Positions 1 to 64,000 of a DNA stretch of 64,000 bases are shown here, piece by piece. Under the pieces are notes generated by a model, which made no database searches, was not told the origin of the DNA, and saw only the letters and a program-made list of their open reading frames with translations. A program made the position numbers and the translations under genes. Source of the DNA: Thermosipho ferrireducens (GTDB lineage Bacteria > Thermotogota > Thermotogae > Thermotogales > Fervidobacteriaceae); assembly GCF_017358165.1 (NCBI RefSeq), contig NZ_CP071446.1:1798001-1862000 (forward strand), written 5' to 3'. How positions within the stretch are numbered: the first letter of the stretch is position 1; each line of letters opens with the position of its first letter.

Positions 1-1
1 T

Positions 2-409
2 GACAATGCAGGTGAAATTGTGTTCGATAAATTTTTTATTGAAATAATGAAACAAACTAACCCAGAGCTCTACATTGCTGTAGCTGTTAAAGGAGCTCCT
101 ATAATAAATGACGCGACTGTTGATGACGCAATTTATTCAGGTATCAACAGTGTTGCTGAAATAATAAATACAGAATTAAAAACTGCTGGAACAACTGTCG
201 AAAAAGCTTCCGATAGTTTTCGGAGAGCTTTTTTTGACTATGACATTGTAATCGCAAAAGGCCAGGGAAATTTTGAGGGACTTTCAGATGAAAAAAGAGA
301 AAATCTTTATTTTGCACTTGTTGCAAAATGTGAAGTAGTAGCAAATTACATTGGAGTCCCTAAAGGAACAAAGCTGTTTATAAACTCCAGAAGAATTCCC
401 CAAGCCTGA
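2..409 (+). CDS. DUF89/ARMT1-type phosphatase, C-terminal part
   Basis: The window opens inside this gene. The in-frame reading begins at base 2 with the family metal-site motif DNAGE and runs 135 codons to a TGA. DUF89 proteins are metal-dependent phosphatases, thought to remove phosphate from damaged or side-product sugar and coenzyme phosphates. A second family signature, KGQGNFE, lies at about residue 86 of the fragment. A GTG at 20 is only an internal valine codon. The last 32 bases overlap the 3' end of the convergent manA gene. The N-terminal helical part is outside the window, so the substrate cannot be inferred. Confidence 0.85.
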   Translation, partial: DNAGEIVFDKFFIEIMKQTNPELYIAVAVKGAPIINDATVDDAIYSGINSVAEIINTELKTAGTTVEKASDSFRRAFFDYDIVIAKGQGNFEGLSDEKRENLYFALVAKCEVVANYIGVPKGTKLFINSRRIPQA

Positions 410-1163
410 TTACTATTGAGTTTGTGACTTTGCTTTTAGCATTAACAGGTATTATCTTTGCAGAGTAATCCTTTGTAATATTTTTTGGAACAGTTATTGA
501 GAATCCTTGAACGTCACTATTTTCTACCGAATACATCTCAAAATATTTTGAAGAAATCTTATGTTTTATTAAATCTTCAAATCTCACAGGCTTTGATACT
601 TCCAGTGCTTTGTCAATATGCGTTTCTCTGGGTCTTCCCCAATCGTATATTCTATAAGTCAAGTCTGAGGACTGTTGAACTTCAATAACAGTTGAATTTG
701 GACCAAGAGCGTGAATTGTACCTGCGGGTATATATACAAAAGTTCCTGCTTTTATCTTTTCTATTCGCAACGCCTTGCTCCAAGTATTATTTGAAATTGC
801 TTCAGGGATAAGCGATGGATCTTCACATATTGCGATATTTCCATCTGTTAAAAAATACCATGCCTCAGTTTTTCCCCACGGTTCATTTTCTACTGCTTTT
901 GCATACTCATCATCTGGATGTACCTGCACAGAAAGCCAGGAAGAAGTAGATATTAATTTAACCAGAAGCGGAAATCGAGAAAATTTTTTCCCCAGAATCT
1001 CCTGGCTTTTCTTGTTAATACTCTCTCCTTCTAAAATCGTTGTAAAAAGTGGATGACCTGAAACGAGCCATATTTCACCTACTGGTTCGCCGTCCAATCC
1101 AAAAATATTATTAATTTCAGGATTACCCCATACCATTCTTCGAAAAAACGGCGCAGGATTCAT
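378..1163 (-). CDS. manA: class I mannose-6-phosphate isomerase
   Basis: Cytosolic zinc enzyme that interconverts mannose 6-phosphate and fructose 6-phosphate. The four expected metal ligands are visible: Gln80 and His82 in VQVHPDD, Glu100 in GKTEAW and His151 in IPAGTIHALG. At 261 residues it is the short cupin-type class I form. It is the last gene of the long minus-strand operon that starts near 13820. Its ATG overlaps the stop of the FapA-like gene by 4 bases, and its 3' end overlaps the convergent DUF89 gene by 32 bases. Its likely roles are mannose use or supply of mannose for envelope sugars. Confidence 0.93.
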   Translation of the reverse strand: MNPAPFFRRMVWGNPEINNIFGLDGEPVGEIWLVSGHPLFTTILEGESINKKSQEILGKKFSRFPLLVKLISTSSWLSVQVHPDDEYAKAVENEPWGKTEAWYFLTDGNIAICEDPSLIPEAISNNTWSKALRIEKIKAGTFVYIPAGTIHALGPNSTVIEVQQSSDLTYRIYDWGRPRETHIDKALEVSKPVRFEDLIKHKISSKYFEMYSVENSDVQGFSITVPKNITKDYSAKIIPVNAKSKVTNSIVIRLGEFFWSL

Positions 1164-2536
1164 TCTTTGTACCCTCCCACTACTATTTTGTTGTTTTCTA
1201 ACTTTAAAACGGCCTTTTTCAAAGCCACGTTTATATAATGTTTCAAATTTTGAACCACCACTTCTACACCTGGATGAATAATTTTTCTCGCCACAATTTT
1301 CGCATTACTTTTGGTATTGGTAATAATCTCTTCTATTTCATGCAACCTCTTAATATTTTTTTCCAGTTGCTCTCGAACTGCTATTAAAGTGGAAGCAGAT
1401 TTTGAAAAAAGTTTCATCTTATCTTCGGGAATATCTACTTTAGCTTCTTTCAGTTTTTTATACTGCTTTACAACCTTTAACAACTTCTCCACGTTTGATT
1501 TGTCTAATGCTATTTGTGTTTTCAACAATCTCATTTCTTCAATAATATATGGAGGAATCCCTACTTCCACGTGAGTTGAAACAGCTATTTCAGAGCCTAT
1601 TTCATCAACTTCTATCGTAAGACCAGCTATATACTCTCCTCCCACAACAACTCCCTTTCCATCTTTAGAAATTATACTCCCTGTTACTTTCACGTGACAG
1701 TTTGAAAGTTGATCAGTAAAATAAAGATTTCTCGCTTCAATATTCGCCCCTTCCGCATAATTTACAAAAACATCACCACTGGCTTTTATTAACCCTTTTT
1801 CACGTGCTTTCACGCCAAAAATTGTCACGTTTCCTTCCAGAGAAATGACTGTAGCAGCTTCCACAACACCCTCTATGTTTATATTACTTTTTGCTCTCAC
1901 AACAAACCCCGGCCTCACATCACCTTTTATCACAACTGTACCAGGGAAATCTATATTGCCGGTTGAATAATCAACATTACCCTCCACTTCGAGAGTTTCG
2001 TCTACATCTATAAAATTTTCTTCTTTGTCAACCCGTAACATTCCTTCTATCTTTGAAGTGATAATTTTACCATCATCAGACAACACCACATTGCTTCCTA
2101 ATTTAATTTCAGCCTCTTTGCCTGGAGTAGGTGGAACATCTTCACCAAGTACATTTTTCCCGGCTTCACCAGGGGTTGGAGGAATAATAGTAGCTATCCT
2201 CTGACCTGGCTTTACTATTATTCTTTTATGTGTCAGAAACTCACGAAAATTTACCTTTTTATCAGTTACCACATTTTCTGAATGGAAATCCTCAAATTCT
2301 ACCCTTCCATCTTTTCCATCATGTGGTGGTGTACCTTCCGCTACTTTTATAGGAACTTCGTATTCTGGAAACTCGCAAAGCCTAACAATAGCATTTTTAT
2401 CTATCCCATAAACAACTCCTTTTTCTGACAAAGCTTCATATATTTCTTTTGGAGTAACTTTATCGTCATCCCTGGTTTTTCTTAGCATAACACTTGCACT
2501 CATTCTATCCTGGGAAATCTGCACATCTATTATCAT
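1160..2536 (-). CDS. FapA-like (DUF342) polymer-forming protein
   Basis: 458 residues with the layout of the DUF342/FapA family. The N-terminal part carries the typical G-T-P-P-H-D-G-K-D-G segment (about 65-90). A middle region (about 175-330) of short repeating strands rich in V, I and G suggests a right-handed beta-helix. A charged coiled coil follows (about 330-415). Family members are linked to cell-surface or flagellar assembly, but the biochemical role is unsettled. The gene sits between manA (4-base overlap) and the Omp-alpha-like gene (20-base gap), which fits an envelope role. There is no signal peptide, so the protein is probably cytosolic. Confidence 0.82.
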   Translation of the reverse strand: MIIDVQISQDRMSASVMLRKTRDDDKVTPKEIYEALSEKGVVYGIDKNAIVRLCEFPEYEVPIKVAEGTPPHDGKDGRVEFEDFHSENVVTDKKVNFREFLTHKRIIVKPGQRIATIIPPTPGEAGKNVLGEDVPPTPGKEAEIKLGSNVVLSDDGKIITSKIEGMLRVDKEENFIDVDETLEVEGNVDYSTGNIDFPGTVVIKGDVRPGFVVRAKSNINIEGVVEAATVISLEGNVTIFGVKAREKGLIKASGDVFVNYAEGANIEARNLYFTDQLSNCHVKVTGSIISKDGKGVVVGGEYIAGLTIEVDEIGSEIAVSTHVEVGIPPYIIEEMRLLKTQIALDKSNVEKLLKVVKQYKKLKEAKVDIPEDKMKLFSKSASTLIAVREQLEKNIKRLHEIEEIITNTKSNAKIVARKIIHPGVEVVVQNLKHYINVALKKAVLKLENNKIVVGGYKE

Positions 2537-2556
2537 TCTCTCACCTACTAAAAATT

Positions 2557-3942
2557 TTATTGTTTAACCCAAACTAATATAATAGCGGAAATAGCAGCTA
2601 TTCCAGAAATAATAGTTAACGTCCACAATGTTTTTATATCATCACTTAAATTCGTCATTTTTTCCGTAACTACGTCAAAAGTATTTTCAACTTTTTTATC
2701 AAACGATTTTAATTGCTCAACATCATCAACCAGAGTACTGAGTTTCTCAACACCAATTCCGCTACTTTCGAATGTAGACAAACGGGCATTTAGTTCATTT
2801 ATTTGATTTTTTATAGCATCAATATCATATATCTTTTTTTCCAAAAATTGCGTTCTGGATTCTATCTGGTCGTACCTGTTTTCAATGATTGCGAATTTAT
2901 TAACAACATTTCGAACTGTAAGAACATCTATTCCCTCCAATTTTTTCCTCAATATATCGAGATCCCCGGAAATAGCCTGCAAGTTTGAAAGCATTGTCTC
3001 TAATTCATCAACTTTACTTTCCAGATCTGGTATCTTACTAACATATGATAACTGTGAAGGTTTTATGTTTTTCAAAGAAGTGTAAAGCTTTTCAACTAAC
3101 GCTAATCTTGTTGAAACTTCGGCTATCCTCTCATTTAACGTTGACACTTCTGCAGGAAGGTTCTCTATTTTTTTGTTTATATCACTTATATAAGACATAT
3201 TCTTTGCCTGTTCTTCAAGAAAATTTGTTTTTAATTCGTTTGTTTCTTTTTCAAGGATACTTATTCTCTTGCTTAAATCTCCCAGATCTTCTACTTTCTT
3301 CAATCTTTCATCCAAGCTTCTAAATTGTGCGCTATAAGCTTCAGAAAGTCTTGTAAGTTCCAGAGATATAGAATTTAAATCATCAAGTGTTACGTACTTA
3401 GATTTCAATTCATTTTCTATAAAACCAACTTTTTTTGAAAGTTCAACAATGTTTTGATTTTTGATCTGACTTTCAATATAACTATTTTTTTCCAGTATAG
3501 CCGTGAGCATACTTTCTATCTGATTCACTTTTAGAACCACATCAGACGCAGATGACATAAACTTTTCAACACGTAATAAATCATTTAGCATATTTTTTTG
3601 CTGTTGTTCAACTCTACTCAATCTTTCATCCACGCCTGAAATAAGACTTTTATTGAGATTTATATCATCATCTATAGAAGCAATTCTTTTTTCTATATTC
3701 TTTATTGCAAGAAGATTGAAATTCTGAATAATTGTATATAAATACCTGGCAACATCGAGTTTCGTGATGAGAAGTGATGGTTTAAAATTACCATTTTCAT
3801 CAAGTTCCATAATACGACTCTCCACTAAAAATTGTACCGCTTTATACTCAGGAACAAGCGGGGAAAGGTCCGATATGCTAACTTCAGCTGCAAATACACT
3901 TACCAATGTCAGAATAAACAGAAACACTAAAATTTTTTTCAT
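2557..3942 (-). CDS. Omp-alpha-like SLH/coiled-coil envelope spacer
   Basis: 461 residues. A signal peptide (1-18, KKILVFLFILTLVSVFA) is followed by one SLH-type domain (about 22-85), a long heptad-rich coiled coil (about 85-430) and a single C-terminal membrane helix ending in WVKQ. This is the layout of Thermotoga Omp-alpha, a rod that holds the outer toga to the cell body: the SLH domain binds the cell wall and the C-terminal helix anchors in the outer membrane. Identification rests on architecture, because coiled-coil sequence alone is not diagnostic. The start overlaps the stop of the upstream PEGA gene by 4 bases. Confidence 0.85.
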   Translation of the reverse strand: MKKILVFLFILTLVSVFAAEVSISDLSPLVPEYKAVQFLVESRIMELDENGNFKPSLLITKLDVARYLYTIIQNFNLLAIKNIEKRIASIDDDINLNKSLISGVDERLSRVEQQQKNMLNDLLRVEKFMSSASDVVLKVNQIESMLTAILEKNSYIESQIKNQNIVELSKKVGFIENELKSKYVTLDDLNSISLELTRLSEAYSAQFRSLDERLKKVEDLGDLSKRISILEKETNELKTNFLEEQAKNMSYISDINKKIENLPAEVSTLNERIAEVSTRLALVEKLYTSLKNIKPSQLSYVSKIPDLESKVDELETMLSNLQAISGDLDILRKKLEGIDVLTVRNVVNKFAIIENRYDQIESRTQFLEKKIYDIDAIKNQINELNARLSTFESSGIGVEKLSTLVDDVEQLKSFDKKVENTFDVVTEKMTNLSDDIKTLWTLTIISGIAAISAIILVWVKQ

Positions 3943-5321
3943 TTATAATCCCCTCCATACACCTCGTTTATTACTCCCTGTTGTATTACTACTTCTCTGG
4001 ATGATACAACTCTTCCACCATAATAAAATTCTACCTTGTGTTTGCCAGAAGATAAAGGATAAATATATATTGGAGTTCTTCCTATTAATTTCCCATCCAC
4101 ATAAACTTCAAATCTTCCGTTAGCGTAAAAATTGACAGCACACTTATCACTATCATCAAAAACAATGTTATTCAATATGGTTAAAGTCTTCTCTTCTTTA
4201 TCGCTCAAAACTCTTATACTTTCACCAGATTCAACATTTAACAACGCAGGTGTTTTAAACCTAAATCCCTTGTATTCAACATAACCATCCTGCATGACAA
4301 CAACACTTAAAGACTCAGGATATTCTTCTATAGAACCATCTGTAAACCCATACCACTGGCCCTTTTCTGATACAACCCTTGTAAAATAAAGTCTCTGCGG
4401 AACTTTCTTGCTGCTTACAGGCACACCATCAAGATAAATTTGTATGTTATTGTTAATCTTTGAGAAAACGGCTGTTCGCAAATTATAACTATAAGTTTGA
4501 ACACCTTTCTGTATCTCAAGAGATTCTTCAATTTCTTTATAACCATCACTTGATACTTTTATCGTATACGTCCCTGGAAGAAGTACAAATTCCGCCGGCG
4601 CATTTTTAGTAATTGCATTCACTGTAACAACGGCATTTTCCGGATATCCGTAAATTAATAAATGCGAATACTGCGTTTCATTAACATTATAGGTATAAAT
4701 TTCCTCCTCAGGCACATGTATAACCTGAACTGGTGATGCATAAAAGGTTTCAAGAATCTTCAACGTATAACTCCCTGGCTCAACTTCAAGTTTTGCTGGA
4801 ATATCAATTATTTTATTATTGAACAAAGCTTTTATATTGTTTGAGCTTTTTAAAATAAGTGTCACCTTATTTTTTAACGTAACTTCTATCTTTCTTAATT
4901 CGGAAGGTTTTAAATTCAGTCTCATCTTTTTTTTCAAATAACCCTCTTTTTGTATTTCCAGAATAAGTTCTCCGCTACTAACCTCAAATACCCCTGGAGT
5001 TTCACCTAAAAAACTCCCATTTATATAAACCTTCGCTCTTGATGGAATAGTATTCAATGCAAGATAAGCCGGTAACACAAGACTGGCGTTCACAACTCCA
5101 TCTGTTGCTACAGAAGTTTCAAAGGGAGCATATCCTGGCTTTACTATTTTTAATAGGCCAGGATACTCCAGATTTTCAATAACAAGTTTTCCAGTTTCAG
5201 GTATCTTTTCAACTAAATTTTCATTCCAGTAAACAAGGGCGCCAGGCTCCGATATTACAACCAGTGTTCCAGCAATAAAAATGGAACTTAAAAAGAGTAA
5301 AAATAACACCGCTTTTTTCAT
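3939..5321 (-). CDS. exported PEGA-domain repeat protein
   Basis: 460 residues with a hydrophobic signal peptide (about 1-17) followed by several beta-rich PEGA-type modules. Each has the pattern P-x-x-A-x-V-Y-I-N-G-x-x-x-G-x-T-P; clear copies lie near residues 92-118 and close to the C terminus (YVDGKLIGRTPIYIYPLSSG). PEGA modules occur in surface and periplasmic proteins and are assumed to bind other proteins or sugars; no catalytic motif is seen. The gene overlaps its neighbours on both sides by 4 bases, linking it to the MarR regulator and the Omp-alpha-like rod. A periplasmic or cell-surface partner of that rod is an inference from context only. Confidence 0.82.
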   Translation of the reverse strand: MKKAVLFLLFLSSIFIAGTLVVISEPGALVYWNENLVEKIPETGKLVIENLEYPGLLKIVKPGYAPFETSVATDGVVNASLVLPAYLALNTIPSRAKVYINGSFLGETPGVFEVSSGELILEIQKEGYLKKKMRLNLKPSELRKIEVTLKNKVTLILKSSNNIKALFNNKIIDIPAKLEVEPGSYTLKILETFYASPVQVIHVPEEEIYTYNVNETQYSHLLIYGYPENAVVTVNAITKNAPAEFVLLPGTYTIKVSSDGYKEIEESLEIQKGVQTYSYNLRTAVFSKINNNIQIYLDGVPVSSKKVPQRLYFTRVVSEKGQWYGFTDGSIEEYPESLSVVVMQDGYVEYKGFRFKTPALLNVESGESIRVLSDKEEKTLTILNNIVFDDSDKCAVNFYANGRFEVYVDGKLIGRTPIYIYPLSSGKHKVEFYYGGRVVSSREVVIQQGVINEVYGGDYK

Positions 5322-5755
5322 TTATCGTCACCACTTAAAAGCTTATCTATTGCTTTTCCAAACTCTTTTAACATTTCTGTAAGTTCTTCGCCAAATTTCT
5401 GTGGCATATTCTCTATAACCTTATTAACAAAAATAATCCTTTTTTCAATTACTTTCTCTATAATTTGCTCACCACGGTTTGTGAGAGTAACTAAATGTAT
5501 TCTTTTGTCTTTTTCCATACGAGTTTTTGTTAAAAAACCATCTTTTTCCAGCCTGAAAACAAGACCGGTAGTTGTACTTTTGGCTATACCAAGAGCTTTA
5601 CTGAGTTCGCTCATGGTTTTTGGCCCTTTAAAATATATATTTTGCATTAAATCAAATTGCGCAGGTGTAATAGGATAATCTTTCAATACCTCTCGGCCTT
5701 TTACTTTTATTTTGAAACATATTTCTCTAAGTATCTTTTCTAAATTTTTTGCCAC
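5318..5755 (-). CDS. MarR-family transcriptional regulator
   Basis: Winged-helix DNA-binding protein of 145 residues. The recognition region reads TMSELSKALGIAKSTTTGLV, followed by the beta-wing (DKRIHLVTLTNRG) and a C-terminal dimerisation helix. I place the start at the GTG at 5755, because AGAGGTG lies just in front of it and the preceding peptidase gene ends at 5760. The longer ATG-started reading to 5791 would overlap that gene and has no better ribosome site. The ligand is unknown. It may control the envelope genes downstream, but no operator could be identified. Confidence 0.9.
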   Translation of the reverse strand: MAKNLEKILREICFKIKVKGREVLKDYPITPAQFDLMQNIYFKGPKTMSELSKALGIAKSTTTGLVFRLEKDGFLTKTRMEKDKRIHLVTLTNRGEQIIEKVIEKRIIFVNKVIENMPQKFGEELTEMLKEFGKAIDKLLSGDDK

Positions 5756-5759
5756 GCTA

Positions 5760-7097
5760 TCACCTCTTAGAAAGAAGTTCTTTGTATGCAAGATAACTCT
5801 CGTATAAATCCACTTTTGATACTATTTCAAATGGCGAATGCATACTCATCAAACCAGGCCCCATGTCAATAACTTTAAAACCTTCCTGGGCCAAAAATTT
5901 TGCAACCGTTCCGCCGCCTCCTATTCCTATCTTTCCAAGTGTTCCAACCTGCCATTTAATCCCCGCCTCGTTCAATACCTTTCTCACGTGAGCAACAACC
6001 TCTGCATCTGCTTCACTTGCTCCTGCTTTTCCGCGAACTCCTGTGTACTTAACAAGCGTAACACCACCACCAACTACCGGGGCATTATATTTATCATGGA
6101 CATCTTTAAAGGTTGGATTAATTACCGCAGCAACATCAGCTGAAACAACAAACGAATTTTCAATCATAATATCAAACGCATATTCTGTATCTGTCTCACC
6201 ACTTATTTTTAAAATTCTTCTAAAAAATAGCTTATAAAAACGGGCTTTAGCTCCAGAATTTCCTTCGCTTCCTATTTCTTCGCGATCAAACAATATAACT
6301 GCTGCAGATTTCTCCAAATTCTCCGCGTCTACTAAAGCTCTAATCGCTTCAAAAGAACATATTCTATCGTCATGACCGTATGCTCCTATAAAACTTCTAT
6401 CCAATCCTACTTCCCGTGACTTAAACGCAGGTACAAGTTCAAGGTCAGCACTAACAAAATCTTCTTCCTCAATATCATACTTTTCTTTTAAAATTTTCAA
6501 AATATTTTTCTTAACAGATTCTTTTTCCTCTTTTTCCAGAGGAATAGAACCTACCAGAAGATTTAATTTTTCTCCCTGAAACTTTTCGCTTATTTTATCA
6601 TCTTTACGATCAAGGTGTGGTAAAAGATCCGGAATTACAAATATTGGATCATTCTCTTCTAATCCTATTTTTATATCAACTTTTGTTCCATCTTCTTTCA
6701 CAACCACTCCCACAATTGCAAGTGGAATATTGTACCACTGATAAAGTTTAACCCCCCCATAATAATGTGTTTTGAAAAAAGCCAGCTTTTCATCTTCATA
6801 CAGAGGGTTAGGCTTTAAATCTATCCTTGGAGCATCCACATGAGCGGCAACAATATTAACCCCATCTTTTAGTTCTCCAACTATTCGCGCTGCAATTAAA
6901 GATTTATTTTGATTTACATAATACACTTTTTCTTCCTTGCCAGTGTAATTGTCCAAACTTATAAATCCATGAATCTCCAGAAAAGTTTTATAAAAGTCTA
7001 TCGCGAGTCTCTCAGTAAGCGCTGTGTCTATAAAGTTTCTATAATCTTTGCTGAATTTTTCAATCTCAACTAAATCTCTTTCACGCCATAAATTCAC
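5760..7097 (-). CDS. M18-family aminopeptidase
   Basis: 445-residue dinuclear zinc aminopeptidase of the M18 (aspartyl aminopeptidase) family, cytosolic and expected to form dodecamers that trim peptides. Visible signatures are the metal-ligand motif AAHVDAPRIDLKPNP, the catalytic-acid segment DREEIGSEGNSGA and the C-terminal MHSPFEIVSKVD carrying the last histidine ligand. Length is normal for the family. It lies 14 bases after murB in the same operon and only 4 bases before the GTG of the MarR gene. Confidence 0.92.
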   Translation of the reverse strand: MNLWRERDLVEIEKFSKDYRNFIDTALTERLAIDFYKTFLEIHGFISLDNYTGKEEKVYYVNQNKSLIAARIVGELKDGVNIVAAHVDAPRIDLKPNPLYEDEKLAFFKTHYYGGVKLYQWYNIPLAIVGVVVKEDGTKVDIKIGLEENDPIFVIPDLLPHLDRKDDKISEKFQGEKLNLLVGSIPLEKEEKESVKKNILKILKEKYDIEEEDFVSADLELVPAFKSREVGLDRSFIGAYGHDDRICSFEAIRALVDAENLEKSAAVILFDREEIGSEGNSGAKARFYKLFFRRILKISGETDTEYAFDIMIENSFVVSADVAAVINPTFKDVHDKYNAPVVGGGVTLVKYTGVRGKAGASEADAEVVAHVRKVLNEAGIKWQVGTLGKIGIGGGGTVAKFLAQEGFKVIDMGPGLMSMHSPFEIVSKVDLYESYLAYKELLSKR

Positions 7098-7111
7098 CTA
7101 TTTCACTCCTT

Positions 7112-8002
7112 TCACCAGATTTCAACTTCTGTTTCAAGAACAATATTATACTCTTTTTTTACCCTCTCTTTTATAATATTTATAAGTTTTTTAACATCTT
7201 CTGCTTTAGCATTCCCGCAATTTACTATAAAACCAGCGTGCTTTTCAGAAACTTTTGCATCACCCACTCTAAAACCTTTAAAACCAAGTTTTTCTAAAGT
7301 ACTTCCAACGTAAAAATCCGGTTTAGGTCTCTTAAATATACTTCCAGCGCTTGGAATTTCTAAGGGCTGTTTTTCATATCTTTTTTTCATTATTTTTACC
7401 ATTTCATTTTCTATATTTCTTCTATCTCCCTCTATTAATTTAAAAGTAGCGCTCAATATTAAAAAATCCCTTCTTTTCTTGAAAATGCTTGTCCTATAGC
7501 CAAATTGCATTTCTTCTTTTTTTAAATCCACGAACTTATTCCCATCATATATTCTCACAGATACCAGAGTTTCTGCTATTTCCCAGCCAAACGCTCCAGC
7601 GTTCATAAAAATCGCTCCACCAACGCTTCCTGGTATTCCAAAGGCTCTTTCCAGTCCAGATAGCGACGCTTCTTTGGCAACCAGACAAAGTTTTTTTAAA
7701 GGAACTCCACCTTCGCATGTTATAAAATTACCCTCTATTGAAATTTTATTTAACTTTTCGGTGCTTACTACTGCTAATTCCATGCTTTCATCAGATGGTA
7801 AAACATTCGTACCTCGTCCTAAAATTTTTACTGGAATTATTCTTTTTAAAATATTCAGAGTTTCAATTAATCCTTCAACTGTATACGGAACAACATAATA
7901 TTTTGCAGGCCCGCCTATTCTAAAACTTGTATGACATCTTAGAGGTTCATTAATATACACATCAATACCTGATTGCATCAACCTCTCAAGAACTTTCTCC
8001 AA
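7112..8002 (-). CDS. murB: UDP-N-acetylenolpyruvoylglucosamine reductase
   Basis: NADPH- and FAD-dependent enzyme of the second committed step of peptidoglycan precursor synthesis, yielding UDP-N-acetylmuramate. The FAD-binding domain shows LGRGTNVLPSD and GIPGSVGGAIFMNAG. The catalytic region has GYRTSIF, SAGSIFKRP with the proton-donating serine, and the final glutamate in ETEVEIW. At 296 residues it fits the type II MurB form that lacks the extra tyrosine loop. Its start overlaps the end of the GGDEF-protein gene by 17 bases, so the two are translationally linked. Confidence 0.96.
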   Translation of the reverse strand: MEKVLERLMQSGIDVYINEPLRCHTSFRIGGPAKYYVVPYTVEGLIETLNILKRIIPVKILGRGTNVLPSDESMELAVVSTEKLNKISIEGNFITCEGGVPLKKLCLVAKEASLSGLERAFGIPGSVGGAIFMNAGAFGWEIAETLVSVRIYDGNKFVDLKKEEMQFGYRTSIFKKRRDFLILSATFKLIEGDRRNIENEMVKIMKKRYEKQPLEIPSAGSIFKRPKPDFYVGSTLEKLGFKGFRVGDAKVSEKHAGFIVNCGNAKAEDVKKLINIIKERVKKEYNIVLETEVEIW

Positions 8003-11000
8003 ACTGTATCACCCTATTCCTTCCAAGTGCTTTAGCTCTGTATAGTGCATCATCAGCATATCTGACAAGTTCTTCCACTTTTTCTACCTTTACGTTTGGA
8101 TATCCTGCGACTCCAAAACTCATTGTTACCTTCTCAGGAAATTTATTTATTGACGCTATTTTTTCCCTTATTCTCTCAGCTATGTCTTTTGCACTTCTAA
8201 CATTTGTATGAGGTAAAATTATTATGAATTCCTCTCCCCCATATCTTCCAACAACATCCTGTGAACGTACATTGTTTTTTAAAACCTTTGCTATCTCTTT
8301 TAAAACTTCGTCACCTAACAGGTGTCCATAACTGTCGTTTATTTTTTTAAAGTGATCAATATCAGCCATTATCACAGAAAGCGGAGTATTAAACCTTTTT
8401 GCCATTTCAAACTCAGAGTTCAATTTTTCTATTATATAATACCTTGTAAAGAGAAGGGTAAGTGGATCTGAAAGGCTTCTCAAACGCGCAAAAGCACCTT
8501 TTAACATAGCTATTAATCCATACTCTACTATTTCAAGTAAACTAAGAAATTTCGTCATTTCATCTTTGGAAAGTTTTAACGATTTATTAGAGACATAGAT
8601 TCCATAACTAAGATACCTATCTATTTCGTCAGTAATGAAAATTTCAAGAGGGTTAGAATTAACTATGTCTTTATCAGGAATTTTACCCTCTACGTTGCTG
8701 AAATGAAAATCACGTTCGATTCTTTTATCTTCAGCAAATATATACACTTCTTCAGCTGGTAAATATTCCAAAATTTTACCTGCAAAATAATTTATAATGT
8801 AACCTGGTTCCAGCAATGGATCTAATGCTTTCATTCCTTCTAATACCGAATAACTGAACTGCGCACGTTCGAAAAATTCTTTTATACTTTTACTAAACTT
8901 AGAATTTCTGGCTAATTTACTATACTCTAAAACTTTGTTCCATTGTTCTGTTATCTCCGGATACAGCTCCCCCAGACGCTTCGCAGCATTTTCCAAACCT
9001 ATTTCTTTATATAAAGAATATGCTTTTGAAAGATAACTTTGTACCCTGTATTCTTTTCCCACTTCCCTGTAATAATAACTATATCCTTCATATATAAGAG
9101 CTAACGGAAGTTTTAAATCCTGAGAAGAATAATCACTCTCAAACATTTTCAACTGCTCTTTGAAACCCTCCGGATCAACTTTTGCGATTCTCTTACCAAA
9201 TAGTGCAAATGTTTCTTCACGCCACAAAAAATAATTTGAATCTCTGAATTCCAACCACGCTTTTTTAAATTGAGCATCATCTTGGGCAAGGATCATTTTT
9301 GAAAACTTATCAAATCCCATTGTTTTTAGCGAAACATTATCCCTGTTATCTAACAATATTTGCTTTGCATCTTTAATACGTCCTGAAAATAAATTAAGAA
9401 AAATTAACGTCCTTAAATATGGCTGTTCATCGCCAAGAGTATCGTAAATCTCTTTTGCTTTTTCCAGGTCCTCAAGACCTTCTTTGTACTCTCCGTTGTA
9501 TGCATGGTAATACCCCTCTAACAAATAAGAATATCCAAGTTCTCTTTTCATCTCTTTTAACTCTAATAATTTTCTCAATCGAGAAAGTTGATCGAAAAAT
9601 TCTTGAATCTTCCCCATATAAAGAAGAAAATGAACTTTATTCAGCTTGGCCATCAATGAACGATTGGGCAGTCCTGCTTCCTCAGCGGAAGTTATAGATT
9701 TCTCCAGAAAGTTAATAGCCAATGTTAAATTGTTCATTTGAACTGCTATATTGTTATAAATCATTGGCAGCAAATGTTGCAAGTTCCATTTCATTGCCAC
9801 ATTTTTTGCTTTTTCAAGATAATCCATACTTATAGAAACGTCTCGATCACTTACCAATCTTGAAAGAAGTATGTAGGCCCTTGCAAGGACATCTGCTGTT
9901 GTTTCAATCTTAGGATTTAAATTTTCAATAATCTCCTGCACTTTGTGAACCTGAACTTCAGACATACATCCTGAATTTACTTTTGCAGTGTAATACAAAA
10001 GAAGCCTTCTTAAAGTTCCTATAGGTCCTAACCCTTTAAGTTTCTCAGGATTCTTTTCAAACGTCTCAATAATTTCTCTATATTGATAATTCACGAACTT
10101 CGCCCCAAGTCGCCAGTATTCAAAAATTTCGCCTTCTGGAACTTCAAAATCTATTCTTTTATCCATTCTATAATAAATTTCTACTTTCATTCTAACAAGC
10201 ATATAAGAAATTTTGCCCTCTGGAACCAATTCTTCGGCTTCATTTATTAATTTATGCAAAAAACTCGGCGAAAAGTATTTATTTATTCCATCTTTTATAA
10301 CCTTTAAATATATAACAAGTGCTTTTAGAAATTCCCCAGCCATTTTGTAATGCCAGGCCTGTCTTAAATACACGGAGCCCTTTTTTGTAAAATTTAAAGC
10401 GCTTTCTGCTATCTTCAAATGCAACTTTTTTCTCAAATTTTCAGGAATCAAATTATAAAGTTCTTCCCAGTACTGATTCAGTGTAAAACGAAATCGCTCA
10501 TATTCTTTATATATCAAACCGTATTTTTGAGCTTCCATCAACGCATGAGTAATATTACAGTTTGTTATACTTTTAAGGCTTTCAAGATCATCGTAAGAAA
10601 ATTTCTGTCCAAGAATTGAAATATACTTTAAACATTCCTTCAATTCTTCATCTAAATCAAAAACTTCCATTGAAAATTGTTCCAAAGTTATCTGGGAAAG
10701 CGCATCAGCATCATACGTCCAGCTACCATCCTCTACATTTTTCCTAATAATTTCTCTATCAACTAATATTCTTAATATTTCGCTAATCAATCCGGGAAAT
10801 CCCTTGGAAAGCCTGTATATATAAGATGCAAGTGGACTGGGGTTATCTAGCTTCGGAAACGTGTTGTTCACCAGCTCTAAAACTCTATTTTTATCAAAAG
10901 GTTCTAAATTTATCACGTAATCAAAATCCTCAAACTCCTTTGTGGAAAACGCAAGGATGGTATGCTTCCCCTTATAACTCAGACTTTTCAGACTTAAAAG

Positions 11001-12017
11001 TAACGCTTTAAAATTCTCATAAATTTCCTGATAATCATCTACCATTATAACAACGCTTTCCAGACTTTCCATAGCCGCTCCTATTAGAGGGGAGATAGTA
11101 TCAATTTTGCACGATCTATTCAAACATCCCATGAGTTCCATAAGGCTTCCTTCATCCAGTTTGTCTGAGCTTACCTGAAGAATTTGCAATATCAAATCTT
11201 CACCATTTTGAGGCCTGATGACAGTTTTTCCTTTTTGTATCAAAGTTGATTGAATTGAATCAAGAAGCGTCGTTTTCCCTATTCTTTGTGGTCCTACCAC
11301 ACCAACAAACTTTATACCAGATTTATTGCACACTATATCAATGATCTTATTTTCTTCAAATCTCTTTATCGTAGGAAGTACAAATGATTTTTTTAAAAAA
11401 GAATTTACAGAAAAAGGCATATTAAAATGTATTGTTCTCTTCTCAGGATTTTCGTGAGTTAATCTCTTTACAAGAGTCAGTATTTCATCACCTGGCCTTA
11501 ACGCTTCAATAGCTTTCCCCAAAACATAAAGCGTGGAACTCTCTATAACTTTTTTCTCTCTTTTTGCCTCTGGTGCAACAAATATGCTCTCGCTTTCTTC
11601 CGGCAAAATATCATAATTCATCCACAACGGCGGAAGAAGATAAATGTTCTCCTTAGTTATTAATAGATCATCAAGTGATAAAACAGCAAAATATAACTTC
11701 GGAACATGATATGCTTCCCTTGCAATCTGAAAAAGCCGTGTAGCATAAAAATTTCGCACGTTCACATCATATTCGTCCACATTAAATTCTTTTTCTTCAC
11801 TATATGGAAAAACTAGGGTAATTCTTTCATCAAATGAATAACTTTCGGGAGTTAAAACTCCCTCTATCCTTTTTAAAAGCTTAAAATATATACCAAGTTT
11901 TCTTGTGTTTGTAATAATACCTTCTTTCAATATTTTTATCCTTTTAAGCTTCCCGTTTTCTTCTGCAAGGTATTCTTCCCCCGTATAGGTTTCTCTTATA
12001 AGTTTTTTAATTTCCAA
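7986..12017 (-). CDS. pseudokinase/ATPase/TPR/GGDEF signalling protein
   Basis: 1343 residues. Residues 1-215 look like a Ser/Thr kinase fold that has lost its catalytic loop: FVAPE at 146-150 matches the kinase APE motif, STLYVLGKAIEAL a kinase F-helix, and LVKRLTHENPEKRT a kinase C-terminal helix. A P-loop ATPase follows (GPQRIGKTT at 242-250, Walker B VVIMVDDYQ). Then comes a helical TPR-type region (about 560-1050) and a variable GAF-like stretch. The protein ends in a diguanylate cyclase domain with GGEEF at 1260-1264 and an RSQD inhibitory site at 1251-1254. It should make cyclic di-GMP, feedback-inhibited through the RxxD site. Start is TTG behind AAGGGGG. It lies between the DHH gene and murB with overlaps. 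Confidence 0.85.
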   Translation of the reverse strand: MEIKKLIRETYTGEEYLAEENGKLKRIKILKEGIITNTRKLGIYFKLLKRIEGVLTPESYSFDERITLVFPYSEEKEFNVDEYDVNVRNFYATRLFQIAREAYHVPKLYFAVLSLDDLLITKENIYLLPPLWMNYDILPEESESIFVAPEAKREKKVIESSTLYVLGKAIEALRPGDEILTLVKRLTHENPEKRTIHFNMPFSVNSFLKKSFVLPTIKRFEENKIIDIVCNKSGIKFVGVVGPQRIGKTTLLDSIQSTLIQKGKTVIRPQNGEDLILQILQVSSDKLDEGSLMELMGCLNRSCKIDTISPLIGAAMESLESVVIMVDDYQEIYENFKALLLSLKSLSYKGKHTILAFSTKEFEDFDYVINLEPFDKNRVLELVNNTFPKLDNPSPLASYIYRLSKGFPGLISEILRILVDREIIRKNVEDGSWTYDADALSQITLEQFSMEVFDLDEELKECLKYISILGQKFSYDDLESLKSITNCNITHALMEAQKYGLIYKEYERFRFTLNQYWEELYNLIPENLRKKLHLKIAESALNFTKKGSVYLRQAWHYKMAGEFLKALVIYLKVIKDGINKYFSPSFLHKLINEAEELVPEGKISYMLVRMKVEIYYRMDKRIDFEVPEGEIFEYWRLGAKFVNYQYREIIETFEKNPEKLKGLGPIGTLRRLLLYYTAKVNSGCMSEVQVHKVQEIIENLNPKIETTADVLARAYILLSRLVSDRDVSISMDYLEKAKNVAMKWNLQHLLPMIYNNIAVQMNNLTLAINFLEKSITSAEEAGLPNRSLMAKLNKVHFLLYMGKIQEFFDQLSRLRKLLELKEMKRELGYSYLLEGYYHAYNGEYKEGLEDLEKAKEIYDTLGDEQPYLRTLIFLNLFSGRIKDAKQILLDNRDNVSLKTMGFDKFSKMILAQDDAQFKKAWLEFRDSNYFLWREETFALFGKRIAKVDPEGFKEQLKMFESDYSSQDLKLPLALIYEGYSYYYREVGKEYRVQSYLSKAYSLYKEIGLENAAKRLGELYPEITEQWNKVLEYSKLARNSKFSKSIKEFFERAQFSYSVLEGMKALDPLLEPGYIINYFAGKILEYLPAEEVYIFAEDKRIERDFHFSNVEGKIPDKDIVNSNPLEIFITDEIDRYLSYGIYVSNKSLKLSKDEMTKFLSLLEIVEYGLIAMLKGAFARLRSLSDPLTLLFTRYYIIEKLNSEFEMAKRFNTPLSVIMADIDHFKKINDSYGHLLGDEVLKEIAKVLKNNVRSQDVVGRYGGEEFIIILPHTNVRSAKDIAERIREKIASINKFPEKVTMSFGVAGYPNVKVEKVEELVRYADDALYRAKALGRNRVIQFGESS

Positions 12018-13011
12018 AACTGCGCCCCCTTAAACTTTCACTCTTTAAAGTTACACGAGTAATCTTAACAACTTCTTCTAATATATCTTTTATATCTCCT
12101 TCTATTGTACAACCCGCTGCTCTTGGATGTCCCCCGCCTCCAAGAACTACCGCTACTTTGCTCACATCAAACCACTCTTTTGAACGAAAACTAACGTGAA
12201 CTTCATTTGGATTATATTCTGAAAGAAATATTGCAACTTCCACACCTTTTATTGATCTAATTTCACTGACAAATCCTCCACTATCTTCTTCAGTACAATT
12301 GTTAGCAGCATAATCCTCGGAAGATAAATAGGAATAAGCCAGAAGTCCATCACAATCGATCTTCAAATGATCTACCATGGTAGCCAGCAATCTAAATTGT
12401 TCTATTTTTTTGTTCTCGAGGATCATTCTGGAAATTACATTTGGGCTGGCACCGAATTTTATAAGTTCTGCTGCGTCCAGAAAAACCCTTTCATCAGCAT
12501 TTGCATATCTAAAGAAACCCGTATCTGTTTGGATTCCCATTAAATTTATAAGTGCTAATCTCTCATTATATTTTACACCAAGCTCTTTATTTATCCTCAA
12601 AACCATTTGTGCGGTAGCTCCAAAGGATGTATCAACCCAATTAAAATTTCCAAAATACGTATTTGTCCCGTGATGATCAATTACTATTACTTTATATTTT
12701 TCCAACAATTGTGCAAATTGTCCTATTCTGTCAGGACTTGATGCATCGACTATTACAATTAAATCTGGATCATAATTTTTTACCTGTTCAAAATTTCTTA
12801 TCTTCTGAACTTCAGGTAGTTCATAAAAATAAGATTGAATTTTCCAGTCTATAGCAGCTTCAACTTCTTTGCCCAGCTTTTCAAGCCCCATAGTAAGTGA
12901 AAGAACAGAACTTATATCATCACCATCTGGCATTATATGACCAAGGACGAGAACTTTTTTCGCATTATTTATCTCAGCAACAATATTTAAAAACTCGTTC
13001 ATTGCGTTCAT
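12007..13011 (-). CDS. nrnA: DHH-family phosphoesterase (NrnA-like)
   Basis: 334 residues with both halves of a DHH/DHHA1 phosphoesterase. The N-terminal metal sites are HIMPDGDD, VIVDASSPDR and VIDHHGTN. The C-terminal substrate-binding motif is GGGGHPRAAGC. Proteins of this form act as nanoRNases that degrade 2-5 nt RNA and often also dephosphorylate pAp. Some relatives hydrolyse pGpG, the cyclic-di-GMP breakdown product, which would fit the neighbouring GGDEF gene, but that link is inference. The ATG overlaps the TAA of the upstream phosphorylase gene, and the 3' end overlaps the GGDEF-protein gene by 11 bases. Confidence 0.9.
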   Translation of the reverse strand: MNAMNEFLNIVAEINNAKKVLVLGHIMPDGDDISSVLSLTMGLEKLGKEVEAAIDWKIQSYFYELPEVQKIRNFEQVKNYDPDLIVIVDASSPDRIGQFAQLLEKYKVIVIDHHGTNTYFGNFNWVDTSFGATAQMVLRINKELGVKYNERLALINLMGIQTDTGFFRYANADERVFLDAAELIKFGASPNVISRMILENKKIEQFRLLATMVDHLKIDCDGLLAYSYLSSEDYAANNCTEEDSGGFVSEIRSIKGVEVAIFLSEYNPNEVHVSFRSKEWFDVSKVAVVLGGGGHPRAAGCTIEGDIKDILEEVVKITRVTLKSESLRGRSFGN

Positions 13012-13820
13012 TAAAGCACCTCCAGAGCATGAAAAACTATTTTCGAAAACTCTTCTTTTACCTTCTTTGCCACTTCCATAACCTCCTGATGAGACAGAGG
13101 AGTTTCAAGGACTCCAGCCGCCATGTTCGTTACACATGAAAGAACCAGGCACTTTATGCCACAATGATTTGCTACAATAACCTCTGGAACAGTTGACATC
13201 CCAACAAGATCAGCTCCAAGTTTTCTAAAAGCCTTTATTTCAGCAGGTGTTTCATAGCTTGGACCAAGGACCGCTATGTAAACTCCTTCTCTTAACTTCC
13301 TAACTTTTTCCTTTAATTTGCTGGCCCATTCTAAATCCACTGCAGATGACATATCTGGAAACCTTGGACCGTATTCTTCTAAATTTTGACCCTTTAAAGG
13401 ATTTTTAAACTGAAAATTTATTAAATCTTTAACTATTATAATCTCTCCAGGATTGTAAGATTTGTTTATTGCACCCGCTGCATTGGTAATAAGCAATTTT
13501 TTTACACCCAAAGATTTCAACACGTATATTACAAACTTTATTGTTTCCGGATTCCACCCTTCATAAAGATGAAATCTCCCCTTCAATGCCACAACATTTT
13601 TCCCTTTTAATTTTCCAAAAACAAGCTTTCCTTCATGGCCAGGTGCTGTTGAATGAGGAAAATCAGGTATCTCAGTATATTCGAGTAAAACTGCGTTTTC
13701 AATATCATCGGCCACAAATCCTAACCCAGAGCCAAGAATAAGACCAATTTCTGGCGTTATTTCTACCTTTTCAGTAATATATTTCTTTGCACGTTCTATA
13801 CTTTCCTTCACTTTTTGCAC
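13011..13820 (-). CDS. purine nucleoside phosphorylase, trimeric type
   Basis: 269-residue enzyme that splits purine nucleosides with phosphate to free base and ribose 1-phosphate (nucleoside salvage). Signatures of the trimeric class are ILGSGLG (phosphate loop), FHLYEGW, NAAGAIN, GPSYETPAE with the base-contacting glutamate, VGMSTVPE, and VTNMAAG, whose asparagine selects 6-oxopurines (inosine, guanosine). It is the first gene of the long minus-strand operon and has a GGAGGTG ribosome site. An extended -10 promoter lies 18 bases upstream. In T. maritima, as I recall, the same neighbours (DHH gene and racemase) flank this phosphorylase. Confidence 0.94.
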   Translation of the reverse strand: MQKVKESIERAKKYITEKVEITPEIGLILGSGLGFVADDIENAVLLEYTEIPDFPHSTAPGHEGKLVFGKLKGKNVVALKGRFHLYEGWNPETIKFVIYVLKSLGVKKLLITNAAGAINKSYNPGEIIIVKDLINFQFKNPLKGQNLEEYGPRFPDMSSAVDLEWASKLKEKVRKLREGVYIAVLGPSYETPAEIKAFRKLGADLVGMSTVPEVIVANHCGIKCLVLSCVTNMAAGVLETPLSHQEVMEVAKKVKEEFSKIVFHALEVL

Positions 13821-13837
13821 CTCCTCTGATACAATTA

Positions 13838-13846
13838 ATTATAGCA
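13838..13846 (-). promoter_or_regulatory. extended -10 promoter of the phosphorylase operon
   Basis: On the minus strand the hexamer TATAAT is preceded by TGC, a consensus extended -10 element, about 18 bases before the start codon. No convincing -35 is present at 17 bases. This promoter would drive the operon running to manA. The divergent racemase gene starts only 64 bases away, so the two promoters must share this short spacer. Confidence 0.6.
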
Positions 13847-13883
13847 TATAACAACCATTAACCAAAAGTCTGGAGGGGATTCT

Positions 13884-14951
13884 GTGAGTTTTCCACGGTT
13901 GATAATTAATCTTGAAAAAATCTTTCAAAATGCCTATACAATTGCTAAAATATGTCATGAAAAACACATTGAGCTCGTTGCCGTTACCAAACTTATTCTT
14001 GGAAATCCAGAAATAGCTCGTATTCTCAAAGAAGCTGGTGTGGATAAAATAGGAGATTCACGACTCAAGAATATCGAAAAGATGAAAAAAAATGGTGTAC
14101 CAGGACCATTTCAACTTTTGAGAATTCCCATGCTTTCTGAATTAGAAAAAGCAGTTGCCCTCGTAGATGAAATTCTTGTATCCCAACCAGAAATTGCAAG
14201 GGCAGTGGACACAATAGCAGAAAAATATGATAAAAACATACAAATCATTTACATGATAGACGTTGGTGATTTAAGAGAAGGCGTGTGGTATGAAGAAGCT
14301 GCTTTAGAGATTCAAAGGGTAGATTCTATGCTAAAAAAGGCCACGCTTAGAGGAATAGGAACGAACCTTGGATGCTTTGGTGGAGTTATTCCAAGTGAAG
14401 AAAATACTAAAATATTAGCCCAAATAAAAAATGAACTGGAAAATATGCTCAACAAAAAATTAGTTATTTCAGGAGGTAATACAGCTTCACTCAGGTTACT
14501 GGAAAACAACATAACTTTTGAAGGAGATACTCAATTTAGAATAGGCGAGGCAATAATTCTTGGAACAGACGCAACTAACCACAGGAATATCCCATATCTT
14601 TCACAGGATACAGTAATACTGGAAGCAGAAGTAATAGAAGTTGATTATAAACCATCTGTTCCTGTGGGAGAAATTGGACATGATGCCATGGGAAGAATTC
14701 CTCATTTCGAAGATAAAGGCTGGCGAAAAAGAATTATACTTGCAATAGGAGAACAGGATATTGATCCATCTGGTTTGAAACCATTCGATAAAAAATTAAA
14801 TATATTACACGCTTCAAGTGATCATACTTTAATTGATATAACTGATTCAGAAACAAGCTATAATATTGGAGATATTGTAAAATTCCGTTTATCTTATGGT
14901 TGTGCTCTTCGAGCCTTTACAAGTCCTTATGTTGGAAAAATTTTTACATAA
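13884..14951 (+). CDS. PLP amino-acid racemase (ornithine/lysine racemase type)
   Basis: 355-residue fold-type III PLP enzyme related to alanine racemase, closest by eye to the ornithine racemase (Orr) group. The PLP lysine is in VAVTK (residue 36), and the phosphate-binding region includes SGGNTASL. The C-terminal beta domain is short, as in Orr proteins. Thermotoga peptidoglycan contains D-lysine, and a homologue beside the phosphorylase in T. maritima has, as I recall, been reported as a lysine racemase. Supply of D-lysine or D-ornithine for the cell wall is therefore the best guess. Start is GTG behind GGAGGGG. It is transcribed alone and ends at a strong hairpin. Confidence 0.82.
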   Translation: MSFPRLIINLEKIFQNAYTIAKICHEKHIELVAVTKLILGNPEIARILKEAGVDKIGDSRLKNIEKMKKNGVPGPFQLLRIPMLSELEKAVALVDEILVSQPEIARAVDTIAEKYDKNIQIIYMIDVGDLREGVWYEEAALEIQRVDSMLKKATLRGIGTNLGCFGGVIPSEENTKILAQIKNELENMLNKKLVISGGNTASLRLLENNITFEGDTQFRIGEAIILGTDATNHRNIPYLSQDTVILEAEVIEVDYKPSVPVGEIGHDAMGRIPHFEDKGWRKRIILAIGEQDIDPSGLKPFDKKLNILHASSDHTLIDITDSETSYNIGDIVKFRLSYGCALRAFTSPYVGKIFT

Positions 14952-14970
14952 TAATTATAACACCAAAAAC

Positions 14971-15000
14971 AACAAACTCCCGCATTTGCGGGAGTTTGTT
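14971..15000. terminator. bidirectional rho-independent terminator
   Basis: A perfect 13-base-pair stem (AACAAACTCCCGC with its complement) closes a 4-base loop. It is A-rich on the left and T-rich on the right, so it can end transcription in both directions. It lies 20 bases after the racemase stop and 16 bases after the end of the convergent recombinase-like gene. Confidence 0.9.
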
Positions 15001-15015
15001 TATACATCGCAAAAA

Positions 15016-16101
15016 TCATACTTCTAAAAATCCTACTCTTAATTTTCCAACAAGTGTTATAAAGTAATTTTCTCCTGGTTTTCTTTTTGTCTCATATCCA
15101 AGCTTTTCAACAAACTTTTGCCATTCGTCCAGGTTTCTAACCACAAAAATTGTGTTTAATCTTGAAAATTTTTCCCCTTTTCTTATGTAAGCTGTTCTTG
15201 AAACAATGTAAGCATGTTCAATTTTTCTCACCGGAATAGATAACTTTGAAAAAAATTCAACAATAGGCTGTATATCATCCACAACTTCCACAGAAAGAAT
15301 TGTTCTTAAATCTCCACTTTCTGACATATATCTTGCTATGTCTTCTATTGTTTTAGTAGAATTGTATTTAAACAAATCCATCACGTAAGGAAGTGATGGT
15401 TGAGAAATTACATGTTTACCTATAGCCACATTTCTCAATATCTCAACAGACAATGGCTTGCCAAGCTTTATATCAGTTTTTTTCTGAAGACCTCGAAGCA
15501 TTAGAGCAAGATACGAAGGTTTTACCGGGTTACCATCTGCTGTTGAAATCAAATATTCATCTTTCCCTTCATACTTATAAATCCACTTATCTATTGGAGG
15601 TATTATATCAACGTATGTATTATCACTCTGAACATAAATTTTACCATTCTTTATATCAGTACCTTTCAATTCCACAATCTCACCAGATTTTAAGCCAAGA
15701 ATACCAGCAAGCCCCACAAGCAATACATATTTCTCATTACCCTTTTTCGCCATTTTTTCCGCTTCTTCGTACAACTTCCAGAAATCCAAAAACGATATCA
15801 TTTCATAATTTGCTTTTTTATACGGAACTTTTAACTCTTCCACAACTTCTGAAAAAACCAGTGGATAAAATCTCTGCAAAAACGATCTTAAAGGAACAAA
15901 GTATTGACGCCATGCCGTTGGCTTATAAGTGCTTCTGATTTTCTCTATCCATTTCATTACATTCTCTGTATTTACTTCTCCATCAACAAAATTTAAAAAT
16001 GATTCAACCATTGCAATGTAATTTTTTCTTGTTTTATCGGAAACTTTTTGAGTGCTTACATAATTAACAAAATTTTGTAACTCTTTTTGTATAAGCAACA
16101 C
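15016..16101 (-). CDS. degenerate tyrosine-recombinase-like protein
   Basis: 361 residues. The N-terminal 100 or so residues match the SAM-like core-binding domain of XerC/XerD recombinases (TRKNYIAMVESFLNFVD, then YKPTAWRQYFVPLRSFL). The following domain keeps the fold pattern (LVGLAGILGLKSGEIVELK) but the first catalytic arginine is lysine. The second box reads EILRNVAIG, with arginine kept but its partner histidine lost. The usual L-G-H-S-S region is LFKYNST. About 100 extra residues follow. It is probably a DNA-binding protein no longer able to recombine. GTG at 16101 is chosen because GGAGGTGG lies just in front; the upstream ATG at 16119 would be almost leaderless. Confidence 0.65.
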   Translation of the reverse strand: MLLIQKELQNFVNYVSTQKVSDKTRKNYIAMVESFLNFVDGEVNTENVMKWIEKIRSTYKPTAWRQYFVPLRSFLQRFYPLVFSEVVEELKVPYKKANYEMISFLDFWKLYEEAEKMAKKGNEKYVLLVGLAGILGLKSGEIVELKGTDIKNGKIYVQSDNTYVDIIPPIDKWIYKYEGKDEYLISTADGNPVKPSYLALMLRGLQKKTDIKLGKPLSVEILRNVAIGKHVISQPSLPYVMDLFKYNSTKTIEDIARYMSESGDLRTILSVEVVDDIQPIVEFFSKLSIPVRKIEHAYIVSRTAYIRKGEKFSRLNTIFVVRNLDEWQKFVEKLGYETKRKPGENYFITLVGKLRVGFLEV

Positions 16102-16133
16102 TGCCACCTCCAATTGCATGCATATTCACACCA

Positions 16134-16142
16134 ATTATAGCA
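16134..16142 (-). promoter_or_regulatory. extended -10 promoter of the recombinase-like gene
   Basis: Minus-strand TGC followed by TATAAT, the same nine bases as the phosphorylase promoter. Transcription would begin near 16127, a little upstream of the preferred GTG start at 16101. No good -35 is seen. Confidence 0.55.
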
Positions 16143-16242
16143 TAAGCAAAACACCACTTTTAGATTCAAAATATTAAATTTTGGCTACCTAAGTTACAAT
16201 TAGGGAAGCTAATCTTTCGTTCCGTTTTCAAACAATTGCTTT

Positions 16243-17253
16243 TCAGTAAATAAAACAGGCATCACCAAAAGAAAAGAATCTATACTTCTGCTCAACAGCT
16301 ATTCTATAAGCTTCCATTACAAAATCTTTACCGGCAAAAGCTGAAACTAACATAAGCAATGTGGAACGTGGCAGGTGAAAATTGGTTATCAGTGCATCGG
16401 TTAATTTAAAGTCAAAAGGAGGGTATATAAAAATTTCAGTCTTTCCTCTATAAAATTCTTTTTCAGGCAGACGTGCTATTGTTTCAAGTGTTCTAACACT
16501 TGTGGTACCAATAGCTATAATCCTGCCACGTTTCTTTCTATAATTTCTGATTTTACGAACAGTTTCTGCTGGAACATAGTAATACTCTGAATGCATCTTA
16601 TGCTCTTCTACTTTTTCAGTCTTTACCGGTCTAAATGTTCCTATCCCTACATGCAAAATCACATCTGCAAACTCTACACCTTTCTCCCGCAAATCTTTCA
16701 ACAATTCTTTAGTAAAATGCAGTCCCGCTGTTGGAGCTGCAACTGAACCATTTTCTTTTGAATACACAGTTTGATACCTTTCAAAGGGTATATCTGGATT
16801 ATTCACATACGGCGGGAGAGGCAAATTCCCCACAGAAAAAATTGCTCTGTCGTCCTTTGTGTTAAACTCCATTATTCTTGTGCCATCCTCTCCCCAATCG
16901 ATACATACAGATTCAAGCACCTCATTAAAAATTATCCTCGTACCTTTCTTCACTTTACTTCCCGGTCTAACAAGACATTTCCAGGTACTATTCTCTATTT
17001 TTTCTAAAAGAAACACTTCGACTTTAGCGCCTGTTTCTTTTTTTCCAAATAGTCTTGCAGGAATGACCTTAGTAACATTCCTAACCATTAAATCTCCCGG
17101 GCCTAAGTATTTTATTATTTCTCGAAATACCCTGTGCTTTATACTTTTATCTTTTCTATTCATAACCATTAATCTCGATAAATCTCTTGGTTCTACAGGT
17201 TTTTGTGCAATGAGTTCTTCTGGAAGGTTGTAGTCAAATTCTTTTACATCCAT
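16243..17253 (-). CDS. queA: tRNA preQ1 ribosyltransferase-isomerase
   Basis: 336-residue enzyme that transfers and rearranges the ribosyl part of S-adenosylmethionine onto preQ1 at position 34 of tRNA, making epoxyqueuosine. Recognisable family blocks are the start (FDYNLPEELIAQKPVEPRD), VAAPTAGLHFT, HVGIGTFRPV, IAIGTTSVRTLE and the C-terminal ITNFHLPRSTLLMLVSAF. It lies 69 bases downstream of rpsO, beyond an intrinsic terminator, with GGAGGG before its ATG. Its partner tgt is at 52738-53850. Confidence 0.97.
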   Translation of the reverse strand: MDVKEFDYNLPEELIAQKPVEPRDLSRLMVMNRKDKSIKHRVFREIIKYLGPGDLMVRNVTKVIPARLFGKKETGAKVEVFLLEKIENSTWKCLVRPGSKVKKGTRIIFNEVLESVCIDWGEDGTRIMEFNTKDDRAIFSVGNLPLPPYVNNPDIPFERYQTVYSKENGSVAAPTAGLHFTKELLKDLREKGVEFADVILHVGIGTFRPVKTEKVEEHKMHSEYYYVPAETVRKIRNYRKKRGRIIAIGTTSVRTLETIARLPEKEFYRGKTEIFIYPPFDFKLTDALITNFHLPRSTLLMLVSAFAGKDFVMEAYRIAVEQKYRFFSFGDACFIY

Positions 17254-17280
17254 AAAATCCCTCCATTTAACAAATTAACA

Positions 17281-17303
17281 AAAAGGGGAGGTTCCCCTCC
17301 CCT
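17281..17303 (-). terminator. terminator downstream of rpsO
   Basis: Minus-strand hairpin AGGGGAGG-ggaa-CCTCCCCT followed by TTTT, 20 bases after the rpsO stop. It may attenuate read-through from rpsO into queA, whose start lies 28 bases beyond. Confidence 0.88.
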
Positions 17304-17322
17304 GATTCTCCTGTCACATGAA

Positions 17323-17577
17323 TTATTTCCTCAATCCGAGCTTTTGAATAACATTTTTGTACGATTCTGGATCTTTGTTTCTGAGGTATTTTAATATTTT
17401 TCTTCGTCTTCCAACAAGTTTCATAAGCCCTCTTCGAGAGTGAAAATCTTTTGGGTGTTTTTTCAAATGCTCAGTAAGATGTCTTATACGCGCAGTTAAC
17501 AGCGCAACCTGAACTTCCGCGCTTCCTGTGTCACCTTCATGAATTTGAAATTCCCTGATAATTTCCTCTTTGTTCAC
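17323..17577 (-). CDS. rpsO: 30S ribosomal protein S15
   Basis: 84-residue primary 16S rRNA-binding protein of the small-subunit platform. Typical segments are [19 protein letters not shown] near the N terminus, [18 protein letters not shown] and [14 protein letters not shown]. Length is normal. A consensus promoter lies 77 bases upstream. The 70-base leader contains duplicated sequence and alternative hairpins, so S15 may control its own translation, as it does in several other bacteria. Confidence 0.98.
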
Positions 17578-17647
17578 TTAAAACACCTCCACCACTCATA
17601 TTCCCTCTACCAAGTAGGGGCCAACGCCCACAACCGAGTAGGGGTCA
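17578..17647 (-). promoter_or_regulatory. rpsO leader with duplicated motif and alternative hairpins
   Basis: The predicted transcript starts near 17647. It contains two copies of CCCCTACTYGGT (minus strand; plus-strand positions 17633-17644 and 17609-17620) spaced 24 bases apart. The second copy can fold with the following GTAGAGGG (hairpin about 17602-17620). Alternatively its CCC can pair with the preceding GGGC to form GGGC-GTTG-GCCC. The two folds cannot coexist, and both lie just upstream of the GGAGGTG ribosome site. An S15 autoregulatory element is an inference from this and from known S15 control in other phyla. Confidence 0.45.
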
Positions 17648-17653
17648 CTCAAT

Positions 17654-17682
17654 ATAATAACCTATTTTATTTAAAAAGTCAA
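17654..17682 (-). promoter_or_regulatory. rpsO promoter
   Basis: Minus-strand TTGACT (17677-17682), a 17-base spacer and TATTAT (17654-17659), a near-consensus housekeeping sigma promoter that matches the strong expression expected of a ribosomal protein gene. Confidence 0.85.
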
Positions 17683-17703
17683 TTACTTAAAAAAACAGGT
17701 TCC

Positions 17704-17720
17704 TGTCAGGTAACCTGACA
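17704..17720. repeat. 8-bp perfect palindrome
   Basis: TGTCAGGT, one base, then ACCTGACA. It lies 22 bases upstream of the rpsO -35 box and 9 bases before the first repeat unit of the mosaic block. It could be an operator for a dimeric regulator or the edge of the repeat element; the sequence does not decide. Confidence 0.5.
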
Positions 17721-17728
17721 CTATTCTG

Positions 17729-18095
17729 GCGAAGTTAGCAAGATTGGCAAGAGTTAGCGAGGTTGGCAAAGCTTGTCATGATCACGAAGTGCAAAGGATC
17801 TTGCGAGAGTTAGTAAAAAAATAAGATCCTTCGTCGCTCTCGCTCCTCAGGATGACATCCCCCTCATCATTTCATTCCTTGGGATGACACTTTCTTTTTA
17901 TGTCATTCTGAGGAGCAGGAAAGCAAGGAATCCCCTTCTCATATCATTCCGAGGAGCAGGCAGGCGAGGAATCCACCGCCCTTGTCATTCCGAACCCGAA
18001 GGGTGAGGAATCCTGTATTTAGCAAGATTGGCAAGGTCTGTCCTGAACACGGAATACGAAGGATCTTGTAAATGCTGGCAAGGTTAGTAAGAACT
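17729..18095. repeat. mosaic dispersed-repeat block 1
   Basis: This gene-free stretch is built from two kinds of sequence. The first is a run of 9-10 base units of form GCRAGRTTR (17729-17774, five units, again near 18020 and 18075). The second is an element in both orientations, reading GTCATTCYGAGGAGC...GAGGAATCC or its complement GGATCTT...GCTCCTCAGGATGAC. At least five copies of the second kind occur here. Open readings across it are artefacts of the repeat. The same modules recur at 19080-19195, 32010-32370 and 60281-60592. Confidence 0.85.
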
Positions 18096-18473
18096 GGAAA
18101 AATAGAGTCTATGCTCCTCGATATTTTGCCTTCTATAAAAAACATTATAATTACATTTGAATTAAATATAAATTTTTTGAGAGTTAAAAGTATATAAAAA
18201 TTAAAGAATAGCAACATTATCTGTATTCGCTTTGTTTAGTTGAAAATATCACTAACTATTTGGCATTGACAAATCGATTTCAATTTTGTAATCTTTTTGT
18301 TGAGATAATATAAATGTTCAAATCGTATGAATTATCACATTACACTTGAATATAATTATTTTGCAAATAACAGGCAGATATTACGTAACTAAATTACTTT
18401 AGTCATATAATAACTCAAAGTTGGATTAAAAATACAAATTTCTCTACTACATTATACATGAGGAGGGATAGCA
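18096..18473. other. AT-rich spacer with a candidate promoter
   Basis: No gene is seen here. The stretch is visibly richer in A and T than its surroundings. On the plus strand TTGACA (18266-18271), 17 bases and TAATCT (18289-18294) form a possible promoter for the small genes starting at 18474. It would give a leader of about 170 bases. Nothing else recognisable was found in the leader. Confidence 0.45.
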
Positions 18474-18716
18474 ATGGCGATACCAGTGTCAGGCAGGATA
18501 AGCTTTTTAGGGGGTAACCGTGGATATTATACGAGGGAGCAGATAGAACATATAAGGTTTAATAGAATGTATCAGCATGCACGTGCTTATGCATGAAAAA
18601 CTGTATCAAAATTTGCTTTAAAAAAAGGTATGAATTCAGGAGCTCTTGGAGCTATTGGTGGAGCCGTTATTGGTTTTCTTAATGATGGTGGCGTTATTTC
18701 TTATATAGCGCAATAG
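18474..18716 (+). pseudogene. bacteriocin-like small protein interrupted by in-frame TGA
   Basis: An ATG with an excellent ribosome site (GAGGAGGG) opens a 40-codon reading that ends in TGA (18594-18596). The same frame continues for 39 sense codons to TAG at 18714-18716. The second half is small-residue rich, with a GxxxGxxxG zipper (GALGAIGGAVIG), as in class II or circular bacteriocin peptides. The first half contains a double-glycine pair (SFLGG) and is basic. If TGA stood for Trp (one base from TGG), the product would be 80 residues. Options are nonsense mutation, sequencing error, stop read-through, or two peptides with restart at ATG 18630. I recognise no named family. Confidence 0.5.
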
Positions 18717-18718
18717 TT

Positions 18719-18934
18719 ATGGGAACTTATTCATGTATTGCCAGATTTGAGGTATTAATTGAAAAAATCCTTTCAGGCTCCAAAAAAGTTCTCTTCTTTA
18801 TAATTAGCGCACTGGCTTTGTTCACTTCTGTAATATTTTTCGGATGGGTAATTGTAGGAGAGACTTACTTTAGCTTATACGTTATTTTCTTGATCATTCT
18901 CTGGTTTGGATTGTTTAAAAGAAAGCATCGTTAG
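18719..18934 (+). CDS. small two-helix membrane protein
   Basis: 71 residues with two hydrophobic helices (about 24-46 and 50-66) and a basic C terminus (FKRKHR). It begins 2 bases after the stop of the bacteriocin-like reading and has no ribosome site of its own, so translation is probably coupled to that reading. Size, topology and position match immunity proteins of small bacteriocins. That role is inferred from context; I see no family signature. Confidence 0.55.
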   Translation: MGTYSCIARFEVLIEKILSGSKKVLFFIISALALFTSVIFFGWVIVGETYFSLYVIFLIILWFGLFKRKHR

Positions 18935-19079
18935 ACCACTTTGACAGCAATAATGGAGATGATTCCAAGAATCTTTTCAATTTCAAAGAAGAATCCCACG
19001 TTATCTCAAATCGGTGGGATGGGGTGAATAAGAAGGTTCTGTACACTGGTAAGGAGCGATAGCAACGAAAGTTTTTTTG
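18935..19079. other. non-coding spacer after the small membrane gene
   Basis: No supported gene. A 24-codon reading at 18953-19027 ends in Q-I-G-G-M-G but has no ribosome site. Together with repeat block 2 and the promoter region to 19298, this makes a gene-free stretch of about 360 bases. Confidence 0.5.
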
Positions 19080-19195
19080 TTGTCATTCCGAACGTATGTG
19101 AGGGGGATGTCATCCTGAGGAACAAAGTGACGAAGGATCTTATTCTTTTTACCAACCTCGCTAATCTCGCCAACCCTTGCCAATCTCGCCAGATT
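19080..19195. repeat. mosaic dispersed-repeat block 2
   Basis: Contains TGTCATTCCGAACG...GAGG, then ATGTCATCCTGAGGAACAAAGTGACGAAGGATCTTATT, described here by its modules only. A run of complement units (CCAACCTCGC, TAATCTCGCC, AACCCTTGCC, AATCTCGCC) corresponds to GCRAGRTTR on the other strand. Blocks 1 and 2 bracket the small bacteriocin-like genes. Confidence 0.8.
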
Positions 19196-19254
19196 AGTAC
19201 CAAATTATCTGACAGAGACATCGTATAATTTTACAAAATTCCTACTAATTTTAT

Positions 19255-19262
19255 GGTAAAAT
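19255..19262 (+). promoter_or_regulatory. extended -10 promoter of the M42 peptidase gene
   Basis: TGG followed by TAAAAT (19257-19262), 36 bases before the start codon, with no good -35. The same ATGGTAAAAT string occurs before flhA and miaB. Confidence 0.5.
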
Positions 19263-19298
19263 AAAGTTAGTAAAGCTAATAATTCAGGAGGGAAAATT

Positions 19299-20270
19299 AT
19301 GGACATTCAAAGGTTAAAAGAACTTTGTATGATACCAGGTATCTCTTCTCGTGAGGAAAAAGTGAGAAATTCTATACTTTCAAAAATAAATCCTGAAAAC
19401 CACATGGTTGATGATATAGGCAATCTAATTATTCCTAAAGGCAAAGGTAAAAGGCTGCTCTTAATGGCACACATGGATGAAATAGGTTTTCATATTATAA
19501 ATACAACCAGAGATGGAAAATTATTTCTCAGAAAAGTTGGTGGAATTCCAGATGAGATTATTCAAAGCAGATTCATTGATATAATTACATCCAGCGGAAC
19601 TGTAAAGGGTATTATAGGAAGTGTTCCACCTCATCTAAAAAAAGACGGTTTAAATTTTGAGTTATTGGCGGACGTAGGTGTTGTTTCAAGAGAAGAATTA
19701 AAAATGAAAAATATTGAAATAATGGATTATGCGGTATTTTCCAAAGAATTCCACGAAATAGGAGAATTTGTCTCATGCAGAGCGCTCGACGATAGATTTG
19801 GGTGCCACATTCTTGAGGAAGTATACAAAAAATCGAATCCAAAAAATGAAGTTTTATTCGCCTGGACTGTTCAAGAAGAAATAGGTTTAAAAGGTGCTAA
19901 AGCACTTTCAAATAGTCTCAGTGATATTTCTCTTGCAATAGCTGTGGATTCTTTTGCCTGTTGTTCAAAACAAAATAATCACATAATTCCTGGAAAAGGG
20001 CCAGTGATAAGATTTGTTGATAATTCAGGGATTGTTTCTTATAAACATGCCAAAAAAATTATGCAAATCGCCAATGAAAAATCCATCCCTGTACAAATTG
20101 GTTCTACTGGTGGAGGTACAGATGCGAGCATATTTGTTGAAAAAGGAATTCCCATGGTTGCTCTAAGCGTAGCTGTAAAATATTTACATTCCACTGTGGA
20201 AATGGTACATAAAAATGACCTTGAAAACTTAGAAAAATTAATAATAGCCATAGTAGAGGAGGGTTTTTAA
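19299..20270 (+). CDS. M42-family metallo-aminopeptidase
   Basis: 323-residue cytosolic dinuclear metal aminopeptidase (glutamyl or TET-type; older databases call these endoglucanases). The ligand series is visible in order: AHMDE, CRALDDR with the bridging aspartate, TVQEEIG with the catalytic glutamate, AVDS, and KYLHSTVE with the last histidine. GGGTDAS is the active-site loop. The start follows AGGAGGG. It is co-transcribed with the TSUP permease, the TAA of this gene sharing a base with the next ATG. Confidence 0.94.
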   Translation: MDIQRLKELCMIPGISSREEKVRNSILSKINPENHMVDDIGNLIIPKGKGKRLLLMAHMDEIGFHIINTTRDGKLFLRKVGGIPDEIIQSRFIDIITSSGTVKGIIGSVPPHLKKDGLNFELLADVGVVSREELKMKNIEIMDYAVFSKEFHEIGEFVSCRALDDRFGCHILEEVYKKSNPKNEVLFAWTVQEEIGLKGAKALSNSLSDISLAIAVDSFACCSKQNNHIIPGKGPVIRFVDNSGIVSYKHAKKIMQIANEKSIPVQIGSTGGGTDASIFVEKGIPMVALSVAVKYLHSTVEMVHKNDLENLEKLIIAIVEEGF

Positions 20271-21007
20271 TGGGAATAATTCTCTATTTCTTCTTATTTC
20301 TGGCCGGATTGGGCGCGGGGTTTGTAAATGTTCTTGCAGGTGGTGGGTCAATGCTAACACTTCCCGCTTTAACTTTACTTGGTCTTGATATATCAGTCGC
20401 TAATGGAACAAATCGTGTGGGAATTCTTTTGCAAAATATAGTGGCATCCACAGGATTTAAAAAAGGTAAAATGTTGGATCTGAAAAGGGCCACTTTTCTG
20501 GCAATCCCTTCAACCCTTGGAGCAATTTCTGGAACGTTTACTGTTCTCGCCATAAACAAAAGTTTACTTGAAAAAATAGTGGGTGCAATATTTTTAATCA
20601 TGAGTGTTTTCATTTTATACAAACCAAAAATCTGGGAGGAAGGAAAAAAAGTAGAGAAAAATAATATTATTAGCTTTATTGCATTTTATTTTGTTGGCTT
20701 TTATGGAGGATTCATTCAAGCAGGTGTAGGCTTTTTTTTAATAATGAGCCTTATTTTTATAGAGGGATATAATATTGTGAAAACTAATGCAATAAAAGTC
20801 TTTATTGTAATGTGTTATACCACATTTTCCTTTGTAATCTTTCTTATGAACGGGAAAGTAGATATAATTAAAGGATTAATTCTTGCTCTTGGAACAATGA
20901 CTGGTGCAAAGATTGGTACCTCTTTTGCTCTCAAGAGCGGAGCAAAGTTTGTAAGATTTATTGTATTTGTAATGATTGTAGTTTCAGCAATTAAATATCT
21001 ACTCTAA
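20270..21007 (+). CDS. TSUP/TauE-SafE family permease
   Basis: 245-residue inner-membrane protein with about eight hydrophobic helices and the paired half-repeats of the TSUP family. The GFVNVLAGGGSMLTLPAL motif opens the first half and GFYGGFIQAGVGFFLI the second. Members export or import sulfite, sulfonates or other small organic anions. The substrate here is unknown, and the peptidase partner gives no strong hint. It starts by TAATG coupling to the peptidase stop. Confidence 0.92.
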   Translation: MGIILYFFLFLAGLGAGFVNVLAGGGSMLTLPALTLLGLDISVANGTNRVGILLQNIVASTGFKKGKMLDLKRATFLAIPSTLGAISGTFTVLAINKSLLEKIVGAIFLIMSVFILYKPKIWEEGKKVEKNNIISFIAFYFVGFYGGFIQAGVGFFLIMSLIFIEGYNIVKTNAIKVFIVMCYTTFSFVIFLMNGKVDIIKGLILALGTMTGAKIGTSFALKSGAKFVRFIVFVMIVVSAIKYLL

Positions 21008-21018
21008 TATCATTGAAT

Positions 21019-22806
21019 TTATTTTCCAGAAGAAAATGCCTGAGATAAATAAGCTCCCTGCATATTTAATCTTGACAGTGCCTGTTCCATTGCACTGAAT
21101 TTTTGCCACAAATCCTGTTGCTTCTTTTCTAAAATCTCTATCCAATTTACTATTTGTTTTGCTAAAGATCTTTTCTCTCTTTCTATACGACCAGAAACAC
21201 CTGCTACCTGGTCGATCTCACCATTAAACTTTGTCAAATCGTATAAATAATCTTTTAACTGAGTAGCAAATCCCTGAACACTGGTTGTATCACTTCCAAA
21301 AAATTCCCACACGGCGCTTGCTCCATTGTTCGAAATATAATCCCTTAACTTATCTTCATCAAGTTCTATTTTACCTTTCATTGTATTTTCATAGCTACCG
21401 CCAGAATCTCCAGAAGAAATTCCTAATTCCCACAAATATGTCCCATTAACTTCTTCATACAAATATGAACGTATTTTATCGAATATTTTTCTCAAGTAAG
21501 AATCGTTCTTTAAAACACCTTGAATTTTCTCTTCTTCCGTCATTTCATCTTCTGATTTATCTTTTACCTCATTCTCAGTAAGCTTAGTATAAAGATAATC
21601 CATTGTATCGTTCCATTTTTCAACAAATTCTGATACTTTATCTACAATGGCATCTATATCAGTCGATACTGTTATATTTGCCGTACCGGTTGACACAACA
21701 TCTATCTGCATTCCCTGAAACGAAAGAGTATTTGTATCGGAATAAACATCATATGTAACACCGTTATCCATTGTAATTTGAGCATAAGCCACATTTCCAA
21801 GAATAAACTGTCCTGAAGAAAGCCCAAGCTCTGCTGGCCCTCCAGAAATATTTATTATAACGTCACCTGTGTCATCTGCTGTTATTAATATTTGATTGTT
21901 AATATCATCATAACTTGCCGTGACGCCACTCACATTGCTATTTATGTTACTAATGAAATCAGCTATAGTATCGGTATCTGAATAACTTATAGTAGTACCA
22001 TTTATTGTAAAAGAGTTAGTACCTGTAACTCCAAGATCAGAAAGCAGTTTGGAAGTGCTATATACACCTATATCCCCCGTACTTGTAAGTGTATAATTTC
22101 CTCCAGAACTTACAAGATTCGCATTATCCAGCCTGAAAACTTCTAAAAAGTTACCGGAATCCTGGGTAAGTTGAAACACATCTGAAGATTGGATTGAAAG
22201 TTTGTTGTTTGTATCATCATAAGTAACAGTTGCAGAGCTTCCAGCTGTTGTAAAAGCATTTTGTATTTTGGTTATTATATCGTTTATTGTATCAGTAGTT
22301 AAAATATTTATAGATGCGGTATTTCCATTGACAGTAAGTGTTAACGAAGAATCTTGAGGAGTATAATTATGATTTATATCAGAAAAAGCTGTCGTAGTAG
22401 TTATATCAGGCCCTAATTTGGTCCCCATATAATAGCTTCTCGATGCAAGTTGAACCACATTCACTGTATAAGTTCCATCTGGTGTAGAAGCTGCAGCTGT
22501 TGCTGTTAAAACATTTTCATTTGTACTGGTAGCACCTTTTGGCAGCAGACTCGATTGCAATCTAAAGTCAGACAAATAATCCATAAATTCGCGCAATTTG
22601 TCTGAAACAGCGTTATACGCCTTTTGCTGCCTATCAAGCTCTGTATATTTTTCATTAAGTCTGTTAAGCGGTTGAGATTCTATCTCCATTAATTTATCAA
22701 TTATAGACGCAGTATCCAAACCACTTGCTACACCACCAAACTGAAATAGCGGTTGACTTGAAGTGTAACGATAATTTATATTTTGGGCAATGGAGGAAAG
22801 ATCCAT
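21019..22806 (-). CDS. fliD: flagellar filament cap protein FliD (HAP2)
   Basis: About 595 residues. The N-terminal block FGGVASGLDTASIIDKLMEIE is the FliD_N signature and the C-terminal part (about 440-590) is the alpha-helical FliD_C domain. The middle is beta-rich and threonine- and serine-rich, as expected for the surface-exposed D2/D3 domains. FliD caps the growing filament and folds exported flagellin. I take the ATG at 22806 rather than the TTG at 22827, because the ATG follows the flaG stop by 4 bases. It is the last gene of the operon that starts at ricT. Confidence 0.94.
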   Translation of the reverse strand: MDLSSIAQNINYRYTSSQPLFQFGGVASGLDTASIIDKLMEIESQPLNRLNEKYTELDRQQKAYNAVSDKLREFMDYLSDFRLQSSLLPKGATSTNENVLTATAAASTPDGTYTVNVVQLASRSYYMGTKLGPDITTTTAFSDINHNYTPQDSSLTLTVNGNTASINILTTDTINDIITKIQNAFTTAGSSATVTYDDTNNKLSIQSSDVFQLTQDSGNFLEVFRLDNANLVSSGGNYTLTSTGDIGVYSTSKLLSDLGVTGTNSFTINGTTISYSDTDTIADFISNINSNVSGVTASYDDINNQILITADDTGDVIINISGGPAELGLSSGQFILGNVAYAQITMDNGVTYDVYSDTNTLSFQGMQIDVVSTGTANITVSTDIDAIVDKVSEFVEKWNDTMDYLYTKLTENEVKDKSEDEMTEEEKIQGVLKNDSYLRKIFDKIRSYLYEEVNGTYLWELGISSGDSGGSYENTMKGKIELDEDKLRDYISNNGASAVWEFFGSDTTSVQGFATQLKDYLYDLTKFNGEIDQVAGVSGRIEREKRSLAKQIVNWIEILEKKQQDLWQKFSAMEQALSRLNMQGAYLSQAFSSGK

Positions 22807-22810
22807 AATC

Positions 22811-23152
22811 TCACGCCCTTTCGTCAAATATTATTCCTAATAACTCAGCTATATTTTTGGCCAATTTCAACGCAACTTCCGGCGGAATTTGTCTGATAAT
22901 TTCACCTGAATCTTTGTCCTTGATCTTCACAACTATTATTCCTGTTTCTTTATCTATTTTAAATTCTGCTTCACCTCTAAAAAGCTTTTTTAATTTTTCA
23001 AGATTTTCTTTAAAATTTTCCGCCGCCTTTTTCGGATCCACATTGGCACTTTGAAGTTCCTCTGAAGGTTTAACAGTTTTTACATTACTGACACGGTTCT
23101 CCATCTGCTTGATTTCAATTTGACTGTTGTCAATCTTAGATATCCCATCCAT
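22811..23152 (-). CDS. flaG: FlaG-family flagellar protein
   Basis: 113 residues. The C-terminal half has the FlaG pattern: FKIDKETGIIVVKIKDKDSG followed by EIIRQIPPEVALKLA, then a short helix ending in LGIIFDE. FlaG proteins affect filament length and lie next to fliD in many bacteria, as here, 4 bases upstream of it. The N-terminal half is polar and probably unstructured. Confidence 0.92.
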   Translation of the reverse strand: MDGISKIDNSQIEIKQMENRVSNVKTVKPSEELQSANVDPKKAAENFKENLEKLKKLFRGEAEFKIDKETGIIVVKIKDKDSGEIIRQIPPEVALKLAKNIAELLGIIFDERA

Positions 23153-23182
23153 GGGGTTTCCCTCCCCTCACAATCCTTCATA

Positions 23183-23563
23183 TTAATTATCGGATTCCTT
23201 TTCATGTTTTTTAGATGATATTTCGTCAAGGAGCTTGTTAATTCTTATGCTTGTCTCTATTCCTTTATCTTCATAAAATCTTATCTCGGGAGCCACATAT
23301 AATCTGGTATTTTTTGCCACAAACGTTCTAAAATATCCTTTCCTGTCTTTCATAAATTTAACTGCTTTTTCCCTCATTTCTGAATTTCCTATGTAACTTA
23401 TAAAAATATCTGCATATCTTTTATCTTTTGACAACTCAACTCTTGATACAACTACAAAGTCTTTGAAGTTTTCTACCTCTGGCTCTTTTAACCTTCTTAA
23501 AGCCTCAAATATTAAATTACGGATTTGTTCCTCTAACTTTTTTTTTCTATATTCAGGTTTCAT
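23183..23563 (-). CDS. rbfA: ribosome-binding factor A
   Basis: KH-type 30S maturation factor, about 126 residues, acting on 16S rRNA processing and cold adaptation. Typical blocks are RKKKLEEQIRNLIFEALRRL, VVVSRVELSKDKRYADIFIS and LYVAPEIRFYEDKGIE with a nearby arginine and lysine cluster. The start is the ATG at 23563, which has GGAGGTAAGG in front. A longer reading to 23590 lacks this. It overlaps the HDOD gene by 11 bases. Confidence 0.94.
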   Translation of the reverse strand: MKPEYRKKKLEEQIRNLIFEALRRLKEPEVENFKDFVVVSRVELSKDKRYADIFISYIGNSEMREKAVKFMKDRKGYFRTFVAKNTRLYVAPEIRFYEDKGIETSIRINKLLDEISSKKHEKESDN

Positions 23564-24419
23564 TTTCCTTACCTCCTTCCAGCAGGTCACCAGCTTTCAA
23601 AAGATTTCTTTCAGATTCTTCCACTATTCTTATCAATTTCGAAGGTTTTATACCAAACACATTAAACGTCTCAGATTCAAGTATAGGCTGCCCATGAGAG
23701 AGTGAATATCCTTCATACATCAAATTAGATATAAAATTTGCAAGATGCACTATATACAAAATTTCATTATACGTTTTATTCTCATTTTCTGATGGTGTTT
23801 CGTGAAATTGTGACACAACTTGAAATAAATCTGGAAGTGTCCATTTTTCTAATAAAGTTTGTCCCAACAGGGTATGCGATTCAAACTCCAAATCTCTTTC
23901 TATAACGTGAAACGGTCTATTTGTTTCGCGGCTTGCTTTTTCAAGCAACGATAAAACTTCTGGAAAAGTAATGTCAAGAGCCACTTTGCCTATATCATGT
24001 AAAAGTCCCGCCATAAACGCTTCTTCTCGCTCAGGATATCCTATATGTTTGGCTATAGTTTCAGAAATTATAGCAGTAGCCATAAAATGCTTCCAGAGAT
24101 TTTCCTTATTTACATTAGAATTTCCTTTTTGAAGGGTAGAATAAGTAAAGATGCTCAACGCCAGATTACGAACCGTTTTAAAGCCAAGAATCATGACCGC
24201 CTCGCTGAGTTTTGTAATTTTTCGAGGCAATCCGTAATATGCAGAATTAACAAGCCTCAGAACTTTCGCAGAAAGTGCTGCGTCCAATGAAATAGCCCGT
24301 TCTATATCTTTCACACTTGCCTCGGGATTTGACGCAATATTTATTATTTGTTGTACCTGAAAATCCGGGGTAGGTATCTCCTCAATTTCCAAAATAAATT
24401 CTTTTAACAATATACTCAC
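23553..24419 (-). CDS. HDOD-domain signalling protein
   Basis: 288 residues with an HDOD domain: the N-terminal PTPDFQVQQIINIASNPEAS block, RLVNSAYYGLPRKITKLSEAVMILG, then LLHDIGKVALD, which keeps HD-like residues. HDOD proteins are non-enzymatic or weakly characterised relatives of HD phosphohydrolases that work in signalling. It overlaps the upstream histidine kinase gene by 4 bases, which suggests a shared pathway, but no response regulator gene lies in this window. Confidence 0.9.
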   Translation of the reverse strand: MSILLKEFILEIEEIPTPDFQVQQIINIASNPEASVKDIERAISLDAALSAKVLRLVNSAYYGLPRKITKLSEAVMILGFKTVRNLALSIFTYSTLQKGNSNVNKENLWKHFMATAIISETIAKHIGYPEREEAFMAGLLHDIGKVALDITFPEVLSLLEKASRETNRPFHVIERDLEFESHTLLGQTLLEKWTLPDLFQVVSQFHETPSENENKTYNEILYIVHLANFISNLMYEGYSLSHGQPILESETFNVFGIKPSKLIRIVEESERNLLKAGDLLEGGKENET

Positions 24420-25834
24420 GCCCTTTGAGGAATCCTAACAATAAACTTTGAACCCTCTCCTTTCTGAGATTCAACTTCTATAGTTCCTCCGTGCAATCTT
24501 ATTATTTCTCTGGCAATAGTTAATCCCAGACCTGTCCCTGAAGCTTCATAAGTTAAGCTTCTATCTCCTCTATAAAATTTCTCGAAAATCTTTTCTTTAT
24601 CCTCTGGTGATATTCCTATACCATTGTCCTCAACAATTATAACTAAATCATCTTCAGATTTTTTTACTGCAATTTTTGCTATTCTTTCGTCTTTCTGCTT
24701 ATCGGAAAATTTTATAGCATTGTCAAGTAAATTATAAATTACCTGAAAAATTCTTTTTTTATCGGCCTTAACCTCAAAACTATCACAGTTAACAAGAACC
24801 TTTACTCCAAGTTTTTCGGAAAGTTTTATCAACTTTTTTACCACAGAATCAACCAACTTGCAGATTTCAAATTCAGAAAATTCTAATTCCATAGTTCCAG
24901 ACTCTACAAGGGTAAAATCCAGAAGATCATTCAATAACATCTCAAGTTTTTCACTTTGCTCCATTATCGTTCCTAAAAATTCTTTATTACTCTCTGGATC
25001 AACTTCCATATTCAACAAAGTCTCAGTGTAAGCTTTTATTGCTGCAAGTGGTGTTCTAAGTTCGTGAGAAACGTTGGCAACAAACTCTGTCTTCATTCGA
25101 TCAAGCTGCTTTAATTTTTCTAATTCCATTTGTGATGTAACGTTACTTACATTTATAATTTGCTTCTCACTTCCAAGATAATCTATTGTATTCTTTATTA
25201 TTGCAAAGTATTCATTTCCTATTTCTTTTGTTAATATCCCTGTTTTTTCACCTATTTGTGCAATTTCTATGATTATCTCATCAAGCCCGTTATATTTTTC
25301 CAGGAGTTCTAAAGCCTTTTTATTTTTGAATTCTATTACACCTTTATCAACAACAAACACTCCATCGGATAACGAATTTAAAATCTCTTTTATATATTTT
25401 TCAGAATCCTGGACCTGCTCTAAAAGCACGAGATTCTCAACAGTGATGCCTGTCAAAAATGCAAAAGTCTGCAAAGTATTACTCACCTCAAAAGTAGGCT
25501 CCTGATTTGTCTCGACAACGGCAATTCCAAGAAGTTTATCCTGTTTAACAAGTGGAATAAATCCTATGACTTTATTTTCATCTTCAGGAACAAAAGCAGG
25601 CAAAAGTCTTTCTTTTAACCACTCAAGATAGTCAGCATAAGAAGAAAGATCTATACGGGCTTCCAGAGGATCTGATAAGATAACATTACTATCTTTTATT
25701 ACAAAAGCTCTATTGTATTTTATGACATTTTTAATAGTTTTTAAAAGTGCAGTATAAACTTCTTTCTCGGTACGTGCTTTTGATATTTCAAGCATAAAAG
25801 TAGAAAAAAGCATTTCAATTTCCAAAATAATCAC
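24416..25834 (-). CDS. soluble sensor histidine kinase
   Basis: 472 residues without membrane helices. A GAF-like region (about 10-140) and a PAS-like region (about 145-235) precede the HisKA helix with phospho-acceptor His257 in NVSHELRTPLAAIKAY. The HATPase domain shows the N box (NLLDNAIKF), G1 (VEDNGIGI) and G2 (GTGLGLTIAREI). It therefore senses a cytosolic signal. Start is GTG at 25834; an ATG eight codons in is the alternative. It lies 8 bases after argS and overlaps the HDOD gene. Confidence 0.93.
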   Translation of the reverse strand: MIILEIEMLFSTFMLEISKARTEKEVYTALLKTIKNVIKYNRAFVIKDSNVILSDPLEARIDLSSYADYLEWLKERLLPAFVPEDENKVIGFIPLVKQDKLLGIAVVETNQEPTFEVSNTLQTFAFLTGITVENLVLLEQVQDSEKYIKEILNSLSDGVFVVDKGVIEFKNKKALELLEKYNGLDEIIIEIAQIGEKTGILTKEIGNEYFAIIKNTIDYLGSEKQIINVSNVTSQMELEKLKQLDRMKTEFVANVSHELRTPLAAIKAYTETLLNMEVDPESNKEFLGTIMEQSEKLEMLLNDLLDFTLVESGTMELEFSEFEICKLVDSVVKKLIKLSEKLGVKVLVNCDSFEVKADKKRIFQVIYNLLDNAIKFSDKQKDERIAKIAVKKSEDDLVIIVEDNGIGISPEDKEKIFEKFYRGDRSLTYEASGTGLGLTIAREIIRLHGGTIEVESQKGEGSKFIVRIPQRA

Positions 25835-25842
25835 CCACTTTT

Positions 25843-27474
25843 CTACATTTCTTCAGGTGCCGAAACCCCCAAAAGCTCAAATCCTATTTCGAATACCATT
25901 TTCACAGCTTTTAAAAGATTTAACCTGGCATTTGAAAGTGCTTTGTTATTCTCATCCAGAACTCGATAATCATTGTAATATTTATGGAATTTCTCAGCAA
26001 GTACTTTCAAATAATTAGACAAATAATGTGGAGAAAGTTTTTCTTTAATTTCTTGCAGCACATCTTCAAATACGTCCAGCATTTTTATTATACTCATTTC
26101 TTGCTCTTCGTTTAACAATTCTATATTTTCCATTTCATGAAATTCTATTCCTTTCTCTTTCGCATTTCTGAAAATGCTGTTTATACGCGCATAAGCATAT
26201 TGTACATAATAAACAGGATTTTCATTACTCTTTGCTTTGGCAAGCTCTAAATCAAAATTTAAATGACTATTAACATCAACCATTGTGAAGAAAAATCGCG
26301 TAGCATCTTTCCCCACTTCTCTGGTCAAATCGTCGAGCGTAACAAAATTTCCAGCCCTTGTGCTCATTTTAACTACTTCTTTTCCTCTTTTCAGTGTAAC
26401 AAATTGATGAACAACAAAGTTTAAGAAACTTTCTGAAACGTTTAAAGCCTTCATAGCAGCTATCATTCTGGGAATATGTCCCTGATGATCACTTCCAAAG
26501 ACATCATAAACCATATCAAATCCTCTTTTATATTTATCATAATGATAAGCTATATCTGTCAAAAAGTACGTATATGTGCCATCACTTCTTACCAAAACTT
26601 TGTCTTGATCGTCAACAAAATCAGAAACTTTAAACCATAAAGCCCCCTCTTTCTCATAAGTATACCCTTTTTTCTCAAAAAATTCCAAAACCTCTTCAAC
26701 TAATCCTTCGTCTATGATATCAGATTCTCGAGTAATTTTATCAAATCCGCTTCCAATACTTTTAAGAGTTTCATTCATTTTTTCCAAAATATTTTTTACA
26801 ACGTATGTCTTGAAAAAGTTCTCAACATCTTCATCCCACAAATTTTTATATTTATCACCTATTTCTTCTTTTAATTTTTCAGCAATTTCTATAAGATAAT
26901 CTCCTCTGTACCCATCTTCTGGTAGCTCATACTTTTCTCCAAACAATTCGTTGTATCGCACCCAAAGTGAACGCCCAAGGAGTTTCACCTGTCTTCCTGC
27001 ATCGTTTACATACATCTCTCTAATAACATCGTACCCTAAAAACTCGAAAACATTTGCTAAAACATCACCAATAACTATTTGTCTTCCATGCCCCACTGTA
27101 AATGGACCTGTTGGATTGGCGCTTCCATATTCAAACTGCACTTTCTGATTATTTTGTTTTTTCTTCCAGAAATTAACTTTTTCATTTAACATCTTTATTA
27201 ATAAATCTCGATAAATCTCTTTAGAAATTTTAAAATTTATAAATCCCGGCCCTGCTATTGAAACATCATCAAACATAGGATTATCAGACAACTTTTTTGA
27301 AAAAATATTGGCGATCTCTCTGGGAGCCTTTCTGAAATACTTAGCACCAACAAGAGCAGCATTTGTAGAAAAATCTCCAAATTTCTCATCAGGTATCTCT
27401 ACATTAAAATTGTATTCTTCACCCATTTCATAAATTACACTTAAAACTTTTTCTTTGATCATCTTTTTGAGCAT
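25843..27474 (-). CDS. argS: arginyl-tRNA synthetase
   Basis: 543-residue class I synthetase charging tRNA-Arg. The HIGH-equivalent motif is in SANPTGPFTVGHGRQIVIGD. The second signature region is VVKMSTRAGNFVTLDDL. The C-terminal DALR anticodon-binding domain (about 425-543) ends in ELLGVSAPEEM. The N-terminal Add-1 domain is present. It abuts ysxC with no gap. Confidence 0.97.
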   Translation of the reverse strand: MLKKMIKEKVLSVIYEMGEEYNFNVEIPDEKFGDFSTNAALVGAKYFRKAPREIANIFSKKLSDNPMFDDVSIAGPGFINFKISKEIYRDLLIKMLNEKVNFWKKKQNNQKVQFEYGSANPTGPFTVGHGRQIVIGDVLANVFEFLGYDVIREMYVNDAGRQVKLLGRSLWVRYNELFGEKYELPEDGYRGDYLIEIAEKLKEEIGDKYKNLWDEDVENFFKTYVVKNILEKMNETLKSIGSGFDKITRESDIIDEGLVEEVLEFFEKKGYTYEKEGALWFKVSDFVDDQDKVLVRSDGTYTYFLTDIAYHYDKYKRGFDMVYDVFGSDHQGHIPRMIAAMKALNVSESFLNFVVHQFVTLKRGKEVVKMSTRAGNFVTLDDLTREVGKDATRFFFTMVDVNSHLNFDLELAKAKSNENPVYYVQYAYARINSIFRNAKEKGIEFHEMENIELLNEEQEMSIIKMLDVFEDVLQEIKEKLSPHYLSNYLKVLAEKFHKYYNDYRVLDENNKALSNARLNLLKAVKMVFEIGFELLGVSAPEEM

Positions 27475-28065
27475 TTAAACACCTCCAAATGTTTCTATAA
27501 GTTCCAGTATCTCTTCAACACCTTCTTTTGTAACAGAAGAGTATGGTATGATTATATACTCACCAAATTCTTTCAAAATATTTTGATAATATTTAACTGA
27601 CCCTTTTCTTTCAGAATTTTTGAGCTTGTCCATTTTCGTTAAAACAACACAGAAGGGAATTTCCAGACTTTTCAACCATTCGATTAAAACTTTATCATTT
27701 TTTTGCAGTTCATGTCTTCCATCTATTAAAACAAACAAAATTTTTATATTCCACTTTCTGCTTTTAAAGTAATTTTCTATTATTTTTTTCCATCTCTCCC
27801 TTTCAGAAATCGAAGCTTTCGCATAACCGTATCCCGGAAGATCCACAAAGTAAAATTTGTTATTAATCAAATAAAAGTTTATAGATCTCGTCTTACCAGG
27901 TTTTTTACTAACCTTTGCCATATTCCGATTCATTAAAATATTCAAAAGAGTAGACTTTCCAACGTTCGATCGTCCAACAAATGCGTATTCACCACTCAAC
28001 GGGGGTGGATATGTGTCATTCTTCCCATAAATTGTTTTAACAAGTTTTATATCATTTATTTTCAC
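27475..28065 (-). CDS. ysxC: ribosome-assembly GTPase YsxC/EngB
   Basis: 196-residue TRAFAC GTPase needed for late 50S assembly. GTP motifs in order: G1 [10 protein letters not shown]2 region [12 protein letters not shown]3 DLPGYGYA, G4 TKMDK, and G5 YSSVTKEG. Length and spacing are typical. The start overlaps the lon stop by 14 bases. The lon-ysxC order is common in bacteria. Confidence 0.97.
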
Positions 28066-30427
28066 CTGACAAAGCCACCTCCAGAACTTCCTCTATATTC
28101 TCAACAAAAACAAGTTCAATTTCTTCTAAAATGTATTCGGGAACTTTTTTTATATCGCTTTCATTTTGTTTTGGCAGTATTATTTTCTTTATACCTTTTC
28201 TGTAAGCTGCTAAAACTTTCTCCTTTATACCTCCAACTGGCAATATTCTACCTCTTAAAGTTATTTCACCAGTCATCGCTATGTTATTATCAACAGGAGT
28301 TTCTTTTACCGCAGAAACAAGCGAGGTGACTAAGGTAACCCCGGCACTTGGCCCATCCTTAGGCACAGCACCTTCAGGAACATGAACGTGTATGTCGTTT
28401 TGACTGAATTTTTCAGAAAAACTATTTCCGCATATTTTTCTTGTTAAACTCAAAGCCAATTTTGCCGATTCTTTCATAACGTCTCCAAGCTGGCCCGTTA
28501 TTAGTAAATTTCCTTTGCCAGGATACAATATAGTTTCTACAAATAGTGTTGAGCCACCATACGGTGTCCACGCCAGACCTGTTGCCACACCAACTGTTGG
28601 TTCCTGTAATTTGTCTTCATTTTTTATACGAGGCGCTCCAAGAAATTCTTCCACTTTTTTATTTGTAATTATTATTGAATTTTTACTTTCTACCAGCTCA
28701 AGAGCAGCTTTTCTTACTATTGTTCTTACTTTCCTTTCCAGCTCTCTAACTCCAGCCTCCAGAGTGTAATCTGATATAACCTTTTTTATAGCCTCTTTTC
28801 TGAATCTTATTTTACTTTTTGCATTTCCCAATTCAGATAAAACTTTTGGAATTATATAATCTTTGGCTATATAAAACTTCTCTACATTTGTATAACTCGG
28901 TATTTCAATAATTTCCATTCTATCCTTTAAGGCAATTGGTATGTTATACAATGTATTTGCCGTTGTCACAAATAACACATCTGACAAATCGAAAGGAAGT
29001 TCGAGGTACAAATCTACAAAATCTTTGTTTTGCTCTGGATCCAGAACTTCCAGAAGAGCTGAAGCCGGATCTCCCTGAAAACTGATTCCCATTTTATCCA
29101 CTTCATCAAGTAAAATTACAGGATTTTTTACCCCGGCCTTTCGAATTAATTGAATAATTCTTCCAGGAAGAGCTCCTACATAAGTTCTTCTATGTCCTCT
29201 TATTTCTGCTTCGTCACGCAATCCTCCAAGCGACATTCTCAGAAATTTTCTTCCCAATGCATTTGCTATAGAACGTCCAAGTGATGTTTTTCCTACTCCG
29301 GGAGGCCCTACAAAACAAAGGATAGGAGCCTTTTGCGAAGTCGAAAGCTTCCTAACTGCCAAAAATTCAAGAATTCTCTCTTTGGCTTCATCTAAGCCAT
29401 AATGTTCTTTGTTCAAGACTTTACGAGCATTTTTTATATCAAGATTGTCTTCTGTTTCATCATTCCACGGTAAATTAAGTATCCAATCTAAATAGTTTCT
29501 TATAACATTGGCTTCTGGTGAATAAGGTGACATTTTTTCAAATCGATTAAGTTCAAATACTGCTTTTTCCTTAACATAATCTGGATAATCGCCCTTTTCA
29601 ATTTTCTCTCGAAGTTCCTTAATCTCCGCGTCTTCTTCGCCACCAAGTTCTTCTCTAATCACTCGTAATTTCTCTCTTAAAAAATATTCTTTTTGAGATT
29701 TTTCTATTCTTTGTTTTACCTTTTGATCCAGCTGATGCTCAATTTCAAGTAATTCTGTTTCTTTTGAAATGAGGGCTAATATTTTTTCCAACCTCTCAGC
29801 TGGATGCAGCGTTTCCAACAATTCTTGCTTTTCCTCAAGTGTTCCAGGACATATGGAAGCCGCTAAATCTGCAAAGACATCTGGATCTTCCATATCTTCA
29901 AGAAACATAAGAGCTTCTGTGGGGATTTTACGAGAGAATTGCACATATTTTTGCATTTCATCTCGAACCACTCTCATTAATGCTATTAACCTTTTTGTTC
30001 TTTGATAACGCTTCTTTAAGATTTCCAGTTCAAATTTAAAAAAGCGTTTTTCAAGACTTTTTTTTCTTTTTGCTCTAACCAATCCTTCAACTAACACTTT
30101 AAATGTGCCATCTGGAAGTTTACCTATCTGCATTATTCTAACAACAGTTCCTATTTTGTAAAGATCCTTTTCTTTTGGATTTTCAATTACTGGATCTTTC
30201 TGACTTACAACAAATAGTAGTTGATTATAGTTTTCCATAGCTTCTTCCAGAGCATAAAGTGACTTTTCACGACCAACATAAAACGGCATCACCGTGTTTG
30301 GATATACAACCACGTTACTCCTCATCGCTATAGCAGGCAGTTTATCAGGAATCTCTATTTCTTCTTCATTAAACTTTGCCACCTGTTTTTCCAGTTTCTC
30401 GAATTTAGATTTTGATTTTTTTGGCAT
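28052..30427 (-). CDS. lon: ATP-dependent Lon protease (LonA)
   Basis: 791 residues. A LON substrate-binding domain (about 25-225) and a helical region precede the AAA module with Walker [16 protein letters not shown] and Walker [11 protein letters not shown]. The C-terminal protease domain carries the Ser-Lys dyad: the serine in [11 protein letters not shown] and the lysine in [13 protein letters not shown]. It degrades misfolded and regulatory proteins in the cytosol. The start overlaps the tsaE end by 23 bases. Confidence 0.98.
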
Positions 30428-30914
30428 TTCTCCACCTCCTGAGAAAACTCAAAATTCTCTCACTTTCACCTACAACCTTTATTGAAACGTTTCGTAAATG
30501 ATCACTCGAATGTTCTAAATAAATCTCTATCCTGTCACCCTGAAAAAATTCTGGAAAAAGATCTGCCCATTCAACTATAAGAATAGAATCATTATCTTCT
30601 ATCTGATCTTCTAAAAGATAAAAAAGATCTTCTACATTCGTCAAACGGTAAACATCTACATGATAAATAGACTTTGATAAAGTTTCATAGACATTTACAA
30701 GGGTAAAAGTGGGACTACTGACAATTTCCGGGTCTACCCCAAAACCCTTACAAAAAGCCTTTACAAAGGTTGTCTTCCCGGCGCCTATTTCGCCTATCAA
30801 AAGTATAAGATTATGTTCATCAACATTTTTAGCAAACTCAAAAGCAAAAGTTTCCATAGCCTTTTTGGTCATTTCTCCCAGATCAAATATGATTTCTTTC
30901 ATTTGGACTTTCAC
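30405..30914 (-). CDS. tsaE: TsaE ATPase for tRNA t6A synthesis
   Basis: 169 residues. The P-loop is GEIGAGKTTFVKAF, followed by SPTFTLVNVYE, YHVDVYRL and LIVEWAD, the standard TsaE series. TsaE drives the TsaB-TsaD complex that makes N6-threonylcarbamoyladenosine at position 37 of ANN-decoding tRNAs. The start overlaps the DUF2905 gene stop by 4 bases. TsaB, TsaD and TsaC are not in this window. Confidence 0.96.
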   Translation of the reverse strand: MKVQMKEIIFDLGEMTKKAMETFAFEFAKNVDEHNLILLIGEIGAGKTTFVKAFCKGFGVDPEIVSSPTFTLVNVYETLSKSIYHVDVYRLTNVEDLFYLLEDQIEDNDSILIVEWADLFPEFFQGDRIEIYLEHSSDHLRNVSIKVVGESERILSFLRRWRNAKKIKI

Positions 30915-31120
30915 CTTCTAAACAAAACATTAAATATCACTGTTAAAATTATGCTTATAATTATCATACTCGTTACAGGGATAAAAATCGTTATGTTCTT
31001 TCTTTTTATCACAATATCCCCTGGTAAATGAAATAAATTAACTTTCTCCATTAGATAGAAAAGTATCCCTATTATCAGTATCGTTATCCCTGTTACTATC
31101 AGTAACTTTCCTATTCCCAT
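30911..31120 (-). CDS. DUF2905-type small membrane protein
   Basis: 69 residues from an ATG that follows AGAGGTGAG. Two membrane helices flank the conserved middle FHLPGDIVIKRKNITIFIPV, which is the DUF2905 pattern (LPGDI followed by P at the second helix). Function is unknown. Its 5' third overlaps the end of ricT by 83 bases in another frame, so it is read from the same message. The longer reading to 31204 adds unlikely N-terminal sequence. Confidence 0.85.
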   Translation of the reverse strand: MGIGKLLIVTGITILIIGILFYLMEKVNLFHLPGDIVIKRKNITIFIPVTSMIIISIILTVIFNVLFRR

Positions 31121-31928
31121 TTTGCTCACCTCTGAAATAGGAAAATGGTAAAGAGATAGTTTCACCTTCACTGGTATATATAGTAACTCTTGAAAGAAAA
31201 ACATTCACAGTTATAACTTTACTTTGTTTGCCTTCATACAAAATTGTTGAACCTTCGTCTGGAATATTTTTCAATGCTTTTATATAAAAATCATGCTCAT
31301 ACATCAAACAGCACAGAAGCCTCCCACAGGGGCCTGTGATTTTTGCCGTATTAATCATCATTTGCTGCCTTTTTGCATGTTTTAAAGTTACGCTATCAAA
31401 CTTTCTGAGCCAATATGAACAACATGACTTTAATCCGCATAATCCCAGGCCTTTAACGTGTTTCATTTCATCTCTCACACCAACCTGTCTAAGTTCTATC
31501 CTCATTTTAAATTCTTTTGCAATATCTTTGACAAGCGCTCTGAAATCCACTCTATTTTTCGAACTGAAATATATAACAAGTCTTGAACGATCTACCATCA
31601 TCTTTGCATATAAAATCTTCATAGGAAGTTCATGCTTTTTTACAAGCTCCTTTGTAATTTTAACTGCTCTTTCAGCGTCTTCTTCATTCTTTTTTATCTC
31701 TTTAAGATCCGTTTCAGTAGCCTTTTTTATTATTGGCTTTAAATCATAACCAATTTCATCTATACTCATTTCACGTCTCCCTACACGAATTTTTCCATAA
31801 TCCATGCCAAATTCACTCATAACAATTACTATGTCACCAATTTCTATGTTTTCTCCATTGTCTGTGTAATATATTATTGGCCCAAGCGGTGCCAATTCAA
31901 CGCCATAAACCGTCGCTGTTAAATTCAT
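31038..31928 (-). CDS. ricT: PSP1-domain protein (RicT/YaaT type)
   Basis: 296 residues from an ATG behind AAGGAGG. The PSP1 core contains two cysteine clusters, GLGLCGLKSCCSYW and GPCGRLLCCLMYE, as in B. subtilis RicT (YaaT), which with RicA and RicF binds iron-sulfur clusters and helps RNase Y mature certain messages. Partners are not visible here. It is the first gene of the operon that runs to fliD. The polar C-terminal tail overlaps the DUF2905 gene by 83 bases and may be poorly conserved. Confidence 0.88.
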   Translation of the reverse strand: MNLTATVYGVELAPLGPIIYYTDNGENIEIGDIVIVMSEFGMDYGKIRVGRREMSIDEIGYDLKPIIKKATETDLKEIKKNEEDAERAVKITKELVKKHELPMKILYAKMMVDRSRLVIYFSSKNRVDFRALVKDIAKEFKMRIELRQVGVRDEMKHVKGLGLCGLKSCCSYWLRKFDSVTLKHAKRQQMMINTAKITGPCGRLLCCLMYEHDFYIKALKNIPDEGSTILYEGKQSKVITVNVFLSRVTIYTSEGETISLPFSYFRGEQNGNRKVTDSNRDNDTDNRDTFLSNGES

Positions 31929-31958
31929 AAACCAACCTCCTTGATAAGTCTTAAAAAT

Positions 31959-31967
31959 ATTATAACA
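31959..31967 (-). promoter_or_regulatory. extended -10 promoter of the ricT-fliD operon
   Basis: Minus-strand TGT followed by TATAAT, 31 bases before the ricT start. No clear -35. It fits the extended -10 pattern seen elsewhere in the window. Confidence 0.6.
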
Positions 31968-32009
31968 CACTGAAAATTACAAGAATAGAAAATAAAATTA
32001 CGTTAATTT

Positions 32010-32370
32010 GGCGAGGTTAGCCTTCACCCATGTCATTCCGAGGAGCGTAGCGACGAAGAATCCATCGCCCCTGTCATTCCGAACCCGAAGGGTGAGGAAT
32101 CTTATTATTAGCAAGGTTGGCAAGTGTTAGCGAGAGTTGGTGGAATAAGATCCTCCGCCTACCCGCTCCTCAGGATGACAAAAGAGGAGAATGTCATACC
32201 TGGAAGCGAGAAAGGCGAGGAATTTCCCCTTCGTGTCATTCCGAGGAACGTAGTGACAAGGAATCTTATTATTAGCGATGGTTAGCGAGATTGACAAGTG
32301 TTGGTAAAATAAGATCCTCCGCCTACCCGCTCCTCAGGATGACAAAAAATGGCAAGATTGGCAGGGGTAA
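32010..32370. repeat. mosaic dispersed-repeat block 3 with internal duplication
   Basis: Gene-free stretch (31968-32404) filled by the same modules as block 1: GTCATTCCGAGGARCGTAGYGAC elements, their inverted forms, and GCRAGRTTR units. Two 40-base segments, 32144-32183 and 32308-32347, are identical over their full length. Each is preceded by TTATTATTAGC and related units, so a unit of about 164 bases has been duplicated in tandem. Confidence 0.85.
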
Positions 32371-32404
32371 GGTATTTTTGGTTGCAAATTTTTTATAAAA
32401 AATC

Positions 32405-32480
32405 TGGTGGCGAGGGACGGAATCGAACCGTCGACACGTGGATTTTCAGTCCACTGCTCTACCAACTGAGCTACCTCGCC
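32405..32480 (-). tRNA. tRNA-Phe (GAA), CCA encoded
   Basis: 76 bases on the minus strand with acceptor GGCGAGG/CCTCGCC, discriminator A and encoded CCA, D-arm TAGCTCAGTTGGTAGAGC, anticodon loop CTGAAAA (GAA) and T-arm GGTTCGATTCC. Last of a three-tRNA cluster. Confidence 0.97.
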
Positions 32481-32521
32481 ACCATTAGGTTTGTTTTTAA
32501 TTTATTAACTTAAACAACTTA

Positions 32522-32596
32522 TGGTGGGCGCGGCAGGACTTGAACCTACGACCTCCTGCTTGTAAGGCAGGCGCTCTCCCTCTGAGCTACGCGCCC
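32522..32596 (-). tRNA. tRNA-Val (TAC), CCA encoded
   Basis: 75 bases on the minus strand with acceptor GGGCGCG paired to CGCGCCC, anticodon loop CTTACAA (TAC), T-arm GGTTCAAGTCC and encoded CCA. Middle gene of the cluster. Confidence 0.97.
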
Positions 32597-32603
32597 TTCT
32601 TTC

Positions 32604-32679
32604 TGGCGCCCCCAACGGGATTCGAACCCGTGCCTCTGGCTTGAAAGGCCAGTGTCCTAGACCGCTAGACGATGGGGGC
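32604..32679 (-). tRNA. tRNA-Glu (TTC), CCA encoded
   Basis: 76 bases on the minus strand with acceptor GCCCCCA/TGGGGGC, discriminator G and encoded CCA, anticodon loop CTTTCAA (TTC) and T-arm GGTTCGAATCC. First of the cluster, 7 bases from tRNA-Val. Confidence 0.97.
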
Positions 32680-32725
32680 TTTAAAATTCTTAATTTCAAA
32701 TCGCGTTAGTGAAAAACCAATAACT

Positions 32726-32753
32726 ATATTATCAGAAAAACTTTTTTTGTCAA
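32726..32753 (-). promoter_or_regulatory. promoter of the tRNA cluster
   Basis: Minus-strand TTGACA (32748-32753), a 16-base spacer and TAATAT (32726-32731), about 47 bases upstream of tRNA-Glu. Confidence 0.7.
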
Positions 32754-32882
32754 GTCGTTTTCTGTTAAGTTTAACTGACAGACAGAACAAACTGAAGTTA
32801 ACAATATTAACGGCTTATATTATTAATTCGAAATTTTTTTATGTTTTTTCTCACTAAAAACATTAGATTATCTCGATAATTA

Positions 32883-32891
32883 TGGTAAAAT
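32883..32891 (+). promoter_or_regulatory. extended -10 promoter of the motility operon
   Basis: TGG followed by TAAAAT (32886-32891), 32 bases before the flhA start. Only a weak -35 (TTAGAT) is found 17 bases further upstream. A sigma-28 promoter was not seen here. Confidence 0.5.
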
Positions 32892-32922
32892 ATTGTTTGT
32901 AAATACTTTGTGAGGTGGTTAT

Positions 32923-34977
32923 GTGGGTAAAGGTTCGGATATAATTGTTGCGGTAATGATAGCCGCGATAGTTTTGTTAATGATCCTTCCAATTCCAGGA
33001 TTTTTACTGGATTTTTTTCAACTTTTAAATCTTTCTTTGTCGCTGGTTATTTTGTTTTCCACAATGTATATTAGAAAGGCATTAGAACTTGCATCTTTTC
33101 CTACTATTTTACTTGTAATCACATTATTCAGATTGGGATTAAACGTAGCCTCTACAAGGTTAATACTTTTGCAAGGGCCGGGTTTTCAGGGAAAGGTAAT
33201 AAGGGCTTTTGGAGACTTTGTTGTAGGTGGAAATTATGTCGTAGGTTTAGTTGTATTTTTAATTCTTGTAATAATACAATTTATAGTGATAACACGAGGT
33301 TCGGAAAGAATAGCAGAAGTCGCCGCGAGGTTTACACTCGATGCTATGCCTGGAAAACAAATGAGTGTAGATGCCGATTTAAATGCTGGTCTCATAACAG
33401 AAGATGAGGCTAGAAAAAGGAGAGAAGAAATAAGAAGAGAAGCTGATTTTTACGGGGCAATGGACGGTGCATCAAAATTTGTTCGTGGTGATGCCATTGC
33501 GAGTATAATAATAGTACTTGTAAATATCATTGGTGGTCTTATAATAGGGGTAATCACTCACAAAATGTCTGTTGTAGAAGCAGCACAAACTTTCACTCTC
33601 TTTACAGTTGGAGACGGATTGGTTACCCAGATACCCGCTCTGATGGTGTCCACAGCAACAGGTATATTGGTTTCACGGGCAGCATCAGAAGATAATCTTG
33701 GAAATGAGCTTGTAAAGGAACTATCAGCAGAAAAAAAGGTTATTATATTAACCGGGGGTATATTAGCGTTTCTTGGTATATTTACACCTATACCATTCAC
33801 CGCTGTGTTGTTGGGTGGATTGTTCATATTAATGGGTATTTTGATAAAACAAAAAGAAGAATTAGTCCCAGCAGAAGGAATAGCTCCAACTGGAGAGATG
33901 CCAGGGCCACAGGCGCCAAGTGGACCTATTTTATCCACTCCGCAAGAAATATCGGAAGTTATTCAGACTGACACAGTTGAGGTAGAAATAGGATACGGAT
34001 TAATCCCACTTGCAGATACCAGTCAGGGAGGAGATCTTTTAGAAAGAGTGACAATGGTTAGAAAGCAAATAGCCTATGAATTAGGACTTGTAGTAACGCC
34101 TATACGGGTTAGAGACAGTGTGTTACTTAAAGCCAATGAATATTCTATATATGTTCGCGGAGCTGAAGTTGCAAAATATGAATTAATGCCTAACAGATTG
34201 CTTGCTATAAATCCTGGAGCAGTTTCAGAAAAAATCGCAGGAATTGAAGTTAAAGAACCTGCTTTTGGACTCCAGGCATTCTGGATTGACGAAAGTAAAA
34301 AGGAAGAAGCTACAAAACTTGGATACACAGTAGTTGATCCTCCTACAGTCTTTGCAACTCATTTAACAGAAGTATTAAAAAAACATGCTTCTGAACTCCT
34401 TGGAAGCAAGGAATTTGAATTGCTTGTAGAAGGATTAAGAACAAAATTTGAAAAATTAATTGATGACCTTTTCAACGTTCTAAAACCAACGGAAGTAAAA
34501 AAGGTTTTACAAAAACTTCTAAAAGAAGGGGTTTCCATAAGAAATTTGCCACTAATTTTCGAAACATTGCTGGAAAGTGGCGAAAAAACGAGAAATTTAG
34601 ATTATTTAACAGAAGCTACCAGAAAAGCATTAAGGCGTCAAATTACTGCTCCTCTTGTTTCACCTGATGGAACTTTACATGCTGTTTCAATTGACAGTAA
34701 TTTTGAAAAAAATCTCATGGAATCTTTAAAAGAGTCTGATGAAGGAAGATATCTTGACATAAACCCAGAAATAATGAGAGAACTTATTGAAAGCATTTCT
34801 AATTCTTTAGAAAATTTAATGAAAAAAGGATATAGTCCTGTCCTTGTATGTTCGGGTCCTCTACGCTCTTCTATAGCAGATATGGTATTAAAATTCATTC
34901 CGGGGGTGATTATTATTTCATACGAGGAAATTCCAGAAAATGTGACTCTTAGAATAGAAGGTGTGGTGAGATTATGA
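32923..34977 (+). CDS. flhA: flagellar export gate protein FlhA
   Basis: 684 residues. The N-terminal half has eight membrane helices with the FHIPEP signature region (RFTLDAMPGKQMSVDADLNAG) between helices 4 and 5. The C-terminal cytosolic domain (about 345-684) docks export chaperones. It is part of the type III flagellar export gate. The start is GTG at 32923 behind GAGGTGG, with an out-of-frame ATG overlapping it. It heads an operon of overlapping genes reaching 42299. Confidence 0.98.
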   Translation: MGKGSDIIVAVMIAAIVLLMILPIPGFLLDFFQLLNLSLSLVILFSTMYIRKALELASFPTILLVITLFRLGLNVASTRLILLQGPGFQGKVIRAFGDFVVGGNYVVGLVVFLILVIIQFIVITRGSERIAEVAARFTLDAMPGKQMSVDADLNAGLITEDEARKRREEIRREADFYGAMDGASKFVRGDAIASIIIVLVNIIGGLIIGVITHKMSVVEAAQTFTLFTVGDGLVTQIPALMVSTATGILVSRAASEDNLGNELVKELSAEKKVIILTGGILAFLGIFTPIPFTAVLLGGLFILMGILIKQKEELVPAEGIAPTGEMPGPQAPSGPILSTPQEISEVIQTDTVEVEIGYGLIPLADTSQGGDLLERVTMVRKQIAYELGLVVTPIRVRDSVLLKANEYSIYVRGAEVAKYELMPNRLLAINPGAVSEKIAGIEVKEPAFGLQAFWIDESKKEEATKLGYTVVDPPTVFATHLTEVLKKHASELLGSKEFELLVEGLRTKFEKLIDDLFNVLKPTEVKKVLQKLLKEGVSIRNLPLIFETLLESGEKTRNLDYLTEATRKALRRQITAPLVSPDGTLHAVSIDSNFEKNLMESLKESDEGRYLDINPEIMRELIESISNSLENLMKKGYSPVLVCSGPLRSSIADMVLKFIPGVIIISYEEIPENVTLRIEGVVRL

Positions 34978-36095
34978 TAGTAAAAAAATACACAGTTAAA
35001 GATATAAAAGAGGCTCTTGAAAAAATCCGAATAGAACTTGGAAAAGATGCAGTTATCTTGAGCACCAGAAAAATCAAAAAAGGTGGATTTTTAGGAATAG
35101 GCGCAAAAACATATTTAGAAGTTACAGCAGCAATTGAAGAGACAGAAATGAAACGAAATGTCGAACAGGAGAAAAATCAGATATACAAACTTCAAGAATT
35201 GTTGGTGAAAAATAAACAACCACAATCTTCTGAAGATTTACAAGAGCTGAAAAAAATGATGTATGAACTAAAGTCTATGATTTCGGTGCAAAGAAATGAA
35301 AATGAACCAGAATGGGCAAAATTATTCAGAAAAGCTTTAAATTTCCATGATGTAAACACAGAAATAATAGATAAAATAATTGAGTATGTAAGGATAAAAT
35401 ATGGGCAATTAGACTTCGATGATGAAAATAGTAGATTCGTTCTTTCTGAGGTATTCCTCCCTTTTATTCAAACGGAGCTCCCGGAAATGACTGGAAGAAT
35501 AATGTTTATCGGTCCTACCGGTGTAGGAAAAACGACAACCCTTGCAAAACTCGCAGCAAAATATTCTTTAAATGAACATAAAAAAGTAGGAATATTAACC
35601 CTTGACACGTATAGAATCGCAGCAACCGAACAGCTTAAAACTTATGCTACACTTATGGATATCCCTATGCGTATAGCTTATACCCCAAAAGAAGCAAAAC
35701 TCGAACTTGAAGCAATGTCGGATTTTGACCTGATTTTAATTGATACTGCGGGACGAAGTCAAAAAAATGAATTGCAAATGAATGAAATTAAAGCTATGGT
35801 CGAAATAATAAATCCTGATTATCGGTTCCTTGTGGTTGGAATGCAGTATAGAAGCACAGACATGGAAGCCATAACTAAAAAGTTCAGTGTAATTTCACCC
35901 ACTCACGTTATACTTTCAAAAATGGATGAAACTTCCTCCTATGGACATTTCCTGAACGTATCGCATTTTACTCACATACCAATCGCTTTTATAACTAACG
36001 GACAAAGGGTTCCAGATGACATACTTGAAGCAAACAGAAAAGAATTATCAATTATAATCGCCAGAGAGGTGCTTAAACATGCAAAATCAGGCTAA
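34974..36095 (+). CDS. flhF: flagellar SRP-type GTPase FlhF
   Basis: 373 residues: an N-terminal basic domain (about 1-120), the helical N domain, and the G domain with P-loop GPTGVGKTTTLAKLAAKY, LDTYRIAATEQLKTYA and DTAGRSQKN. FlhF places the first flagellar parts at the correct cell site and is switched by FlhG. The ATG overlaps the flhA stop by 4 bases. Confidence 0.97.
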   Translation: MIVKKYTVKDIKEALEKIRIELGKDAVILSTRKIKKGGFLGIGAKTYLEVTAAIEETEMKRNVEQEKNQIYKLQELLVKNKQPQSSEDLQELKKMMYELKSMISVQRNENEPEWAKLFRKALNFHDVNTEIIDKIIEYVRIKYGQLDFDDENSRFVLSEVFLPFIQTELPEMTGRIMFIGPTGVGKTTTLAKLAAKYSLNEHKKVGILTLDTYRIAATEQLKTYATLMDIPMRIAYTPKEAKLELEAMSDFDLILIDTAGRSQKNELQMNEIKAMVEIINPDYRFLVVGMQYRSTDMEAITKKFSVISPTHVILSKMDETSSYGHFLNVSHFTHIPIAFITNGQRVPDDILEANRKELSIIIAREVLKHAKSG

Positions 36096-36912
36096 AAATC
36101 TTGTGAATTTTGGAGAAGTAATATTAATTGGAAGCGGAAAGGGCGGGGTTGGAAAAACCTTAATTTCGGTTAATTTATCAGTTGTTTTAAACAAAATGGG
36201 TTACAGGGTATTAATCTTTGACCTTGATGTTGGTTTTACTAACTCTGATGTATTGCTTAATCTTCATCCTGAACATACCATGAATGATCTAATTAAAGGT
36301 TCATGCAATACTTTCGATGTCATTACCCCAACAGGTTATGGGCCAGATCTCGTAAGTATGGGAAGTAACATTGAAAGCATTATAAATTTTAATGAAAATA
36401 GTGTAAAGGAATTTTACACACATTTTATAAACATTGCCAAAAACTATGATTACATAATTATCGATTTACCACCTGGATATTCTGAAGTTTATGCCCCATT
36501 TTTTACAATAGCCTCCCACACACTTGTTATGACTACTATTCATCCAACATCTCTTGTAAATTCGTATACTTTCGTGAAAGTCCTGATAATGAAAGGAATT
36601 TTGTCAAACAATATTCACCTTGTAGGGAACATGATAGAAAATGTTCAGGATTCAACAAGAACATTGGAGCAATTTTCCAGAGTTCTTGAAAAGTTCACTG
36701 GAGAAAAGCTTGGCTCACTAACAATTATAAAAAAACACCATAACGTTGAAAAGAGTATTTATTTAAGAGAACCATTTGTTATAAAATTTGAAAACATTCA
36801 ACCAAGTTATGCTGTGCATAGAATAGCTTCCATATTGACAAAAACACCTATTCAAAAAGAAAAAACAAAGAATATTCTTGAAAGGATTCTAAGTTTTGCT
36901 GTTAGAAGGTGA
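36079..36912 (+). CDS. flhG: MinD-like ATPase FlhG (flagellar number control)
   Basis: 277 residues. The deviant Walker A is GKGGVGKTLISVNL, followed by FDLDVGFTNSD and IIDLPPG. FlhG limits flagellar number by stimulating FlhF GTPase. In other species an N-terminal DQAxxLR motif does this. Here the matching stretch is NQAKNLV (residues 3-9), so the motif is degenerate. The gene overlaps flhF by 17 bases. Confidence 0.95.
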   Translation: MQNQAKNLVNFGEVILIGSGKGGVGKTLISVNLSVVLNKMGYRVLIFDLDVGFTNSDVLLNLHPEHTMNDLIKGSCNTFDVITPTGYGPDLVSMGSNIESIINFNENSVKEFYTHFINIAKNYDYIIIDLPPGYSEVYAPFFTIASHTLVMTTIHPTSLVNSYTFVKVLIMKGILSNNIHLVGNMIENVQDSTRTLEQFSRVLEKFTGEKLGSLTIIKKHHNVEKSIYLREPFVIKFENIQPSYAVHRIASILTKTPIQKEKTKNILERILSFAVRR

Positions 36913-36916
36913 GTAT

Positions 36917-37471
36917 ATGAGAGTCAGTGAATATCTCAACAAAAACATAAGTGGAATGTATGTAATGGCAAGAGATTTGCAGGATAATAAATTTCCTATA
37001 AGATTTATAAGATTAGAAAAAGAAGGATTTATTGAAATAGAAAGTGAAAAAGAGCTTCTTATAGGATCAACTATAAAAATCGAAATTCCTATAAACGGGA
37101 TTGTGGCGGCATTTGTTGGCCAGGTTACAGAAACAACCGATAAGCGCTATAAATTAACGTTGAATCAAAAAGCGGGATTAATCCAGAGAAGAACAAAACC
37201 AAGATACGCATGTTTTGTAGATATAAGTCTTGAAAATGAAAAAGGAGTATTAATTGATATCTCAGAAAATGGCGGACAAATAATAACCACGTTGAATCCC
37301 AAAATAAACGAGGAGTATAAACTTGCAATAAATAATGAAATCGTTCAAATAAAAATAGTCTGGAGTATGAATGAAGAAGAAGTTTACAGATGTGGTTTTT
37401 TTATGAGCTCTCCCCCAGAATCCTGGAAAAATCTCTTAAAAAAATTCGTAAGGTTTAACGAAAGGGTGTAA
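36917..37471 (+). CDS. PilZ-domain cyclic-di-GMP receptor (YcgR-like)
   Basis: 184 residues from an ATG with AAGGTGAG in front; the upstream reading to 36896 lacks such a site. An N-terminal YcgR-type beta domain leads into PilZ, whose ligand motifs are visible: R-R-T-K-P-R and D-I-S-E-N-G. YcgR-like proteins bind cyclic di-GMP and brake the flagellar motor. Its place inside the motility operon supports that role. Confidence 0.87.
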   Translation: MRVSEYLNKNISGMYVMARDLQDNKFPIRFIRLEKEGFIEIESEKELLIGSTIKIEIPINGIVAAFVGQVTETTDKRYKLTLNQKAGLIQRRTKPRYACFVDISLENEKGVLIDISENGGQIITTLNPKINEEYKLAINNEIVQIKIVWSMNEEEVYRCGFFMSSPPESWKNLLKKFVRFNERV

Positions 37472-37475
37472 TTAA

Positions 37476-38144
37476 ATGGCTTATGTAACTCTTGTTGAAG
37501 CAAAGAAGGTACTAAAGATAGGACTTCCTGGTATTATTGATATAACCATGTCAAAAGAACTTGAGGGCTCTTACAAAACAAACGTTAGTGATATAGATCT
37601 TAATAAAAATATCCTTTTTCTTTCCATTCCAACATTTAAAGGACGTTTTATTCCCATACCAAAAGGCATTCGAATGTCTATAAGAATTTTTGACAAAAGC
37701 TCTCTATACACGTTTGATACTGTCTCACTTGGTGTAATAAAACGTGATAACCTCTATATGATCCCTGTTCCGATTCCAGAAAAGCTTCGAAAAACTGAAA
37801 GGCGTCGTTTTGCAAGAATTCCACTATATATTTACGGATCATTTAAGCTATCGCCAGAAAAAGATGCAGAAAAAATCAGTTTCATGACAAAAGATTTTAG
37901 CGCAGGTGGAATGAAAATTACCACAAATTATGTCCTTCATATAAATGATATAATATATGTAAATCTTAAATTAGATGACGAACTGGAACTTGTTGATTGG
38001 AAATCTAAAGTTGTAAGAGTAGATCCCAAAGAGGAGGAAGGATTTTCGTACGGGGTACAGTTTCTTGACCTTCCAATGTACCTGGAAAGCAAACTTGTAA
38101 GGTTCGTATTTCAAAAAGAAGTAAAAATGAGAAAAGCTAAATAG
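37476..38144 (+). CDS. second PilZ-domain cyclic-di-GMP receptor
   Basis: 222 residues with the same two-part layout as the preceding gene but only distant sequence likeness. The PilZ motifs are complete: RRRFAR (RxxxR) and DFSAGG (DxSxxG). Start ATG behind AAAGGGTG, 4 bases after the first PilZ gene. A tandem pair suggests two different affinities or targets, which is inference. Confidence 0.88.
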   Translation: MAYVTLVEAKKVLKIGLPGIIDITMSKELEGSYKTNVSDIDLNKNILFLSIPTFKGRFIPIPKGIRMSIRIFDKSSLYTFDTVSLGVIKRDNLYMIPVPIPEKLRKTERRRFARIPLYIYGSFKLSPEKDAEKISFMTKDFSAGGMKITTNYVLHINDIIYVNLKLDDELELVDWKSKVVRVDPKEEEGFSYGVQFLDLPMYLESKLVRFVFQKEVKMRKAK

Positions 38145-38160
38145 AAATGGAGGTAAAAAA

Positions 38161-38772
38161 ATGCTGGAAAAATTGACTGATGCTCAACTGGATGTGATAA
38201 AAGAAATTGGTAATATTGGAACAGGAAACGCGGCAACTGCTCTCTCTACCATGCTCAATAAAAAAGTGGAAATATCTGTGCCAGATGCAAAAGTGATTCC
38301 TATATCCAAAGTACCTTTTATATTTGAAAAACCTGAAGAAATCGTCTGTGCCATAAAAATGAAACTTCAAGAAGATGTTACTGGAGAAATATTACTCATA
38401 TTAAGCGCAGATACCGTGCGAGAAATCGCTGCCACTTTCATGGGCGCAGGACCTGAAGATATCACTCAACTTGATGAAATGAGCCTTTCCATGATGAAAG
38501 AAGTTGGAAATATTATGTGCGGTTCATATGTGACTTCACTTGCAGGTTTTACCGGGTTTTACATCAATCCAGAACCACCTGAAATAAGTGTTGACATGAT
38601 AAGCGCTGTAATAGCTGAAGTTTCACTTTCCATATCCCCAGATGAAGATTATATTTTACTTGTTGAAACTTCTATATTTATTGAGGGAAGTGAAAGGAGC
38701 CTTAAAGGATATTTACTTTTACTTCCCGATAAAAAATCCCTCAGAAAAATCCTGGAAAAATTAGGGATGTGA
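38161..38772 (+). CDS. cheC: CheC, CheY-phosphate phosphatase
   Basis: 203 residues with the two CheC active-site helices, IKEIGNIGTGNAATAL and MMKEVGNIMCGSYV, each keeping E-x-x-N. CheC removes phosphate from CheY and, when bound to CheD, restrains it. No CheY, CheA, CheB or CheW gene is in the window. AATGGAGGTAAA precedes the ATG, and the gene overlaps cheD by 4 bases. Confidence 0.96.
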   Translation: MLEKLTDAQLDVIKEIGNIGTGNAATALSTMLNKKVEISVPDAKVIPISKVPFIFEKPEEIVCAIKMKLQEDVTGEILLILSADTVREIAATFMGAGPEDITQLDEMSLSMMKEVGNIMCGSYVTSLAGFTGFYINPEPPEISVDMISAVIAEVSLSISPDEDYILLVETSIFIEGSERSLKGYLLLLPDKKSLRKILEKLGM

Positions 38773-39266
38773 AATTTGTGACTCAGAAAAGAAAATTAGT
38801 TATAGGTATAGGTGAGTATGCTATTGCTTCAAATCCCACGATATTGGTTACACTTGGACTCGGATCGTGTGTTGGAGTATGCGTGCGAGATCCTGTTGCC
38901 AAAATAGGGGCAATGGTTCATGTGATGTTACCTGAAAGTGATGGAAAACAGGTTAAAAACCCTGGAAAATATGCAGACACAGGTATCAAAGCTGTTGTGG
39001 AAGGTTTACTGGAAAAAGGTGCATCTAAAACACATCTTGAAGCAAAAATTGCAGGTGGAGCTGCAATGTTTGCAAATTCCAGCATAGATGTTGGAAAAAG
39101 AAATATAGAAGCCGTAAAAAAATACCTGAAAATTTACGGGGTAAAGCTGGTAGCTGAGGATACAGGAGGAAATAAAGCAAGAAGTATTGAATATGATATA
39201 GAAACAGGAAAGTTAATGGTCAGGAAAGTCAAAACAGGGGAAAGTGTGGAGGTAAAAGAAATTTGA
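38769..39266 (+). CDS. cheD: CheD, chemoreceptor glutamine deamidase
   Basis: 165 residues. The catalytic cysteine is in GLGSCVGVCV and the histidine in AMVHVMLPES; the GGAAMF and EDTGGNKARSIEYDIETG blocks complete the family pattern. CheD deamidates receptor glutamines and forms a complex with CheC, its direct neighbour. Start is GTG. Confidence 0.96.
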   Translation: MKFVTQKRKLVIGIGEYAIASNPTILVTLGLGSCVGVCVRDPVAKIGAMVHVMLPESDGKQVKNPGKYADTGIKAVVEGLLEKGASKTHLEAKIAGGAAMFANSSIDVGKRNIEAVKKYLKIYGVKLVAEDTGGNKARSIEYDIETGKLMVRKVKTGESVEVKEI

Positions 39267-39943
39267 TCAACAAAGAATCTGTGGTAAAAGAGTTTTTACC
39301 ATATGTAAAAAAAATCGCTTTAGATTTAAAAAAGAACTTGCCTCACAACGTTGAAGTGGATGATTTAGTGCAAGAAGGACTTCTTGCATTACTACAGGCA
39401 GTAGAAAAATACGATCCGCGAAAAGGAGCAAAACTTCGTTCTTATATACTTACAAGAGTCAGAGGGGCAATGTATGATTATTTAAGAAGTATTGACTGGA
39501 TGCCAAAAAATTTACGTCATAATATTAAACTCGTAGAAGAAGCGATACTCAGCCTCGAAAAAAAAGGAAAGGAAATATCATTTGAAAAATTAGCAGAAGA
39601 AACTGGGTTGACAAAGGAAAACGTTGTTAGAGCTTATAACGAAATGGTCAGAAAGCAATTTCTAAGACTCGATGAATATATTACAGAAGATTTAACCACA
39701 GTCGATACTATAGCCTCAGATGATAATCCGGAAGAAAATGCGTTTAAGGAGTTATTGAAAGAAAAGCTGAAAGAGGCGATAAAAAAATTAGACAAAAAAG
39801 AGCAAATGGTTTTAAGTTTACGATTTGAATATGAACTTTCACTCAAAGAAATAGGAAAAATTCTGGAAGTAACAGAGTCAAGAATATCACAAATAATTAG
39901 TTCTGCTATAGCAAAATTAAAAAAATTCTTAGGGGGAAGTTAG
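39263..39943 (+). CDS. fliA: flagellar sigma factor FliA (sigma-28)
   Basis: 226 residues with sigma region 2 (VDDLVQEGLLALLQAVEKYD, then MYDYLRSIDWMP, where RSIDW is typical of FliA), region 3 and region 4 (LSLKEIGKILEVTESRISQI). It directs late flagellar genes. Start is TTG overlapping the cheD stop by 4 bases. No clear sigma-28 promoter was spotted in the window, including in front of flaG-fliD. Confidence 0.96.
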   Translation: MINKESVVKEFLPYVKKIALDLKKNLPHNVEVDDLVQEGLLALLQAVEKYDPRKGAKLRSYILTRVRGAMYDYLRSIDWMPKNLRHNIKLVEEAILSLEKKGKEISFEKLAEETGLTKENVVRAYNEMVRKQFLRLDEYITEDLTTVDTIASDDNPEENAFKELLKEKLKEAIKKLDKKEQMVLSLRFEYELSLKEIGKILEVTESRISQIISSAIAKLKKFLGGS

Positions 39944-39944
39944 T

Positions 39945-40250
39945 ATGGAACCTATAGATCTTCACCCCATCTATTTGAGATCAAGTGTGGAAAGATCTCA
40001 ACAAATAAGCCAATTACAAAACTATAGTAATATTGCGGCAGAAATATCTGCGCAGCAAATTAATGAAAGAATTAAACGAGAGCAAGCATCTCCAACAATC
40101 ATTCAAAAAACAGAGCAAAATATAACAAGAAGTGCTACAGATGGAAAAAGCAAAGGTGAATACTTTCAGTATTCACAAAGTGGTAAAAAGAAAAAAAATA
40201 AAAATATTATTAATCAGGAGTCCTCTCATATTCTGGATGTGAGACTATGA
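39945..40250 (+). CDS. uncharacterised small protein downstream of fliA
   Basis: 101 residues with no family I recognise. The N-terminal half is helical and glutamine-rich (RSSVERSQQISQLQNYS); the rest is polar and lysine-rich, with a KKKKNKN run. There is no signal peptide or membrane helix. It begins one base after the fliA stop and its own stop overlaps the next ATG by 4 bases, so it belongs to the motility operon. Small proteins in this place in other bacteria (for example SwrB) help flagellar assembly, but no homology is visible. Confidence 0.75.
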   Translation: MEPIDLHPIYLRSSVERSQQISQLQNYSNIAAEISAQQINERIKREQASPTIIQKTEQNITRSATDGKSKGEYFQYSQSGKKKKNKNIINQESSHILDVRL

Positions 40251-40717
40251 TTGGCTATCTTTCTGTAAAAAAGTTAGACAACAGGTATATTGGAGGGCTT
40301 CTTATAGTTAATGAACGTGGAATACCTGTAGAATTCAAATACACAGATCCAATAATTCCTACTGGCCTTCAAAAAATTATTTACGGTTCTTCACTCGAGG
40401 AGTATTTAAGTAGTGAAATAATAGGAAAAGGATTACTTTCAAAAATTGAAAATCAACCGGAATTTGTTCTTGTAGATGACCAAAGATTGATTATAGACAA
40501 AAAAACTTTTCTTTTAAACGAAGTCCCAGGTAGCAGGGTTCAGGAAACAGAGAATTTGCTGAAAATAAACAACAGATTTTTTAGAGTTTCTGGGTTAGAA
40601 AATCCAGCTTCTATAGTTGAAAAAATCAAAGAACTTACAGAAAAAATGGATGTACTTGAACCATTCGACAGACTCGAAAAGGCGTTGAATTTTGTATGCG
40701 AATCGCAAGAAACATAA
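40247..40717 (+). CDS. uncharacterised protein, motility-operon cassette 2
   Basis: 156 residues, cytosolic. The N-terminal block, with GGLLIVNERGIPVEFKYTDP followed by an IIYGSSLEEYL pattern, looks like a conserved domain I have seen in unnamed bacterial proteins but cannot name. The C-terminal part is helical. It overlaps both neighbours (4 and 22 bases), indicating tight co-translation. Function unknown. Confidence 0.75.
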   Translation: MIGYLSVKKLDNRYIGGLLIVNERGIPVEFKYTDPIIPTGLQKIIYGSSLEEYLSSEIIGKGLLSKIENQPEFVLVDDQRLIIDKKTFLLNEVPGSRVQETENLLKINNRFFRVSGLENPASIVEKIKELTEKMDVLEPFDRLEKALNFVCESQET

Positions 40718-41382
40718 TAGATACATTAAAAATGGAATTAGGACTTATAAACATAAAGCAGACTAATCTGATTAAAAAGCCGGATATATTTAATATCCAG
40801 GTTGATTATTCTGTAAGCCTTTTTAAAATCTCTCTCTCCTGTCCGAAAGTACTGGATTCTTCTTTAAAAAACAGCGTCACCATCCATGAAAATTTTCAGA
40901 TAACAGGTTCGAATATCCGTATAAAAAGCGGAATATTTCAAAATGAATCTTTCATCCTAAATGATAGCAGTTTAAAAATTCAAGAAAGTGATTTAAAAAG
41001 TCTTCCAAAAATAGAAGAGGAAGTAACAATTTTCTCAAAAAAGATTAATTTAAACCCAGGATTAAAGGAACGCAAAATAAAATTTCAAACCAGGATTTTG
41101 AGTAATAGTGCATTGCCCCCATTATTAATTATAGTGTTTCATCCCGAAAAATTTGTCGACAGAAGCAAGGTCATAAAAGCTACACAAAAAATTCTTAACT
41201 CAGCAGGCTCAAGAAATATAAAATTTCTGGGCTTTTATAAAAATATACCTGTAGGGTTTTCGAAAAGAATAATTTATTCCAATGGTAAACTAATAGTTTT
41301 TTTAAACAACAAAGGCTTAGATATTTTCAAAGACGTATTCGCTTTCAAAGTGAATGGAAAATTTCACGTGGAGGTTCTTTGA
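40696..41382 (+). CDS. uncharacterised protein, motility-operon cassette 3
   Basis: 228 residues without signal peptide or membrane helix. It is serine- and lysine-rich, of beta-rich appearance, with LPPLLIIVFHPEKFVDRSKV near residue 145. Its first 22 bases overlap the preceding gene. ATG at 40732 is an alternative start but would lose the overlap. I do not recognise the family. Confidence 0.72.
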   Translation: MRIARNIIDTLKMELGLINIKQTNLIKKPDIFNIQVDYSVSLFKISLSCPKVLDSSLKNSVTIHENFQITGSNIRIKSGIFQNESFILNDSSLKIQESDLKSLPKIEEEVTIFSKKINLNPGLKERKIKFQTRILSNSALPPLLIIVFHPEKFVDRSKVIKATQKILNSAGSRNIKFLGFYKNIPVGFSKRIIYSNGKLIVFLNNKGLDIFKDVFAFKVNGKFHVEVL

Positions 41383-42299
41383 TGATATATTCAAATGCCT
41401 TTATAAACAGAGTCAAAGAACTTCAGATTAAACGCTCAGTGATATATGAAATTTTAAAAAATATCAGTTTGTTCAACAAAAACTATGCTAAAGTTCTTCA
41501 ACGAAATATGGAGGGACCAATTACTCAAAAAATATTGAAAGTAGACCCAACAATGTTTTCCTTTTATGTCCACAATCTATTGTATGGTAAAGGAAAAGTG
41601 TTAGATAGATTATTGGAATTTAATTCTATTGGAATTACAATAAACGAAGCTGCCGAAATATTATTCTGGGCAAACCCAAAAAAATATCCTTTTCCAAAGC
41701 CTGCTTATAAAAGTTTCTATAAATTTCTAAAAGAGGAACAAAAGAGACTCATTAAAGAAAATCTTTCAGACTTTTTGGAACTATACGCTTACGACACCTG
41801 CTCAAAACATGAGGATTCTTTATTAAAAAGTATCAAAGAAGAAGTTAAAAGACTTAGTATATATGAAGATCTCTCCGATGTAGAATGGCTAAGAGAACTT
41901 ATCACTTATCTGGATCCTATTTCAAAAGAAGAAATTAGAAAACTAACTGTGCATCCTTACATAAAAAGGGCATTGTTTTCTAAACCAAAAGGCCCCGCTG
42001 TGCTGGACGGAAGCAATATAATATTCTGGTCATTTCCCCCAAATGAAGCAAATATAGAACTGGTTATTGAAAAACTCGGAACTATTCGGGATTTTTATTT
42101 TCCATTTTACATTGTATTCGACAAGAATATTAAATACAAATTTAATTCAAAATATTTCAGGCATCCAAACACATATTTTCATTCTCCTGCTGATGAATTG
42201 ATACTATCTCTGGCAAAAGAAAAAAAAGGAGTAATTATTTCAAAAGATAAATTTAAAGAATGGAATAGCAATATCAAAAGATTAGAATTTAAAGTTTAA
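41379..42299 (+). CDS. protein with C-terminal NYN/PIN-like nuclease domain
   Basis: 306 residues. The first 200 are helical and unrecognised. From about residue 205 the sequence resembles a Zc3h12a/NYN PIN-like nuclease: AVLDGSNIIFWSF supplies the first aspartate and the DGSN turn, SPADELILSLAKEKKG the second acidic site, and VIISKDKFKEW matches the usual S-N-D-x-x-F/Y strand with its aspartate. An RNA endonuclease acting with the motility operon is an inference. It overlaps the previous gene by 4 bases and ends the operon. Confidence 0.65.
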   Translation: MMIYSNAFINRVKELQIKRSVIYEILKNISLFNKNYAKVLQRNMEGPITQKILKVDPTMFSFYVHNLLYGKGKVLDRLLEFNSIGITINEAAEILFWANPKKYPFPKPAYKSFYKFLKEEQKRLIKENLSDFLELYAYDTCSKHEDSLLKSIKEEVKRLSIYEDLSDVEWLRELITYLDPISKEEIRKLTVHPYIKRALFSKPKGPAVLDGSNIIFWSFPPNEANIELVIEKLGTIRDFYFPFYIVFDKNIKYKFNSKYFRHPNTYFHSPADELILSLAKEKKGVIISKDKFKEWNSNIKRLEFKV

Positions 42300-42390
42300 A
42301 CCATTCAAATATCAACTCATTATGTTTGTACGGCACTGACAAAATCAGTTTCTGATACATAATTTAAAACTTCTATTTTGTTTTTAATCG

Positions 42391-43161
42391 TCAAAATGTT
42401 TCTATATTACTAATAAAAAGATGCATAAGATTTGCTATTATCAATAAAAAATTACGCAGCATGTCATCGAAAACATCATACCCGTGTTTTTCAAAAATAT
42501 ATATTTTATTATCGATAGGAACAGCATAATAGCTTCTCGGTGCATCGAGATTGTCATAATGGACATTTATATAAAAATCCTTAAAAAACTTTCGAACATC
42601 TTCAAAATATACAGGTTCCTTTTTGTCAAATACAAAACTCTCCAACGTCAGTTCCTTAAAAACTTTTTCAATTACAATGGTTTTGGGAGATTTTAAAAAC
42701 ATGTATTTTATTCCACCTGTGATTTTCTCTGCCACTCCAAAGGTATCAACATATTTTGATAACACACCATACATTTTTTCTCCAAATTTTTCGTAGTTCA
42801 AATTCCCTTTAAATGCATACAATTGACATAAACTATTTGCGATTTTCGCTACAATCTCGAGTGTCTTCAGGTAATTTTCTGTTATATATTCATCAACTAT
42901 TATTAGAACAGAATTATCAACAGGTTCTACATTAACAAGGTATGTCCTTCCTTTATAATTTTCAATAAACCGGAAGTGTCGCTCAAGAACTATAGCTTCT
43001 CTAAATTTATTTATCAATTTTGGCAAAAATTGTTCAAATTGCTTAAATGCTGCATTCTCGAAAACAACTTCCCCTTCAAAATTAACAATACCCACTGCAA
43101 GTTTAGCTTTAGAAAAAAAGCTATCTAAATCCACTTTATTTTCTTTCGAGCCTTCGAACAT
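42391..43161 (-). CDS. uncharacterised protein with PAS-like N terminus
   Basis: About 256 residues from an ATG behind GGAGAGGAG; longer readings run deep into the upstream gene. The N-terminal 90 residues resemble a PAS domain (KAKLAVGIVNFEGEVVFENAAFKQF). The rest, with SYYAVPIDNKIYIFEKHGYD, may be a GAF-like fold. There is no output domain and no membrane helix. It overlaps the beta-propeller gene by 26 bases. Function unknown. Confidence 0.65.
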   Translation of the reverse strand: MFEGSKENKVDLDSFFSKAKLAVGIVNFEGEVVFENAAFKQFEQFLPKLINKFREAIVLERHFRFIENYKGRTYLVNVEPVDNSVLIIVDEYITENYLKTLEIVAKIANSLCQLYAFKGNLNYEKFGEKMYGVLSKYVDTFGVAEKITGGIKYMFLKSPKTIVIEKVFKELTLESFVFDKKEPVYFEDVRKFFKDFYINVHYDNLDAPRSYYAVPIDNKIYIFEKHGYDVFDDMLRNFLLIIANLMHLFISNIETF

Positions 43162-44335
43162 ATATATCTGGCTCCTCTCCTTCTTTATAAACTGAAAAAA
43201 ATACGTATTTTCCATCAGTTTCAGGATAAAACACATCATACGGAATATCAGGGGTAAGGCAAGTTACACTTCCTGTACTTAAGTCTTTCATCCAGATTCT
43301 ATATATTCCATCGCGGTTCGAAGTAAATACAAGGTAGGAACCATCTGGCGTAACAACCGGATCGTGTTCATTAAAAAAAGTATCTTCAACAACTGTGTTA
43401 GTTCCATCTACTAACTTATAAATCCCAAAATTTGCTCCGTGAAGTGCTGTATAATAAATCTCACCATTATGTACAAAGGGTGTAAAAGACATTTCACCAT
43501 AGGTTTTTAAAGGTTTTACAAAATTACCTTTCAGTGATTTCATTAACATTTCATTTTTTGTTTTTGTATCCTGAGAATATAAAACAGTATTTTCATCATA
43601 CCAGGTGGGACCGTACGCTGGCTTATTACCTGAAGAAACTAATCTTATCTTTTTATAATAGTCAGGTGAAAATGGCATAGTATAAATATTCCAGAAACCA
43701 TGAAGAGACCCCTGAAAAAGTATAGTGCTACCATCTGGAGAAAGTTTTGGAAAATATTCACTACTTCCAAACACCGCTAAAATATTAATAGTAGTATCTG
43801 AAAAATTCATATAAGCTATATTTCTATTACCAGCAAGGCGATCAGTTATGAAAAAAAACAATCCTTTTTCTGGAGAATAGTCTCCATATTCATCAACCCC
43901 AGGATGATAAGTAAGTCTTAAATATTTTCCAAAATCTCCCGTTTTAAACCTGTACAATGCTATTTTTTCAAGAGGATAATAAATTATTTCTTTCAAAAAA
44001 GTAGAATATTTCTTAAACCCCCCTGGAGAATATTGTGATGTAACTTTATAATTACCATCTATGTAAGTTGCTTTATATATATTGTTGGTAGCATCATAAC
44101 CTAAATAAAGTTCCACGTACACATTACTTGTTGCTTCTGTGGCACTTTGCAAAAACAATATTTGTCCATATTCTAAATACTCATCAAGCATCTTCTTTGC
44201 ATCGTTAAAAACATGTTCCGTAGCTGTACTGTAATGCGTAATCACACCCACCGTATATGTTGATTCTGGTAAAATGTTTTCACTAAAAACTATAACTGAC
44301 ATTAATAACAACAATAAAAACATCATATATTTCAT
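43136..44335 (-). CDS. exported TolB-like beta-propeller protein
   Basis: 399 residues with a signal peptide (about 1-18). After about 130 residues of a TolB-like N-terminal domain, several PD40/WD40-type blades follow with the S-x-D-G-S pattern (FPKLSPDGSTILFQG, VVTPDGSYLVFTSNRDG). No TonB- or Pal-binding motif is evident, so TolB itself is not claimed. It is probably periplasmic and binds a partner protein. Its start overlaps the stop of the nucleotidyltransferase fusion gene by 4 bases. Confidence 0.82.
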   Translation of the reverse strand: MKYMMFLLLLLMSVIVFSENILPESTYTVGVITHYSTATEHVFNDAKKMLDEYLEYGQILFLQSATEATSNVYVELYLGYDATNNIYKATYIDGNYKVTSQYSPGGFKKYSTFLKEIIYYPLEKIALYRFKTGDFGKYLRLTYHPGVDEYGDYSPEKGLFFFITDRLAGNRNIAYMNFSDTTINILAVFGSSEYFPKLSPDGSTILFQGSLHGFWNIYTMPFSPDYYKKIRLVSSGNKPAYGPTWYDENTVLYSQDTKTKNEMLMKSLKGNFVKPLKTYGEMSFTPFVHNGEIYYTALHGANFGIYKLVDGTNTVVEDTFFNEHDPVVTPDGSYLVFTSNRDGIYRIWMKDLSTGSVTCLTPDIPYDVFYPETDGKYVFFSVYKEGEEPDIYVRRLERK

Positions 44336-46926
44336 TCGTCTTCACCTCTCAAATTTTTGATTATCCTCTCCAATTCAAAAATTTCATCGATTTTCATATC
44401 ATCAAGTTTTTTACAAAACAACTCGTTCATAATCTTTCCAATAATTGGTCCAGCCTTTATTCCATACTTTTTCATCACATATTCTCCAGAAACTTTTTCA
44501 AGTTTCGTTTCATAAACCTTTTTCAAATACTCGTAAAAATATTCCTGATCATCACATTCTAAGTACGCTGATATGTAACAGGCTGTTTCCGGTGAAGGCT
44601 TCCCTAATACTTTGTATATATCAGAAAACAACATTTTATCGTGAATCATTTCCTTTACAGGTATAACTATTTTTTCAGAAAACTTAGTTTCCTCAACAAA
44701 CTTTTTAGGAATTCCATAACGCCTGGCTACCTCTTTCAAAGAATTCTCATCATAAAATTCTAATAATACCCTGAGAACGCAATAGAACTTATTATAATTT
44801 TTATATATATCACCAAGTTTTTGAAAAAAGTTATACATATTTACAAGCTTTTTATCCATAACACCTGTATAATACGTCTTAGGAAAAATGTGCTTCAATA
44901 TATTCAATTCAGCTAATCTTCTAATAGCTTTGAGCGAGCTTTGTTCCTCCAGAATCTTTTCTATTTCCTGCCTTATCCTTGAGCCAGTAACTTTCTCTAA
45001 ATAACCTCCTTCCAAAGTCTCTGTAAGAATTTCCTGTGTAGTTTCTTCTATATGAAATCCAAATCTTTGCTCAAATCGAACGGCTCTTATTATACGAGTC
45101 GGATCTTCCACAAAGCTCAACCTATGTAAAACACGTATAATTCCCTCTTTTAAATCCTTACGCGATTGGAAGAAATCAAAAAGTATTCCAAAAGCAAGCG
45201 GATTCAGCTTTATTGCCATAGCATTTATAGTAAAATCTCTGCGGTAAAGATCCTTCTTTATTGTGCTTATATCTACCATGGGAAGTTTTGCAGGTTTTTC
45301 ATAATATTCTGTTCTTGCCGTAGCAATATCTATTCTAAAACCATCTTTAAAAAATAACGATGCAGTAAGAAATTTTTCATAAGGAACCATTTTAGCACCT
45401 ATTTGTTTTGCTGCATATTCCGCAAATTTTAACCCATCACCTTCAACAACTATATCTACATCAAGATTCTCTATACCTAAAAGTAAATCTCTTACAAAGC
45501 CTCCAACCACATAAACAGGCATATTAACATCATCACCATATTCTCCTAATAATCGCAACAAATTCAAAAGCCTTCTTGGTAACCTTCTGATAAGAATATC
45601 CTTCACGTCTTCAAAATTCAACACGTTTTTTACGAGCTGCTTTTGAACCTGAGAAGAATCAAACGCCTTCAGAAGATCAGAACGTGTTATTACTCCTGAA
45701 AGAATGTTGTCTTTATTAAGTACCGGAATCCTGCCAATATCATGCTCAATCATCACATCTCTTATCTTCAATATAGGCTCATCTTCGTTAACGGTAACTA
45801 ATTTGGTATTCATTATAGATTTTACCGGACGTTCTCCAAATCCGTGATTCAACGCTTTATCAACCGCTTTTCTTGTAACTATTCCTATTAATCTATTACC
45901 TTCTACAACTGGTAAACCCCCATGTCCGGTAATTTGCATTATTTCATGCGCTTTTCTTATAGTTTCGTATGCAAAAATCGTTCTTACCGGAGAAGACATA
46001 ATATCTTTTGCTTTGAGTGAAACATTTATACATTCAGGAAGTTTCTCAAGAACTTTATAAATTACTTCTTCAACAGAAACGTTTGTTAATGTTGCTGAAG
46101 CAGCCTTATTATGACCGTTGCCACCAAAAAAATTCATCAATTTCTTTAAGTCAACGTCTGGACTCTTGGTACGTCCAACTACAAAAACTTTTTTCCCCAT
46201 TCGCGTAACAACTATCAAAGTTTCGTATTCCCCAAAAGCCCATATTTTACTCGTTATTATATTAAGACCACCTATAAACTTTTCTATCTCAGTGCTTGCC
46301 ACAGCCACGTCATATCCCTTAATTGTATGAACTTTGATATTATTTATCAACGTTTCAAATAACACTTTTTGCTCGGTATTTAAATCAAGCTTTACAAACT
46401 GCGCTATTTCTTCCAAACGCGCACCATTCTCAAGTAAAAACTGAGCTGCCATTAGATCCCGCGGAGTAGTCGTTGAATATAAAAAATTTCCTGTATCTTC
46501 ATAAATTGCAGTTGCAAATAACGTAGCCTCTTCTGAAGTTAATCTAATTCCTGAATCTTTCAACATCAAAACAAGTAAAGTTGTTACTGCCCCAACATTT
46601 TCATGAATTATATCCGAAAACATATCACTTTTTTTTATATCAGGGTGATGATCAATAACCTTAATACTTGCATCAGCTGCAAAATCAGCTATCTTTTTTC
46701 CTACCCGATCAAGCGAAGCGTTATCCACTATAACAAGTTCTGTTATATTATTTTTTATTTCATTATCTCTTATGTATTCAAACTCATACAAATGCAAAAA
46801 TTCTTCCAGATTTTGTTGAAACCTTCCAGAGACAACCACAACATATTCCGGGTGAAGTTTCCTGTAAGCTACTGCCGCTGCAAATCCATCAAAATCTGGT
46901 GAAACATGTGTTGTGACAACTTTCAA
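44332..46926 (-). CDS. DHH-CBS-tRNA nucleotidyltransferase fusion
   Basis: 864 residues in three parts. Residues 1-310 are a DHH/DHHA1 phosphoesterase (THVSPDFDGFAAA, VIDHHPDI, FGGNGHNKAAS). Residues about 315-435 are two CBS domains (DIMSSPVRTIFAYETIRKAHEI and SIMNTKLVTVNEDEPILK). Residues 465-864 are a class II polynucleotide nucleotidyltransferase with VVGGFVRDLLLG, the metal aspartates in LDVDIVVEGDG, and RRDFTINAMAIKL. It should add or repair tRNA CCA ends or add A tails; class II sequences alone do not separate the two. TTG start overlaps the metallophosphoesterase stop. Confidence 0.94.
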   Translation of the reverse strand: MKVVTTHVSPDFDGFAAAVAYRKLHPEYVVVVSGRFQQNLEEFLHLYEFEYIRDNEIKNNITELVIVDNASLDRVGKKIADFAADASIKVIDHHPDIKKSDMFSDIIHENVGAVTTLLVLMLKDSGIRLTSEEATLFATAIYEDTGNFLYSTTTPRDLMAAQFLLENGARLEEIAQFVKLDLNTEQKVLFETLINNIKVHTIKGYDVAVASTEIEKFIGGLNIITSKIWAFGEYETLIVVTRMGKKVFVVGRTKSPDVDLKKLMNFFGGNGHNKAASATLTNVSVEEVIYKVLEKLPECINVSLKAKDIMSSPVRTIFAYETIRKAHEIMQITGHGGLPVVEGNRLIGIVTRKAVDKALNHGFGERPVKSIMNTKLVTVNEDEPILKIRDVMIEHDIGRIPVLNKDNILSGVITRSDLLKAFDSSQVQKQLVKNVLNFEDVKDILIRRLPRRLLNLLRLLGEYGDDVNMPVYVVGGFVRDLLLGIENLDVDIVVEGDGLKFAEYAAKQIGAKMVPYEKFLTASLFFKDGFRIDIATARTEYYEKPAKLPMVDISTIKKDLYRRDFTINAMAIKLNPLAFGILFDFFQSRKDLKEGIIRVLHRLSFVEDPTRIIRAVRFEQRFGFHIEETTQEILTETLEGGYLEKVTGSRIRQEIEKILEEQSSLKAIRRLAELNILKHIFPKTYYTGVMDKKLVNMYNFFQKLGDIYKNYNKFYCVLRVLLEFYDENSLKEVARRYGIPKKFVEETKFSEKIVIPVKEMIHDKMLFSDIYKVLGKPSPETACYISAYLECDDQEYFYEYLKKVYETKLEKVSGEYVMKKYGIKAGPIIGKIMNELFCKKLDDMKIDEIFELERIIKNLRGEDE

Positions 46927-48105
46927 CTTATCACTTCCCGTTTTTTTAGCTTATTTATTGTACCAGTTGTTATTTCAATATCACCATTAAAAGATAACAA
47001 TGCGTAAAATAACTCGGCTTTCCTTTGAAAAATTCGCCCCTTAATTCTTTCCACTACAGGTCTCCATGAACCACAGTTTACATAAAATTTTGTATCTTCT
47101 TTTGTATTAATAATCTTAAAATTATTATGATGTATATGGCCCATTATAACACCATTGACCTTCTCTATTCTGGTAGAATCTTCGTACCCAACAAGATATT
47201 TGTTTGGATCCAATTTTCCCAGCAAAATCTTTTTTGCCTTTTTGAATAAATAATCAGTTTTCTTAAATTTTCTGACATTCATAACAGATCTTACAAGTAA
47301 CTCTCCCAATTTTATTCCACCAATTTTATTTAAAAACAAATACGAAAAGTTACTCCAGAATGGATAATTTTTTCGCATCCATTTTTTAGCCTCAACTGTT
47401 CTCATCATCTCTATAAAAAGAAGAAACCCACATTTCCAATAAATCAATTCCTAAATTATACGTTTCCATAACAACTTCAAACCAGTAAAAAAGGTCAAGT
47501 GTTGGCCTTACATTATCATAATCCTTTATTATTTCCTTTGGAACAAAATTTCTCACTTTGTTATCAAAATGATTCATCATATAACGAACAATGAAATCTC
47601 CTAATGGTGGGATTAATTCTCCTGTTTTCCGATCAATTGTAAAGCGATTGATGGGATCAAATTGATTTCCATGAACTACCAGTATCTTTGAAGAGGCGTC
47701 ATAAAAGTATGGCTTTATTTCCAAATTTGGTATCATTTCACAAAGTTTTTCGCACAACTTTTCATTTTTAAGGAAATAGTAATCATGATTACCAACAATA
47801 TAATTTATTTTGTGGCTCTTTCCAAATCTTCTAAGCGCTTTAAAAACCTTAGGATGTTTTTTTTCTATATCTATAAGGACTTCTTTTTCAATGTTATTAA
47901 CCAAATCTTTAAAAGGGATAAGACCATTGTCCAGCACCATTCGAGTCTCAAGAATTTCCAAACCATCGCCCACTATACAAAGTTCTATATCACTCAATTC
48001 AGAAAAATCATTTATAATTTTTTCAAACAAATCATCGTATTCAAAATCATCCTTAGCACTCCCATCACCTATATGCATATCGCTGATGAACAATATCTTT
48101 TTCAT
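46923..48105 (-). pseudogene. calcineurin-like metallophosphoesterase, frameshifted
   Basis: Two overlapping readings (47392-48105 and 46923-47447) are the halves of one protein of about 393 residues. The first half holds ISDMHIGDGS, VGDGLEI, VGNHDYYF and VVHGNQFD. The second holds the closing metal motif MGHIHHNN and a conserved C-terminal domain. Removing one T from the T5 run near 47412-47416 (minus strand TTCTTTTTATAG) joins the frames as VSSFIEMMRTVEAKKW. This may be a mutation, sequencing error or slippage site. The family includes LpxH-like enzymes; the substrate is unknown. Confidence 0.75.
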
Positions 48106-48128
48106 AAAAGTCCACCTTCTTGTCCATT

Positions 48129-48977
48129 TTATAGCTTGAAAAGTCTATCGGGTTTTACAAAATACAGATCTACACCTTCTTCTTTTAATCTGTTTCTATA
48201 AGGTTCAAGAAGTTTCTCTATACTTCTTCCATACCTGCTGGATATATGATATAAAATTAAGGTTTTTATATTTGAACCTTCTATCAATGAAACTATATCC
48301 TCTATAGAAGCGTGATTTTTATATTTGCGATCCCTTTTATCAAGAAAAGTACATTCATGAAAAACTATCTCAGAATCTTTTACCTCTTCACGGCTAAGCA
48401 AAAAAGTATCTCCTGATATTGTAAACACCTTCTTTTCATAACTTCTTGTAATATATTCACTTCCATATTTTTTTGCAAGAACTGCTATTTCTTCTTGAGA
48501 GAGATTTCTGAACTCTTCTTTCAACTTTCTTCGAACCTCTATTATGTGATAACCAAAACTTATTTCGCTTTGAGTATGGGTAACAAAAAAGGGCCGAATA
48601 TACTTTTCTATTCTTTTTTTTCCGCGCAAAATTATCTTATCATCTGGAGTTATGGGAAAAAAATTCAGCTTAAAACGCAAATCGGAATTTACTCTTTTGA
48701 TAAATTTTATATAATCTTCTATCCCTTTATTATTTTTTGGGTAATAAACATTCAATTCCTTTGCTCTATCTCCCATTGCGTTGTTCCGTGTATTTATAAG
48801 TGCCCATAATCCCGAAATATGATCTACGTGTCCGTGGGTTAAAAAAATATTTTTTATTGCGTAAACTTTGTTATTTAACATCGTAGCTACACATTCTCCT
48901 GAATCAAAAAGTGTTCTATCCGGGGAATAATAAACCCAGGTTGTATAAAGAGCCTTAGAGTATGATAATATGTTCAA
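48129..48977 (-). CDS. rnz: tRNase Z of the Thermotoga type
   Basis: 282-residue metallo-beta-lactamase nuclease processing tRNA 3' ends. The metal motif is [12 protein letters not shown], with later ligands in SGDTFLL and HECTFLD and a final histidine in LYHISSRYG. It matches, from memory, the T. maritima enzyme TM0864 over its whole length, including GECV..., [10 protein letters not shown] and RRKLKEEF. That enzyme is known to cut after an encoded CCA. All three tRNAs in this window encode CCA. TTG start behind GGAGGG, overlapping rplI by 4 bases. Confidence 0.93.
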
Positions 48978-49429
48978 CTTTTTCCCTCCTGCAAAATTTC
49001 TACTTTAATTTTTCCAGAAACTCCACCTGGTAGCTTAACATCAATATCATAAAGCCCTAACATTTTTATTGGTTTGTCCAATATAATCCACTTTTTATCA
49101 ATAGCTTTATCAAGAACATCCGAAATAGTTCTTGCAATATCCGAACTTGTAAGCGCTCCAAACAGTTTTCCAGAATCCCCTGCCTTAACTTTTATTTTGT
49201 ATAAATGTTTTTTCATTTCACTTAAAAGTGCCTCATTTTCCTGGCGTATTCTCCTTTCTTTTTCAAGCTGAGCAGCCTTTTGTTTTTCAAGACGTTTTAA
49301 AACATCTGGTGTAGCTTCTACAGCTAGACCTTTTGGAATAAGAAAGTTTCTCGCATACCCATCTGATACTTTCTTCACTTCTCCTTTTTTTCCCATTTTT
49401 GGAACATCTTTTAAAAAAACCACTTTCAT
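48974..49429 (-). CDS. rplI: 50S ribosomal protein L9
   Basis: 151 residues. The N-terminal domain, [20 protein letters not shown] with [18 protein letters not shown], binds 23S rRNA. A long connecting helix rich in lysine and glutamate (about 42-78) leads to the C-terminal domain with [12 protein letters not shown]. Length is typical. It precedes tRNase Z with a 4-base overlap. Confidence 0.98.
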
Positions 49430-49441
49430 TTAAAGCACCTC

Positions 49442-50215
49442 CTATTCAACTAATATATATCTGTCTTTTCCCGAGTAATCTTTTAAAACAGTTATATTTT
49501 GTTTTCTAAAATATTCCCCCTGATCATCTCCTATTTCCATTAATACTATTTTACCAGAAGTATCATACAACTTAAAGAATTCCTTGTAAAAGTAAAGGCC
49601 ATCTTCCCCCCCAAAAAGAGCTTCTGGAGGCTCAAAAGTAACATCCTCAGGTAATATAGCTCCCTGCCTCACATAAGGAGGATTCGATATAATCAGCTCT
49701 ATATTTTTATATTCACTGCGAAATGGCTCCAGAAATCTCCCCTTTCGTAAATCAATCCTGCTTTCTACACCAAAATTTGAAGCATTCAAACGAGTCACTT
49801 TTATAGCTTTCTCTGAAACATCTGTTCCTAAAGCACGAACGTTTGTCTCACATAAAATGCTAACAGAGACTGCCCCACTTCCAACGCCAATTTCAGCTAT
49901 CGTACCGATTTTTCTTCTCTTTATAATATCTATTGCAAGTTCTACAAGTCCTTCTGTTTCAAACCGGGGAATAAAAACACCTTCTTCCACATAAAATTCC
50001 CCTTTAAAAAAATGTTTTTTCTTTATAATATAATGTAAAGGATAACCAGAAAGTCTTTTTTTTACAAATAAAAAAAACTTTTCATTACATTCTTCCTCTA
50101 AATGGGATAAAAGGTATTCTTTTGAATTTCCTGACAAATATGAAAGAAGAATAAGGGCTTCCGTTTCTGGAAGCCCCATTCTTTTCGATATTTTAATAGC
50201 TTCTCCAATTTTCAT
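49442..50215 (-). CDS. prmC: release-factor glutamine methyltransferase PrmC
   Basis: 257 residues. It methylates the GGQ glutamine of release factors using S-adenosylmethionine. The SAM site is EIGVGSGAVSVSI and the catalytic motif is ISNPPYVRQG. The N-terminal helical domain is present (SGNSKEYLLSHLEE, YPLHYIIKKKHF). Its ATG overlaps the DUF59 gene stop. Confidence 0.96.
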   Translation of the reverse strand: MKIGEAIKISKRMGLPETEALILLSYLSGNSKEYLLSHLEEECNEKFFLFVKKRLSGYPLHYIIKKKHFFKGEFYVEEGVFIPRFETEGLVELAIDIIKRRKIGTIAEIGVGSGAVSVSILCETNVRALGTDVSEKAIKVTRLNASNFGVESRIDLRKGRFLEPFRSEYKNIELIISNPPYVRQGAILPEDVTFEPPEALFGGEDGLYFYKEFFKLYDTSGKIVLMEIGDDQGEYFRKQNITVLKDYSGKDRYILVE

Positions 50216-50517
50216 ATACCAAGTTGCCCCCTCACCTCAGGATCCACCATATCTGGAGTCCACGGTGGATCAAATGTTAGTTCTATTTTCACATCTTTAA
50301 CTTCTTCTAACTCTCTTACTTTCGTTTCTGCATCCTGTAAAATCATCCCGGCCAGAGGACACATAGGAGTTGTCATTGTCATAAGAACGTATACGTTATT
50401 ATTGTCATCCACCTCAACCTTATACACCAATCCAAGGGAAACTATATCCAGTCCTATCTCAAAATCAATAACCTGCTTTAGTTTATTCCACACTTGTTCT
50501 TTCAAACTCTCAGCCAT
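50212..50517 (-). CDS. MIP18/DUF59 family protein (SufT-like)
   Basis: 101 residues covering a single DUF59 domain: DIVSLGLVYKVEVDD, then MTMTTPMCPLAGMI with the conserved cysteine, then VELTFDPPWTPDMV in its family form. Such proteins assist iron-sulfur cluster delivery. No suf genes are nearby, so the target is unknown. It lies 2 bases after glmM and 4 bases over prmC. Confidence 0.93.
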   Translation of the reverse strand: MAESLKEQVWNKLKQVIDFEIGLDIVSLGLVYKVEVDDNNNVYVLMTMTTPMCPLAGMILQDAETKVRELEEVKDVKIELTFDPPWTPDMVDPEVRGQLGI

Positions 50518-50519
50518 TT

Positions 50520-51821
50520 TTAATGCGCCTCCTTATTATCCAGCTGGATCACTAATTTTGCAATACTATCTGCTATCTCATTTGCTTTCGTTTCATCTTT
50601 ACCTTCAACCATCACCCTGACAACAGGTTCTGTACCAGAAGGTCTGACAATTACTCTATAATCACTGCCCTCATATTTCTTAATTTCCTCAAATATTTCC
50701 TGTCTTCTTGCAACTTCTTTATTATTAACCTTTACGTTTAACATTACTTGCGGATAATCTGGTATTTCATCTGCAAGTTCTTCAAGGGTTCTCTCAGATT
50801 TAGAAACTATCCTCAATATTTCAAGAGTTGTTATAAGACCATCACCTGTAGTAGAACGATCCAGGAATATAATATGCCCACTTCTTTCCCCGCCAAGCAT
50901 AATTTCATTGCTCAACATTTCCTGCAAAACGTATCTATCTCCAACCTTTGTACGAATAGTTTTTATTCCCAACTTTTTTAAATACTTTTCCACTCCTATA
51001 TTTGAAAGTATAGTAAGAACCACTGCGTGATTTTTCAACCTTTTTTCATGATACATGGATTTTGCTGCTATTCCTATTATTTTATCCCCATGGACTTCTT
51101 TGCCAGATTCATCTAAAATAATGCATCTATCGCCGTCTCCATCATACAAAATCCCTATCCATCCATCTCTCATCTTTTTTCTTGCATATTCAGGATGAGT
51201 AGATCCACAACTGTCATTTATATTAAAACCATCTGGTTTGTTGTTAATTATCTCAACCTTTGCTCCAAAACTTTCCAGTATTTCAGGATTAATTTCGAAA
51301 GTTGCACCATTAGCTACGTCGACGAGCAGCTTAAAACCAGATAAATCCAGATCATTATACATTTTTCTTACATAATCATAATACTCATCCACCGCAAGTT
51401 TGTAATCAATAACTCTACCTATCTTTCTATAATCAACTAACAGGGTTTTCTCCATTTCTTCCTCTATACGCTTCTCAACATCGTCAGGCAACTTAAATCC
51501 TCTCAAAATAACTTTCAAACCATTATACTCTGGAGGATTATGAGAAGCGGAAATCATGATACCACATGAATCTTCCAGTTTCGTAATCATAGCCAGAGCA
51601 GGTGTCGGCATTATACCACACCTGTAAACATCAACTCCCGCAGATGTTAACCCTGAAATAAGGGCTGCTTCAAGTAAATCACCTGAATTTCTTGTGTCTT
51701 TTCCTATAAAAACTCTCCTATCAACTATCTTTCCCAACGCATTGCCTAAACGAAATGCTATTTCAGGAGTAAGTGATTCATTCACTATTCCTCTGATTCC
51801 ATCAGTTCCAAACAGCGCCAC
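50520..51821 (-). CDS. glmM: phosphoglucosamine mutase
   Basis: 433 residues. It converts glucosamine 6-phosphate to glucosamine 1-phosphate for UDP-GlcNAc and cell-wall synthesis. The phospho-serine loop is [13 protein letters not shown], the metal loop DGDGDRC, and the C-terminal phosphate-binding loop [14 protein letters not shown]. The start is GTG after GAAGGAGG. A TATAAT (minus strand, 51849-51854) lies 28 bases upstream. Confidence 0.97.
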
Positions 51822-51962
51822 TTCAATGCCTCCTTCGCCTTATAAAACATTATATTTGCTCAACACAAGCTCCCTTATCGTCATTAGTTTCTGAAAGCCT
51901 AACTCTACTCTTGGACCAGAAATATCGTATATTATTTTTACCTGAAATCTTTATCATTTCCA

Positions 51963-54448
<2,486 letters not shown>

Positions 54449-54462
54449 ATTTCCTTCCCCCT

Positions 54463-54735
54463 TCAGCTTTCAAAATTATAATGTTTTTTTACTGGAGCCT
54501 TAACTTTCCATTTACAACGTAGTCCCTTTGGAAACTTTACCAGATCCCCTTTGCCTATTTTATAAATTTTCCCATCAACCGTTTCAACTTCAACTTCTCC
54601 TTCAATAAAATAACAAATTTCAGTTTCATCATAATACCAATCAAATTCAGACACTTCTTTTGTCCAGATTGGCCATTGTTCAACACCTAATTTTTTTAAT
54701 TCCTCCTGGGTTGGTTTTTTCACAATAACTTCCAT
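54463..54735 (-). CDS. small cupin-domain protein (TM1112 type)
   Basis: 90 residues from an ATG behind GGGAGGTGGG. The cupin fold shows ICYFIEGEVEVE and IGKGDLVKFPKGLRCKWKV. It closely follows, from memory, T. maritima TM1112, a structure-solved DUF861-like cupin of unknown function. The usual cupin metal histidines are partly replaced, so a metal site is doubtful. Possible roles are sugar or small-ligand binding. Confidence 0.88.
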   Translation of the reverse strand: MEVIVKKPTQEELKKLGVEQWPIWTKEVSEFDWYYDETEICYFIEGEVEVETVDGKIYKIGKGDLVKFPKGLRCKWKVKAPVKKHYNFES

Positions 54736-54762
54736 TTTCCCACCTCCCAACAACTAATTATA

Positions 54763-55527
54763 TCATGATTTTTTCCCCATTCTTTCTATAAGAAAAAAAC
54801 TCAAAACTCCTATAAAAAGTACCAAAATTCCCACTGCTAAATTCCCTTTTCCATGGGAGGGTGGAAAGATGAGATACAACGAAGCAAATACAAGTCCCAG
54901 AATAAAACTCTCTACCACAGCTCTATAATGAGAAAAAGCCCATTTTAAAACCAAAGTAGTAAAAAATACTCCAAGTATCACACCTGCTCCCACTTGAAAC
55001 AAAATAAAAACCTGAAAATCGCTAACTGCGTTTATAACACTTTCGTATATTCCTATCACAAGTAACATTAAAGAACCACTTAAACCGGGAACAATCATCG
55101 CGCTTCCTCCAACAACTCCCCCTAAGAAATATATAAATCCATCACCAACACTTCTTTGCGGAAGAAAATGAGGAAAAATCACCAGAACCACCCCAAGAAT
55201 AAACGGTACTAACTTAAAGCTTTCTGCATTTTTGAACAGATAAAAAAAAGAAGCCAGAATAAGTCCAAAAAAGAAAGCGTACATATAGAAAGGATACATT
55301 TTGAGAGTCAAATCAAATAATTTAGCTCCACCAAATATTGAAACTACAATGCCTATACCTATCCATAATAAAATTATGCCATCTTTTTTTTGTAACTTGA
55401 ATATCGATGAAATGGCTTTAACAAGGTCCTCATACACCCCTGTAATTACTGCCATAGTTCCACCACTTACACCTGGTATTAAATTCGCCAACCCCATAAG
55501 AAAACCTGTGATAAAGTATTTAAGCAA
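54763..55527 (-). CDS. DUF368 membrane protein
   Basis: 254 residues with about eight membrane helices. The family motif LANLIPGVSGGTMAVITG appears near the N terminus and a second inverted copy, GSAMIVPGLSGSLMLLVIG, in the middle. Recent work on this family points to polyprenyl-phosphate translocation; the role here is inferred from family only. I take a TTG at 55527, which has GAGGTG six bases upstream, over the longer reading to 55557. Confidence 0.88.
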   Translation of the reverse strand: MLKYFITGFLMGLANLIPGVSGGTMAVITGVYEDLVKAISSIFKLQKKDGIILLWIGIGIVVSIFGGAKLFDLTLKMYPFYMYAFFFGLILASFFYLFKNAESFKLVPFILGVVLVIFPHFLPQRSVGDGFIYFLGGVVGGSAMIVPGLSGSLMLLVIGIYESVINAVSDFQVFILFQVGAGVILGVFFTTLVLKWAFSHYRAVVESFILGLVFASLYLIFPPSHGKGNLAVGILVLFIGVLSFFLIERMGKKS

Positions 55528-55588
55528 ACATCTCACCTCTTTCAAATCAATTTTCAACCAATTTAAAAAAGGAGCCAGTAGGCTCCCT

Positions 55589-57295
55589 TTAAGATAACTT
55601 ATATTCCTTTTTCAATTTTTCCAGAAGTTCGTATATTTTTTGTATATTGGCCTCAACAACAAATTTTTCACCTGTTCTAACTTTTATTTCTACTTTATTA
55701 TTTTTTAACATCTTTCCTATTGTCACTCTAAATGGAAATCCAATCAAATCTGCGTCCTTAAACTTTACACCTGGAGATACTGCCCTATCATCCAGTACAA
55801 CTTCATCCGACTTTTCCTTCAAAAAATTATAAACATTTTCACCAAACTTTAACTCCTTTTCTTTTCCGACCACAGTAATTATTATTTCATAAGGTGCTAT
55901 TGAAAGTGGCCAAACCATTCCGTTATCGTCATGGTATTGCTCTACAACGGCTCCTAAGGTACGTGATATTCCCCACCCGTAGCATCCCATTATAAATGGT
56001 TTTAACTCACCATTTTTATCCATATACTTTACATTCATCGATTCCGAGTATTTAGTACCAAGCTTAAAAATATGGCCAAGTTCTATACCCTTCTCTCCTT
56101 TCAATGGCTTGCCACAGCTCGGACAGGGATCTCCTGGTTCAACAACCACAAGATCCGCCCACTCTTCAACCTCAAAATCTCTACCATAATTTACGTTTAT
56201 ATAGTGATAATCTTTTTTCATTCCTCCCACCACAAAATTTTTCATGTATTTTACCTGATAATCGGCTATAACTCTCACATTTCTCACTCCAACTGGACCA
56301 AGAAAGCCTATGGGAACCCCAAAATTTTGAATAACTTCATCCGGTGTTGCCATTTCAAGTGATTGGTCGTTTATATAACTCTTGAGTTTTTCAAAATTTA
56401 ATTCTTTGTCTCCAGGAACCAGAGCCATAACATAACCATCTCTACCTCTAAAAACCAGAGATTTAACTATTTTAGAACTCTTTACCCCTATAAAATCTGC
56501 AACCTGTTCCACAGTTCGAACATCCGGCGTAAACAACAACTCTAATTCTTTTTCATTCTCTTCATAAATTCTATACTTTCCTTTATATGGAACTCTCTCA
56601 TCACTCCCTGCATATCCACAATCACAATATAGAATAGTACTTTCTCCTGCGTTAGCAAACGCAACAAATTCATGAGATTCATTACCACCTATTGCTCCCG
56701 CAGCTGCTTCTACAATAGTAAATTTTAAATCGATACGCTTCATTATACGCTCATACGCTTCCCTCATCTTTAAATACATTTCATCAAGAGATTCCCACGA
56801 ATCATGAAAGCTATACGCATCTTTCATTATAAATTCCCGGGCTCTTAAAACACCAAAACGTGGTCTAATTTCATCTCTATATTTATTTGCTATTTGATAA
56901 AAAGTCATTGGAAGCTGCTTATATGAAGTTAATTCGTTATTTACAACACTGGTTAAAAGTTCTTCATGCGTGGGACCAAGTGTAAAATCTCTATCATGTC
57001 TATCTTTAAACTTCATCATTTCAGGTCCATAATCATCCCATCTTCCAGTCATTTTCCACAGCTCCGCAGGCTGTATTATAGGCATCAAAATCTCCTGAGC
57101 GCCTATTCTGTTCATTTCTTCACGCACAATATTTTCAATTTTCAACAAAACTCTCCTTCCAAGTGGTAAATATGTGTAAATTCCAGCTGCAACTTTTCTT
57201 ATAAACCCACCTCTTTGCAAAAGTGCCTGACTCGGTATCTCCGCATCGGAAGGATTTTCTCTTAATGTCGGAGCATACAATTGTGAAAATCTCAT
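55589..57295 (-). CDS. proS: prolyl-tRNA synthetase, bacterial type
   Basis: 568-residue class II synthetase. Motif regions include [19 protein letters not shown], motif 2 ([17 protein letters not shown] in its usual form [11 protein letters not shown]) and motif 3 ([14 protein letters not shown]). The editing INS domain (YbaK-like, about 225-385) is present, and the C-terminal anticodon domain closes the protein. It is in a run of three synthetases, cysS lying directly upstream with no gap. Confidence 0.98.
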
Positions 57296-58711
57296 TTATT
57301 CACCCCCGTCAATTTTTTCCCACTTTGTACCATCTGCCGTATCAAAAAGTTGTATCCCCAGTTCTTTTAACCCATCTCTTATTAAATCTGCGGCTATATA
57401 ATTTTTTTCTTTTCTAAATTTATTTCTAATCTCTATTATTTTTTCTAATACTTTTTCACCTGCAGTATCTTTTCGTTCTTCATAGTATGAACCTTCCTCA
57501 AATATTCCTAAAATACTTCCAAATACCCTCGTAATCAAATGGTACGCTTTAAGCGCCTTATCTTCATCTCCTCCATCCATTGCCCTGTTTAACTCCTTTG
57601 CCGTCTCAAAAAGAATCGCTATAGCCTTTGGTGTATTAAAATCATCTTCCAGGGCTTCTATAAATTCTGCTTCCTTCTCGTTTAACCAGGCATCTCTCTT
57701 TGGAACCAAAGGATAAGAATACTTCTCTTCGTATCTTTTCAAAGTTTTCAGCACTCTTGAAGCTGCTCTTTTATTATCTTCAAGAATCTCAGGGGAAAAT
57801 TCTATGGGAGTTCTATAATGTTTGGAAAGCAGGAAAAGTTTAACCGCATCTTTTCCATACCTTCTTACTGCTTCACGAACCATAAATACGTTTCCCAGCG
57901 ATTTACTCATTTTATCCCCACGTATTATAATCATTGCATTGTGCATCCATTGCAGGGCAAACGGCTTTCCTGTTAAAGCCTCACTCTGGGCCTTTTCATC
58001 CTCGTGATGAGGAAAAATTAAATCTTCACCTCCTGCGTGTATATCAAAAGTGTCGCCCAGCAATTCCTGAGACATTACAGAACACTCAATATGCCATCCA
58101 GGTCTACCACACCCCCACGGGCTTTCCCAATTTGGTTCTGAGGGTTTAGCAGATTTCCACAAAACGAAATCCAGAGGATCTTTCTTCAAAGAATTTACTT
58201 CTATTCGTGCACCTGCCAACAAATCATCTATATTTTTTCCTGAAAGTGACCCATATTTTTCAAATTTTCTCACACTAAAGTATACATCTCCATTTTCAAC
58301 AACGTATGCTATTTCCTTTGCTATAAGTTTTTCCACCATTTCTATTATTTCTTTTACAAAATCCGTTGTTCTCGGATGAAAATTTGCAGCTCTTATTCCA
58401 AGAGCGTGGGCATCCTTCCAGTACTCCATAATAAATGTATCGGCAACATCTTTGAAACTTACTCCCCACTCATTAGCTTCTCTTATTATTTTGTCATCTA
58501 TATCAGTAAAATTTTGCACCATTATTACTCGATATCCTTTATATTCAAGAAAACGCCTGAACGCATCAAAAGTTACAGCCGGCCTGGCGTTTCCGATATG
58601 AATATAGTTATAAACAGTCGGTCCACAAACATACATTTTAACTACTCCAGGTTCCATTGTACGCAATTTTTCCTTTTTTCCCGTTTCAGTGTTTGTTATA
58701 TAAACTGCCAT
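57296..58711 (-). CDS. cysS: cysteinyl-tRNA synthetase
   Basis: 471-residue class I synthetase with zinc-binding residues in VCGPTVYN and [12 protein letters not shown], the HIGH motif as IHIGNARP, and KMSKSLGNV. The family-specific DALR domain (about 340-440) follows. Start ATG behind GGTGAG. It is located between gltX and proS. Confidence 0.98.
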
Positions 58712-58736
58712 GCTCTCACCTACCTGGACTTTATAA

Positions 58737-60155
58737 CTATATGTACCTCTTAAGTCTCCGAATGATTTTATCCTTTCCTAAAAGATACACAATATCTATC
58801 AATTCCGGACCTTCTTCTCTACCTGTTAAAGCCTTCCTGAGCGCCATGTAAAATTCTTTGCCTTTTACTTTAGAACCTTTCAACACCTTTTTAAAAATAG
58901 AATATATAACCTTTTCATCCCAGTCCGAAGTTTCTTCCAGCTCTGAAACAAGTTTCCCAAACACTACTCTGATATCAGAAGATACATTTCTTTCCAGAGA
59001 AGGTTCTTCAAAGAAAAACTCAACCATTTTAGGAAGTTCGGAAAGTTCCTCTACTCTGTCTTTTACAGATTTTATCAATCTGATAAACCATTCTTTATTT
59101 TGTTTTATCTCTTCAAAAGAGGCGTATTTTTCCAAAAAAGGTATTGCTTTTTCTAACGCTTTATCATCGTCGAGTTTCCTGAAATGTTCTGCGTTCATCC
59201 ATCTTAATTTTGTTGGATCAAATATCGCTGGATTTTTCCCAAGTCTATCAAGTGAAAAAGCTTCTATCATTTCTTCAATACTCATTATTTCCTTTCCTTC
59301 AGGATGAGACCATCCAAGAAGTACCAAAAAGTTTACCACAGCTTCCGGTAAATATCCCTTTTCCTTGAATTCTTCTACTGAAGTTGCACCATGCCTTTTA
59401 CTCAGCTTTTTCGCATCAGGCCCTAAAATCATAGAAACATGTCCAAATTTCGGTGGAGTCCACCCAAATGCTTCATACAAAGCCAGTTGTTTAACAGTAT
59501 TGGACAAGTGATCATCACCTCTTATTACATGGGATATTTCCATTAAATGATCATCAACAACACACGCAAAATTATATATGGGAATTCCATTGCTCCGAAT
59601 AATAGCAAAATCTCCAACTGTTCCTTCTTTAAATATTACTTCTCCTTTTACTATATCATTCAAAACATATTCTTTTCTTGGCATTGAAAAATAAATCGCT
59701 GGTTTTAACCCTTTTTCCTCATATTCTCTTATCCTTTCAGCAGTGGTATAAATTTCCAGCATCTCACGAGTATAATGTGGTGGCTTACCACCTGCTAAAA
59801 GTTTTTCACGTAAAGCTTCAATCTCTTCAGGATATGCATAAACTTTGTATGCTTTACCCTCATTCAAAAGCTTTTCCGCCATTTGTTCGTAAATTTGAAG
59901 CCTTTCACTTTGTCTATACGGACCGTAATTTCCGCCTACATCAGGTCCCTCATCCCAGTCCAGCCCAAGCCACTTCAAAGCTTTTATCAATCCATCTTCA
60001 AACTGCTTTTCAGAACGTTCTATATCAGTGTCCTCTATTCTCAAAATAAAGGAACCATTCATCTTTCTTGCATAAAGATAATTAAAAAGCGCAGTACGAG
60101 CTCCTCCAACATGTAAATACCCTGTAGGACTTGGCGCAAACCTCAGACGAATCAT
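58737..60155 (-). CDS. gltX: glutamyl-tRNA synthetase
   Basis: 472 residues. The class I signature is [21 protein letters not shown]; the second is [12 protein letters not shown]. The C-terminal helical anticodon domain is complete. Thermotogota often carry two GltX forms, and this copy may be discriminating or not; the sequence alone does not decide. GGAGGTG precedes the ATG. Confidence 0.97.
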
Positions 60156-60280
60156 AGATACACCTCCTGAATTTTAACTAAACTAATTATATCATAAGAG
60201 ATAAAGCAGCAAAAGCCCTCTATAGTTGCTGCTGTTTCTGCCAGAAAAAGGAAAACACTTTTTATTTTTTATTCTCTTTT
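60156..60280. promoter_or_regulatory. gltX upstream region with promoter and inverted repeat
   Basis: Minus-strand TATAAT (60186-60191) lies 31 bases before gltX. A TTGCTG-like -35 sits 15-16 bases further upstream, inside an 8-base inverted repeat AGCAGCAA/TTGCTGCT (60205-60212 and 60226-60233). The repeat overlaps the -35, so it could be an operator. The rest is featureless. Confidence 0.45.
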
Positions 60281-60592
60281 ACTAACCCTCGCAAGATCCT
60301 TCGCATTTCGTGCTCAAGACAGGCCTCGCTAACTCTCGCTAATAATAAGATTCCTCGTCACTACGTTCCTCGGAATGACACTGGTGGGGGATTTCTGCCT
60401 TTTCCTGCCCCTCGGAATGACACAGATGAGGGAATTCCTTGCTTTCTTGTTCTTTGAAATGAAAGCCTCTTTTTCTGTCATCCCGAGCGTATGCGAGGGA
60501 TCTTATTCTTTTTACTAACTCTCGCAAGATCCTTCGCACTTTGTGCTCAGGACAAGCCTTGCTAATCTCGCCAACCTTGCCAATAAGGATCA
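60281..60592. repeat. mosaic dispersed-repeat block 4
   Basis: No gene. The block is framed by an imperfect direct repeat of about 65 bases (from 60281 and from 60514, each reading ACTAAC-YCTCGCAAGATCCTTCGCA at the start) with GCRAGRTTR-type units. Between them are GATTCCTCGTCACTACGTTCC and similar elements in both orientations. An open reading across 60339-60593 is a repeat artefact. The repeat edge coincides with the stop of the acyltransferase gene. Confidence 0.85.
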
Positions 60593-61597
60593 TTTTTCAA
60601 GAGGCATTTCCTGGAATTTTAATAAATAAAATTGTCCGGATAAAATGTTCAAGAATAAATCTGGTAAAAAATTTATTATAAAATAAATCAAAGAAAAATC
60701 TAAAATGAAATATACAATCCATAATTTTTCAGCAATAGCCACTGGATCGCCAAAAAGTGAGAACAGAGGATATAAAAATATAGCTGGTATTGTAATATGA
60801 TAACCAAGTACAAACAATGTATTTCTTCCAAAAACTAAAAAAATTCTTTTTAAAAATTTAGTTTTTATTAAACAGGCACCGGAAATTGTAAGGATTATCC
60901 ACAAAAATTCTACAAAATAAGAAATCAAAGGATTTTTCCCATAAAAGTTGAATTGCCAGTCCACATTGCCATTAATGTTTATAAGAAATATAATTCCAGA
61001 TAGAGAAAGTATAAAATACAACCACGGAACTTTAAATTTAAAATTAAAACCACGACGTTTCAATAACCACCCTAAATAAAAATAAATCAACCCGTGAAAA
61101 GCCACACTTATTTTGAAAACCAAAAAACTGTTCCCAAAATATGTAAATAAAATTGACATCACCGGAATCAAATGAACAATTTTTAATTTTTTCATTATAA
61201 GAAACAACATTTCCGCCACAAAAAACATGTACAAATACCATAATGGTATAACTGTCACAGGCACACTTCCTAAATCATCCAGCAAACCAAGAAAAATGTG
61301 CTTAAAAAAATTCAAAAAAATCTGAGGACTATTATAAACACCTGTCCATAAATTAAAAACTTCAAAAATCAGAAGATTAAAAAAAGCCATAAAAAAATAT
61401 GGTATTAAAATCCCTTTAAAAAGCTTTTTAAACCTCTCATAAAATCCATAATCTTTATAAAGATATCCTGAAATAAATAAAAAAGCTGATAGCAAATACG
61501 ATATAAAAGCGAATACTCCTTCAGGAACCATCGAGTGTGCCAGAACGACGGCTATTATAAGCAAGCCCCTGGCGTAATCAATTGTCTCAATTCGCAT
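60590..61597 (-). CDS. acyltransferase-3 family membrane protein
   Basis: 335 residues with about ten membrane helices. The N-terminal helix begins with IDYARGLLIIAVVLAHS, where R and the later histidine are the conserved acyltransferase-3 pattern, related to fucose 4-O-acetylase-like proteins. Members move acetyl or other acyl groups onto surface polysaccharides or peptidoglycan. It stands alone between repeats and the divergent miaB, with GGGGGGAT as ribosome site, so it may be an accessory gene. Confidence 0.87.
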   Translation of the reverse strand: MRIETIDYARGLLIIAVVLAHSMVPEGVFAFISYLLSAFLFISGYLYKDYGFYERFKKLFKGILIPYFFMAFFNLLIFEVFNLWTGVYNSPQIFLNFFKHIFLGLLDDLGSVPVTVIPLWYLYMFFVAEMLFLIMKKLKIVHLIPVMSILFTYFGNSFLVFKISVAFHGLIYFYLGWLLKRRGFNFKFKVPWLYFILSLSGIIFLININGNVDWQFNFYGKNPLISYFVEFLWIILTISGACLIKTKFLKRIFLVFGRNTLFVLGYHITIPAIFLYPLFSLFGDPVAIAEKLWIVYFILDFSLIYFIINFLPDLFLNILSGQFYLLKFQEMPLEK

Positions 61598-61618
61598 TCA
61601 ATCCCCCCTGTTGTAAAT

Positions 61619-61627
61619 ATAATAACA
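61619..61627 (-). promoter_or_regulatory. extended -10 promoter of the acyltransferase gene
   Basis: Minus-strand TGT followed by TATTAT, 22 bases before the start. No clear -35. Confidence 0.45.
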
Positions 61628-61656
61628 TATTTAACATATCTGTTAATACTTATCTC

Positions 61657-61685
61657 TTATCATTTTTAAACAAAGATGGTAAAAT
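61657..61685 (+). promoter_or_regulatory. miaB promoter
   Basis: TTATCA (61657-61662), a 17-base spacer ending in TGG, and TAAAAT (61680-61685), 37 bases before miaB. Confidence 0.6.
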
Positions 61686-61721
61686 TTAACTCGCATCCAA
61701 TGTTATTGAGGAGGTTAAAGT

Positions 61722-63014
61722 TTGAAAATATTTATTAAAACTTACGGTTGTCAGATGAATGAAAATGATAGCGAAGTAGCAAAACACTATCTTGAGTTGG
61801 CCGGTTACGAGATAGTTGAAAATGACAATGATGCTGAACTTGTCATATTAAACACGTGTGCTGTAAGAAAAAAATCGGAGGAAAAAGCGTACAGTTACAT
61901 AGGAGAATTGATAAAAAATAGAAAAAAAGTTGGACTTATGGGGTGTGTAGCGGAAAAAGAGAAAGAATACCTCTTTAAAAGAGGTATATCATTCATTCTC
62001 GGTACCCGCGCAATTCCAAGAATAGTTGAAGCTGTTGAAAACTCACTACATGGGAAAAAAGTAGCATATTTTGAAGATTTAATAGATAAGATAGATTACA
62101 CATCGATTTCAAGAAAAGCTTCAAAACATCATGCCTGGGTAACCATAATTTACGGATGCAATAGATTTTGTACTTATTGTATAGTTCCTTACACCCGTGG
62201 AAGAGAAAAGTCAAGAAAGTTAGAAGAAATTCTTTTAGAAGTCAACAAACTGGCTTCCAGTGGTGTAAAGGAGATAACATTTTTGGGACAAAATGTGGAT
62301 GCTTATGGAAAAGATTTAAAAGATGGCACAAATCTTGCAAAATTACTACACAAAGCATCAGAAATAAATAACATAGAAAGGCTATGGTTTTTAACCTCAT
62401 ATCCCACGGATTTTTCTCTGGACATTGCATATGAGATTTCGAAAAATCGAAAAATTTCAAAAAATATACATCTTCCTGTTCAACACGGCAGCAACGATAT
62501 ACTTAAAAAAATGAATAGAAGATATACACGAGAAGATTATATTGAACTTATCAAACAAATAAGAGAAATTGTACCAGATGCTTCAATTTCAAGTGATATA
62601 ATTGTTGGTTTTCCTGGCGAAACAGAAAAGGATTTTGAAGATACTGTAAAACTTGTAAAAGAGATTAAATTCGAACGTTTAAATTTAGCTATATACTCTC
62701 CACGTGAGGGAACTATAGCATGGAAATATTTTAAAGACGATGTTCCAAGGATAGTTAAAACCAAAAGAATGGCATATTTATTAAATCTTCAAAAAGATAT
62801 TAACAGACAGCTCAATGAACAATACTTAAATAAAGAAACAGAGATAATTGTTGAAGCCCGGGCAAATTCTGGATTGTTATATGGAAGAGACATAAGAAAT
62901 AAGATAATATCCTTCGGTGGTAACCCTGAATTAATAGGCAAAAAAGTCATTATAAAAATAGAAAAAGTCACAGCAGGACCTCTTTATGGAAAACTAATAA
63001 AAATATTAGATTAA
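61722..63014 (+). CDS. miaB: tRNA methylthiotransferase MiaB
   Basis: 430 residues. It adds the 2-methylthio group to i6A37 of UNN-decoding tRNAs. The three auxiliary-cluster cysteines are in TYGCQMN, LNTCAVR and MGCVAE. The radical-SAM cluster is [17 protein letters not shown], and a TRAM domain (about 365-430) binds tRNA. Start is TTG after GAGGAGG. Its length is that of MiaB rather than of RimO or MtaB. Confidence 0.96.
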
Positions 63015-63036
63015 TCATACCTAAAGGGGGAGTTTT

Positions 63037-63897
63037 ATGACAAACGTTTCAAAAAGAGAGATAATAAGTGAATACATTTTGTCAACTATAGGTGTTATAA
63101 TAACAGCAGTTGGTCTGGTAGTTTTTTTAATACCTAATAATATTGCAGCAGGAGGAGCTTCTGGATTAGCAATAATTTTACATTCTATTATTTCTCTACC
63201 TGTTGGTATATGGATGTATATTATAAACATAGTTCTATTTTTAGTAGCTTTTGTTACAATAGGTTTTGATTTTAGCTATAAAACAATATATTGTACTTTT
63301 TTACTGAATTTTCTTATAGATTTTTTTGACCGAATTGTCCCCCTTCCAAAATACAGTGGTGAAGATTTAATATTAGCAGTACTATTTGGTGACATCTTAA
63401 CAGCTATTGGTATGGCAATAACATTTGCTCAAAACTCTTCAACTGGTGGCACAGACATTTTAGCAAAAATATTCAACAAATTTTTCAGCTCTCCAATGGG
63501 TACAACTTTACTTTTTATTGATTTCTTCATAGGAATACTTGCAGGGTTGACCTTCAACGCATCGATTGGTATGTACTCAATTCTTGCTATAATAATCAAC
63601 GGTATTACCATTGACTTTGTATTAAAAGGTCTGGAACTTGCAATTACTGTGACCATTATAACAGACCAAAAAGAAGAAATAGCGGATTTTATACTCAAAA
63701 AGATGGGAAGGGGCTTTACATATTTACATGGAATAGGTGGTTATACTGGAAAAGAAAGAGATATAATATATGTAGCGCTGAGAAGAAAAGAACTCAATGA
63801 ACTGATACATTTTGTTAAAAAAGTTGATCATGATGCGTTTGTCATTGTAAATGAATCTCGATACGTTTTAGGAGAAGGGTTCAAAAAAAGGTTATAA
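63037..63897 (+). CDS. YitT-family membrane protein (DUF161/DUF2179)
   Basis: 286 residues. Five or six membrane helices (about 10-200) with the DUF161 motif PNNIAAGGASGLAIIL and the FAQNSSTGGTDILAKI loop are followed by a soluble DUF2179 domain (about 215-286) beginning ITDQKEEIADFI. The transport substrate is unknown. It lies 22 bases after miaB behind AAAGGGGGAG. Confidence 0.93.
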   Translation: MTNVSKREIISEYILSTIGVIITAVGLVVFLIPNNIAAGGASGLAIILHSIISLPVGIWMYIINIVLFLVAFVTIGFDFSYKTIYCTFLLNFLIDFFDRIVPLPKYSGEDLILAVLFGDILTAIGMAITFAQNSSTGGTDILAKIFNKFFSSPMGTTLLFIDFFIGILAGLTFNASIGMYSILAIIINGITIDFVLKGLELAITVTIITDQKEEIADFILKKMGRGFTYLHGIGGYTGKERDIIYVALRRKELNELIHFVKKVDHDAFVIVNESRYVLGEGFKKRL

Positions 63898-63919
63898 AAC
63901 CAGAAGGGGTGAGTTACTT

Positions 63920-64000
63920 ATGAAAGCCCTGTTAATTATTGATGTACAAAATGATTTTGCAACGCCGAAAGGTAGCCTGTATTTCAAAGGTGCAGAAAAT
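63920..64000 (+). CDS. pncA: nicotinamidase/isochorismatase-family protein, N-terminal part
   Basis: The first 27 codons only; the window ends inside the gene. KALLIIDVQNDF is the start of a cysteine hydrolase of the nicotinamidase family, with the catalytic aspartate in DVQNDF, and the following spacing matches PncA more than isochorismatase. GAAGGGGTGAG precedes the ATG. It is probably in one transcript with miaB and the YitT-like gene. Confidence 0.82.
   Translation, partial: MKALLIIDVQNDFATPKGSLYFKGAEN

What the first reader, a model, noticed from the sequence alone, without database searches (positions are those of the whole stretch)
18474..18934. Interrupted bacteriocin-like gene with a coupled two-helix membrane protein
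A strong ribosome site opens an 80-codon frame broken by a single TGA at 18594. Its second half has the glycine-zipper look (GALGAIGGAVIG) of membrane-active peptides, and a double glycine lies near residue 14. A 71-residue two-helix protein follows after 2 bases with no ribosome site of its own, like an immunity gene. The pair sits between two repeat blocks in an otherwise packed genome. It could be a bacteriocin locus inactivated by Trp to stop, a read-through gene, or a two-peptide system made by restart at 18630.
Basis: partly seen in the sequence, partly recalled or inferred. Interest (0 to 1): 0.72.

Follow-up and report, generated by a model that had tools for sequence, protein, structure and literature searches.

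The report
Decayed two-gene membrane peptide cassette
The interrupted small gene and the membrane protein behind it are real, but they look like the broken remains of a rare two-gene unit, possibly once a small antibacterial peptide with its protective partner, and not a working read-through or two-peptide system.

Summary
A strong ribosome site opens an 80-codon frame (18474-18716) cut by one TGA at 18594-18596, and a 71-codon membrane protein frame (18719-18934) starts two bases after its end. The window lies in a 1.98-Mb genome that I place in the Thermotogae.

The second frame has a clear relative in one of 103 class genomes (G055): a protein made of two tandem units. A profile from those two units alone finds the window frame at E=5e-16. 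The homology begins at nt 18686, 11 codons before the ATG, inside the end of the first frame and in another reading frame. The first transmembrane segment is missing. ORF2 is therefore a 5'-truncated remnant, most simply explained by a deletion that fused two genes. In G055, peptide-like frames with a GNR-YYT start and glycine-rich ends lie beside the same membrane protein; most are broken too. Their link to ORF1 is suggestive only.

Codon usage favours past translation of ORF1 beyond the TGA. The genome has no SelA. The window's promoter copy is the most diverged of seven compared.

Verdict: a decaying cassette of an unnamed, very rare family. Bacteriocin-immunity origin is plausible (about 0.4), not shown.

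The parts
17735..18080 (.). Upstream block of dispersed intergenic repeats
   Evidence: Repeat and pattern scans; same motifs at 19.1, 32.0-32.3 and 60.4 kb
18141..18341 (+). Upstream module A, shared only with the region in front of a frameshifted ABC exporter at G000:C1:1915837
   Evidence: BLASTN 76% over 144 nt and alignment; no other copy found in the own genome
18388..18467 (+). Upstream module B, a diverged copy of an 80-bp promoter-like repeat of this genome; presumed -10 CATTAT at 18450-18455, SD GAGGAGGG at 18460-18467
   Evidence: Copies; alignment of seven copies, window copy 82-87% identical against 90-95% among the others
18474..18596 (+). ORF1 before the stop, 40 codons plus TGA; MAIPVSGRISFLGGNRGYYT...
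   Evidence: GNR-YYT shared with G055 copies, significance suggestive only
18597..18716 (+). ORF1 after the stop, 39 codons plus TAG, glycine-zipper segment; the last 10 codons (18684-18713) overlap the ORF2-family homology in another frame
   Evidence: codon score 0.46 for 18597-18683
18686..18934 (+). Remnant of the ORF2-family membrane unit; ATG reading starts at 18719; first helix of the unit absent
   Evidence: Profile of the two G055 units alone: E=5e-16; 11-codon extension before the ATG, 1 of 72146; 45-46% identity
19080..19195 (.). Downstream block of the same dispersed repeats, partly inverted relative to the upstream block
   Evidence: Inverted pairs I1-I5

Best explanation
The locus is the decayed remnant of a two-gene cassette. 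The first gene coded for a small cationic helical protein with a glycine-zipper membrane segment. The second coded for a small membrane protein with about four helices per unit. Two lesions broke it: an in-frame TGA in the first gene (shown), and a deletion that removed the end of gene 1 and the start of gene 2 and joined them out of frame (inferred from the homology boundary). If anything is made now it is a 40-residue stub and possibly part of the membrane protein. The ancestral function most likely resembled a membrane-active peptide with a membrane partner that protected from it or helped export it; that last step is inference (about 0.4).
For: ORF2 homology to G055 units E=5e-16 from an independent profile, beginning before the ATG and inside the ORF1 tail in another frame, with the first helix missing. 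ORF1 stop; coding-like codon use on the far side of the stop. No SelA. ORF2 codon score below the 5th percentile of genes. Window copy of module B most diverged, with changes in the presumed -35 and in the palindrome. In G055, GNR-YYT peptide-like frames beside the same membrane protein, most broken by stops or frameshifts.
Against: ORF1-G055 similarity is not significant by itself (E=0.46-1.1). Only one relative is known and it is a draft MAG, so some of its lesions could be assembly errors. ORF2 is still an open frame with a start codon. The deletion is inferred from one family with two reference units, not from an intact close relative.
Confidence: 0.78

Rival explanations
1. ORF1 is intact in the living organism (the TGA is an assembly error or a very recent lesion) and works as a short membrane peptide with ORF2 as a compact partner.
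For: Only one internal stop in 80 codons; strong SD; ORF2 open; the frame after the stop is coding-like.
Against: ORF2 homology starts before its ATG and lacks its first helix; the end of ORF1 is out-of-frame ORF2-family DNA; diverged promoter copy.
Confidence: 0.1
2. The TGA is read through, or translation restarts at 18630, so that one transcript yields two products.
For: The frame continues after the stop; an ATG lies at 18630.
Against: No SelA; no properly spaced SD at 18630; the 11 codons between stop and ATG are already coding-like in the same frame; no relative keeps the stop.
Confidence: 0.04
3. ORF1 is unrelated to the G055 peptides: a chance or orphan frame next to a truncated ORF2 fragment.
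For: ORF1-G055 similarity is not significant by itself; stop-free 29-codon intergenic frames reach its codon score about 5% of the time.
Against: Same neighbour in G055, shared GNR-YYT and glycine-rich layout, best-ranked hit in the window; strong SD.
Confidence: 0.15
4. A functional short protein: the 40-residue product of the first frame alone is the gene, and the rest is non-coding.
For: Strong SD and a complete 40-codon frame.
Against: The first half has the weaker codon score (0.07 against 0.46 after the stop); the G055 frames continue into a glycine-rich part.
Confidence: 0.05

Closest known systems
G055:C48 cassette (same class; unnamed family)
   Same: Membrane unit with 45-46% identity over the ORF2 remnant; peptide-like GNR-YYT frame directly upstream.
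   Different: G055 has two complete units in one 252-aa protein with its own start; the window has one truncated unit. G055 carries three peptide-like frames on that contig and a fourth elsewhere.
Unmodified class II bacteriocins with glycine-zipper helices and small membrane immunity proteins (general knowledge)
   Same: Small, cationic, helical, glycine-zipper segment, followed by a small membrane protein gene.
   Different: No family hit, no classical double-glycine leader (GG at residue 14 only), no peptidase-type exporter beside it.
Two-protein glycine-zipper bacteriocin of Caulobacter (PMC5380434)
   Same: Glycine-zipper proteins used against neighbours in a Gram-negative-type bacterium, per the abstract found.
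   Different: Only the type of motif is shared; no sequence comparison was made and no such system is shown here.

Membership tests
Class II bacteriocin with double-glycine leader | Sequence homology of ORF1 to a known bacteriocin family | tested here: not met
   No Pfam, NCBIfam, PHROGs or PADLOC hit
Class II bacteriocin with double-glycine leader | Leader ending in GG before a mature peptide | tested here: inconclusive
   GG at residues 13-14 in the window; G055 copies have VGN or none at that place
Class II bacteriocin with double-glycine leader | Dedicated ABC exporter with peptidase domain in the same cluster | tested here: not met
   None beside the locus; the ABC exporter sharing module A lies 99 kb away, lacks a peptidase domain hit and is frameshifted
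Class II bacteriocin with double-glycine leader | Antibacterial activity and specific immunity | not testable with these tools
   Needs expression and growth assays
ORF2/G055 membrane-unit family (defined here) | Sequence homology to the units | tested here: met
   E=5e-16 with a profile of the two G055 units alone
ORF2/G055 membrane-unit family (defined here) | Complete unit with the first helix | tested here: not met
   Match begins at profile position 33 of 127, after two stops
G055 GNR-YYT peptide family (defined here) | Sequence homology of ORF1 | tested here: inconclusive
   Best window hit but E=0.46-1.1; pairwise p=0.0002-0.012 for four of five variants, 0.31 for the fifth
Selenoprotein or stop read-through gene | Selenocysteine machinery (SelA) in the genome | tested here: not met
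   No SelA match; controls positive

The most novel reading that the evidence does not exclude
ORF1, ORF2 and the G055 array are remnants of an undescribed Thermotogae peptide-plus-membrane-protein conflict system, with peptide copies multiplied around one duplicated immunity-like protein and an ABC exporter under a shared promoter.
Probability: 0.25. Interest if true: 0.5.

Novelty: new member of a known kind. Interest (0 to 1): 0.27.

Why it matters
It shows that an apparent read-through or two-peptide gene is a fusion scar in a decayed cassette, and it points to a family of small proteins without a match in the current Pfam, NCBIfam, PHROGs and PADLOC libraries. If intact members turn up in thermophilic Thermotogae they would be candidates for peptide-based competition in a phylum where I found little literature on it. 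As it stands the locus itself is probably dead.

Tried and rejected
FlhA-like hit (L039, 38% identity): rejected as chance, because the scan was seeded on short exact words of ORF1 and IGFLNDGG occurs inside FlhA of a Ruminococcus MAG (the name FlhA is my reading of the sequence). Treponema/Spirochaetaceae hits share only about 18 residues around YYTREQIE inside longer proteins. Weak hits in other class genomes lie in broken or unrelated frames. No relatives in viral contigs, plasmids or phages, nor in 399 genomes sampled from another phylum (an empty result there shows little). PDB profile searches and the Foldseek search gave nothing usable. AlphaFold models are low-confidence: helices 21-51 and 55-71 for ORF1, four helices for the G055 unit. 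An empty site in relatives could not be shown: they keep M42-TauE but not S15 beside it.

Full report
What is there. The window is G000:C1:1798001-1862000 of a 1.98-Mb, one-contig genome. I place it in the Thermotogae from the neighbouring QueA, whose best PDB match by far is 1vky (that 1vky is from Thermotoga maritima, and hence the placement, is my own knowledge). The repeat blocks on both sides are dispersed intergenic repeats that recur elsewhere in the window, partly in inverted orientation around this locus.

ORF2 is a truncated member of a rare family. P0002 found one good relative in 101 genomes, G055:C48, at E=9.9e-8, and the profile found only these two convincingly among 103 class genomes. 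In G055 the protein is 252 aa, two tandem units. A profile of those two units alone, run on the six-frame window with stops masked, returns the window locus at E=5e-16; the next best place is at 0.018. The alignment begins at WWRYF, nt 18686, before the ATG at 18719 and after two stop codons. The 11 residues before the ATG (WWRYFLYSAIV) match both units so well that only one of 72,146 stop-free 11-mers in the window scores as high, presumably the segment itself. The first helix of the unit is absent. The end of ORF1 (DGGVISYIAQ) reads the same DNA in another frame. The simplest history is a deletion that joined the two genes; its exact ends are not defined.

ORF1. Read through the TGA, it has no family match. 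The G055 contig carries three frames with GNR-YYT or YTSEQLNRR starts, and another contig a fourth; most are cut by stops or frameshifts. One lies directly upstream of the membrane protein, as ORF1 does in the window. A profile of these copies ranks ORF1 first in the window but at E=0.46-1.1. Pairwise shuffles give p=0.0002-0.012 for four of five variants and 0.31 for the frameshift-joined copy. Homology is likely, not proven. Codon scores: the 29 codons after the TGA and before the scar score 0.46, against a gene median of 0.22 and an intergenic 95th percentile of 0.45; the 11 codons before the internal ATG score 0.37; the first half is ambiguous at 0.07; ORF2 lies below the 5th percentile of 80-codon gene stretches. 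This favours one ancestral frame across the TGA and disfavours restart at 18630. The genome has no SelA.

Upstream. The 80-bp module B belongs to a family of related promoter-like sequences in this genome. Genes behind other copies include a 2-hydroxyacid dehydrogenase, a UDP-glucose/GDP-mannose dehydrogenase and a TldD-type protein. The window copy is the most diverged of seven aligned, with changes in the presumed -35 region and in the palindrome AGTTATATGATAACT. Module A (18141-18341) has one other match, in front of an ABC exporter 99 kb away that is itself frameshifted beside a run of A. A shared promoter with an exporter would suit a secreted peptide, but this is circumstantial, since promoters here seem to be copied freely.

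Mechanism and verdict. Shown: the stop, the truncated ORF2, the homology boundary inside ORF1, the diverged promoter copy, no SelA. Inferred: the deletion, the homology of ORF1 to the G055 peptides, and the ancestral role as membrane-active peptide plus protective or export partner. I file it as a decayed cassette (0.78). It fails tested features of class II bacteriocins, so it is not filed as one, though the intact ancestor may have worked like one (about 0.4).

Noticed in passing
window 18388-18467; L031, L032, L033, L034, L035, L037 (G000): An 80-bp promoter-like repeat with the palindromes AGTTATATGATAACT and AACTCAGAGTT, a sigma-70-like -35/-10 (TTGATT-17-CATTAT) and an SD almost at the presumed transcript start precedes at least seven unrelated genes; it may be a regulon operator or a mobile promoter.
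   Followed up: partly
L036:5837-7562 (G000:C1:1915837-1917562): ABC exporter gene split by a frameshift beside a run of nine A, divergent from an S41 peptidase gene; its upstream region shares about 200 bp (module A) with the window locus only.
   Followed up: partly
L066 (G055:C48) 1640-4333: Three decayed GNR-YYT / YTSEQLNRR peptide-like frames, a duplicated membrane unit and a weakly matching SleB-type cell wall hydrolase fragment (Hydrolase_2, E=0.006, below cut-off) in one 4.3-kb contig.
   Followed up: partly
window 17735-18080, 19080-19195, 32032-32343, 60365-60421: Dispersed intergenic repeats of the GTCATTCTGAGGAGC / AAGATTGGCAAGAGTTAGC type, in both orientations.
   Followed up: no
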